A DNA stretch of 39,519 nt, taken from positions 1 to 39,519 of the IMG/VR virus record IMGVR_UViG_3300025120_000168. One strand, given 5' to 3'. Shown one piece after another: positions 1-39,519 of this stretch; position 1 is the first letter of the stretch, and the number at the start of each line of letters is the position of its first letter. Source of the stretch: a virus. The translations under genes were made by a program, and so were the position numbers. The notes under the pieces were generated by a model that had not been told where the DNA came from, searched no databases, and worked only from the letters and a program-made list of their open reading frames with translations.

Positions 1-2
1 TA

Positions 3-1454
3 GGCACCACTACGGCTGCAGAAACAGGAGAGGCTGGCGCTGCTGACACAAAAGAAGCTAAACCTCCTGTAACGGCTACAGAAGAACCTTATACGGGTGA
101 TGATTCCTATATGCCTGCGGATCAAGTTATAGCTAGGCAGCTTTATAATGCCTACCTACAAGAAACTGACATTGAGCTAAAAGGTAAAATTTTAAAAGAA
201 TACCAAAACTATGCAGAAACTACTTTACCGCCTGATGAAGCGTTTGGGGTGTGGACGGAAGCTAGAAATGAAGCAGCAAGAGCTGCAGCAGAAGCCGCAG
301 AGGCCGCAGCAGAGGCCGCAAGGTACACCTCTGGTATGGAAGCCGCTACAGGGGATGCAGCAGAAACTGTAGGTCAATGGGTTCAACTTGTTAATGGAGC
401 TTGGAAGAACACTGTAACTGGAAAGATAGCTGCTCCCACAGCCGTGTCAGGAGGTAGTGGCGAGGGAGAGTGGGAAGTATTGAACCCAGATGGTACGGGT
501 ACAGGCGAAATAATAAACGAGTATTCCGACGACACTGGCGCAGAATCAGCCGATGATATAAACATAGGACTACCCACAGACGAAGATACAAAAGAAGAAG
601 CTGCTGGCACTACAGGCGCTGGAGAAGAAACAGGAACCACCACAACTACGGATACAGGGACTACCACAACTACAACTACTACAGGCACCGACGCTACATC
701 CACAGCTACTACGTCTACAGGCACGGCTGGTGCAACTACAACGCCTACCGAAACGACTACAGGTGGAGCTGGTACGAATGACGATTTAGGCACAAGTGAT
801 ACCACTGCAAATGAAGATCAGGCAGGTGCAGGTGCTGACGGTGCTGGCACGGGGACTACTGGCCCTGCGGATGAGGTAGGTGCTGGTGATGCCGATGCCA
901 CAGGTGCAGGTGCAGGTGATGCCGATGCCACAGGTTCAGGCACAGGCGCTTCTGGTACTCCCGGTGCCGGTGCTGGTGACGAAGGTGACCCCGGTGATGT
1001 AGGTGAAGGTACAGGCACAGGTGCTGGCACAGGTACGGGTACAGGAGGCGGTACAGGGTCTGGCACAGGTACAGGCACAGGGTCAGGAGAAGGTGCTGGT
1101 GAAGGCAGCGGTACAGGCGGGGGCGAAGGCGAAGGCGAAGGCGAAGGCGAAGGCAAAAGCACGGGGTTTGGTGGTCAACAGCTTATGCAGCTTCTACAGC
1201 CTAGGCGGGTGCAGGTTAAGTCCAAACCCACTGAAGAGCTTAAATATCTTTATGACATAAGTGGCAAACGTATACCCCTAGGCCAATACGTATCTCCTTT
1301 TGGCCTCCCTGCTTTAGGTGAATCGCCTCAACAGAAGAAACCAATGGGCTTTCAACAAGGTGGTCTTGCTAGCAGAAATACTGATAATATATTTGATCGT
1401 AAAAAAGTGGGCACTGTTAACGATCTTTTACGAATGTTGAGGGATAAAAGATGA
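3..1454 (+). CDS. Low-complexity virion-associated protein, 5' end outside window
   Basis: The frame is open from base 3, so the true start lies upstream; the first ATG inside is at 111. The N-terminal part is Ala/Glu-rich and probably helical (AEAAEAAAEAA near base 290). A Thr/Gly/Asp/Glu-rich stretch of roughly 190 residues follows (about 610-1155) and looks like a disordered linker. The C-terminal 90 residues are normal sequence, contain FQQGGLASRN and end in a basic tail (LLRMLRDKR). The gene overlaps the next by 4 bases (ATGA) and shares strand and packing with four more genes, so it belongs to the late virion block. I do not recognise a family. The GGL motif resembles GGI/GGR motifs in neighbouring virion proteins. 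A fibre, linker or internal virion role is possible but unproven. Confidence 0.75.
   Translation, partial: GTTTAAETGEAGAADTKEAKPPVTATEEPYTGDDSYMPADQVIARQLYNAYLQETDIELKGKILKEYQNYAETTLPPDEAFGVWTEARNEAARAAAEAAEAAAEAARYTSGMEAATGDAAETVGQWVQLVNGAWKNTVTGKIAAPTAVSGGSGEGEWEVLNPDGTGTGEIINEYSDDTGAESADDINIGLPTDEDTKEEAAGTTGAGEETGTTTTTDTGTTTTTTTTGTDATSTATTSTGTAGATTTPTETTTGGAGTNDDLGTSDTTANEDQAGAGADGAGTGTTGPADEVGAGDADATGAGAGDADATGSGTGASGTPGAGAGDEGDPGDVGEGTGTGAGTGTGTGGGTGSGTGTGTGSGEGAGEGSGTGGGEGEGEGEGEGKSTGFGGQQLMQLLQPRRVQVKSKPTEELKYLYDISGKRIPLGQYVSPFGLPALGESPQQKKPMGFQQGGLASRNTDNIFDRKKVGTVNDLLRMLRDKR
885..1154 (+). repeat. In-frame short tandem repeats coding a Gly/Thr/Glu linker
   Basis: A 21-base unit occurs at 885-905 and again identically at 915-935 (period 30). 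Farther on, five perfect tandem GAAGGC hexamers run from 1125 to 1154 and encode Glu-Gly repeats. Between them lie many imperfect GGYACAGG units. All periods are multiples of three, so the frame is kept. Such tracts expand and contract by slippage, so the linker length probably varies among relatives. Confidence 0.8.
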
Positions 1455-2215
1455 GTTGGTGGGACGAAATAACAGATTATTTGACGGGTGAAGACGATTT
1501 TGATGCTGGTGAAGCTTTAGGCGACGTTTTAGGGTTTTTTACTGGAGATTTACCTGACTATCTATCAGGTGACGCTGGGCCTTTGTTAGGTATGGGGCTT
1601 GCGTATTTAGCTAATAAATCAGGTTTAGGTGACCAAAACATACCTGTAGTAGGGTATCAAGGCGGTATACCTGAGTATCAGGCGGTCAGGCAGCGAGTAG
1701 CTACGCCAGAAGACTCCAATCGTCGTCCCGGTGCAGGTGGCAGACGGTATTTTACTGACACAACATTTGCACAAAAGCCCGAAACAACTCCTATGACGGT
1801 TGAGCAGGCAAAAGCCGCTGCAGCCGCACAAGCTCAAGGACTTGCAGGTTTGAACCCAACATACGACTCACCCCCCACACAAACTAAAAAGAAAGAAGAC
1901 CAAGAAGACCAAAAAGAAGTTTATTATGCGCCACCACCGGCACAATCGTTTATGAGTGGCGGTAGATATTTGGGTGGGGTTACTGACGGCATGGCAGATG
2001 AAGTGCCAGCTAACGTAGGCGAAGATGAAGTTCGTTTGAGTGATGGTGAGTTTGTTATACCTGCCGATGTGGTATCTCATCTAGGTAACGGTAATTCAAA
2101 TGCAGGTGCTGCGTTCTTACATAAATTTATGAACGACATAAGACAAGAAAGAACAGGTAACGCAAAACAGGGTAAAGAAGTAGACCCTAAAGATTTTGTA
2201 AGGGGTATGGCATGA
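1451..2215 (+). CDS. Virion-associated protein of unknown function (254 aa)
   Basis: The start ATG overlaps the previous stop by 4 bases. The N-terminus is acidic and aromatic (MSWWDEITDYL), followed by a Gly/Leu-rich stretch and VVGYQGGIPEYQ near residue 70. The middle is Ala/Gln-rich and then Lys/Asp/Gln-rich. The C-terminal third holds FMSGGRYLGGVTDGMADEV and SDGEFVIPADVVSHLG, a compact conserved-looking domain with DGEFVIPADVV as its core. From memory this core is common in proteins near the tail/internal-protein genes of environmental phages, usually without a function. It sits between two other late genes with 4-base overlaps on both sides. Role inferred only as structural or assembly. 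Confidence 0.7.
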   Translation: MSWWDEITDYLTGEDDFDAGEALGDVLGFFTGDLPDYLSGDAGPLLGMGLAYLANKSGLGDQNIPVVGYQGGIPEYQAVRQRVATPEDSNRRPGAGGRRYFTDTTFAQKPETTPMTVEQAKAAAAAQAQGLAGLNPTYDSPPTQTKKKEDQEDQKEVYYAPPPAQSFMSGGRYLGGVTDGMADEVPANVGEDEVRLSDGEFVIPADVVSHLGNGNSNAGAAFLHKFMNDIRQERTGNAKQGKEVDPKDFVRGMA

Positions 2216-3144
2216 GCGGCGCAGAAGATATTACAGGCGAACAAACTGGCATTGAGTCATCTTTATCTAGTTACGTAGGCCCGTATGTAACCGAAATGCT
2301 TGGCAGAGGCCGAGCTATTGCAGAAACACCTTACGAAGCCTATATGGGGCCGCTTACCGCTGGCGCTTCTGCATTACAAGATAAAGCGTTTACAGGACTA
2401 GCAGGGTTGGCATTGCCTACAGATGCTTCTGGTGCGTCCACTATGGGTGCTTTCACCCCCGGTACGTTCGCTGCTTCTGGCGCACCTACTGCTAGTGGAG
2501 ATGTACCCGCTGCTAGTGGAATGGTTGGTCAATATATGAACCCGTATCTACAAGCGGTGTTAAACCCTCAATTAGAAGAAACTCGTAGGCAAGCAGAAAT
2601 AGGCAGACAAGCGGAAGCAGGTAGGTTTACTAGGGCTGGTGCTTTTGGTGGCTCTCGTCAGGCTCTTGTTGATTTAGAACGAGATGACAGACTAAACAGA
2701 AATTTAGCTGATATAACAGGTAAAGGATACGCGTCAGCTTTTGAGTCGGCCAGAAAGCAATTTAACGTAGAGCAAGATAGAGGAAAACTAGCACAAGAAA
2801 TGGCTAATAAGTTTGGCTTTGATGTGCTTGGCGCTCAAAGCAAGGCTGGTGAAATGCAAAGACGCATAGAAAGCGAAGGTGTAGCCGCAGATAAAGCTCA
2901 GTTTGAAGAAGAAAGAGATTTCCCATACCGCCAAGTGCAGTATATGCAGTCCCTACTTGGCGGTGCGTTACCACTAGAAACACAGTCTTACTCCTACGCA
3001 GAACCGAGTGATTTATCGAACATAGTATCTGGTGGGGGTTTGCCAGCGATCATAGCTCAATTAATTGGGGCTTTGGGAGGCGGTGCTAAAGATAAGGCAG
3101 AAGAAAAAGAAGAAGCAGAAAATGCTTCGGGGGCCACTCAATGA
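2212..3144 (+). CDS. Putative internal virion or head-tail protein (310 aa)
   Basis: The start overlaps the upstream stop (ATGA). The first part contains YVTEMLGRGRAIAETPYEAY, a pattern I associate with environmental phage virion proteins. An Ala/Gly/Ser/Thr-rich segment follows (about residues 65-105), then a long charged helical region (about 115-245: RRQAEIGRQAEAGRFTRAGA through QFEEERDFPYRQVQYMQ). Near the C-terminus is a Gly/Ile/Leu-rich segment (LPAIIAQLIGALGGG) that could be membrane-active, then a Lys/Glu tail. Helical body plus hydrophobic patch would suit a DNA-ejection or adaptor protein, but I see no decisive motif. Confidence 0.65.
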   Translation: MSGAEDITGEQTGIESSLSSYVGPYVTEMLGRGRAIAETPYEAYMGPLTAGASALQDKAFTGLAGLALPTDASGASTMGAFTPGTFAASGAPTASGDVPAASGMVGQYMNPYLQAVLNPQLEETRRQAEIGRQAEAGRFTRAGAFGGSRQALVDLERDDRLNRNLADITGKGYASAFESARKQFNVEQDRGKLAQEMANKFGFDVLGAQSKAGEMQRRIESEGVAADKAQFEEERDFPYRQVQYMQSLLGGALPLETQSYSYAEPSDLSNIVSGGGLPAIIAQLIGALGGGAKDKAEEKEEAENASGATQ

Positions 3145-5027
3145 TAACAGCACCTACAGCACCCAGTGAGTTTGGCACCAGCGTAGACGATTTGGCTGCG
3201 GCGTATTCGCCTCAAGAACTACAGAAGCGGTACAAAGTAACTAAAGAGCTTGTATACCTACTAGCACTGCAAAAAGTAAAGTCTGAGATGGACGCTGCAC
3301 AACGCAGCCTTGCCATGAGTCAGCAACAGGTTCCCGGCACTGTAAAACAACAGCTAGAAAGCCAAGTTATGCAAAGCAAGATGCAGGAAGCATCGGGCAT
3401 TATGAGTCAGATGCCGTTAATGGCACAACAACAACGACAACAACAGCCACAAATGGCAGCACAGGGCGGCATTGTTGGGTATCAAGATGGGGGCCAGAAA
3501 GCAGGTGACATAGTAGCTACCGAAGAAGATATTGCTTCAAATCTTGGTGGTGATGTTCTTCAAGAGATACTTTCTGATCCTGTTACATACGCATCGGCTT
3601 TAGCTGGTTTGGGACTTAGGTTTGTTCCGGGGCTAGGTCTAGCGATAACTGGTGCGCAAGTAGCTAGTAAAGTCTTACCCCGACTCTACCCTTCGCTTAG
3701 ACGTATATTCCGTGGGAAACCTAAGCAAGAAATTATAGAGCCGAAGACTCAAAGAGATCCAAGTGGCAGAATTTCTGATAAAAAAGATTTAGTACCTTAT
3801 GACCCGAAGAGAGATCCTACAAGACCTGTAGACCCCAATAAACAGCTTGTTCCTCGTAAACCTGTCCCACCAAATGTAGGAGAAATAGGAAGAGGTGGCG
3901 CTGGTATTGCCGGGATAACGGGCATAATGGATGAGGAAGAGACTGGAGGAGCTGGAGGTTCACAGGGTGGCCCGCCATTTCAAGGCCCACCGTTACCACC
4001 GGACGAAAAAGAAAAAGACGATCCTACTAAACCCGCTAAAATTGAAATGCGCCCTGCAACCGACTTCCAAGGCACTGCGCAAGAAGAAGCCCTTCGTGTT
4101 AAAGATTTAAGTCCTGCTCTAGCAGGTTCGCTTGAAGCTCAAGCTGCTATGACACCGGAGCAGATGACAGAACGAAGGGACGCGGAAGCAGAGCGTTATC
4201 TACAAAAAATAGGGGCAGAAGAAAGAACACAAGGGCTGCAAGATTTATACGAGGAACAGACAGCAGTTTTAGATGCACAAGCTGACCCTGATGACTTACG
4301 GCGTAGAAGACAACTTGCCTTCTTTAGCAACATCGGCACTGGCGGTATAGGAAGCATACTGCGTGGTGGTGGACGAGGTTTGATGAAAGAAGATGATGCC
4401 CAAAGAAAAGAAGCAAGGGACGCTGCACAAACTAAGATGACTGGCTACAAGTCTGTGCATGAGTTTGATCTCTCTATGATTAACGATGCAGAAGACAAAG
4501 GTTTAGCGATACTTCAGCTAGATAGGCTAGATAAACGTAACGCACAAACAGCTTTGGCTGGTTTTGCTAGATCAGATCTAGCGTCTATAAATAGTTACGC
4601 TGATCGTTTACGTGCATCAGAAGACAACAGGATACAAGAACAATTCCAAAAGTTAGAGCTATTGCAAAACAACTACGAGAACCTGCGTAAAGACGAAAGA
4701 CTTGACTACAATGCTGCGAGTGCGCTGTACGGTAAAATAATGGAAGTAGAAGCTGCCATACAACAAGTTGAAGTAGCTAAATTACCAGACGACGTAAGAG
4801 TGTTAATGCTAGAAGCAGCTGAAGGTAAAGAGCTTAGTGCGTCAGAACAAGAAAAAGTAGCTCAAGCAAAAATAGTTATTGATTTAGCTATAAACGCTGC
4901 ACTAAATAAGATGGGTGTGCTTGATACGAAAGACGCTATAAAAGAAAGAATTGAAGCTGGTTTTGCAGGTACACGTAGAAGCCCTGTAAGCCCGCAACAG
5001 ATACTTGGCGTAGGAATGGGAACTTAA
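3141..5027 (+). CDS. Putative internal virion protein (628 aa)
   Basis: The start overlaps the previous stop by 4 bases. The N-terminal 110 residues are Gln/Met-rich and helical, and contain MAAQGGIVGYQDGGQ, the clearest copy of the GGI motif shared with other virion genes here. A hydrophobic stretch follows (about 150-185, SALAGLGLRFVPGLGLAITGA), then a Pro/Lys/Asp-rich linker (about 195-300) and a long coiled-coil-like C-terminal half rich in Glu, Gln and Lys. The hydrophobic segment plus helical region would fit a protein ejected with DNA, as with internal proteins of podoviruses. I cannot assign a named family. It is followed after one base by the giant gene at 5029. Confidence 0.65.
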   Translation: MITAPTAPSEFGTSVDDLAAAYSPQELQKRYKVTKELVYLLALQKVKSEMDAAQRSLAMSQQQVPGTVKQQLESQVMQSKMQEASGIMSQMPLMAQQQRQQQPQMAAQGGIVGYQDGGQKAGDIVATEEDIASNLGGDVLQEILSDPVTYASALAGLGLRFVPGLGLAITGAQVASKVLPRLYPSLRRIFRGKPKQEIIEPKTQRDPSGRISDKKDLVPYDPKRDPTRPVDPNKQLVPRKPVPPNVGEIGRGGAGIAGITGIMDEEETGGAGGSQGGPPFQGPPLPPDEKEKDDPTKPAKIEMRPATDFQGTAQEEALRVKDLSPALAGSLEAQAAMTPEQMTERRDAEAERYLQKIGAEERTQGLQDLYEEQTAVLDAQADPDDLRRRRQLAFFSNIGTGGIGSILRGGGRGLMKEDDAQRKEARDAAQTKMTGYKSVHEFDLSMINDAEDKGLAILQLDRLDKRNAQTALAGFARSDLASINSYADRLRASEDNRIQEQFQKLELLQNNYENLRKDERLDYNAASALYGKIMEVEAAIQQVEVAKLPDDVRVLMLEAAEGKELSASEQEKVAQAKIVIDLAINAALNKMGVLDTKDAIKERIEAGFAGTRRSPVSPQQILGVGMGT

Positions 5028-5028
5028 T

Positions 5029-8000
5029 GTGCCTGTTCAAACTGTATATCTTGCAGATGGGTCTACTGAAACTTTAGACATACCCCCCGGTTCTACTAAG
5101 GAAGATATTGCTCGTCTAGTAAACAGGAAACGAGAGTCTGAATTTGGCTCTGGGCGTTTATTTAGTTTTAGGCCCGATGAAGAAAGAAGAAAGTTAGAGC
5201 AAGATTTAACACGAGCTAGATTTGCTTTAGCGGGCACCAGAGAGACTTCTATAACAGAGGATCTTACGTCTGGTTTTGGTGCAGGATTTGTAGGCACAGG
5301 CGAAACGGCTTCTTTGGGTTTAGCCTCTATACTAGAAGAAGAGGAAGAGCTAGCTGCTAGGGGTAAGATTAAATCTTTCTTTGGAGATCTCACACCCGAA
5401 GGCGGTGATCCCGACACTATAACTTACGGCCTTGGACAAGCATTAGGATCAATAGCAGGTATAGCCGCTCCAATAGCAGCTGCAGCCAAACTACCCTTTA
5501 CAGGTGCTGCAATAGGCACAGGTGCGTTGCTTACTGGTGCGTTAGGTGCTGGTGAAGCGAGTGAAAGAGCTAGAGAAGAAGGCACTACCGAAGAAGAAAG
5601 AAATAAAGCCCGAAACCTCGGCATTTTGGTTGGGTTTACTGAGATCCTGCCCATTTCCCGATTCGTCAAACTTGTCGATATGCCTGCGCTTAACAAGCTG
5701 GTAAACACCTTTGGCCCAGAAAATGTAAATGGTCTAGGCGAACGAGTACGACGAGCCGCTGGAACAGCAGGGTTTGAGGGCGCACAAGAAGTTGTAGCTG
5801 AGTTTTTTCAAAATGCTATTGAAAGTGGGTACAACATAGACCAAGACCTAGCAGAAGGTCTTATACCCGCAGGTGGGTACGGTGCAGGTGCAGGCGGGAT
5901 TGTGCAGGTTGTCGTTGATTTGTTTACCAAAGGACGCCGCATAGGTGACAAGTCTCCAGAACAGATAGAGCAAGAAGCTCCTAATGTAGCTAAAACTACT
6001 GGGCAGATTGTTGACGAAGAAGACTTTGATGCAGCGGGTGACTTAGACGATATAAGTGCTGCGGATTTAAGTAGGGCTGTTGAAGAGCTAACTGGACAAG
6101 CATCAGCACCTACGGCAGTCGATCCAGAGTTACAAAAATTACAATTTTTACGTGGGGTTGTAGGCGACACAGTACAGCCCCGCGCAGCTGATGTGACTCA
6201 AGAGAGCACTGCAGGAGTTGTTGAACGACGAGAACTGCCAAAGATAGAGCCAACTCAGGAAGAGATAGCTGCGCGAGAAGAGAGAAAAGCGCAAGCAAAA
6301 ACACTTACAGGAAGAATAACTGAAGAGGCAAGACAAGATCCGAAAGTAGCCGAAGAGATAGAGACCCTTGGTGTTGCAGGTTTTGTAAGAAAGAAGCAGC
6401 AGGAACTAGGCGAAGACAGATTCTTTCGTATTTATCTATCTGAAGAAGGTGACGTTACACCTAGTGTTGAAGCTGTTGCTGAAGAAACGCGTGCTGAAGA
6501 TGCGCCTATAAACAGGGATGTGCTAGAGACATTGGGACTTACTCCCGGTTCTGCTATAGGTAAGTCACTTCTTGGTAGAGATTTAACCAGACCGGGGCCA
6601 CGGAACGAACTGCAGGAGTATGCAAAAACCGCTAGTGAAGATGCGCAGGCAAAGATAGATGCGGCACTAGAGAACATAAGTGAAAGAAACTTACCTGATG
6701 AAGTCATCATAGATGTGCCCGGTAAGATAAGAGCGGGTATTACTGACAAACAATTAAAAGAAGCAGACTTGAAAAAACTGCGTTCTGGAGAGTTTAAAAA
6801 GTGGTTCAACGAAGCAAAAGAAAGTGGCGAGAAACGAATTGAGAAGACCATCGCTGGTGAGTTTGAAAACCTAGTCGGTGTTGACCCACTTACTGCTGAA
6901 GATAATCAAAAGATACTTAATCTAGTTAAAGAAAAACGTCCCTCCGCTAGAACAAAAGCGGCGGGTACAGACAAAGCTAAGGCTCAAATATTTTTAGGTA
7001 AGATGAGTCGTCCGGTGGATAGTCTGTATCTAGCTCTATCTGACACTACTAACCAGAATATAATTTCAACGAAAGCCCAAAAGGAATTAAGCAAGTCCTC
7101 GGCTACTGTTGCTAAATTTTTTCAAGATACAGGTAAGACTAATGCCGACGCCACGCTTAAATGGGTTGAACAAAACCTATCACCTCAAGCAAGCGAGTGG
7201 TTAAGAGAGACCAAAACTAGCTTAGAAGGCAGAGAAAGCAAAAAATTAAAAGCCGAGTTAGATGCTGTAGGTGTGCCCGAAGGCCAAGAAGCAGGGGTGG
7301 CTACAGAAGAAACAGAGGTAACTCCAGAAGTAACGGAGACAACCACAGAAGAAACAGGGCTAGCTCCAAAAGAATCCTACATAAAAGCCAAAACTAGGAA
7401 GGCACAAGAACCCAGCCCTGTCAGAGATGTTTCTATAGCAGAGTACCAAGCGGATGCTATTAAGAAGCTGAACGATGCTATTAAAAAGGATGGGGACATA
7501 GGTAAAGGTCTTCTGTCTATACCGGACATGATTACGTTTAGAACGCCGTTAGATCCTAAAGCAGAAGCCGCAGTGCGAAGAGGCGATCTAAAAGAGGCTT
7601 TAGAGGTTATCAGGCTCACTGTGCCTGACCCAATGCTAAGACGCGCTGCATCGGTGTTAAGAGACCGTGTTGGGGACGTAAAAGTTCAAGTCATACCTAG
7701 CGATCAGATGACTGAGCTTACTAACAGGGTGATTAGGGATGAGAAGACAAGAGGGCAGTTAGAAGAAAGCCCAGCGGCAGCGATGTACATACCCACTACA
7801 GACAAAGCGCCAGAACTTTCAAATACTGTATTTTTAGACGAGAACAACGGTCTAGCCACAGTCACATTACTGCACGAAGTGACGCACGCAGCTACGTTAA
7901 AAGAGTTATCTAATAAAAACTCACCGCTAACAAAAGAGATAGTAAAGCTCCATAAACGAGCGAAAGAAGAACTAGGCGACTTAGAAGGCACCAGAGATCC

Positions 8001-11000
8001 GTTTGAGTTCGTTGCAGAGGCGTTTAGTAACCCCGCGTTCCAACAAAAACTAGCCCTGTTGCCTGTTGCTAAAGATACAAGAAGTAACTTTCAAAAGTTT
8101 ATAGATACGGTACGGCGTTACTTGTTTGGGTTCCAGCCGAACAAAGAGTCTATGTTGGATAGGACTGATGCAGTGATAGCTAAAATACTGTCGCCTAGCA
8201 GAGCCTCGCTTGACGAAGTTGGCCCTGTCCTGTCTATGGCGGTAACTAACGGCACAGTGGAGAGCATGGTTAAGGGTGCAACTCAAGCATCCAGAATAGC
8301 TGCTAAAGCACAGCAAACTAAACCTACACGAGAGATATACGATAGCGTCATGGGTGCTATGTACTCACTGCCCAAGGCAGGCGGTTTCGCTGCATTCTTT
8401 GGTATGAACAGTCGAATGATGGCACAGGTAGGCACGGGGCTGTTTAACCTGCCTCAGTTTGAACAGCTGCATAAATTGATCGGTAACCAAGAAGGGGAGA
8501 TCAAGAAGCAAACTGACGTAGTAAAAGCTACCGCTAAAAGATTGGGTGAGTGGGAGAAGGCTAACCCCGAATTAGTGCCTACGTTTAATGATCTAGTAAA
8601 CCTAAGCACCATCAAAGGGGTAGATCTTAGAAAGCCAGAGTCAGAGTACAAAGAGGATGCAGACAAGCTAAAGTTCTACAAAGAAAACAAATCTCTCTAC
8701 GAAAGACTGCCCGGAGTAAAAACTCAATACAATGAAGTGTTTACACTGTACGCAAACATATTGGAGTTGATGAAGCAGAACCTCAAAACCCATGTGAATG
8801 AGTTTGTAGAGGACGCTAACACAAAACAAACTTTATCTAACTTGATCGATCAAAAATTATTTGACAGGGCAACCATAGACCCTTACTCCCCTCTTACTCG
8901 TGAGGGTAACTACTGGCTTCAATACAACGTAGGCACTGACGCAGATCCTGTATATCAAACATTCGGTAGCCCAGATGCTAGAAAGAGGTTCATGGCAGCG
9001 TTGAGGCAAGAGCCAGACGTAGATGATGCAAGCATCAAACCATTTGAAAACGTAAACAAATTTGATTTTGACTCGCTACCTCCTAAATCTTGGATAGCAC
9101 AACTTGTTGCTGCGTTGCAGGCACCCAAAGCAGATGGCACAACAACAGACCCGCAAGTAATTAATCAGGTTGTGCAGTTATACATAGAGTCCGTGCCAGA
9201 GTCTTCGTTTGCCAAGTCATTGCAAACTCGTAAGAATCGAGAGGGTTATCAGAGCAGCGTGCTACAGGGCATGAACATACGGGCGTTTGACATGGCCCGC
9301 CAAGCGATAAATACAAAATATACTCGTGAAATATATAGCCTTAAGAGAAGGCTAAAAGAAGAACTAAGAACGAGAGTCGTAAAAGCTAACGAGTTGCGCG
9401 GGTTACCCGCAGATAACCTTGCAGTCAAAGAGTACACCAAACTGTACGGCCCCGTAGACTACAAACTTGGTAAGACCAACGTGCAGCGTTTCAGTGAAAC
9501 TACTGAGTCTTTACTAAATGGCACGTTTGCATGGAGAGCGCAGCAGGCTACAAACCCCACTCGTAATATGTTTGAGAGTTTAGCGGTTGGTGCTAATCAG
9601 CTTACCTTTACGGGCATCATGGGAGTCAACGCATCTTCTGCCCTATTGCAGACCGCTGGTCTGCCTATGATCTTGTTACCTTTCTTAGCAGGTAAAACTA
9701 GTTTCTCAAGAGCGTTTACGGACATGACAGTAGCCACTAAATTATTTAGCGGTAGCGGATTGTCTAGGCAGGTACGTACAGCGGCTGGAGCAGCAACAGA
9801 TATAAAAGAGGCTTACATAGGCGCACCCTCTATAGATAACTATTATGAGGTAGGAGAAGACGGGCAGTATGTAGGCATTAAAAAAGGTTTGGAGCTAAAC
9901 GATGATCCAAACAACCCGTTTTACGTTAGGACAGGAAAAGACGGCAAACCAACTGTCAGCCTTACGCAGAAGCAGTTTGTAGAGGATGTGCAGGGTGTCA
10001 TCAAAGAAGCCGACGACAGAGGGCTGCTAAACAGAACCATACACGGCGAGATGATTGGCCTAGATATATCGGGTCAGAAAGACGTTAAACGATCTGCACA
10101 GTTGTGGAAAGATTTTAACACGTTCATGTCCTACCCATTTCAAATGGGTGACCGTATGCAGAGACAAGTCACTCTTATCTCTGCTTATTTAACAGAAACA
10201 GACAGACTCACAAACTCTCCAAACAAGAGTAAAGGCGAACAGAACCTAACGCAGGAAGAAATTAAACAGCGAGCCATACAAGCGGCCATATCTGACACAG
10301 AACAAACAGGTGGCACAAACCTGTTGGGGCAAGCTGCGCCGATAGCGCAAAGAAACGTCGGGCGTGTAATGATGATGTTTAAATCTTACGGCCTTACCGT
10401 GTACTACCACCAGATAAAACTGATGGCAGACTATATAAACGCTAGGCATAAAGGTGACGAGCAAGCAAAACGCATAGCTCGTAATCAGGTTGCAGGTACT
10501 TTAGCGTCCACTGCAGCGATGTCTGGTGTAGCAGGACTTACGCTTTATGGCGCTGTAGTTGGTTTGTTGGATTTGTTCTTCACTGAGGAAGAAGATGAAA
10601 CTTATGATGCGTTCTTCAGAAAGAATTTAGGAGAAGGGTTTTATAAAGGCGGGGTCAACTACGTCATGGCTCAACTCGGTGTGCCTATAGATGTTTCAGC
10701 CCGAATTGGTTTAGCTAATTTAATTATTAGTAGTAACAGATACAACTTTGATCGGTCTGTAGAAGAAAGCATAGTAGATGCTTTGGGTGGTGCTGCTTGG
10801 TCTACAGCTAGAAGAGTGCAGAGAGGCGTAACTAAGATTGGCGAAGGGGAATACCAGCGAGGTATAGAAGATATACTTCCTGTATCAATGAGCAATATGC
10901 TCAAAGCAGGTCGTTATGCCTCTGAGGGCGCGTTGACCAGAAGGGGTGACCCCATATCCACTGACTTCAATACAGGCACCATCGCCGCTAAGTTCTTTGG

Positions 11001-11352
11001 CTTTGCCCCTGCTGAATACACCAAAGCACAAGAGATAGCTCAAGACGTTAAGCGTATAGACAAAGCGATTAATCGTCAGCGATCTGCGTTACTTAAAAAA
11101 CTTTACGTTATGCAGCGTATCGGTGACATACAAGGAATGATAGAAGTTAGAAGAGACATAAGCGAGTTCAATAGAAAGAATGCGAAGCTAGGGCCAAAAG
11201 TACCTATAACCGAAGAGACCATAAAGAGATCTATAGCGCAACATATGCGCACTTCTGAGCAGATGTTTAACGGTGTGCAGTTAAGTCCTAACGTGCGGGA
11301 TGCATTGAAGCTATTTGCAGAGGCGTATGATAGAGGGCCAGCTTTCTTATAA
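5029..11352 (+). CDS. Giant polyvalent virion protein with zincin motif and PLxRxG motif (2107 aa)
   Basis: The start is GTG, one base after the previous stop, preceded by a purine-rich AGGAATGGGA. Seen in order: an N-terminal domain (VYLADGSTETLDIPPG, residues about 4-19); a hydrophobic Gly/Ala-rich segment (about 138-180); charged helical stretches; a Thr/Glu linker (about 760-785); a zinc-peptidase motif HEVTH (H949, E950, H953) with downstream E993 and E997 in DPFEFVAEAF as candidate third ligands; PLTREG at 1288-1293, a variant of the PLxRFG motif known from very large phage proteins; a second hydrophobic stretch (about 1820-1850); and a basic helical C-terminus. Size, hydrophobic segments and placement fit a DNA-ejection or internal virion protein carried into the cell. 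Peptidase activity is inferred from the motif only. Confidence 0.8.
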   Translation: MPVQTVYLADGSTETLDIPPGSTKEDIARLVNRKRESEFGSGRLFSFRPDEERRKLEQDLTRARFALAGTRETSITEDLTSGFGAGFVGTGETASLGLASILEEEEELAARGKIKSFFGDLTPEGGDPDTITYGLGQALGSIAGIAAPIAAAAKLPFTGAAIGTGALLTGALGAGEASERAREEGTTEEERNKARNLGILVGFTEILPISRFVKLVDMPALNKLVNTFGPENVNGLGERVRRAAGTAGFEGAQEVVAEFFQNAIESGYNIDQDLAEGLIPAGGYGAGAGGIVQVVVDLFTKGRRIGDKSPEQIEQEAPNVAKTTGQIVDEEDFDAAGDLDDISAADLSRAVEELTGQASAPTAVDPELQKLQFLRGVVGDTVQPRAADVTQESTAGVVERRELPKIEPTQEEIAAREERKAQAKTLTGRITEEARQDPKVAEEIETLGVAGFVRKKQQELGEDRFFRIYLSEEGDVTPSVEAVAEETRAEDAPINRDVLETLGLTPGSAIGKSLLGRDLTRPGPRNELQEYAKTASEDAQAKIDAALENISERNLPDEVIIDVPGKIRAGITDKQLKEADLKKLRSGEFKKWFNEAKESGEKRIEKTIAGEFENLVGVDPLTAEDNQKILNLVKEKRPSARTKAAGTDKAKAQIFLGKMSRPVDSLYLALSDTTNQNIISTKAQKELSKSSATVAKFFQDTGKTNADATLKWVEQNLSPQASEWLRETKTSLEGRESKKLKAELDAVGVPEGQEAGVATEETEVTPEVTETTTEETGLAPKESYIKAKTRKAQEPSPVRDVSIAEYQADAIKKLNDAIKKDGDIGKGLLSIPDMITFRTPLDPKAEAAVRRGDLKEALEVIRLTVPDPMLRRAASVLRDRVGDVKVQVIPSDQMTELTNRVIRDEKTRGQLEESPAAAMYIPTTDKAPELSNTVFLDENNGLATVTLLHEVTHAATLKELSNKNSPLTKEIVKLHKRAKEELGDLEGTRDPFEFVAEAFSNPAFQQKLALLPVAKDTRSNFQKFIDTVRRYLFGFQPNKESMLDRTDAVIAKILSPSRASLDEVGPVLSMAVTNGTVESMVKGATQASRIAAKAQQTKPTREIYDSVMGAMYSLPKAGGFAAFFGMNSRMMAQVGTGLFNLPQFEQLHKLIGNQEGEIKKQTDVVKATAKRLGEWEKANPELVPTFNDLVNLSTIKGVDLRKPESEYKEDADKLKFYKENKSLYERLPGVKTQYNEVFTLYANILELMKQNLKTHVNEFVEDANTKQTLSNLIDQKLFDRATIDPYSPLTREGNYWLQYNVGTDADPVYQTFGSPDARKRFMAALRQEPDVDDASIKPFENVNKFDFDSLPPKSWIAQLVAALQAPKADGTTTDPQVINQVVQLYIESVPESSFAKSLQTRKNREGYQSSVLQGMNIRAFDMARQAINTKYTREIYSLKRRLKEELRTRVVKANELRGLPADNLAVKEYTKLYGPVDYKLGKTNVQRFSETTESLLNGTFAWRAQQATNPTRNMFESLAVGANQLTFTGIMGVNASSALLQTAGLPMILLPFLAGKTSFSRAFTDMTVATKLFSGSGLSRQVRTAAGAATDIKEAYIGAPSIDNYYEVGEDGQYVGIKKGLELNDDPNNPFYVRTGKDGKPTVSLTQKQFVEDVQGVIKEADDRGLLNRTIHGEMIGLDISGQKDVKRSAQLWKDFNTFMSYPFQMGDRMQRQVTLISAYLTETDRLTNSPNKSKGEQNLTQEEIKQRAIQAAISDTEQTGGTNLLGQAAPIAQRNVGRVMMMFKSYGLTVYYHQIKLMADYINARHKGDEQAKRIARNQVAGTLASTAAMSGVAGLTLYGAVVGLLDLFFTEEEDETYDAFFRKNLGEGFYKGGVNYVMAQLGVPIDVSARIGLANLIISSNRYNFDRSVEESIVDALGGAAWSTARRVQRGVTKIGEGEYQRGIEDILPVSMSNMLKAGRYASEGALTRRGDPISTDFNTGTIAAKFFGFAPAEYTKAQEIAQDVKRIDKAINRQRSALLKKLYVMQRIGDIQGMIEVRRDISEFNRKNAKLGPKVPITEETIKRSIAQHMRTSEQMFNGVQLSPNVRDALKLFAEAYDRGPAFL

Positions 11353-11386
11353 GAAAAGCCCCTAAAACCGTGAGGAAGAAGGGGCT
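11350..11386 (-). terminator. Terminator at the end of the - strand operon (convergent junction)
   Basis: Read on the - strand, AGCCCCT (11386-11380) pairs with AGGGGCT (11363-11357) around a 16-base loop. The run TTTTCTT follows, as in an intrinsic terminator. It lies 45 bases beyond the last - strand gene and directly after the stop of the late gene at 11352. The + strand side lacks a T run, so termination of late transcripts here is less certain. Confidence 0.7.
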
Positions 11387-11430
11387 AATCCACAAGGAGA
11401 ACGAACATTAGATGCTCGTATTAAATCCTA

Positions 11431-11673
11431 TCACATAGTTCTCCATATTCGTACACCCCTTTTCCCGTCCTCTGTGCGTATCCTAGTCACGGTTTTCCAA
11501 CCCTTAGCTTCGGTTATACGCTTTAAATCTTTTATAGTAAGATCAGTGTCTATACACGGGACGAATACAGATGAGTTAACTACCATAGCGTTCCACAAAA
11601 TGACTATCTTCACTCCATCTGGAGCTAGCTCATCAGTCCTCAATACGCCTTGGTTCTTCTTCATCCTCTTCAT
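11431..11673 (-). CDS. Small basic protein, last gene of the - strand operon
   Basis: The reading frame opens at 11709, but that would overlap the primase-helicase by 77 bases. The ATG at 11673 (or one at 11664) gives about 80 or 77 residues and an overlap of 41 or 32 bases. Neither has a well-placed ribosome-binding site; AGAGG sits directly before the 11664 ATG. The product has a hydrophobic strand (VKIVILWNAMVV), then DLTIKDLKRITEAKGWKTVTRIRTEDGKRGVRIWRTM, an alternating strand/helix pattern with a basic end. No family recognised. It ends 45 bases before the operon terminator. Confidence 0.55.
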   Translation of the reverse strand: MKRMKKNQGVLRTDELAPDGVKIVILWNAMVVNSSVFVPCIDTDLTIKDLKRITEAKGWKTVTRIRTEDGKRGVRIWRTM

Positions 11674-14479
11674 GTTCTGGAGGTGCATCCACAGCGAAGT
11701 TAACAACAATTACGTCACTCGACTTTAATTGTAGCAACGTACCCTTACCTAACCGCACTTTATCTTTCTTACCGTCTAGCTTCTCCATAAACTCCTGTAT
11801 CAAAGAACTGTAGTTTATCTGCTGTTTAGCACACCACTGCCGCAGCGGTTTCGGCAATAGGTAAAGTCTATTTATGTCTGTCTCGTACCTCGCCACTAGC
11901 TGTATTCTTGGGTCTTTGTCTGGGACTATCAAACTGTCCACACCAGTGTCCCGTTGTTTACGCAGATCATCAGTGCTGCGTATCTGTAGTATGTTGTTCC
12001 AGTTTTCGTATATGTAACTGTTCAGTATCTGCTCTGCAGGTACGACCATGTTTTCCGTCATCTCTTTATTGTGAACCAACACCTTTATTATCCAGCGATA
12101 TATTAGTTTGGTGTCGTACTCCAGAAGACCCATCTTGTTGCATATATGCAGAGCGGTCATGGTGCAAGCAGCACCTGCTGACCAGAATCTATTTTTTGCC
12201 GATAGGTCTGCATCCATATCAATCTTCTTCTGAACCTCGCGAAGAAACTCTTTGATCTCATCTAGGTTCTGCATAACGTAACGGACAAATAGCTCACCGG
12301 CAAAACCGTAGTTCTTTTTTATTTCGTGAGAAAAGGCATCTGTTTCAGATTTAGACTGACTACCTGAGAACATCTGCTGTACTTTTACTTCCAATATTCT
12401 TTGTGCCTCTGCTTCTGGTGCCTCTTTAGCACCGCGCACAATCTCTACAAGACTAGCGTTACCGCTAGATACCGCTATAAAGTTCCACGATAGTCCGGTC
12501 ACACGTTCTGCGTTAGCACTGCCCACCATACGCCTACGCTGCTTACCACTAACTATTTGATATGCAAGATCGCTAATAGCGTCTGGATCTTTTTGCATCT
12601 GTGTAAGTTCGTCCATGTACATAGGTAGGTTGTGGTACACCTCACCTCTGTGCATTTTTATGCTATGGGTGTCCTTCTCATACAAAAGAAGTTCCTCTGG
12701 ATCGCCCCATACTGACAGTCCAGCCTCCATAACAGTGGTTTTACCAAACCCTGTACCCCCGCTGTGCAGGTGCATCATTGAGCAGTGTATGGGTAACATC
12801 TCCATTAGAACGGAGCCAAAGCTAGTACCAACAACGTATTGGTGTAACTCAAAGCCCTTTCTGTTGTAGAAATTAATCATCTCCTTCCAATCTTCTAAAG
12901 AGCCTTTTGGCACCATGTGAGGAAAGAGGGCCGCTGTTGTACCAGATGCAGGGTTAAACTCGGTGCGGTCAGCGAAGATCTCTCTGTCGCCTAACACAAA
13001 AGATTTCATATCTTTGCTAGTCCAACCAAATTGTCTATGGGCTTCATCAGCTACAGTTGTGGTCTGCAATTCGTTTACCCACGTAGCTGTATAGCGCATA
13101 AGTTCATCCGGTTTATCTACTACTATGCCGTGCATACTAACAGCTTTGCGGAGTTCTTCACGGGAGGTTACGGACGTTAGCGGCACTGTAAACTCGCGCA
13201 CTCCGTCCCTCGGCAAATGCAGTCTTAGGACTATGGATTCACCCGTCTCAGAATCAACAATACGTTTAACAACGTAGAAGTCGTTGTGGTAAATAAGTTT
13301 TTCGTCAACTGTTCCATCAGGCCCAGATGTACGCACGTACACGCCGCCGTTAGTACCTCTAAAGTAGGGTTTGGGGTACTGCGGTATGTTGTAAACCTGC
13401 AACTGTGAGTTGGGCCGATTCGCCATAGGCGCTTCTACTACGTTATCCGCTTCCTCTGCTTCCACCACTTCTGTACCAAGTGATATGGGGGAACGAACTT
13501 TGTGCCAGTTAGGGCAATGAGGGCATATGTCTGGGTTGTATTCATCAAACTTCGTGCAGAGATACGGCCCTTTTATTAGGTTTACCTTCTCTACGGTCTT
13601 ATCTGGGCTGTAATCAGGGTGCTTCTTTGATATGTGGTGTATGGCTTTATCTGCATCAGAGCAGAACTTGGCTATAGAAAGACCTGCTCTCCACATAGGT
13701 TCAGAACAAGTCTCTTGATGTAACGTCAGCAGTTCTATCTGCTTACACCCGCCCTCTTTCACTTTACTAAGTATGTTCTTAAACTTTGTATCGTTGTTAC
13801 CCATCAGCTTCTGCATTAACGCAGTGTCGGGCTGTATCTTTAACTTGTTCGGCAGCGCCACACTACCTGCACCCAGCAGCTCCGAGAACTTATCGAAGTC
13901 AACTAGGGACGGTGTGTCTACCCCAAATTGCAACACCTGTGTGGGTGGGTCTGTCTTGTAGTTGTGTGTAAGTAATACCCTTAAAACTCTAGCAGCATCG
14001 CTAGTTACCGCTGGGTCAGCGGCGAACTTATGTTCTGCGCAGAGTTGCTTTAATCTCTCTGCTACAGGAAACCAATCCTCTAATATGACAGACTCTTCTA
14101 AGCACCAGTATGCGTGTATACCACGCCCAGAACTTATTATTAAAGGTTTAGGTAGATGAAGCCCTTTGTGAAACTTTCGTAGTTCAGTTAACGCTTCTTT
14201 TTGGTCTACAAAATCTTTAGATGGCCCACAGTCAAGATCTAAGAAAAATGACTGTATGCGACTTACATTGTCTACTCTACGAGATCCACTCTCTTTAAAA
14301 GTTGCTAGTGCGAAGTATGTATCGTAACCGCTGTCGTCAAACTCACGAGCAGCATCAATCAGTTCGTTAATAGATTCATAGAACTGTTGTACCCTTTTAT
14401 CTTGCTTGGGTTTTAAAGCTAAGAGGCAGTACCAACCTTCGCTATGCAGCACTCTCTCTAAAAAATCTTTCGTTTGCAT
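11633..14479 (-). CDS. Primase-helicase: archaeo-eukaryotic-type primase plus DUF927-like ATPase (948 aa)
   Basis: Predicted to prime and unwind DNA at the phage fork. The N-terminal domain has FFLDLDCG (D81, D83) and SSGRGIHAYW (S117 to H122), the DxD and SxGxGxH-like signatures of primase-polymerase proteins. A Cys cluster around CPHCPNW in the middle may bind zinc. The C-terminal half is a superfamily 3/DUF927-like ATPase: Walker A SGGTGFGKTT with K580, and Walker B YMDEL with D623 and E624. The tail is very acidic (EHEEDEEEP). It is the second-last gene of the early operon and is preceded by a structured 107-base gap with no strong ribosome-binding site, which suggests its translation is controlled. 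Family names are from memory; the motifs are seen. Confidence 0.85.
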   Translation of the reverse strand: MQTKDFLERVLHSEGWYCLLALKPKQDKRVQQFYESINELIDAAREFDDSGYDTYFALATFKESGSRRVDNVSRIQSFFLDLDCGPSKDFVDQKEALTELRKFHKGLHLPKPLIISSGRGIHAYWCLEESVILEDWFPVAERLKQLCAEHKFAADPAVTSDAARVLRVLLTHNYKTDPPTQVLQFGVDTPSLVDFDKFSELLGAGSVALPNKLKIQPDTALMQKLMGNNDTKFKNILSKVKEGGCKQIELLTLHQETCSEPMWRAGLSIAKFCSDADKAIHHISKKHPDYSPDKTVEKVNLIKGPYLCTKFDEYNPDICPHCPNWHKVRSPISLGTEVVEAEEADNVVEAPMANRPNSQLQVYNIPQYPKPYFRGTNGGVYVRTSGPDGTVDEKLIYHNDFYVVKRIVDSETGESIVLRLHLPRDGVREFTVPLTSVTSREELRKAVSMHGIVVDKPDELMRYTATWVNELQTTTVADEAHRQFGWTSKDMKSFVLGDREIFADRTEFNPASGTTAALFPHMVPKGSLEDWKEMINFYNRKGFELHQYVVGTSFGSVLMEMLPIHCSMMHLHSGGTGFGKTTVMEAGLSVWGDPEELLLYEKDTHSIKMHRGEVYHNLPMYMDELTQMQKDPDAISDLAYQIVSGKQRRRMVGSANAERVTGLSWNFIAVSSGNASLVEIVRGAKEAPEAEAQRILEVKVQQMFSGSQSKSETDAFSHEIKKNYGFAGELFVRYVMQNLDEIKEFLREVQKKIDMDADLSAKNRFWSAGAACTMTALHICNKMGLLEYDTKLIYRWIIKVLVHNKEMTENMVVPAEQILNSYIYENWNNILQIRSTDDLRKQRDTGVDSLIVPDKDPRIQLVARYETDINRLYLLPKPLRQWCAKQQINYSSLIQEFMEKLDGKKDKVRLGKGTLLQLKSSDVIVVNFAVDAPPEHEEDEEEPRRIED

Positions 14480-14503
14480 CCGCTTTGTCCAAAGTCAGAG
14501 ACA

Positions 14504-14570
14504 CCACGGCAGGGGGGTCAGAGCCACTGTCCCCCTTTTCGGTACAGCAATGCGAGTGTCCTAGCCGTGG
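14504..14570 (-). other. Structured leader upstream of the primase-helicase gene
   Basis: The 107-base gap between the ssDNA-binding gene and the primase-helicase holds a nested inverted repeat. CCACGGC (14504-14510) pairs perfectly with GCCGTGG (14564-14570). Inside, AGGGGG (14511-14516) pairs with CCCCCT (14531-14536), directly stacked on the outer stem. A direct repeat GTCAGAG (14494-14500, 14517-14523) overlaps it. No T run follows, so this is not a simple terminator. It may be a translational control element or a processing site. I do not recognise a known riboswitch. Confidence 0.55.
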
Positions 14571-14586
14571 CGAAACTATGAGATAT

Positions 14587-15282
14587 TTAGTCGTCCCAAT
14601 CTTCAAGAACGTCTGCTATATCTTCTGCCTCTTTCTTTGGCGCAGCAGTCTTCTTAGCTACCTTTTTCGGTTCCTCTACCTCTTCATCCTCAAAAGGATC
14701 TTCTTCAACTTTGGCTGGTTCTTCAACCATACTAAATGGGGTATCGTCACCGAAGGTAAACCCGTCAGTGGCTTCAAATGGCGATACATTCTGCCTCTCT
14801 GCTAGCTTCAATACTTGCACGCTTTTCAACCGCAGAGACACACCAGCACCCATAGATCCGCTATAAGGCACCCCAACAATAGCAATGTTCACAAGACTAC
14901 CTGTGGTTAGTTGGAACTCTTCTGGTAGTTCTTTAACCTTAGCGTCGTACTGTGTGGGTCTTTGGGTCTTTTGCCCGTTGTAAGAACCCTTCAAAGACGC
15001 TTTGTAAGAGAACATTTCATCCTCTTCTTTTTTAAATGCGTTCTTGTACGCGGGCCAGTTCTTCTGCTTCTTCGATTCGTACAGCGTTTTCATAAAAGAA
15101 TGCAGCTCTTTCGCAGCATCTTTATTCATCTTAAAGTTAACAGAGTACTCGGCACCGTCGTCTAAAGAACCACATGGAACACTTCTGTTCTCTGTAGCAC
15201 TCCAGTTGTAGGTGCGGTCAAGTTTCGGGTACATCGCCTCGACGTTACTTACAACGTAGGCAGCAGATACTTCTTCAGACAT
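14587..15282 (-). CDS. Single-stranded DNA-binding protein, T7 gp2.5-like (231 aa)
   Basis: Predicted to coat single-stranded DNA and recruit the polymerase and primase-helicase. The first 150 residues look like a strand-rich OB-type domain (KASLKGSYNGQ, SLVNIAIVGVPYSG, AGVSLRLKSVQVLKLAE). The last 60 residues are acidic with a Lys/Ala interruption and end in ADVLEDWDD, the acidic aromatic tail typical of phage and bacterial SSBs. The length matches T7 gp2.5 (232 residues). The start has a strong site AGGAGAACAAT-ATG, a sequence reused at other genes in this operon. It overlaps the upstream Cys-rich gene by 8 bases. Confidence 0.75.
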   Translation of the reverse strand: MSEEVSAAYVVSNVEAMYPKLDRTYNWSATENRSVPCGSLDDGAEYSVNFKMNKDAAKELHSFMKTLYESKKQKNWPAYKNAFKKEEDEMFSYKASLKGSYNGQKTQRPTQYDAKVKELPEEFQLTTGSLVNIAIVGVPYSGSMGAGVSLRLKSVQVLKLAERQNVSPFEATDGFTFGDDTPFSMVEEPAKVEEDPFEDEEVEEPKKVAKKTAAPKKEAEDIADVLEDWDD

Positions 15283-15961
15283 ATTGTTCTCCTTTAATGT
15301 CTATGCAGGTTTTAGGTTCGCTAAATACAAATCCATCGGTCTCAGTGAACGGTACGTGCCTTGTCATAGGGCGCACGTTCATGGCTATCGCCTCATATAC
15401 CTCTGCTTTGCTTTTTAGCTCCCCCACTTCTTCTATCTCGGCGTCTTTCAAAACCCGCATGGGTCTGAATCTCAGCCTTGGTATGTAACTTTCTTCAAAA
15501 ATGATTCGGGTCACTACCATCGTTGCGGACGTATCATGCTTCGCCAAATGTTTGGCATAGTTCTGCATGGACATCCACCCACGGTTTGCATCACCGAACA
15601 GCGCCGTTGCTGGCAGCTGTAACTGGTAGATGTTTTGTAAGTCTTCTTCAAACACTACAGCTAGCCGCTGCGAAAACTTACATGCCCTAGAGTTGCCTTG
15701 ACCAGAACCTTTTATATTCTGAGTGCAATCAAGGCATCTAGGAGCCTGTCTATCAGTAACATTGGGGTCTGGCTGGCGTGTATTAGAAGACCAACATACG
15801 GGTGCGTTAGTAGAAGATTCATTGTATGCCCCTTCGTAGTACATCCGTGCAATTGCGTTAGCGTCTACGACGATTACATCAATTGTGTTTGAATCTAAGA
15901 CAGCTTCGCCGTTTGGAGTTACCTTACGAAACTCCGCCCCTCTGGTACTGATTCGCCTCAA
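15275..15961 (-). CDS. Cys-cluster protein associated with the replication genes (228 aa)
   Basis: The only reasonable start is TTG at 15961, whose last two bases are part of the upstream TGA, so translation is likely coupled. Four cysteines C56, C76, C79 and C94 (spacing 19, 2 and 14) form a possible zinc site within CWSSN and RCLDCTQNIKGSGQG. The rest is a mixed strand/helix fold (YQLQLPATALFGD, ATMVVTRIIFE). I recall relatives next to SSB genes in other phages but know no assigned function. Its position directly before the SSB gene suggests work on single-stranded DNA or with SSB. That role is inference. Confidence 0.65.
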   Translation of the reverse strand: MRRISTRGAEFRKVTPNGEAVLDSNTIDVIVVDANAIARMYYEGAYNESSTNAPVCWSSNTRQPDPNVTDRQAPRCLDCTQNIKGSGQGNSRACKFSQRLAVVFEEDLQNIYQLQLPATALFGDANRGWMSMQNYAKHLAKHDTSATMVVTRIIFEESYIPRLRFRPMRVLKDAEIEEVGELKSKAEVYEAIAMNVRPMTRHVPFTETDGFVFSEPKTCIDIKGEQYV

Positions 15962-16206
15962 AAGTCTTCATCCACATCAAAGTTTTCTAAGACTTCTTCC
16001 ATCGCGTCTGCTTCACCAGCCGCCTCTGCTTCAATTTCTTTCTGCAGCAGTGCTTCCACGACTGCATCCAGCTTGAATCTGTAGGTCTTGCCTATTTTGA
16101 CGTAGGTGTTTTGCGGGATCTCTTTCTGTCGAACCCAAGCACGAGCGGTGCTAACACTTACGTTAAAATGTTTTGCCACATCTTCGATACCAACGAACTC
16201 ACTCAT
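15958..16206 (-). CDS. Excisionase/MerR-like helix-turn-helix protein (82 aa)
   Basis: The N-terminal 55 residues match the HTH_17 style of DNA-binding domain: VGIEDVAKHFNVSVSTARAWV, then a wing with YVKIGKTYRFKLDAVVEALL. The last 25 residues are strongly acidic (AEAAGEADAMEEVLENFD). It overlaps the upstream gene by 4 bases (ATGA) and ends inside the TTG start of the next. It is the only clear sequence-specific DNA-binding domain in this part of the operon, so it is one candidate for the recurring palindromes. It could equally be a replication accessory factor. No integrase is present, which argues against a classical excisionase job. Confidence 0.75.
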   Translation of the reverse strand: MSEFVGIEDVAKHFNVSVSTARAWVRQKEIPQNTYVKIGKTYRFKLDAVVEALLQKEIEAEAAGEADAMEEVLENFDVDEDF

Positions 16207-16601
16207 TTTGTTTTCCTAATGGTAACTTGGAACTCGCTATTGGTATTTAGTCCTTTCGGCACCAATTCTGGATTATCCTCCAAAAACTGTGAGACAGAAG
16301 ATTGGTGTAGGCGTTTCTCAAGTAGTTCGGGAACTTCATTCTCAAGAACAAACTTATGTAACGCCTCCCAATCATCAGTCCAGTAACGAGTCCTAACTGT
16401 TCTATAGAACGTGCCAGAGTCAGTCTTTACACTTTTAAGATCATTCTCTTTCAAGTGTTTTAAAAGTTCTTCTTTTACTAAATCTTGCTGTTTTTGCAGC
16501 GTATTATCTTTCGCAGTAAAACTTTCTTTGAGCCTAGTACGTTCGATCTTAATCTTTAGAAAGGTGCTTACACACCGATCTAAGTATCCTTGTCCTTCCA
16601 C
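16203..16601 (-). CDS. Conserved phage protein of unknown function (132 aa)
   Basis: The start is GTG at 16601 with AGGAG seven bases upstream. The N-terminal half is a Lys/Glu/Leu-rich coiled coil (about residues 15-55). It is followed by KTDSGTFYRTVRTRYWTDDW and a helical part (ALHKFVLENEVPELLEKRL), ending in a strand FQVTIRKTK. I have seen this arrangement in other phage replication clusters, always as a hypothetical protein. The gene lies downstream of the SNF2 helicase and overlaps the HTH gene by 4 bases. A DNA-associated role is only guilt by association. Confidence 0.7.
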   Translation of the reverse strand: MEGQGYLDRCVSTFLKIKIERTRLKESFTAKDNTLQKQQDLVKEELLKHLKENDLKSVKTDSGTFYRTVRTRYWTDDWEALHKFVLENEVPELLEKRLHQSSVSQFLEDNPELVPKGLNTNSEFQVTIRKTK

Positions 16602-16649
16602 GCAATCACTCCTAGTGACGATCCACTAAATATAGTGACAAACTACACG

Positions 16650-18185
16650 CTAATCAAGCAATTCGTTGTATAAATCGATAATTTTAGTGTGTACGTTGAT
16701 TCTATTATCTAATAGTGCGTACATTTTCTTTTCTACGGGCGAACCTTGCAGTTGCACAACAGTGCATTTGTGGTCTTGTCCCGACCTATGCACACGAGCA
16801 TTTGCCTGTGCGTATGTTTCTAAAGAACTCACTGGCCCCCACCAGACAACCGTATTAGCGGCGGTCAGCGTTATACCGTGCGCTGCTGCTTGTGGTTGGA
16901 TAATCAATACTTGCGGGGTCGCTGTTGTTTGAAACGCTTTGAATATCTCGGTGCGTCTATTTGCACTCACATCACCACGAATCATCTCGGTGGGAATGTT
17001 TTCTTTTCTTAACTTGTTCATCAAGATGTCGATAGTGTGTTTGAACGGCACAAACACCAACACTTTTTTACTTGATTCGTCTATTACCTCACGTAGAACC
17101 TTGTATCGGTACTTGATATCAAACTCAAGTGACTCGCCATCATCGGTGTAGACTGCACCAGAACTTATTTGCAGGAGCTTATTCATATTCACAGCTGCGT
17201 TGACAGACGTTATCTGCTCTCCGCTAGCTTGAACAATCATCTTATCCCTAAGTTCTTTATAGTATTTCTTTTGCTGTCGGGTAAGTTCGACCTCACGTTT
17301 GGCGTACACCATGTCTGGCAGATCCAGACACTCATCTTTTGTAAAACGTATGGCTGGCTGCAGTGCTTTAAACACTCTGTCAGTAGCATCTTCCTTGGGA
17401 ATCCACTTAAAGTTAGTGATCTTCAACATCATTTGGTCTCTAAAAGACCCGAAGAATCTAGGAACTGCGGTTGGGTTTATGATTTTTGCTAACCCATACG
17501 CATCAAGTGGACTCTGTGCGGCGGGTGTACCCGTCATCATCCATACCCATGTGTGCGGTTGTATCAGTTTGTTAAGTGTCTTCCATCGATTAGTCTGCAC
17601 GTTTTTATAGTGTGTGGCTTCATCGACAATAATTAAATCAAACCCGCCGTTAGCAATGTCATCAGCGACTATCTCGACGCCATCGTAGTTAATAATTACG
17701 AAGTCCACATCGCTATTTATAATCTCCCTTCTCTTCTTAGCTGCACCGTAAGCTATGTCTACTGTGCGGTGCATAGCGAATGTGAAAAGGTCTTCTCGCC
17801 ATGCTGAGTCCATGATAGACAGGGGACAGATGACCAACGCACGACGTATGTAGTTGTTCTTCATTAAGTAGTCAGCAGCCCAAATCGCGCTGGCTGTCTT
17901 ACCCGTACCCTGTTCGTTGAAACAAAAAGCGCGTTTGTTCATGGTGAAGAACTCAGAAGTTGTCTTCTGGTGGCGCATCGGTGAGTACTTTCCCGTCCAC
18001 TCATATCGTGTAGATATTGGGGAAGGCACTCTTATATTTAGATTTTTAAGTACATGGGTCTCTTCAAGTCCCCAGTTCACCAGCACTTTATTGGCTGTTA
18101 AACATTTGCTCTTAGGAATAACACTAGTTACTTTCCGGGGATCACGTAACGTAAGCAACAATGCTTTGTTCTCTATCACCTTCAT
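16650..18185 (-). CDS. SNF2-type DEAD/H-box helicase or translocase (511 aa)
   Basis: Predicted ATP-driven double-stranded DNA translocase or helicase. Superfamily 2 motifs are visible in order: Q-like region around MRHQKTTSEFF; motif I NEQGTGKT with K96; motif II VDEAT with D188 and E189; motif III MMTGTPAAQSP; motif V region around HGITLTAANTVVWWGP; and motif VI QANARVHRSGQ (460-470), which is characteristic of the SNF2 group. The length of about 500 is normal for phage members, with no extra domains. The start ATG overlaps the upstream stop by 4 bases. It neighbours nuclease genes, so recombination, replication restart or branch processing is the likely setting. Confidence 0.88.
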   Translation of the reverse strand: MKVIENKALLLTLRDPRKVTSVIPKSKCLTANKVLVNWGLEETHVLKNLNIRVPSPISTRYEWTGKYSPMRHQKTTSEFFTMNKRAFCFNEQGTGKTASAIWAADYLMKNNYIRRALVICPLSIMDSAWREDLFTFAMHRTVDIAYGAAKKRREIINSDVDFVIINYDGVEIVADDIANGGFDLIIVDEATHYKNVQTNRWKTLNKLIQPHTWVWMMTGTPAAQSPLDAYGLAKIINPTAVPRFFGSFRDQMMLKITNFKWIPKEDATDRVFKALQPAIRFTKDECLDLPDMVYAKREVELTRQQKKYYKELRDKMIVQASGEQITSVNAAVNMNKLLQISSGAVYTDDGESLEFDIKYRYKVLREVIDESSKKVLVFVPFKHTIDILMNKLRKENIPTEMIRGDVSANRRTEIFKAFQTTATPQVLIIQPQAAAHGITLTAANTVVWWGPVSSLETYAQANARVHRSGQDHKCTVVQLQGSPVEKKMYALLDNRINVHTKIIDLYNELLD

Positions 18186-18358
18186 AGCCAGACAAGCTCC
18201 ACGTCCTTGCCCTTAAGATCGCGTTTAGTTCTGGCTATGTCGATGTCATTTAGTTCTTTTACTTCTTTATCGCACATCTCTGACGCAATAAATAATTCAA
18301 ACATATAGCTAATGAAATCTAACTTGTCATCAAAGTCAGATACTTTCTTGATGTTCAC
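18182..18358 (-). CDS. Small acidic protein (58 aa), GTG start
   Basis: The longest frame begins at 18463 but would overlap the HNH-like gene by 74 bases. A GTG at 18358 has TAGGAGAACAA directly upstream, the same site used by the SSB and AAA+ genes, so this start is chosen. The product begins MNIKKVSDFDDKLDFISYM and is helical and charged (DKEVKELNDIDIARTKRDLKGKD). It ends in an ATGA overlap with the helicase, so the two are probably co-translated. No family recognised. Confidence 0.7.
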   Translation of the reverse strand: MNIKKVSDFDDKLDFISYMFELFIASEMCDKEVKELNDIDIARTKRDLKGKDVELVWL

Positions 18359-18389
18359 TTGTTCTCCTAAAACGTAACTGAGCCTAGTT

Positions 18390-18620
18390 TTATTTGCCGT
18401 TTCTGCTCCTGTTCTTACTAGGACTCTCCAATCGGTAACCGTCTTTGTTTGAGCCACCTTCACTTAACATCTTATTGTGGCTTACGTCTTTACCTTCTCT
18501 GTTCACTTTCTTCTTGTCTAGCTCACGTCTGGCACGTTGTCGTTCCATACGATTCTCATGTTCACCTCTAGCCCTCTGCTGTCGGTATTCTTTTTTATAA
18601 TCACGTTGTCTTCTACGCAT
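18390..18620 (-). CDS. HNH-endonuclease-like basic protein (76 aa)
   Basis: The ATG at 18620 overlaps the upstream TGA (TGATG) and has GGGAGAAGG in front. The longer frame to 18662 is not needed. The N-terminus is extremely basic (RRRQRDYKKEYRQQRARG). The C-terminal half reads GKDVSHNKMLSEGGSN and RLESPSKNRSRNGK. This resembles the small phage HNH pattern D-x-x-H...GG.N...S..NRS, with H48 and N70 conserved but Ser instead of Asp or Cys before His. It lies between a Cas4/RecB-like nuclease and a helicase. Cleavage activity is uncertain because the metal-binding site looks minimal. Confidence 0.6.
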   Translation of the reverse strand: MRRRQRDYKKEYRQQRARGEHENRMERQRARRELDKKKVNREGKDVSHNKMLSEGGSNKDGYRLESPSKNRSRNGK

Positions 18621-19291
18621 CACCTTCTCCCGTTGTGCGGACACTCCATAACTTGACACCACTGCCTACATAATCCACTAGGCTTAGGGTTCCACACATC
18701 TACTGTATAGGCAGTCTCCATTGTTGAAAAGTTACTCATCCACTTATCCCACAACGCATCCGCTTCGTATTGTTCGTATGTGCTTCTTATTAAATCCTCA
18801 CACACTACAAACAGTAGTCCAGCCCTGATCGTATCCACATTAGGGAAATGCTTGAATGTAGCCATAGCCATCAACTCTAGCTGCCCTCTATCCGCATAGC
18901 GTGAGGACTTTCCGGTTTTGTAGTCCACTACATACGCTAGACCTTCATCCTCGTTTAGTACGATTAGATCTGCTATACCTCTCCACCACACATCGTCCTC
19001 GTAAAATCCGCATGGCTCCAAATCTTCTGTAAGCCCCATCTTATGTTCGCATAGCTTGTCGCCCTTCTTCCTTCTAAGGGCATCCAATGAGTTCTTTGCA
19101 TACAAAAATCTTTCGGGTAACTCTTCGTTGTCCCGCACATATTTCTCTGCTGCTTTATGGAACTGATCCCCATATCGGATGGCTTCAGTAGTTCTAAAGG
19201 GGTACTGCTTAATAACTTTTTCGTAGTAGAACTGTTTTGGGCATTGTTGATATGCCTTTATTTTACTAAACGACCAAGGTGCAGCACTCAT
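18620..19291 (-). CDS. Cas4/RecB-like PD-(D/E)XK nuclease with probable Fe-S cluster (223 aa)
   Basis: Predicted exonuclease for DNA end processing. It shows the family hallmarks: SFSKIKAYQQCPKQFYY at the N-terminus with C17; GDQFHKA with H45; RGIADLIV with D108; VVDYKTGK with D123 and K125; and GQLELM with Q137. Three C-terminal cysteines (C208, C212, C217) complete, with C17, the four-Cys pattern that holds a 4Fe-4S cluster in Cas4, AddB and related enzymes. No cas genes or CRISPR repeats are nearby, so this is a replication/recombination nuclease, not a CRISPR gene. It overlaps its neighbours by 4 bases (upstream) and 1 base (downstream). Confidence 0.85.
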   Translation of the reverse strand: MSAAPWSFSKIKAYQQCPKQFYYEKVIKQYPFRTTEAIRYGDQFHKAAEKYVRDNEELPERFLYAKNSLDALRRKKGDKLCEHKMGLTEDLEPCGFYEDDVWWRGIADLIVLNEDEGLAYVVDYKTGKSSRYADRGQLELMAMATFKHFPNVDTIRAGLLFVVCEDLIRSTYEQYEADALWDKWMSNFSTMETAYTVDVWNPKPSGLCRQWCQVMECPHNGRR

Positions 19292-19503
19292 ACGGGCACT
19301 GTATTCTCTGCCTTTAAAGTCAGCTTGTGGTCTGCCCAGAATATGTCCTCGGACAAAACGAAGCTAGGTGGCACTTGCGCCCACTCAATCCGTAAGTTGG
19401 GGAACCGTTCTCTGTGACGGTGCAACGCCTCGTACATAGCTTCCATATTCGTATAGTTGCCATCCATGTAAGGCGTACCAATAAACAAAATTATGTATTT
19501 CAT
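19288..19503 (-). CDS. Small protein of unknown function (71 aa)
   Basis: It begins MKYIILFIGTPYMDG, a hydrophobic strand followed by a Gly-Thr-Pro turn, and continues as a charged domain (MYEALHRHRERFPNLRIEWAQ). The start ATG overlaps the upstream stop by 4 bases, and its own stop overlaps the nuclease start. The pattern looks like a small alpha/beta protein. I do not recognise a family. Co-translation with the nuclease suggests a related role. Confidence 0.65.
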   Translation of the reverse strand: MKYIILFIGTPYMDGNYTNMEAMYEALHRHRERFPNLRIEWAQVPPSFVLSEDIFWADHKLTLKAENTVPV

Positions 19504-19742
19504 TTCGCTGTTGTCTCGTTTGATGGTTCGTCGTAACGTGGCGCTCTCATCTCACCAACTCGCAAAGCACGCAACTCGACTATAAGCATCGCCATGAGAG
19601 CATTGTCAACTGTCATTGTTTGGTGACCTGAGATTCTCTCAAGTAACATTTCCGCGTCCCATACGAGGTCATCAGCAATCTCTATGCGTGCATTTCGTTC
19701 TTTCTCAAAACGACTATTGTCCAGCTGCATCGTATCTATCAT
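19500..19742 (-). CDS. Small helical protein (80 aa)
   Basis: Largely helical and acidic (FEKERNARIEIADDLVWDAEMLLERI, then VDNALMAMLIVELRALRVGEM). The start ATG overlaps the polymerase stop by 4 bases. No motif of known function is seen. It lies directly after DNA polymerase in the operon, so it may be a polymerase accessory protein, but the evidence is position only. Confidence 0.65.
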   Translation of the reverse strand: MIDTMQLDNSRFEKERNARIEIADDLVWDAEMLLERISGHQTMTVDNALMAMLIVELRALRVGEMRAPRYDEPSNETTAK

Positions 19743-21565
19743 TCACAATCTCCATATGCTTTAGCTACACCAGACTCGCAATCAAGCGGCAGACCATGCG
19801 CCCACGTAGGTACAACACGCATACACTCTTCTATATACGTCCTCGCCTCTTGTGCTTCGTCTTCTTTAACACACACCACTAATGAGTCGTGTACTGTCAA
19901 TACGATCTTGTACTTAGCAGATATGCCTAACATCTGCTCCCCGATTATACATCTTGCTAGTGCCTGACACGCATTCTCTACAAACTTGCCACCGTATATC
20001 TTGGTTCGGCCTTTTCTAGTTTTGTAGGTGTATTCGTACCCACGCTCACCGTTCTGTGCGCGTAGGTCTTCGTAGCGCATGACCAATCCAGAGGGTAGAG
20101 ACACCGCTGATTGGTTCGCCAATGATCGTATTACGTCATGACGGCCAACTCTAGTTGATACTTTGTTGGCTAAATTTTTAATCATAAACTGTGAGTCTCG
20201 CCACAGGCGGCTGATGTTCCCATTAGACTTACGGTATATATCTATGATACGTCTGGCTTCTTCCAAATCAACGTCTACACCAAACGTCTTCAACTGTGCT
20301 TGGAACTTTGCAGATCCCATGCCGTAACCAGCACCAAGTATAGTGGTCTTGCCGACAAATCTTTGGTCTTTATTTATCTGATCTTCTGGCAGGTTATAAA
20401 TACGCGATGCCATCTTGACGTATACATCTTCTTTATCGTTAAACGCCTGTACCAGATCTCCCTGCCCAGCCAACCATGCCAATACCCTTGCTTCAATTTG
20501 AGAAGAGTCACAGTCAATCAAAACACAGTTATCGGGAGCTAGTATGCTTCTCTTTAAATGTTTACCGTCAGGGCCACGACTCGGTAGGTTCTGTAGGTTG
20601 ATCTTGTCCGAACCGCCCCACCTGCCTGTGTGGGCAGCGTAGTACCGAAGCGGAATCGGCAAAGCCCCGCGCTTCGCTATATCTATGAACCGTTGGGTTC
20701 TTGTTTCTTCTAACGTGCTCTTGTTGCCTAGTCGCGCTGCTACTAATACTTGTACTTCATACGATGGGTTTTCTGCTAAAGCTTTGAAGCCATCATCTGT
20801 TTTAGCGAATGCATAGGCTTCTTTGTCTGTAGTGGGACTAACCTTCGTTGGTGGTTCCACCCCGTTCTGCCGTAGCAACTCGGCAAACTTATCATTAGAC
20901 ATTAAATCTTTTTTACTAACCCCTGCCTCAAGCATGAGTTCGTCTTTGCGGTCTTTGACATTTTCTAAATGAGACTCTAGCAACCCAAGGTCTAACTCCA
21001 GCACTGGTTCAGTAAACATACGCAGTGTGGCGTCGATTATCTTTAGTTCTTGTTTAGGAAAGCCCCGCACCATGATGCCAAACAGCTTATAAGTAAGCTC
21101 AACATCGTTGATGCAGTAGTCTCCATAGCGGTCTAATTCATCCTCGGTAAAGTCCCCACGGCGTTTACCTTTAGCGTCTAGCACCTCTGTGCCTTTCTCA
21201 CCGATACCGTACCGCTCTGCAAGCGCCTTGAGACTTCCACCAACCTCGACCCCATGTACAGCCCGCCCAATGCAAAGAGTGTCAGCCCAAACGCGAGGAT
21301 GAATATCAAAGAGCCAAGACAGTATAGCGCCATCGAACATAGTGTTGTGAGCCAGCACCATGCTGTTTGCCCAATCGAACCCATCGAAATACTCTTTAAG
21401 TTCTTCATGTGTACCGCTCGCCCATTCAGTGTCACCGTTGTTAACCTTCACAGATACACCGATGATCTGAAATCTAGGATCTCGTATGTACTCTTCTGTG
21501 GTCAGCTTAGTTAGTGAGAAGTCCTTACTGTAAAAGGTTTCAAAGTCTAGCGTTATAAGATCCAC
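19739..21565 (-). CDS. Family A DNA polymerase with 3'-5' exonuclease domain (608 aa)
   Basis: The replicative polymerase. Exo I motif LDFETF (D7, E9) opens the proofreading domain. Polymerase motif A is CDSSQIEARVLAWL with catalytic D353. Motif B is RFVGKTTILGAGYG with R402, K406 and Y414, the spacing of Pol I (R-x3-K-x7-YG). Motif C is VLTVHDSLVV with D560; the usual Glu after it is Ser561. The length fits small phage polymerases lacking the 5' nuclease. The start is GTG with AAGGGGAG just upstream. It follows a small lipoprotein gene and begins the replication half of the operon. Confidence 0.93.
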   Translation of the reverse strand: MDLITLDFETFYSKDFSLTKLTTEEYIRDPRFQIIGVSVKVNNGDTEWASGTHEELKEYFDGFDWANSMVLAHNTMFDGAILSWLFDIHPRVWADTLCIGRAVHGVEVGGSLKALAERYGIGEKGTEVLDAKGKRRGDFTEDELDRYGDYCINDVELTYKLFGIMVRGFPKQELKIIDATLRMFTEPVLELDLGLLESHLENVKDRKDELMLEAGVSKKDLMSNDKFAELLRQNGVEPPTKVSPTTDKEAYAFAKTDDGFKALAENPSYEVQVLVAARLGNKSTLEETRTQRFIDIAKRGALPIPLRYYAAHTGRWGGSDKINLQNLPSRGPDGKHLKRSILAPDNCVLIDCDSSQIEARVLAWLAGQGDLVQAFNDKEDVYVKMASRIYNLPEDQINKDQRFVGKTTILGAGYGMGSAKFQAQLKTFGVDVDLEEARRIIDIYRKSNGNISRLWRDSQFMIKNLANKVSTRVGRHDVIRSLANQSAVSLPSGLVMRYEDLRAQNGERGYEYTYKTRKGRTKIYGGKFVENACQALARCIIGEQMLGISAKYKIVLTVHDSLVVCVKEDEAQEARTYIEECMRVVPTWAHGLPLDCESGVAKAYGDCE

Positions 21566-21574
21566 CTGCTCCCC

Positions 21575-21742
21575 TTATTTAACAATGCACTTGCAAATCA
21601 AGTGCGGCCCGTACTGCCTACACAACTTCATTTCTGCTTGTGGGTGACACTCAACGTGTTCTGGGGACATGTACTTCCATTGAGCAACGCCCCCATGTGT
21701 AGAACACCCACTGAGTAGAATAAGGAGGGCTAACCCCCTCAC
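21575..21742 (-). CDS. Small Cys-rich lipoprotein (55 aa), GTG start
   Basis: Found by reading the gap before the polymerase. The GTG at 21742 overlaps the upstream TGA (GTGA), and GAGGTAGAG lies about 8-10 bases upstream. The product begins MRGLALLILLSGCSTHGG, a short signal peptide with a lipobox L-S-G-C at residues 10-13, so it should be lipidated on C13 and anchored in a membrane. The mature part is 43 residues with four more cysteines (C32, C41, C50, C52). Phage Rz1 spanins are small lipoproteins, but they are Pro-rich and sit in lysis cassettes, unlike this one. A superinfection or envelope role is possible but unproven. Confidence 0.65.
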   Translation of the reverse strand: MRGLALLILLSGCSTHGGVAQWKYMSPEHVECHPQAEMKLCRQYGPHLICKCIVK

Positions 21743-21912
21743 TCGTTCTCTACCTCAAGCACCTGCTGGATCTCACACTGCACGATCTTGGGCATCTCTA
21801 AGAAGTTACCGTTACCGTCTTCGGCAGCGAACCGAGCTTCTTCCTCGTTCTTGGCCTCGACCTGTACGCGCCTACGTACAGTTTCTTCCAGCGTGATGTT
21901 GTACTTTTTCAT
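21739..21912 (-). CDS. Small protein resembling DpnD/PcfM-type domains (57 aa)
   Basis: Read directly from the gap. The ATG at 21912 immediately follows the upstream stop, with a GGGGGG tract in front. It begins MKKYNITLEETVRRRVQVEA and continues with KNEEEARFAAEDG. The pattern (strand, ETV, strand with VEA, then an EEEA helix) looks like the small DpnD-PcfM family, whose function is not well defined. It ends in a GTGA overlap with the lipoprotein gene. The family match is from memory and moderate. Confidence 0.65.
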   Translation of the reverse strand: MKKYNITLEETVRRRVQVEAKNEEEARFAAEDGNGNFLEMPKIVQCEIQQVLEVENE

Positions 21913-22278
21913 TCAACCCCCCAGCCGCTTAATTTCAGCGTCGATATAGAACTTTATTTTCTTCGCGTCACGCAGTTCGTCGCTGTGCGAAGACTGTCCG
22001 TACCTATAGCACGCTCTGAATATCTCACCAATCTGTGCGTTCATATTCTTGTACGAGATCAAGTCCTGCAGCTCTTTTGCCTTAGCTGGTAGCTCATAAT
22101 ATTTAGCAGTAGAACCGTCTGATACTCCGCTCGTAACAACACTTCCAGCTTTGTCACCAACCTTGGCTTTAGCAGCTTTAGCAGCTTTAGCAGCGGGCGT
22201 GTCATATCTGTCATTTAGAGTGATGTACCCTGTATCAATGGGTTGTTTGCGGGGTCTTCCCCTCTTTCTCTTCTCCAT
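21913..22278 (-). CDS. AT-hook-containing small DNA-binding protein (121 aa)
   Basis: The start ATG has GGAG seven bases upstream. The N-terminus is EKRKRGRPRKQP, an AT-hook core (RGRPRK, residues 6-11) that binds the minor groove of AT-rich DNA. An Ala/Lys repeat follows (AAKAAKAAKAK). The C-terminal half is helical (YYELPAKAKELQDLISYKNM, DAKKIKFYIDAEIKRL). It overlaps the upstream gene by 44 bases. The AT-rich element near 29840-29890 would be an obvious place for such a protein to bind, but this is inference. Confidence 0.7.
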   Translation of the reverse strand: MEKRKRGRPRKQPIDTGYITLNDRYDTPAAKAAKAAKAKVGDKAGSVVTSGVSDGSTAKYYELPAKAKELQDLISYKNMNAQIGEIFRACYRYGQSSHSDELRDAKKIKFYIDAEIKRLGG

Positions 22279-22480
22279 GGTAATTCTCCACTATTGTTAT
22301 ACGGTTTAAGGGCACGACTTTAAGTTCGTATATGCCTTCATCAAAGTCATGCTCAAATCTATCAACAAAGTATTCTGCATACTCTTCATTGGGAAAAGGC
22401 CCAAACGTAGTAACTGACTCGTTTGTTGAGTGCGTACACCAGACTACATATTCTGGCTCTTCGTGTTCATCATTTATCAT
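22235..22480 (-). CDS. Small acidic protein (81 aa)
   Basis: Sequence MINDEHEEPEYVVWCTHSTN, then FGPFPNEEYAEYFVDRFEHD and a strand ELKVVPLNRITIVENY. This is a small alpha/beta-looking protein with an acidic N-terminus. It overlaps the upstream gene by 11 bases and the downstream AT-hook gene by 44. No clear ribosome-binding site precedes it, so translational coupling is likely. No family recognised. Confidence 0.6.
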   Translation of the reverse strand: MINDEHEEPEYVVWCTHSTNESVTTFGPFPNEEYAEYFVDRFEHDFDEGIYELKVVPLNRITIVENYHGEEKEGKTPQTTH

Positions 22481-23339
22481 TTTGACGGCCCCAGTGTTTC
22501 TGCTGCAGCCAAGTGGTCAACGCCTGTTTGTGTCTGGCGCTGCCGTACCAAACTAACCCCTGCATCAAACGATAAAGCACCCGCTGATAGGACAGAGGCG
22601 CATCAGTCCCAGCACGACCAGAATTATTTATCCTGACCGCGTGTTTACGAACTTCCTTTACGGTGTATTGCATATCCACAAACTGATTCCAGTTCTGCTG
22701 AACAGCAAGCGCGTAAGTAGTTTTAGGTGCGTGTATCGCTTCAGATATTTCTTTAGTCATAAAGGCGTCAACCAACATCTGCAGGTCATCGATATTCGTA
22801 CCCGCGTATCTGTAGTACTCCGTTTGATCCTTAGATGACAAGTCAGATGCCACCTCTGGTACTTCTGGTGCTTCTGGTGCTTCTGGTACTTCTGCACTCT
22901 CTACCTGTTCGACCTTTGGTTCTTTGGGCGGCAGGGGAAAGACTCTAAGTTTCTTGTCTTCTTTCTTTTCTTCTTTCTCTTCTACCTCTACCCTTCTTTC
23001 TAAAGTCTCTATAAGAACAGGCTCTCTATCCGAGAACTTCACAGACTTGCGATAGATGAGGACATACTCTTTTTCCTCTTCTATGTAGGCACTAACGTGG
23101 TATCGCCACTCGTTTGGGTTACTCAGCGTGGTAAAGTCAACTGTAATGCCAGACTTGCTTTTCAAGTTACCGAGAAAGATATCGTTTACCACGTAGCCGT
23201 TTACCTTTCTTTCTCCGCACTCGACTATTTCGTAAAGCCCGTCTTCAATAATAGAAGCACCCTTTGGTAAAGGCGCTTCACGTCTATGCCGCAGCACTTT
23301 TTCAAAAATCATCCCTGTGCGTAAAGATTCAAATTTCAT
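22470..23339 (-). CDS. Two-domain protein with Glu/Pro/Ala linker, unknown function (289 aa)
   Basis: The start ATG has AAAGGAGAAAGGA in front and overlaps the nuclease stop. Residues 1-115 form a strand-rich domain (GLYEIVECGERKVNGYVV, EEEKEYVLIYRKSVKF). Residues 115-165 are a charged linker with repeats of EVPEAPEAP. The last 120 residues are helical and contain NIDDLQMLVDAFMTKEISEA and SYQRVLYRLMQGLVWYGS. No known family is recognised. The linker separating two folded parts suggests an adaptor protein. Confidence 0.7.
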   Translation of the reverse strand: MKFESLRTGMIFEKVLRHRREAPLPKGASIIEDGLYEIVECGERKVNGYVVNDIFLGNLKSKSGITVDFTTLSNPNEWRYHVSAYIEEEKEYVLIYRKSVKFSDREPVLIETLERRVEVEEKEEKKEDKKLRVFPLPPKEPKVEQVESAEVPEAPEAPEVPEVASDLSSKDQTEYYRYAGTNIDDLQMLVDAFMTKEISEAIHAPKTTYALAVQQNWNQFVDMQYTVKEVRKHAVRINNSGRAGTDAPLSYQRVLYRLMQGLVWYGSARHKQALTTWLQQKHWGRQNDK

Positions 23340-23655
23340 TCCTTTCTCCTTTTAGTTTCCCCGCGCAGCTAATGAGAAGGTCGTTGGTTACGTCCAACAC
23401 GTTGTCCTCATTAACTATCCAGCTCAATCCGCCAGCGTCACTTATCTCCTGTAAATTCTTTAACTGTAAGGGCGTTGGTTTATTCCGCCCCGCTTTGCAC
23501 TCAATGCCAAAGAATCTACCTTCATAGCAACCTACGATGTCAGGCACACCGCTCTTACCGTAGCCGCCTGTAGCAGGAAAGAAGTAGTAAGCACCTAACT
23601 CGCGCAGCTGCTTAGTTACTTTTGCTTTTACTTTGCTTTCGGGTGTTGCTGCCAT
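23329..23655 (-). CDS. VRR-NUC / Holliday-junction-resolvase-like nuclease (108 aa)
   Basis: Predicted metal-dependent nuclease for branched DNA or repair intermediates. The compact PD-(D/E)XK core is visible: E6 in the first helix, GKSGVPDIVG with D39, and FFGIECKAG with E52 and K54. Next comes TPLQLKNLQEISDAGG and the final strand SWIVNEDN, typical of VRR-NUC domains. The length of about 100 is usual for stand-alone phage versions. It overlaps the small gene upstream by 44 bases and the downstream gene by 11. Confidence 0.85.
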   Translation of the reverse strand: MAATPESKVKAKVTKQLRELGAYYFFPATGGYGKSGVPDIVGCYEGRFFGIECKAGRNKPTPLQLKNLQEISDAGGLSWIVNEDNVLDVTNDLLISCAGKLKGERNEI

Positions 23656-23767
23656 TGGCTGCTTTCAGTAAATCTTTTATTTCAGCAAGCTGCTCTGTTA
23701 TCTCCTGAATAGCAGACAACAACTCACGCACTTCGTGCTCTTCCAACTCGACGGTCAACCTGCCCAT
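23612..23767 (-). CDS. Small helical protein (51 aa) before the VRR-NUC gene
   Basis: Found by reading the gap. The ATG at 23767 has AAGGAGAACATAG upstream, the same strong site used elsewhere in the operon. The product MGRLTVELEEHEVRELLSAI continues as a Glu/Leu/Ile amphipathic helix (QEITEQLAEIKDLLKAA) and ends in a Ser/Lys tail. It overlaps the nuclease by 44 bases. This looks like a short coiled-coil partner; no family is recognised. The 27-base palindrome lies only 26 bases upstream of this start. Confidence 0.65.
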   Translation of the reverse strand: MGRLTVELEEHEVRELLSAIQEITEQLAEIKDLLKAANGSNTRKQSKSKSN

Positions 23768-23793
23768 CTATGTTCTCCTTGTAACTGGTATCA

Positions 23794-23820
23794 AAATCAG
23801 GTGTAAATTACACCTGATTT
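23794..23820. promoter_or_regulatory. 27-base perfect palindrome, longest copy of the GGTGTAA-N-TTACACC family
   Basis: Arms of 13 bases (AAATCAGGTGTAA and its complement) flank a single central base. It lies in the gap just upstream of the small gene starting at 23767. The same core recurs at six other places in the window. A protein-binding site (operator) is the simplest reading. Confidence 0.75.
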
Positions 23821-23907
23821 CAAAGTGGGGGGCAGGGTACGAGGGCTAGCCTCGTCCAAGCATCCGGTTGAGACTCCCCATCACTAGAGAGTCATACCCC
23901 AAAATCT

Positions 23908-24030
23908 GTAGTGATCGACGCGATTAGATCAGTATGAAGAGGCCATGATCTAACCCCCGTGGGTTGATCGGCATCGCGCCCTTTCTTTAAATCTCTAATA
24001 CTTAGAGACCGGAGAGTCGGACATCACTAC
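23908..24030 (-). other. Multi-stem structured intergenic element
   Basis: This stretch is filled with exact inverted repeats. An outer stem pairs GTAGTGAT (23908-23915) with ATCACTAC (24023-24030). A second pairs CGCGAT (23919-23924) with ATCGCG (23973-23978). Inside it are TAGATCA (23925-23931) with TGATCTA (23946-23952), and the hairpin AACCC-CCGT-GGGTT (23952-23965), which shares one base with it. A separate hairpin TCTCTAA-TAC-TTAGAGA spans 23992-24008. Drawn as RNA this is a branched fold closed by an 8-bp stem, located in the long leader of the 23767 gene. I find no tRNA shape and recognise no riboswitch. The transcribed strand is assumed to be - from the operon direction. Confidence 0.6.
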
Positions 24031-24066
24031 CTGCCCGACTACTAGTGTCACCCACTTACCATTCGT

Positions 24067-24321
24067 TCAACCTTCAACGATAAACTTGTTGTCATCGTAA
24101 CGCCTGCCTACACCTTCTATGTAGTTCACGGTTCGGCTTTCGACAACCATCAACATCAGCAACTTGTCGCCTATGTCTTTTGGTAATTCGTCCACCGAAG
24201 CATAATACCCATCAACTACCATGTCAACACAACTCATACCAATACATCGTAAATTGATACGTCCTGTATCAAAATCTACGTATATATAGTATTCCGCGTC
24301 ATTCAACGCTGGCTTGGACAT
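24067..24321 (-). CDS. Small protein of unknown function (84 aa)
   Basis: The frame opens at 24354, but that would overlap the upstream gene by 56 bases. ATGs at 24330 or 24321 are likelier; neither has a strong ribosome-binding site, so the start is uncertain. From 24321 the product is MSKPALNDAEYYIYVDFDTG, followed by strands and a helix (VDELPKDIGDKLLMLMVVES) and ends DNKFIVEG. It resembles a small alpha/beta protein. The 300-base structured gap lies just downstream. No family recognised. Confidence 0.6.
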   Translation of the reverse strand: MSKPALNDAEYYIYVDFDTGRINLRCIGMSCVDMVVDGYYASVDELPKDIGDKLLMLMVVESRTVNYIEGVGRRYDDNKFIVEG

Positions 24322-25219
24322 AACTAACATCTTCAGAGCAACGAAGCCCCACATCAGGTAAAAACTTACCTTTTTCTGCTATCTGTAGTTGGAACAGTTT
24401 ATCCAGAATATGGGCAGGTATATCATCCTGTGTAGGGTACACCTGTTCCTTCCCCACAATGCTTTTCCATCTACTTGTGTCATAGGTTTCAACATCAACT
24501 GCACGTATCTTTTTACCGTCCTGCCAGACCAACGCACCTCTACTAGATACTGTTGAATCTTTATTGAACTCCCTAGCTTCCTTAAGCTCATCTAGCGTTT
24601 TGTTAATGCTTGGCACTGAGAACTCATGCCCTGCATTCCTCAACGATTCCAACTCAATCAGCAAAGCATCACCAGCAGCACCGTAGGTGTTAACACCAAG
24701 ATCACTTTGAAGCTTTTTAACGGTGGCTTTTAGTTCTGCATTGCTGTTGTCTATACCATTCTTAAAGTCATGAAAGTAGTAGCTGTTGACCTGATCGGTA
24801 GTTACGCGAACTAGGTGTGCTTTACACTGACGTAAAAGAGTATTTACATTCTTAGACATAGCCATGTGGTGCTGTTGAGAGTAAGTAGCATACCGATTGT
24901 TCATAATGCTGGGTGCCCTGACAACAAACTTAGACTCGCCCCCCTTATCATAGTAATTGTCAAAGCCAATCCACCCACGAGAGAATGTCTCATCTGGGTG
25001 ATATACGTGCAGGGACGTACTGCTTTTTCGGCTGAACCGCAGGTGAGGCATTACCTCTCGTAGATGATGCGCTAGGTTATGTGCCCTGTAACTAACACGC
25101 TTCACACCATCTTGTGGTAGCCGGTCAAGGTCATGGATTCTTGTCACGCTTAAATCCTCCTCGTATTCCTCAAGCTCTTGTACTCTAGCTTGCTCGTATA
25201 AACTAAATGCTTGAACCAC
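24299..25219 (-). CDS. Protein of unknown function downstream of the AAA+/VWA module (306 aa)
   Basis: The longest frame uses TTG at 25249, but a GTG at 25219 has AAGGAGAAGACT directly upstream, so this start is preferred and removes the overlap with the VWA gene. The product is mostly alpha/beta with helical middle sections (KNVNTLLRQCKAHLVRVTTD, NAELKATVKKLQSDLGV). It has a His-rich patch (SQQHHMAMSKN) and a basic strand-rich part (HLRFSRKSSTSLHVYHPDET). No known motif is seen. It follows the VWA gene after 10 bases and may be part of the same module. Confidence 0.7.
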   Translation of the reverse strand: MVQAFSLYEQARVQELEEYEEDLSVTRIHDLDRLPQDGVKRVSYRAHNLAHHLREVMPHLRFSRKSSTSLHVYHPDETFSRGWIGFDNYYDKGGESKFVVRAPSIMNNRYATYSQQHHMAMSKNVNTLLRQCKAHLVRVTTDQVNSYYFHDFKNGIDNSNAELKATVKKLQSDLGVNTYGAAGDALLIELESLRNAGHEFSVPSINKTLDELKEAREFNKDSTVSSRGALVWQDGKKIRAVDVETYDTSRWKSIVGKEQVYPTQDDIPAHILDKLFQLQIAEKGKFLPDVGLRCSEDVSYVQASVE

Positions 25220-25229
25220 AGTCTTCTCC

Positions 25230-26468
25230 TTAAATCTTTGTGTTATCAATGTGTAAGATCCTGCCTGTGTCGGTGTCGAAACCTTTGTTGTTCAACACAC
25301 ACCACAGAACCGGACAGTCCCATCCATTCAATCTACCGTCGATATAACCGTCAGTAAAAACGATTACCGCTTGAGGGCGAATGCCCTGACCGCGCATATA
25401 TGTCGGTACGCAACTCACCCTTGTGCCACCGCCCCCTCTCGGTTTAGTGGTCTTGACAAGATCATCTATCCTCTCGATCTCGTAGGATTCATCACCTGCC
25501 ACCTCGGTATCCCAATATAGAAGGCGAACCTTCTCTGGCCTGACAGATTTACAGATGCCTACGATCTCAGATAAGAACTTGTCGATGTGGCGGTACACCG
25601 AACCAGAGGTATCCGATGCTATGACTAGCTCTTCAACCTTTTCTGATAGCGTGCTAGGCATATAGATGCCCGCGCCGATGTACCTGCGATTAGGTTTCGC
25701 CCATGTGCCGAAGTCTTTACCTGCACAAGTCTGATAAGCAAACTCGCGTAGTGCTTCGAGCCAATCGATCTGTGGCTCAAGCAACTCCCCGATAGAACCC
25801 ATTGCCCCACCCGATCCGAGCTTGCCAGCGGCGATTGCACCCTGACGTAACGCTTGGTCGATCTCAGTGCCCACGCTTTCCTTGGTAGCTTCGTCTATAG
25901 CTTTAGCCCCTTCAAAATCGTGTTCATCAAAACCATTACTCTCGCCCGGCCCGGACTGAGGTTGTTCTGTTCCTGTTGAAGGTTTACTAGAACCACCGTT
26001 ACTGCCCTTGCCCTGACTTTTAAGTGAGTCGTACACCTGTATTACAGTCATGCCACGATACTTCTCGTCGTACAGACCTGCATACTTGCCAGTGGGCATC
26101 GTCGCGAAACCGTCCCTGTTCTCGTCAGATATCTCAAGATTGATAACGAAGTCCAACGACATATTCGTCAGCTTAGGATCTTCTGCCCAGATGTTCTCGT
26201 AGACATCCATGTGCTTGTAGATCTTGTGACGGTTCTCGTGGAGCATGACGAACCGTAGTTCGGGATCAGTTATTTCACTGACCATCGTTCTACTGTACCT
26301 CTCGTTTAGGCCATCAGTCATCGCAGTCGGTAGGTCATCACCGATGCTCTTGTCACCGACCAACAACGTACCTGCGATTTCTGTATACCTCTCGTGAGAG
26401 AAGATCGTGAACGCTGCACGATCCAATCTCTGCTCTTCTGTTTGAGCTTTTACTGATAACGTAACCAT
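25230..26468 (-). CDS. CobT/DUF2201-like protein: HExxH metallopeptidase-like domain plus VWA domain (412 aa)
   Basis: The N-terminal domain contains VMLHENRHKIYKH with H77, E78 and H81, an HExxH zinc motif as in DUF2201-type proteins. A Gly/Ser/Pro/Gln linker follows (about 153-178). The C-terminal half is a VWA-like domain with the metal-binding DTSGS (286-290, MIDAS) and VIVFTDGYIDG. In CobT and related proteins the VWA domain works with a MoxR/CobS AAA+ ring, and here that ATPase is encoded two genes upstream. The start has AAGGAAAAGTAA in front and overlaps the small upstream gene by 19 bases. The substrate of the complex is unknown. Confidence 0.82.
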   Translation of the reverse strand: MVTLSVKAQTEEQRLDRAAFTIFSHERYTEIAGTLLVGDKSIGDDLPTAMTDGLNERYSRTMVSEITDPELRFVMLHENRHKIYKHMDVYENIWAEDPKLTNMSLDFVINLEISDENRDGFATMPTGKYAGLYDEKYRGMTVIQVYDSLKSQGKGSNGGSSKPSTGTEQPQSGPGESNGFDEHDFEGAKAIDEATKESVGTEIDQALRQGAIAAGKLGSGGAMGSIGELLEPQIDWLEALREFAYQTCAGKDFGTWAKPNRRYIGAGIYMPSTLSEKVEELVIASDTSGSVYRHIDKFLSEIVGICKSVRPEKVRLLYWDTEVAGDESYEIERIDDLVKTTKPRGGGGTRVSCVPTYMRGQGIRPQAVIVFTDGYIDGRLNGWDCPVLWCVLNNKGFDTDTGRILHIDNTKI

Positions 26469-26728
26469 TTACTTTTCCTTGCTATAATTATTTGTTGGGC
26501 AACGCTCTCTAGGTTATAAGTCTGTCTTACAAACCCACCCCCAAATTCGTTGCCCCTGTACCTCCTAAAACCTAAACCTTTAGCCATTAGGAACGCTTCG
26601 TCGTAGTCACTGGCAAACGCTAGGAAATGAATCACGTAGCGCGGGTTGCCATACGTATCGTTGTGGACTCTGAAGAAGTCATGTCCCAACTCGGTAGCCA
26701 CTTTGTGGTCAAGATGACACTTATTCAT
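26450..26728 (-). CDS. Small protein between the AAA+ and VWA genes (92 aa)
   Basis: The start ATG follows the AAA+ stop by two bases with AGAGGTAG in front. The sequence begins MNKCHLDHKVATELGHDFFR and contains aromatic strands (YGNPRYVIHFLAFASDYDEA) and RYRGNEFGGGFVRQTY. It is an alpha/beta-looking protein without known motifs. Its place inside the ATPase-VWA pair, with overlap into the VWA gene, suggests an adaptor or regulator of that pair. That is inference. Confidence 0.68.
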   Translation of the reverse strand: MNKCHLDHKVATELGHDFFRVHNDTYGNPRYVIHFLAFASDYDEAFLMAKGLGFRRYRGNEFGGGFVRQTYNLESVAQQIIIARKSKWLRYQ

Positions 26729-26730
26729 AT

Positions 26731-27882
26731 CTACCTCTTATCGCCCATGAACAGCGTTGCGTTGTCACGTACCCAACTAGAGAACTCCTCGGATCTTGTG
26801 ACGATGCGGTTGTGCTTGTAGGTATCTTTCAATGCGCTACGTGCGAACATGGCTTGCGGTTCTTTCGGTAAACGTCTTACGTACTTCATCCACGGATTGA
26901 TTAGCTGTGAATCCATTGCACCCAATACTTTACTGATAGTCATGATGATTGCTGGAGCAGAAGTAGGAACTTCCAAACCCTCTGGATCGCGCTTGATGTC
27001 TTCGATGGAGTGCAGTTGCCCGACCATCGTGACAAACGCCATGAGATCTGCCCCCGCTCTGGCACCGATAGCACCCATGAGTGCAGCTTGCAGTGTGAAC
27101 TTATCCACGTTGCCCTCGCACGTTTGGAGTATGTCCGACGCTGTGTGCAGGGATCTGGGTGTGACAAACGCTGTTCTTAATTCTTTCGGGTGAAAGATGT
27201 AAGGGTTGTCTTGCGGGCTTACGTCCTCAAACGAGTCCATAATCTGTGGATACTCTCTGGCAAACCCTAGAACTGCTGGATGCAGGTCATTGGGTAGTCC
27301 GAAGTTTACGATCCAATCTTTAGCGGTAGGCTTCTGCATCCGCACCGAGATGATGGCGTTACGCTTGTGCGCTTCCATCACATCACCCACGTTCTCTGCC
27401 CCAAGGTTAGTAGTCGCAAATACGATACTGTCCTCGTGCAGTGTGTACGCCCCAATCTTGCGTTCCAACATCAGCCGCCGCAGTGCATTCTGCACCGCCC
27501 GATTACACTTGCCGAATTCGTCCAGCATGATAATCACAGGCTTGTTGGTATGAGCGCCTAGCTCTTCATTGGTAACAAACCGGACAAACTTGCCAGACTT
27601 ATCCACCTCAGATATTACGGGGATCATGATGTCACCGACATCTTTAGTGGTGCAGTCGCAGTAGAACGCAGTGTAGTTCGTGGTGTAATTTACACCTGTA
27701 GTGCTGTCTGACGGCTCGTCGTCGGGTTTCTTCTTTGCATTTAAATTATTGGCGATAATGCTCAAGAGCGACGACTTGCCGGTGCCCATGTGACCTTCGA
27801 CCAATACGGTACGCTTCGGCCCTACGTGTGTGACAAGATCTGCTGTCTGTTCAAGATTCAAATTTAGATGTGCTAAAGCCAT
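26731..27882 (-). CDS. MoxR/CobS-like AAA+ ATPase (383 aa)
   Basis: Predicted hexameric ATPase that remodels a protein or nucleoprotein target together with the VWA protein. Walker A is GHMGTGKSS (G30 to S37, K36) and Walker B is VIIMLDEFGK (D121, E122). FATTNLGAENVGDV is the sensor 1 region, and RMQKPTAKDW plus FVTPRSLHTASDIL give the C-terminal lid. The start has a strong site AGGAGAACAAC-ATG. A GGTGTAA-N-TTACACC palindrome falls inside the coding sequence (27682-27696). CobS-like genes in phages are often labelled cobalamin genes, but nothing else of that pathway is here. Confidence 0.88.
   Translation of the reverse strand: MALAHLNLNLEQTADLVTHVGPKRTVLVEGHMGTGKSSLLSIIANNLNAKKKPDDEPSDSTTGVNYTTNYTAFYCDCTTKDVGDIMIPVISEVDKSGKFVRFVTNEELGAHTNKPVIIMLDEFGKCNRAVQNALRRLMLERKIGAYTLHEDSIVFATTNLGAENVGDVMEAHKRNAIISVRMQKPTAKDWIVNFGLPNDLHPAVLGFAREYPQIMDSFEDVSPQDNPYIFHPKELRTAFVTPRSLHTASDILQTCEGNVDKFTLQAALMGAIGARAGADLMAFVTMVGQLHSIEDIKRDPEGLEVPTSAPAIIMTISKVLGAMDSQLINPWMKYVRRLPKEPQAMFARSALKDTYKHNRIVTRSEEFSSWVRDNATLFMGDKR
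27682..27696. promoter_or_regulatory. Palindrome GGTGTAA-T-TTACACC inside the AAA+ gene
   Basis: Perfect 7-base arms around one base, same core as the copy at 23794-23820. It encodes Gly-Val-Asn-Tyr-Thr in a region between Walker A and B that looks like a variable loop, so the codons may be free to keep the site. Confidence 0.65.
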
Positions 27883-27906
27883 GTTGTTCTCCTAAAAACT
27901 TTATGG

Positions 27907-29076
27907 TTAGTCAAGTGACGGTAGTGAGTTTAAGATCTCGGTAGTTTTATCCTGTACATCGGATCGATACCCTTCGTTGTATCTGAGCTTGTCCATGTTG
28001 AACTCGTCATCAAATAGGTTAGTCAGGGAGTCATGCACACGACGCATGACGGGATCGTCGTTGTAGTTAAAGGTTTCAAGAACCTCTACCGCTTCGCGTA
28101 TCGCATCGGCGTCAGTGTCCTGATACCGTTGCTTATGCACTTTCTTGAGACCGTCGCGCACTGATTTCCACACCTCTTCTTTTAGGTGCGTCATGCGTCC
28201 ACGGTACTGCTCTCGTTCTTTGGCGAGCACAACGTCATGCTCGTTCTGGTAGTACTCATCCATAGCCTCAATCGCTTCGTCCGACAACAAGGTACGTTCA
28301 TCGTCCGCTAGCCGGTCGAATGAATAGTCGAAGTAGAACTTGGTCTTGAGAGCTTCTTTGGTGGGGTAGTCATCTGGGTTATGCAGCCCACGGTACAAGA
28401 CTTGGTCGTTCTGCACCGCTTCGTCATACTTGTCGTAGAACTTATCCAGAGCTTCATCGTGACTCTGCTGGATTTCGCTCATGGCCTTCACCCAAACATT
28501 AAGCTTGGCTGTAGGTATGACTCGGTTCTTCGCATCGTCCCACGGCTTGGACAGTTTGTAATGAACGGTTCTTGCTCTACCCTGCCAGTATTTAACAGTA
28601 TCGAACTCTGGACTGTTGGCGAGTAGCTTCTTCACACCAGACACTTCGGCCTCTGCACCAAGCTGGTTCTGCACCTTTAGCTGTCTCGTAGACTCTTCGT
28701 CCTTCTTAGTTGTTTGAAAACAACCCATGCTCAATCGCGCTGACGAAAATGTAGACTTCATGGTAGGTATCGACACACCTGCCTGCGTAGCTGTGTCCAG
28801 CTTACTGTCAAATGTTTCGTCACTACTGTCGTACAGATTGTCCTCGAAGGTGTGAGTTACACCAAATTGCTTTGTGAGTGCATCTTGGGCTTTGTTTTCC
28901 GCAAACCACTTACTCGCGTCCGATAGTTGTTTTGCAATAGCTCTAACTTTCTCCAGACGCGCCTGATCTGCCTGTATAGCTCGCTGTTTCATTTCTTCCT
29001 GTTGGATCTTCTCCAACTCTTCATGCTCGTCCATTGCTGGCTCCTCGGTTATTAAGTTTCCAAACTCAGTTATCAT
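27907..29076 (-). CDS. DUF3150-like helical protein, partner of the AAA+/VWA pair (389 aa)
   Basis: The ATG overlaps the upstream stop by 4 bases, with GGAG eight bases in front. The protein is highly charged and almost entirely helical. It has an N-terminal coiled coil (EELEKIQQEEMKQRAIQADQ), a short Ser/Thr-rich segment with MGCFQTTKKDEEST, and a long Asp/Glu/Lys-rich helical C-terminus. From memory, DUF3150 proteins are helical, about 300-400 residues long, and lie next to CobS-like ATPases and VWA proteins in phages and plasmids, which fits this context. The sequence match itself is only suggestive, so the name rests largely on gene order. Confidence 0.7.
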   Translation of the reverse strand: MITEFGNLITEEPAMDEHEELEKIQQEEMKQRAIQADQARLEKVRAIAKQLSDASKWFAENKAQDALTKQFGVTHTFEDNLYDSSDETFDSKLDTATQAGVSIPTMKSTFSSARLSMGCFQTTKKDEESTRQLKVQNQLGAEAEVSGVKKLLANSPEFDTVKYWQGRARTVHYKLSKPWDDAKNRVIPTAKLNVWVKAMSEIQQSHDEALDKFYDKYDEAVQNDQVLYRGLHNPDDYPTKEALKTKFYFDYSFDRLADDERTLLSDEAIEAMDEYYQNEHDVVLAKEREQYRGRMTHLKEEVWKSVRDGLKKVHKQRYQDTDADAIREAVEVLETFNYNDDPVMRRVHDSLTNLFDDEFNMDKLRYNEGYRSDVQDKTTEILNSLPSLD

Positions 29077-29267
29077 TTACGGTTCTCCAATTTGCAAAGA
29101 AAGTGAATGACTGTGAACGTCACAGTCGCGGCGAAACACATCCAAAAGGTTATGCCTTGCCTATTGCTTACGGGTACGGTGATATCCTCCACCACACCCA
29201 GCAATGCTATGTAGGTCATAAGTCCCAATAGGACTGCGACCACTCCTGATATCTTTTCTATGTTCAT
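29073..29267 (-). CDS. Small membrane protein with two transmembrane segments (64 aa)
   Basis: The ATG lies two bases after the upstream stop, with GGGAAG in front. Two hydrophobic segments, GVVAVLLGLMTYIALLGVV (about 8-26) and FWMCFAATVTFTVIHFL (about 41-57), are joined by a short polar loop, and the C-terminus is basic (CKLENRK). Size and topology are like a class II holin, but no endolysin gene is adjacent and it is in the early operon. An early membrane protein such as a superinfection-exclusion factor is equally possible. Confidence 0.68.
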   Translation of the reverse strand: MNIEKISGVVAVLLGLMTYIALLGVVEDITVPVSNRQGITFWMCFAATVTFTVIHFLCKLENRK

Positions 29268-29269
29268 AC

Positions 29270-29545
29270 TTACTTCCCAATGTGTTGAATGTCGGACGCG
29301 GGTATCACCTGATACGCGCCCTTGTTGTAAGCGGGAGCCACGGTGTACGTTACACCTGACTTACCGCCGCTCTCGTTTCGGCTGACGTTGATAGGCCGCG
29401 AACCAGCATCATGCGATGGGTACATAGCTTTCTCATCGGCAATACGAACCTGTACAGGTGTAAGGCACACCTGCATCTCACGGAACACGCGCTTGCGCGG
29501 AACCCTGCGTAACATCTTGTACCGTCTCAAACGAAACACCTCCAA
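29270..29545 (-). CDS. Small basic protein, first gene of the - strand operon (about 91 aa)
   Basis: The frame begins with TTG at 29545, about 26 bases after the expected transcription start. A later ATG at 29515 is an alternative and would give 81 residues. The N-terminus is very basic (RRYKMLRRVPRKRVFREMQV), followed by strands and a short C-terminus (VIPASDIQHIGK). Two GGTGT...ACACC palindrome variants lie inside the gene at 29342 and 29456. A first gene that is basic and sits behind a strong promoter could be an early regulator, but I recognise no family. Confidence 0.6.
   Translation of the reverse strand: MEVFRLRRYKMLRRVPRKRVFREMQVCLTPVQVRIADEKAMYPSHDAGSRPINVSRNESGGKSGVTYTVAPAYNKGAYQVIPASDIQHIGK
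29342..29356. promoter_or_regulatory. Variant palindrome GGTGTAC-G-TTACACC
   Basis: Same 15-base layout as the other copies with one mismatched pair next to the centre. It lies in the first gene of the early operon, about 230 bases downstream of the promoter. Confidence 0.5.
29456..29472. promoter_or_regulatory. Variant palindrome AGGTGT-N5-ACACCT
   Basis: The outer six pairs match the family at the same spacing (17 bases in all); the inner two pairs are lost. It lies about 115 bases downstream of the early promoter, inside the first gene. Confidence 0.45.
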
Positions 29546-29577
29546 TGTCGAATTTTGAACTGTCGAAACGCCCTACT

Positions 29578-29606
29578 ATTATAACATATTTATCAGCTAA
29601 TGTCAA
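29578..29606 (-). promoter_or_regulatory. Consensus sigma70-type promoter of the early operon
   Basis: On the - strand, TTGACA (29606-29601) is followed by exactly 17 bases and then TATAAT (29583-29578). Both hexamers and the spacing are the ideal housekeeping-sigma promoter. The expected start is near 29571, facing the operon that begins at 29545. Heptamer repeats lie 48-84 bases upstream of the -35 box. Confidence 0.88.
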
Positions 29607-29653
29607 GTCGTGGTAAATCAAGTATGTACGTAGTGAATGGTGGTAGGTAGTGT

Positions 29654-30002
29654 ATTGTTCTGTAATGTTCCACAATGTTCCATAATGTTCTAACACGAGG
29701 GCGTGCAAGTCATTGATAAGAAAGGAATGTTCTAATGTTCGAAAAAACAGGGGAATTTATGGGTGTGAGAGAGAATGAGAATCCGCGTTCGTAAGAAGAG
29801 AGAATCTCTAATAATTTCCATACATTTCTGGAAAAACGAACATTATATATATTTTATAAAAAAGTATTAATAATATAATAATAAGTAAGTGTAGACTACA
29901 CTAGATACCATTAGATACTACAAAACAAATGTTCGTTTTGCCCTTTTAAAAAACGAACATTATGCGAACATTATGCGAACATTACCGATTTATGCGAACA
30001 TT
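29654..30002. repeat. Array of AATGTTC / GAACATT heptamers
   Basis: Forward AATGTTC copies start at 29664, 29674, 29684, 29726, 29734 and 29928, with a variant ATTGTTC at 29654. Inverted GAACATT copies start at 29838, 29955, 29966, 29977 and 29996. The first four units are spaced exactly 10 bases; the main inverted set is spaced 11, 11 and 19. The left cluster points one way and the right cluster mostly the other, around an AT-rich core. Spacing near one helical turn suggests cooperative protein binding on one face. No gene is convincing in this stretch. Confidence 0.85.
29811..29900. other. AT-rich core between heptamer arrays, candidate replication origin
   Basis: A hairpin TTTCCA...TGGAAA (29815-29834) is followed by one GAACATT copy and about 45 bases that are almost pure A/T (29842-29887). 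Iterated sites flanking an easily melted segment is the classic layout of an origin. Direct repeats of TAGATAC follow at about 29903 and 29912. Origin function is inferred from layout only. Confidence 0.45.
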
Positions 30003-30006
30003 GGTC

Positions 30007-30024
30007 AGGTGTAACCTTACACCT
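30007..30024. promoter_or_regulatory. Palindrome AGGTGTAA-CC-TTACACCT next to the heptamer array
   Basis: Perfect 8-base arms, with a 2-base centre where most other copies have one. It begins five bases after the last heptamer (ends 30002). The rest of 30025-30130 holds a direct repeat TTCAACTGGC (30050-30059 and 30103-30112) and no gene. Confidence 0.7.
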
Positions 30025-30130
30025 AAATCTTTTGCCGCAACGCTATCTCTTCAACTGGCATCGGAACGCAGTTCTGATAAGCAATCCGCGCAGCGCAGAT
30101 AATTCAACTGGCTTCAATAAATTGAAGGCG

Positions 30131-30160
30131 AAAAAAAAGAGAGAGCCTTTCGACTCTCTC
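30131..30160 (-). terminator. Strong intrinsic terminator after the 30172-30906 gene
   Basis: On the - strand, GAGAGAGTC (30160-30152) pairs with GGCTCTCTC (30147-30139, one G-T pair) around a GAAA tetraloop. Eight T residues (30138-30131) follow. It lies 12 bases after the gene's stop and isolates that gene from the early operon. Confidence 0.93.
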
Positions 30161-30171
30161 CTTTGGGTGGG

Positions 30172-30906
30172 TTAAGATTTCTTTTTGGCTTTCTTCTCTG
30201 GTGTTGCGAACACCCCAGCCTCGATAGCCTCGTCAATCTTATCCAGCAGCTCCTCGCCTACGGTCTGAGATACCGCATCATCCAGATCGCCAATCCATCC
30301 GACCCATAGCTTCCTAGTAGCCTCTGCCTTGTCGCATCTAGTTAATGCTTTCTTGACAGGCTTTTCGATCCCAGCGTCTATGTCTTCCTGCTTTTGAATG
30401 CAGTTGCGAGCATAGGTAACCGAGTCCTTAGCCTTTCTCAGTAGATCTTGAACAGTAGCGGTAGCATTGGTGCCCAGCGCAATCTTGGCTCTGTGCTTGG
30501 TTAGATTGTGTTCTAGTTGGTTTACCTGCTCTTGAATGAAATCGTCACGTTTTTTACCTGTGAGATTTATATCATTAGCATCTAGTTGCGCACCAGCAGT
30601 AGCGTGACCGATATATGCTTCATCTAGTAAAGCATGGTATCGGGCATTTGCTGCCTGACCTTCGACCGATGTTGGCTCTACGCCTAAACCTTTAGCGCCA
30701 ATCATGGATCTAGAAGCATAACCTTGGGCAATGCACATATCCTTAAAAGATTGTGTTGCGCCTTCAGCCAATCCACCAGCGATCCCGACCTGTCGCATTT
30801 GATCTAATATGCTTGAGCTAAACGCCATATTGGAATTAGCAATTGCATAGTCGCGGTCTGTAGTGGGTTTTACTGCTTCCACAATTGCAGTGTTTTCGTT
30901 TGTCAT
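30172..30906 (-). CDS. Unknown protein encoded as a separate - strand transcript (244 aa)
   Basis: The start ATG at 30906 has GGAG seven bases upstream; a longer frame to 30948 lacks a site. The product starts MTNENTAIVEAVKP. It is mostly helical, with a Gly/Ala-rich part (GIAGGLAEGATQSFKDMCIA), a charged middle (NQLEHNLTKHRAKIAL) and an acidic helix ending in a Lys-rich tail (PEKKAKKKS). No known family is recognised. It has its own terminator and sits between the heptamer array and the divergent late promoter region, so it may be expressed at a different time from the early operon. A regulatory or abundant DNA-associated role is possible. Confidence 0.72.
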   Translation of the reverse strand: MTNENTAIVEAVKPTTDRDYAIANSNMAFSSSILDQMRQVGIAGGLAEGATQSFKDMCIAQGYASRSMIGAKGLGVEPTSVEGQAANARYHALLDEAYIGHATAGAQLDANDINLTGKKRDDFIQEQVNQLEHNLTKHRAKIALGTNATATVQDLLRKAKDSVTYARNCIQKQEDIDAGIEKPVKKALTRCDKAEATRKLWVGWIGDLDDAVSQTVGEELLDKIDEAIEAGVFATPEKKAKKKS

Positions 30907-30951
30907 TTCGACACTCCGTAACATTAATGATCTAACACCAAGCGGCATTAG

Positions 30952-30971
30952 GTAACAGCGCTCGCCGTTAC
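30952..30971. promoter_or_regulatory. Imperfect 20-base palindrome upstream of the 30906 gene
   Basis: GTAACAGCG and CGCCGTTAC form 9-base arms with one A-C mismatch around CT. It is 46 bases upstream of the start codon and could be an operator or a leader hairpin. The octamer TGATCTAA lies on each side (near 30928 and 30973). Confidence 0.45.
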
Positions 30972-31023
30972 ATGATCTAAGTTACTACCAAATGTTTTAA
31001 AATCAACCGAATCGCCCGAAAAC

Positions 31024-31040
31024 AGGTGTAATTTACACCT
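31024..31040. promoter_or_regulatory. Palindrome AGGTGTAA-T-TTACACCT in the divergent intergenic region
   Basis: Perfect 8-base arms around one base. It lies in the 336-base gap between the - strand gene starting at 30906 and the late + strand genes starting at 31243, so one bound protein could affect both. The rest of the gap is AT-rich with C-runs (31131-31166). I see no convincing -35/-10 pair for the late genes; TATATT at 31208 is the best -10 candidate. Confidence 0.72.
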
Positions 31041-31242
31041 ACCCTACCCCTATGGCCCGCTACGCTGTCTATCTGTACGTCGAGCTATATATTACTAATT
31101 TACTCAAATAAATCGGTTTTTTTCTGAGTTTGACCCCCACCCCCCTAATATATGGAAACACCCCCCTTTGGAGTCCCAGACCTGTTTATAAAAAATTATT
31201 TTTTATGTATATTCCGCAGAACGACCAAAGGTCAGCGAAAAC

Positions 31243-31857
31243 ATGGCTATAGTGCTAAAACCAGAAGTAGGTGTTCCTATGTTAGAGGGGACGGACTCTT
31301 CTGACCTCAAAGAAAAAGCTGAAGCAGCCTGCAATACAGCGCAAGAATTGGCAAAACACGGCTTAGATTTGGAGCCAACCAAGGAAGATAAGAATATAGC
31401 AGCAGCTTTATCTACGTCTTATGCAGGGGATCCAGCTAAAACATCCAAAAAAGCCACCAACAGGAACATTTCTAAGTTAACACCCGCCTCTTTGGTGTTG
31501 ACAGATGCCATTTTGCAGGAGTTTGGGCACTCAGTTGCTGAAAATGCAGTTCATATACGTCATTTGGTGACGAATAAGTTATTAATTGAGTCCGAAAACC
31601 AAGATCCGCGTATAAGAATGAGGGCTTTGGAGCTTCTGGGCAAGATTTCAGACGTAGGACTGTTCGCCGAGAAGTCAGAGATCACCGTCACCCACCAATC
31701 CACTGATGATTTAAGAGCAAAACTACGATCCAAGTTGGAAAAGCTAGTAGAGCCTGTCGAAATAGAAGATGCAGTGGTCATTGAGAACCAGACTCTTGAT
31801 CTACAGGAGGCGTTAGGGGATATAGAGGACGTAGAAGACGAAGAGTACGATGACTGA
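31243..31857 (+). CDS. terS: Terminase small subunit (204 aa)
   Basis: Predicted to recognise phage DNA for packaging and to load the large subunit. The N-terminal part is Ala/Lys/Asp-rich. The middle has helices LVLTDAILQEFGHSVAENAV and DPRIRMRALELLGKISDVGL. The motif LLGKISDVGLF followed by SEITVTHQSTDDLRAKL is typical of phage small terminase-like proteins before terL. The C-terminus is acidic (EDVEDEEYDD). It overlaps terL by 8 bases. The ribosome-binding site is weak (AAAGGTCAGCG). Identity rests on position and general resemblance. Confidence 0.75.
   Translation: MAIVLKPEVGVPMLEGTDSSDLKEKAEAACNTAQELAKHGLDLEPTKEDKNIAAALSTSYAGDPAKTSKKATNRNISKLTPASLVLTDAILQEFGHSVAENAVHIRHLVTNKLLIESENQDPRIRMRALELLGKISDVGLFAEKSEITVTHQSTDDLRAKLRSKLEKLVEPVEIEDAVVIENQTLDLQEALGDIEDVEDEEYDD

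Positions 31858-39519: not shown

Follow-up and report, generated by a model that had tools for sequence, protein, structure and literature searches.

Results and Discussion

A conserved structured RNA in an intercistronic gap

The minus strand of a 299-base gap in the early operon of an uncultured phage specifies a conserved structured RNA with a core of ~150 nt, a conclusion that we hold with high confidence and that rests on comparative evidence rather than on folding stability. The window, by which we mean the whole stretch of DNA analyzed, is a 39.5-kb IMG/VR virus record, and its large terminase best matched, among phage records, the terminase of Pelagibacter phage HTVC027P (46% identity). 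A minus-strand gene block spans 29.5 to 11.6 kb and encodes an AAA ATPase, a VWA/metallopeptidase-like protein, a VRR-NUC-type nuclease, a DNA polymerase, a helicase, a primase, and a gp2.5-like ssDNA-binding protein. Within this block, the gap (23768-24066) separates the stop of an 84-aa gene at 24067 from the start of a 51-aa gene at 23767. The best operon promoter, a perfect sigma-70 sequence (TTGACA-17-TATAAT) with an extended –10 element (TG) at 29606-29578 on the minus strand, stands at the head of the early operon, ~5.5 kb upstream of the gap. Because of this distance, the RNA is intercistronic, and its original description as a leader was strictly wrong. The elements of the RNA and its surroundings are collected in the table.

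Features of the RNA, the neighboring DNA motifs, and the flanking genes (window coordinates)
Feature	Position	Strand	Remarks
Conserved core of structured RNA	23908..24057	-	5' end at 24057, ~150 nt; closing strand 23827-23823
P0 5' strand, AAGUG	24053..24057	-	Pairs with CACUU 23827-23823; paired in all three phages
P0 3' strand, CACUU	23823..23827	-	Just before the palindrome in each of three phages
P1 hairpin, AGUCGGGC (24040-24033) / GUCCGACU (24022-24015)	24015..24040	-	Invariant in three phages; in all minimum-energy folds
P2 5' strand, GUAGUGAU	24023..24030	-	In P1 loop; 8/8 complementary to AUCACUAC; invariant; predicted to cross P1
P2 3' strand, AUCACUAC	23908..23915	-	Complementary to GUAGUGAU; invariant
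Hairpin Pa	23990..24010	-	100% of cells paired; two double-sided changes
Long arm P3	23917..23980	-	P3a 23980-23973/23924-23917 (invariant), P3b 23969-23965/23931-23927, P3c 23958-23953/23943-23938
79-nt insert	23828..23906	-	Only in this phage, absent from L006 and L110; contains ACGAGG...CCTCGT hairpin
27-bp palindrome, GGTGTAA-N-TTACACC core	23794..23820		13-bp arms, 1-nt center; same site in L006 and L110
Eight palindrome copies	23800, 27682, 28849, 29342, 29457, 30008, 31025, 38924		Several inside genes
Upstream 84-aa gene	24067..24321	-	In each of three phages, stop codon precedes the RNA core by 9 nt
Downstream 51-aa gene	23612..23767	-	Likely coiled coil; seen only beside the RNA
VRR-NUC-type endonuclease, next gene	23329..23655	-	PHROG 93 match, E 9.5e-17
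GATACCAGTT motif (23792-23783) and Shine-Dalgarno AAGGAG (23780-23775) of 51-aa gene	23775..23792	-	From sequence

All of the inverted repeats described in the original prediction were found in the sequence, including the GTAGTGAT/ATCACTAC pair (23908-23915 / 24023-24030), TTAGATCA/TGATCTAA, CTCTAA/TTAGAG, and the ACGAGG...CCTCGT hairpin. The gap also folded more stably than shuffled sequence, as had been anticipated: as minus-strand RNA the whole 299 bases reached –114.8 kcal/mol (z = –5.5), with 0 of 200 shuffles equally good, and the z-score of the opposite strand was –3.8. For the core alone, z was ~–3 on the sense strand in each of three phages and ~–1.5 on the antisense strand. When the whole window was scanned for folding in 150-nt segments, that of the core (z –3.7) ranked only sixth among 394 on the minus strand, and its stability alone is therefore not extraordinary and no proof of function. 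The lowest z-score in that scan (–5.7) belonged to minus-strand positions 29101-29250, which lie mostly within a 64-aa ORF; a longer stretch there had a z-score of –2.9.

Covariation supports a sense-strand RNA

Two related phages in IMG/VR, L006 (1602-1765) and L110 (10665-10825), carry the core at the corresponding place in the operon. L006, which has the same gap element, was reached by a search with the neighboring 316-aa protein (57% identity), and L110 was reached through a 17-mer of the element; its 316-aa gene is 75% identical and its 84-aa gene 88% identical to those of the window. Three further records (L001, L005, L007) are identical to the window.

Several comparisons among the three sequences support the conserved fold. 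First, in an alignment of 167 columns, with the 79-nt insert of the window set aside, 141 of 142 base-pair cells were paired (99.3%). Second, both partners had changed in five pairs, two in hairpin Pa, one in P3b, and two in P3c, giving a covariation score that was matched by 3 of 500 shuffles; the two P3c changes depend on the alignment within a variable loop. The Pa changes convert U-A to C-G and C-G to U-A and are accompanied by two G-U/A-U changes, and P3b and P3c together contain four one-sided G-U changes besides the double-sided ones. Compensatory changes on the sense strand are thus present in the homologs, in five pairs across three sequences; their absence would have refuted the original prediction, and the earlier suggestion of a structured noncoding RNA is supported. 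Third, displacing the partner strands by one to three columns lowered pairing from 99% to 36-46%, and in a null model with random substitutions at the same columns the observed pairing was reached in ~1 of 10,000 trials. Finally, 47 of the 71 unpaired columns were invariant, more than a mere spacer would need. P1, P2, and P3a did not vary in the three phages and for that reason lie beyond a covariation test.

These comparisons also bear on the notion that the hairpins arose by chance in a young, little-diverged gap. The sixth-place rank of the core in the stability scan and the 87-90% identity of the adjoining 84-aa coding DNA among the relatives would fit such an origin, but the variation that does exist, in helices as well as loops, preserves pairing, and pairing collapses when partners are slid. 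We therefore regard chance as extremely improbable.

The strand on which pairing is kept distinguishes an RNA from a DNA-level element such as a replication origin, a cruciform, or a protein-binding site. Read on the minus strand, each of the seven one-sided changes is a G-U wobble, and in the variable pairs 38 of 39 cells pair on the minus strand vs 25 of 39 on the plus strand. Because the one-sided changes are minus-strand wobbles, what is conserved is the sense RNA and not a DNA cruciform, and this strand difference is the strongest evidence for that conclusion. The locus lies in a replication operon and adjoins a palindrome that is a dispersed DNA motif, as a DNA-level function might predict, yet the changes in the core keep pairing on one strand only, by way of G-U, and the switches in GC skew coincide with the changes of gene direction near 11-12 and 31 kb rather than with the gap. 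A DNA-level element is accordingly a very improbable explanation of the core.

The conservation might instead have a coding origin, in a small ORF or leader peptide or in the remnant of a degraded gene end. All three phages share an open stretch of ~20 codons (KWVTLVVGQVVMSDSP...) in the frame of the 84-aa gene, and an AUG with a purine-rich stretch upstream is located at the base of P3. Nevertheless, an ATG start was found in L006 only, residue-altering codon changes outnumber silent ones in the in-phase frame, and stops lie within hairpin Pa. Reading from the inner AUG gives frames of different lengths in the three phages. Indels in P3c shift the frame; moreover, coding would leave the paired changes further 3' unexplained. 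We judge this explanation improbable.

A predicted pseudoknot with a branched third loop

The fold of the core is probably an H-type pseudoknot in which P1 is crossed by P2, with a first loop of 2 nt and a third loop that holds a hairpin and a branched arm in the modeled structure. The 8-bp stem noted originally as closing the structure is present and corresponds to P2, but it need not close anything: in the nested fold of lowest energy, GTAGTGAT falls within the loop of the more stable P1 hairpin, and the stem is for this reason better read as the second helix of a pseudoknot. When nested folds lacking the pseudoknot were compared, the version with P1 was ~7 kcal/mol better than the version with P2 in each phage. 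The segments GUGGGU (24055-24050) and ACCCAC (23964-23959) are invariant and otherwise weakly paired, and they could add a second crossing helix, although at only 6 bp their complementarity is possibly due to chance. Pairing of an anti-Shine-Dalgarno sequence, UCUCC, with GGAGA was considered and set aside; these segments are complementary and invariant but short, and calculated pairing probabilities gave no support.

The pseudoknotted topology, the invariant core loops, and the potential second crossing helix call to mind a self-cleaving or otherwise catalytic RNA that would cut the early transcript at the gap. HDV-like ribozymes have the helix order P1-P2-P3 hairpin-P1'-P4-P2'. The order in the phage RNA differs, as zero nucleotides separate the P2 5' strand from the P1 3' strand and leave no place for a P3 hairpin, and no Rfam ribozyme matched even at E 10. 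Catalysis thus seems very unlikely.

The predicted fold resembles riboswitches and other RNAs in which a stem-loop is embedded in an H-type pseudoknot (three-stemmed pseudoknots; PMC11262651), with additional helices placed within the third loop and many unpaired bases kept invariant. Unlike those RNAs, the phage element has no sequence or covariance match in Rfam. A riboswitch or processing role, as raised in the original prediction, is possible.

In the window, the RNA is enlarged by the 79-nt insert, which fits exactly between the P0 3' strand and the single A that follows the P2 3' strand. In the predicted fold this insert forms a closed domain of its own, although its stability alone is not significant (z –1.7). 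The ACGAGG hairpin of the original prediction exists but belongs to this insert and hence to the one phage, not to the conserved core. The insert also carries a second UAGUGAU, which could compete for AUCACUA.

The RNA is known from one narrow phage group

A covariance model of the core scored 183-189 bits for all three phages, which served as a positive control, and found no additional copy in 83 sources and 43 whole relative contigs; a match in L033 (16 bits, E 0.09) was taken as chance. Four 16-17-mer scans of IMG/VR and one of GTDB returned only copies of the window, L006, and L110, the remaining matches being chance by inspection; two relatives matched in the k-mer scans (L113, L114) share the palindrome only. 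Nothing real was found by blastn against phages and plasmids, where phage matches at E 8 were due to chance, and a tRNA/tmRNA search found none. Searching the element against Rfam, a check named with the original prediction, matched no family at gathering or permissive thresholds: Rfam 15 gave 0 matches in the whole window at the gathering threshold, and at E up to 10 the window and L006 gave only chance-level matches and L110 gave none.

The gene context was likewise restricted. The 51-aa gene follows the RNA in both phages whose contigs continue. Relatives of the VRR-NUC protein, a name taken from annotated phage homologs, are encoded at at least 382 IMG/VR loci, but in fifty-odd such relatives the corresponding slot contained ~60 nt or other ORFs, and no such RNA was found in these gaps. 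By these searches, we know the element from a single narrow group of phages, of which the records searched contained no cultured member. The family is new as far as the Rfam, IMG/VR, phage, plasmid, and GTDB searches show, a comparison outside of which lie the motif lists of structured-RNA discovery papers (PMC2864571, PMC8040213, PMC12286853, and others); structured regulatory RNAs as such are already known from phage mRNAs.

The palindrome is a separate DNA motif

The 27-base palindrome was correctly placed before the next gene in the original prediction, but it proved to be a dispersed DNA motif and not part of the RNA structure. GGTGTAA-N(1-2)-TTACACC, with up to two mismatches, occurs at eight sites in the window vs 0-1 in shuffled sequences, and L110 has six sites in 10.9 kb, some at corresponding genes. 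From this distribution, the most plausible role of the palindrome is that of a DNA site bound by a regulator, operator- or "stoperator"-like and outside the RNA fold. Like the stoperators of mycobacteriophages (PMC9283540), to which the palindrome only is comparable, these appear to be repressor-type sites scattered across a phage genome, some inside operons or genes; the mycobacteriophage sites are asymmetric 13-bp sequences, whereas those described here are palindromic and known from the DNA sites alone. Assignment of the palindrome at 23794-23820 as an intrinsic terminator was rejected, as a terminator scan missed it and it recurs elsewhere, coding regions included.

Other relatives (L035, L037, L050, L079, L098, L104, and others) have different palindromes, which usually directly follow the stop of the 84-aa homolog and are often repeated in the contig; examples are TTAGGGA..TCCCTAA, TCGGGCA..TGCCCGA, and GTAGTGA..TCACTAC. 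From these sequences, the specificity of the site seems to diverge between phages. Just upstream of the start of the post-palindrome gene is GATACCAGTT or its reverse complement AACTGGTATC, kept across divergent phages in both orientations, and the ACCAGTT motif precedes VRR-NUC or neighboring ORFs on either strand in many relatives.

A possible cis-acting role

Our preferred explanation, which we hold at slightly less than even odds, is that the RNA acts in cis on the translation or processing of the 51-aa and VRR-NUC genes downstream of it. Transcription from the ~29.6 kb promoter would read through the gap, making the RNA part of a polycistronic early/replication mRNA. Because the core starts 9 nt past the upstream stop, terminating ribosomes would cover its first strand, and by such coupling ribosomes terminating on the 84-aa gene might hold the 5' strand of the RNA open. 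With sparse ribosomes, the closing stem and the P1/P2 pseudoknot would form, and the folded element, either by itself or in complex with a ligand or with a protein of phage or host, would limit ribosome entry before the 51-aa gene; alternatively, it would direct mRNA cleavage or stability at that point. The genes affected would be those for the 51-aa protein and the VRR-NUC nuclease and then the remaining replication genes. The Shine-Dalgarno sequence of the 51-aa gene was mostly unpaired in predicted folds, and thus no direct occlusion was seen. A cis role is supported by the presence of the RNA in the same slot in all three phages and by its constant 9-nt spacing to the upstream stop, but among only three close relatives a constant position fits action in trans as well as in cis.

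The main rival is a trans-acting noncoding RNA, processed from the operon transcript or made from a promoter inside the 84-aa gene, that binds host or phage targets. The compact closed fold and the many invariant unpaired bases would suit such an RNA, and a promoter-like TTGACA-17-TATGCT sequence is present at 24227-24199 on the minus strand within the 84-aa gene, with both hexamers kept in the three phages. Conservation of these hexamers may reflect coding constraint or an internal promoter for the RNA; a single promoter-like match is fewer than the 1.7 expected in shuffled sequence, and a scan for an intrinsic terminator after the core found none. Overall, we view a trans-acting RNA as possible but rather unlikely. 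A defense RNA or an RNA of a Type III toxin-antitoxin system was also considered and rejected. Type III RNAs consist of short pseudoknot repeats in tandem ahead of a ToxN-like nuclease, whereas the gap is without a tandem repeat and the adjoining genes are without a toxin or defense family.

A cis-acting element would have a precedent in the pseudoknot before gene 32 of phages T4 and RB69, which serves as the translational operator of a replication protein (PMC535899). Like that pseudoknot, the one predicted here lies ahead of a gene start within a polycistronic mRNA for phage replication, and both operons have a gene for an ssDNA-binding or ssDNA-binding-like protein. The T4/RB69 operator, however, is ~28 nt and is bound by the phage ssDNA-binding protein, whereas the RNA described here is ~150 nt with branched arms and is known from sequence alone. 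Placement like that of the gene 32 operator also fails, as the next genes are the 51-aa ORF and VRR-NUC, and the gene for the gp2.5-like single-strand-binding-like protein (14587-15282, PHROG 112) is ~8 kb downstream of the RNA.

Phages pack genes tightly, and a conserved 150-nt noncoding RNA in a replication operon must therefore earn its place. There is some chance, which we put well below even, that the element represents a new class of pseudoknotted regulatory RNA, one that senses a ligand or a protein or else acts in trans, that is confined to one uncultured phage group and can accept a whole extra folded domain at a helix boundary. In any case, the three natural variants with compensatory changes, one with a domain insert, define a concrete and testable RNA family. 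If the RNA does control the downstream nuclease or replication genes, it would be a second kind of pseudoknot-based control beside that of T4 gene 32.

Follow-up and report, generated by a model that had tools for sequence, protein, structure and literature searches.

The Rep protein of the staphylococcal islands (SaPI) binds an iteron origin through its C-terminal domain (PMC7581432), and the opposed repeats of SaPI origins load two hexamers (PMC9894130). The C-terminal domain of Cch2, which belongs to another helicase family, binds AAGTG direct repeats (PMC7581432), of which only three are reported, and TcpK of plasmid pCW3 is a winged helix that reads 9-nt tandem repeats by its beta-wing (PMC6137059). 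Primases of the PrimPol-PV1 supergroup combine with DUF927 and winged-helix domains, and the accessible part of their description gives neither iterons nor evidence of recognition, both of which are supplied by the phage analysed here. In phage P4 the alpha protein unites primase, helicase and origin recognition, with the ori and crr repeats in cis; its primase is of the TOPRIM type, whereas the protein studied here carries an AEP PrimPol, and the two are likened by description only. The fusion of primase and helicase in alpha has been reported (PMC7145576).

Here we analyse a repeat array in a virus contig from IMG/VR (IMGVR_UViG_3300025120_000168; 39,519 bases, classed as linear), which is referred to as the window over its full length. 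We consider it likely that the array is the replication origin of a group of marine phages, and that a 948-aa PrimPol-DUF927 protein binds its iterons via a C-terminal winged helix. By analogy with SaPI, the best reading is that of a bidirectional origin that would be opened by a self-loading, primase-fused helicase. The phage protein resembles SaPIBov1 Rep in its DUF927 MCM-like helicase and its C-terminal winged helix, and the repeats are likewise short and opposed, here with an AT-rich core between them. It differs in the fusion of the helicase to an N-terminal PrimPol, and it is carried by a free-standing marine phage, which brings a family A polymerase of its own. The SaPI origin lies directly downstream of rep, whereas the phage array heads the operon, upstream of its promoter and in register with it, and is separated from the initiator gene further down by about 15 kb. 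The Cch protein of SCCmec has the same helicase and C-terminal fold. TcpK, the third-best fold match of the phage C-terminal domain, differs in being a relaxosome accessory protein that acts at oriT and not a helicase.

An exact-match count identified eleven copies of AATGTTC/GAACATT spanning positions 29664-30002, while 2000 dinucleotide shuffles of the local 701 bp gave a mean of 0.18 copies and a maximum of 2. AATGTTC is also the most clustered 7-mer in the entire window (11 copies, against 3-4 in shuffled windows). The eleven copies inside 350 bases reported by the initial annotation are therefore far above the shuffled expectation, and the hairpin that it placed near the core was also recovered (12-bp stem, z -5.4 against shuffles). 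Its description of sets spaced exactly 10 or 11 bases applies to four of the ten intervals, the others being 42, 8, 104, 90, 27 and 19 bp. The opposed orientation of the two sides holds overall, with five plus-strand copies left of the AT-rich core and mostly minus-strand copies on the right, but the right-half copy at 29928 lies on the plus strand. The core itself, described as 45 bases of A and T only, is present with a length of 43 bp and is interrupted by one G (22 A/T at 29842-29863, the G, and 20 further A/T up to the next G at 29885). The coordinates of all features are collected in the table. The role of the hairpin may be to present a single-stranded site, or it may be just two opposed iterons. 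A LexA-like reading of the repeats (GAAC-N7-GAAC) was rejected, since it fits the 11-bp spacings only and fails for spacings of 8, 9 and 10.

Table. Features of the putative origin, the early promoter and the early operon in the window.
Feature	Position	Strand	Remarks
Exact iterons, plus strand	29664, 29674, 29684, 29726, 29734, 29928	+	
Exact iterons, minus strand	29838, 29955, 29966, 29977, 29996	-	
Degenerate copy ATTGTTC	29654-29660	+	fourth left-arm unit
Left arm, three AATGTTC iterons	29664..29690	+	10-bp spacing
Left-arm iteron pair	29726..29740	+	8 bp apart, 42 bp from preceding iteron
Core-proximal iteron	29838..29844	-	orientation opposed
AT-rich core	29842..29884		presumed DNA unwinding element, 42/43 A/T
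Hairpin	29928..29961		12-bp arms containing two opposed iterons (29928 +, 29955 -) 27 bp apart
Right arm, four GAACATT iterons	29955..30002	-	spacings 11, 11, 19
Probable intrinsic terminator of upstream gene 30172-30948	30130..30165	-	GC-containing hairpin, then 8 T
Phased degenerate units between -35 and first exact iteron	29607..29660		10-bp phasing; GTGGTA, GTAGTG, ATTGTTC
Perfect sigma-70 promoter of leftward early operon	29578..29606	-	12/12 matches
Family A DNA polymerase, early operon	19739..21565	-	
gp2.5-like ssDNA-binding protein, early operon	14587..15282	-	
948-aa PrimPol-DUF927 primase-helicase, proposed initiator	11633..14479	-	
C-terminal winged-helix region, proposed iteron-reading domain	11684..12049	-	residues 811-932; K907, S920, D922 on wing strands

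On one side the array region is bounded by the probable terminator of gene 30172-30948, on the other by the perfect minus-strand promoter. The terminator, which has a weak single-strand fold (z -1.9) and is absent from the consensus-scan list, probably insulates the array from that gene. GC skew was set aside as origin evidence: its minimum near 31 kb and its maximum near 11.4 kb both follow gene direction, and because gene direction also changes near the array the skew is uninformative on the origin.

A search with a three-repeat pattern of 10-bp spacing matched 91 viral contigs, among which those with dense arrays mostly carry genes of the same phage group; the relatives reach lengths of 56-66 kb. 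The layout, with plus copies on the left and minus copies on the right, recurs in 78 non-redundant arrays. In the 73 arrays that are long enough for the comparison, the left half holds 277 plus and 76 minus sites and the right half 293 minus and 45 plus sites, and the AT-richest 45 bp fall midway along the array (median position, 0.55 of its length). The irregular spacings recur as well: the 42-bp interval of the left arm was observed 48 times, its 8-bp interval 38 times, and the 27-bp spacing of the opposed plus/minus pair on the right 24 times over the 78 arrays. Each long genome (18 mapped long relatives and the window) has a single array, always heading the early operon, with a small-terminase candidate on its other side wherever the contig extends that far. 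The initial annotation had proposed to look for the array at the same place in related phages, and to give up the interpretation if close relatives with the same promoter lacked it; these relatives carry the array or a base-changed equivalent of it.

Outside this group the array was absent from the cultured phages HTVC027P and DSL-LC04 (50 kb examined), which have a TerL of the same kind and a different replication module. HTVC027P, which stands for a group of Pelagibacter phages, has a TerL 46% identical and is annotated with separate primase and helicase. Two distant DUF927 phages related through the initiator, Rollin of Pseudomonas and RHph_TM3_14A of Rhizobium, likewise showed no such array (50 kb examined). 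In bacterial genome assemblies the best match (45%) was to a high-coverage contig of a Rhodobacteraceae MAG, possibly a mis-binned phage. The most repeat-rich origin seen was an expanded array at 6786-6938 of one relative (L157), with 17 copies at 8-, 16- and 24-bp spacings. Synechococcus phage MinM2 (L258) carries about nine TGTCATAC repeats at 42180-42540, upstream of the large terminase gene, in the gap between a possible small terminase gene and a lysin gene. These repeats were rejected as the same element, as they are at a different site, in a single orientation and downstream of the possible small terminase gene; they may be a packaging site.

The perfect early promoter that had been noted next to the array was confirmed on the minus strand, with TTGACA at 29606-29601, a 17-bp spacer containing TG and TATAAT at 29583-29578. 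The distance from the -35 to the first exact iteron is 3 mod 10 in 45 of 62 arrays, a regularity partly explained by gain or loss of 10-bp units plus shared ancestry. The distances seen are 23, 33, 43, 53, 63, 73, 83 and 93 bp, with two arrays at 103, and between the two lie degenerate 10-bp units, GTGGTA and AATGTAC among them. Since the register is kept over many lengths, it suggests that bound initiator is coupled with the polymerase, and initiator binding probably also regulates the early promoter. The simplest reading is autorepression by accumulating initiator, although the bound protein may act by activation instead. In two contigs (L062 and L060) repeats of the GTGGTA type also precede another promoter-like site, which lies ahead of the next minus-strand gene and has no AATGTT array, so the phased element may be partly promoter-specific.

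The same register, together with the degenerate units that reach the -35 of a perfect promoter, would be expected if the array were a transcription control region only, that is, an enhancer or operator on whose phased sites an activator or repressor of the operon, encoded by phage or host, would sit, and helical phasing to the promoter could reflect such a purely transcriptional role. We regard this as unlikely, because the array is about 340 bp long, crosses the AT core and has reversed arms, because the protein that covaries with the repeat (see below) is a replicative primase-helicase and not a regulator, and because operator-like dispersed palindromes exist separately. The initial annotation had left the choice as origin, enhancer or both. 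That reading holds up: the origin is the better-supported part, by one conserved place per genome, by the opposed arms round the AT core and by an initiator-type helicase of the DUF927 family, and the link to the promoter is supported by the helical register.

As for the palindromes, the sequence GGTGTA-N3/4-TACACC occurs in six exact copies in the window (at 23800, 27682, 29342, 30008, 31025 and 38924; none expected), which flank the array on both sides and are also found elsewhere. Several long relatives have a dispersed palindrome of their own, different in sequence, with many copies near the array: ATAAGT..ACTTAT 10 times in G004, TAGCCA.TGGCTA 7-8 times in G107 and G106, GTGTCA..TGACAC 7 times in G010 and TTAGGG.CCCTAA 6 times in G019. 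A repressor that changes fast may use these palindromes as operators or 'stoperators'.

The leftward early operon encodes a family A polymerase, an exonuclease, an SNF2 helicase, a gp2.5-like SSB and the primase-helicase, which was present in all 25 first-set genomes covering the operon. Rep_3, RepA_N, DnaA and lambda O families were not found among 30 window proteins compared with PHROGs and 10 early-region proteins compared with Pfam, a few small operon ORFs lying outside the scan. The operon had been thought to lack an obvious Rep/DnaA-like initiator, so that the binder was left unnamed; this view is not upheld, as the 948-aa protein joins a PrimPol to a SaPI-Rep-like helicase and carries at its C-terminus a winged helix whose variation follows that of the repeat. 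Its DUF927 domain is detected by Pfam (1.3e-18), and among PDB sequences the helicase is matched by 8tch, the SaPI initiator (1.2e-16), and by 5dgk, Cch of SCCmec (1.8e-11). In the AlphaFold model (mean pLDDT 83), residues 365-932 superpose on Cch (Z 30.7) and on SaPIBov1 Rep (Z 27.4), and residues 1-203 on the S-2L PrimPol (Z 19.3). D81, D83 and H122 are invariant in the AEP PrimPol part, and we read the invariant residues K580 and D623/E624 as the putative Walker A and Walker B motifs, respectively. The C-terminal 122 residues modelled alone form a winged helix (mean pLDDT 85) whose best fold matches are the C-termini of Cch (Z 8.3) and SaPIBov1 Rep (Z 8.1), followed by TcpK (7.1). The matches to Cch and SaPIBov1 Rep are modest, with a Foldseek E of about 0.4 and a Z near 8 that is a little above the 4-7 of other winged helices. 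In-frame TGA codons in some primase matches were considered and dismissed, since in the three that were checked they are ordinary stops at the gene end.

Elsewhere in the early operon, a MoxR-like AAA ATPase and a VWA-type protein form a pair (25230-27882) that occurs in all long relatives examined and is also annotated in MinM2. The window also encodes, at 5029-11352, a protein of 2107 aa; over its C-terminal third it matches giant phage proteins, DarB-like antirestriction proteins among them.

Comparison of the arrays showed that the base after AATGTTC is often uniform within one genome (nearly all C, T or G) and that some relatives carry AATGTTAC or AATGTTGC at equivalent places. In the sister pair G107/G106 the origins align almost throughout, but in nearly every iteron, even in a degenerate AATGTAC copy, base 7 is C in G107 and A in G106; the wings of the two proteins differ at residues 905, 906, 912, 920 and 922. 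Since all copies change in concert, the pattern points to one trans-acting reader with shifted specificity.

To compare protein and repeat we used a first set of 25 records with the primase, 24 of them readable at residue 907, and a second set of 19 genomes, which were retrieved via the primase and whose arrays were read only afterwards. In the first set residue 907 is Lys in all AATGTTC genomes and never Lys in AATGTTA/G genomes, and no other column in the 15 proteins is likewise invariant in one repeat class and absent from the other. These first 24 genomes alone would not single out the primase, because columns of other proteins also scored high. In the second set the rule holds in 16 of 19 genomes and is broken by G076 (N907 with C7) and by G106 and G111 (K907 with A7), so residue 907 alone does not set specificity, and the simple rule was kept as a tendency only. 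The second set also suggested that base 8 is followed by residue 922, with Asp beside G or T and His, Trp, Asn, Ser or Arg beside C. Among 4361 columns of 13 operon proteins in 43 genomes, residue 922 is the top predictor of this base (leave-one-out R2 0.67; next 0.55). Residue 920 scores 0.53 for base 7 in the 43 genomes, below column 126 of g228 (0.66), a protein present in only 26 of them. Label shuffles within the primase (n=60) reached a maximum of 0.46 for base 8, and of 0.54 for base 7, which is as high as the observed 0.53.

To evaluate concordance we used a tree from which the C-terminal domain had been left out. Base 8 is concordant with residue 922 in 40 of 43 genomes, and of 8 independent changes about 7 agree, with none opposite (p 0.016); this rule was formed after seeing the data, and the all-column ranking and the independent-pairs test serve as its controls. 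Residue 907 and base 7 also agree in 40 of 43 genomes, with three exceptions, and independent changes are 5 to 0 (p 0.06). Residue 922 alone does not set specificity either, as indicated by G115 (D922 with C8), and the exceptional G076 combines N907 with R922 beside its C7 array. From these sequence comparisons we regard the covariation as good evidence for base 8 and as suggestive for base 7. Residues 907, 920 and 922 are located on two wing strands of the predicted model, a position that would fit direct base reading. Taken over the 43 related phages, the covariation suggests that the C-terminal end of the fused primase-helicase reads the repeats.

An origin read by another protein would also account for the array, and two early-operon candidates and a host factor were weighed, a reading that we hold to be quite improbable. 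The 82-aa HTH_17 protein (HTH82) is a MerR-like DNA-binding protein of the early operon, and g228 has the column with the higher score for base 7 given above. HTH82 was rejected, since it is absent from 4 of 25 first-set genomes and from distant array-bearing relatives, and its recognition helix STTRKW is identical across repeat classes (A-class G001 and C-class G003). g228 was rejected as well, being absent from 4 of 25 first-set genomes and from 17 of 43, and with a host factor as reader it would be left unexplained why the repeats change along with a protein of the phage. That the array serves packaging or partition is very improbable: in relatives it has the genes of both terminase subunits, small and large, nearby, and covariation alone does not argue against such a role because one TerL column reached 0.89 for base 7 (TerL and TerS columns were compared in the first set only, 19 genomes), but HTVC027P and DSL-LC04 have TerL of the same kind with another replication module and no array.

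The interpretation that we favour, an origin read by the primase-helicase, can be put as a sequence of steps. The leftward early operon would express the 948-aa protein, whose C-terminal winged helix would bind the iterons, with the wing reading the last repeat bases. Because of the opposed orientation of the arms, one helicase ring would form on each side of the AT-rich core, the two placed head to head, and this double hexamer would melt the core and then move apart as bidirectional forks, while the fused PrimPol would make the primers that start new strands. Accumulating initiator would then fill the weak 10-bp-phased sites beside the -35 and regulate the early promoter.

If this is so, the analysis supplies both initiator and origin for a large uncultured group of marine phages, and extends the SaPI type of origin, with its opposed iterons, beyond the staphylococcal islands to phages in which a PrimPol is fused to the helicase. 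Knowing where the origin lies would make replication readable from metagenome coverage. The covariation of wing and repeat across 43 phages makes a protein-DNA recognition code testable, and the natural series of paired repeat and protein variants would allow a direct test of how a self-loading helicase recognizes its site. A phage nuclease that cuts the iterons of a satellite is known (PMC8263062). More tentatively, iteron and initiator wing may have switched together several times within the group under recurrent selection to change recognition, a lock-and-key turnover that perhaps allows escape from origin-targeting nucleases, or from satellites or co-infecting relatives that make use of the origin, with residues 907, 920 and 922 as a readable code for bases 7 and 8. 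If true, such switching of origin specificity in the phage itself would bear on the arms races between phages and their parasites.
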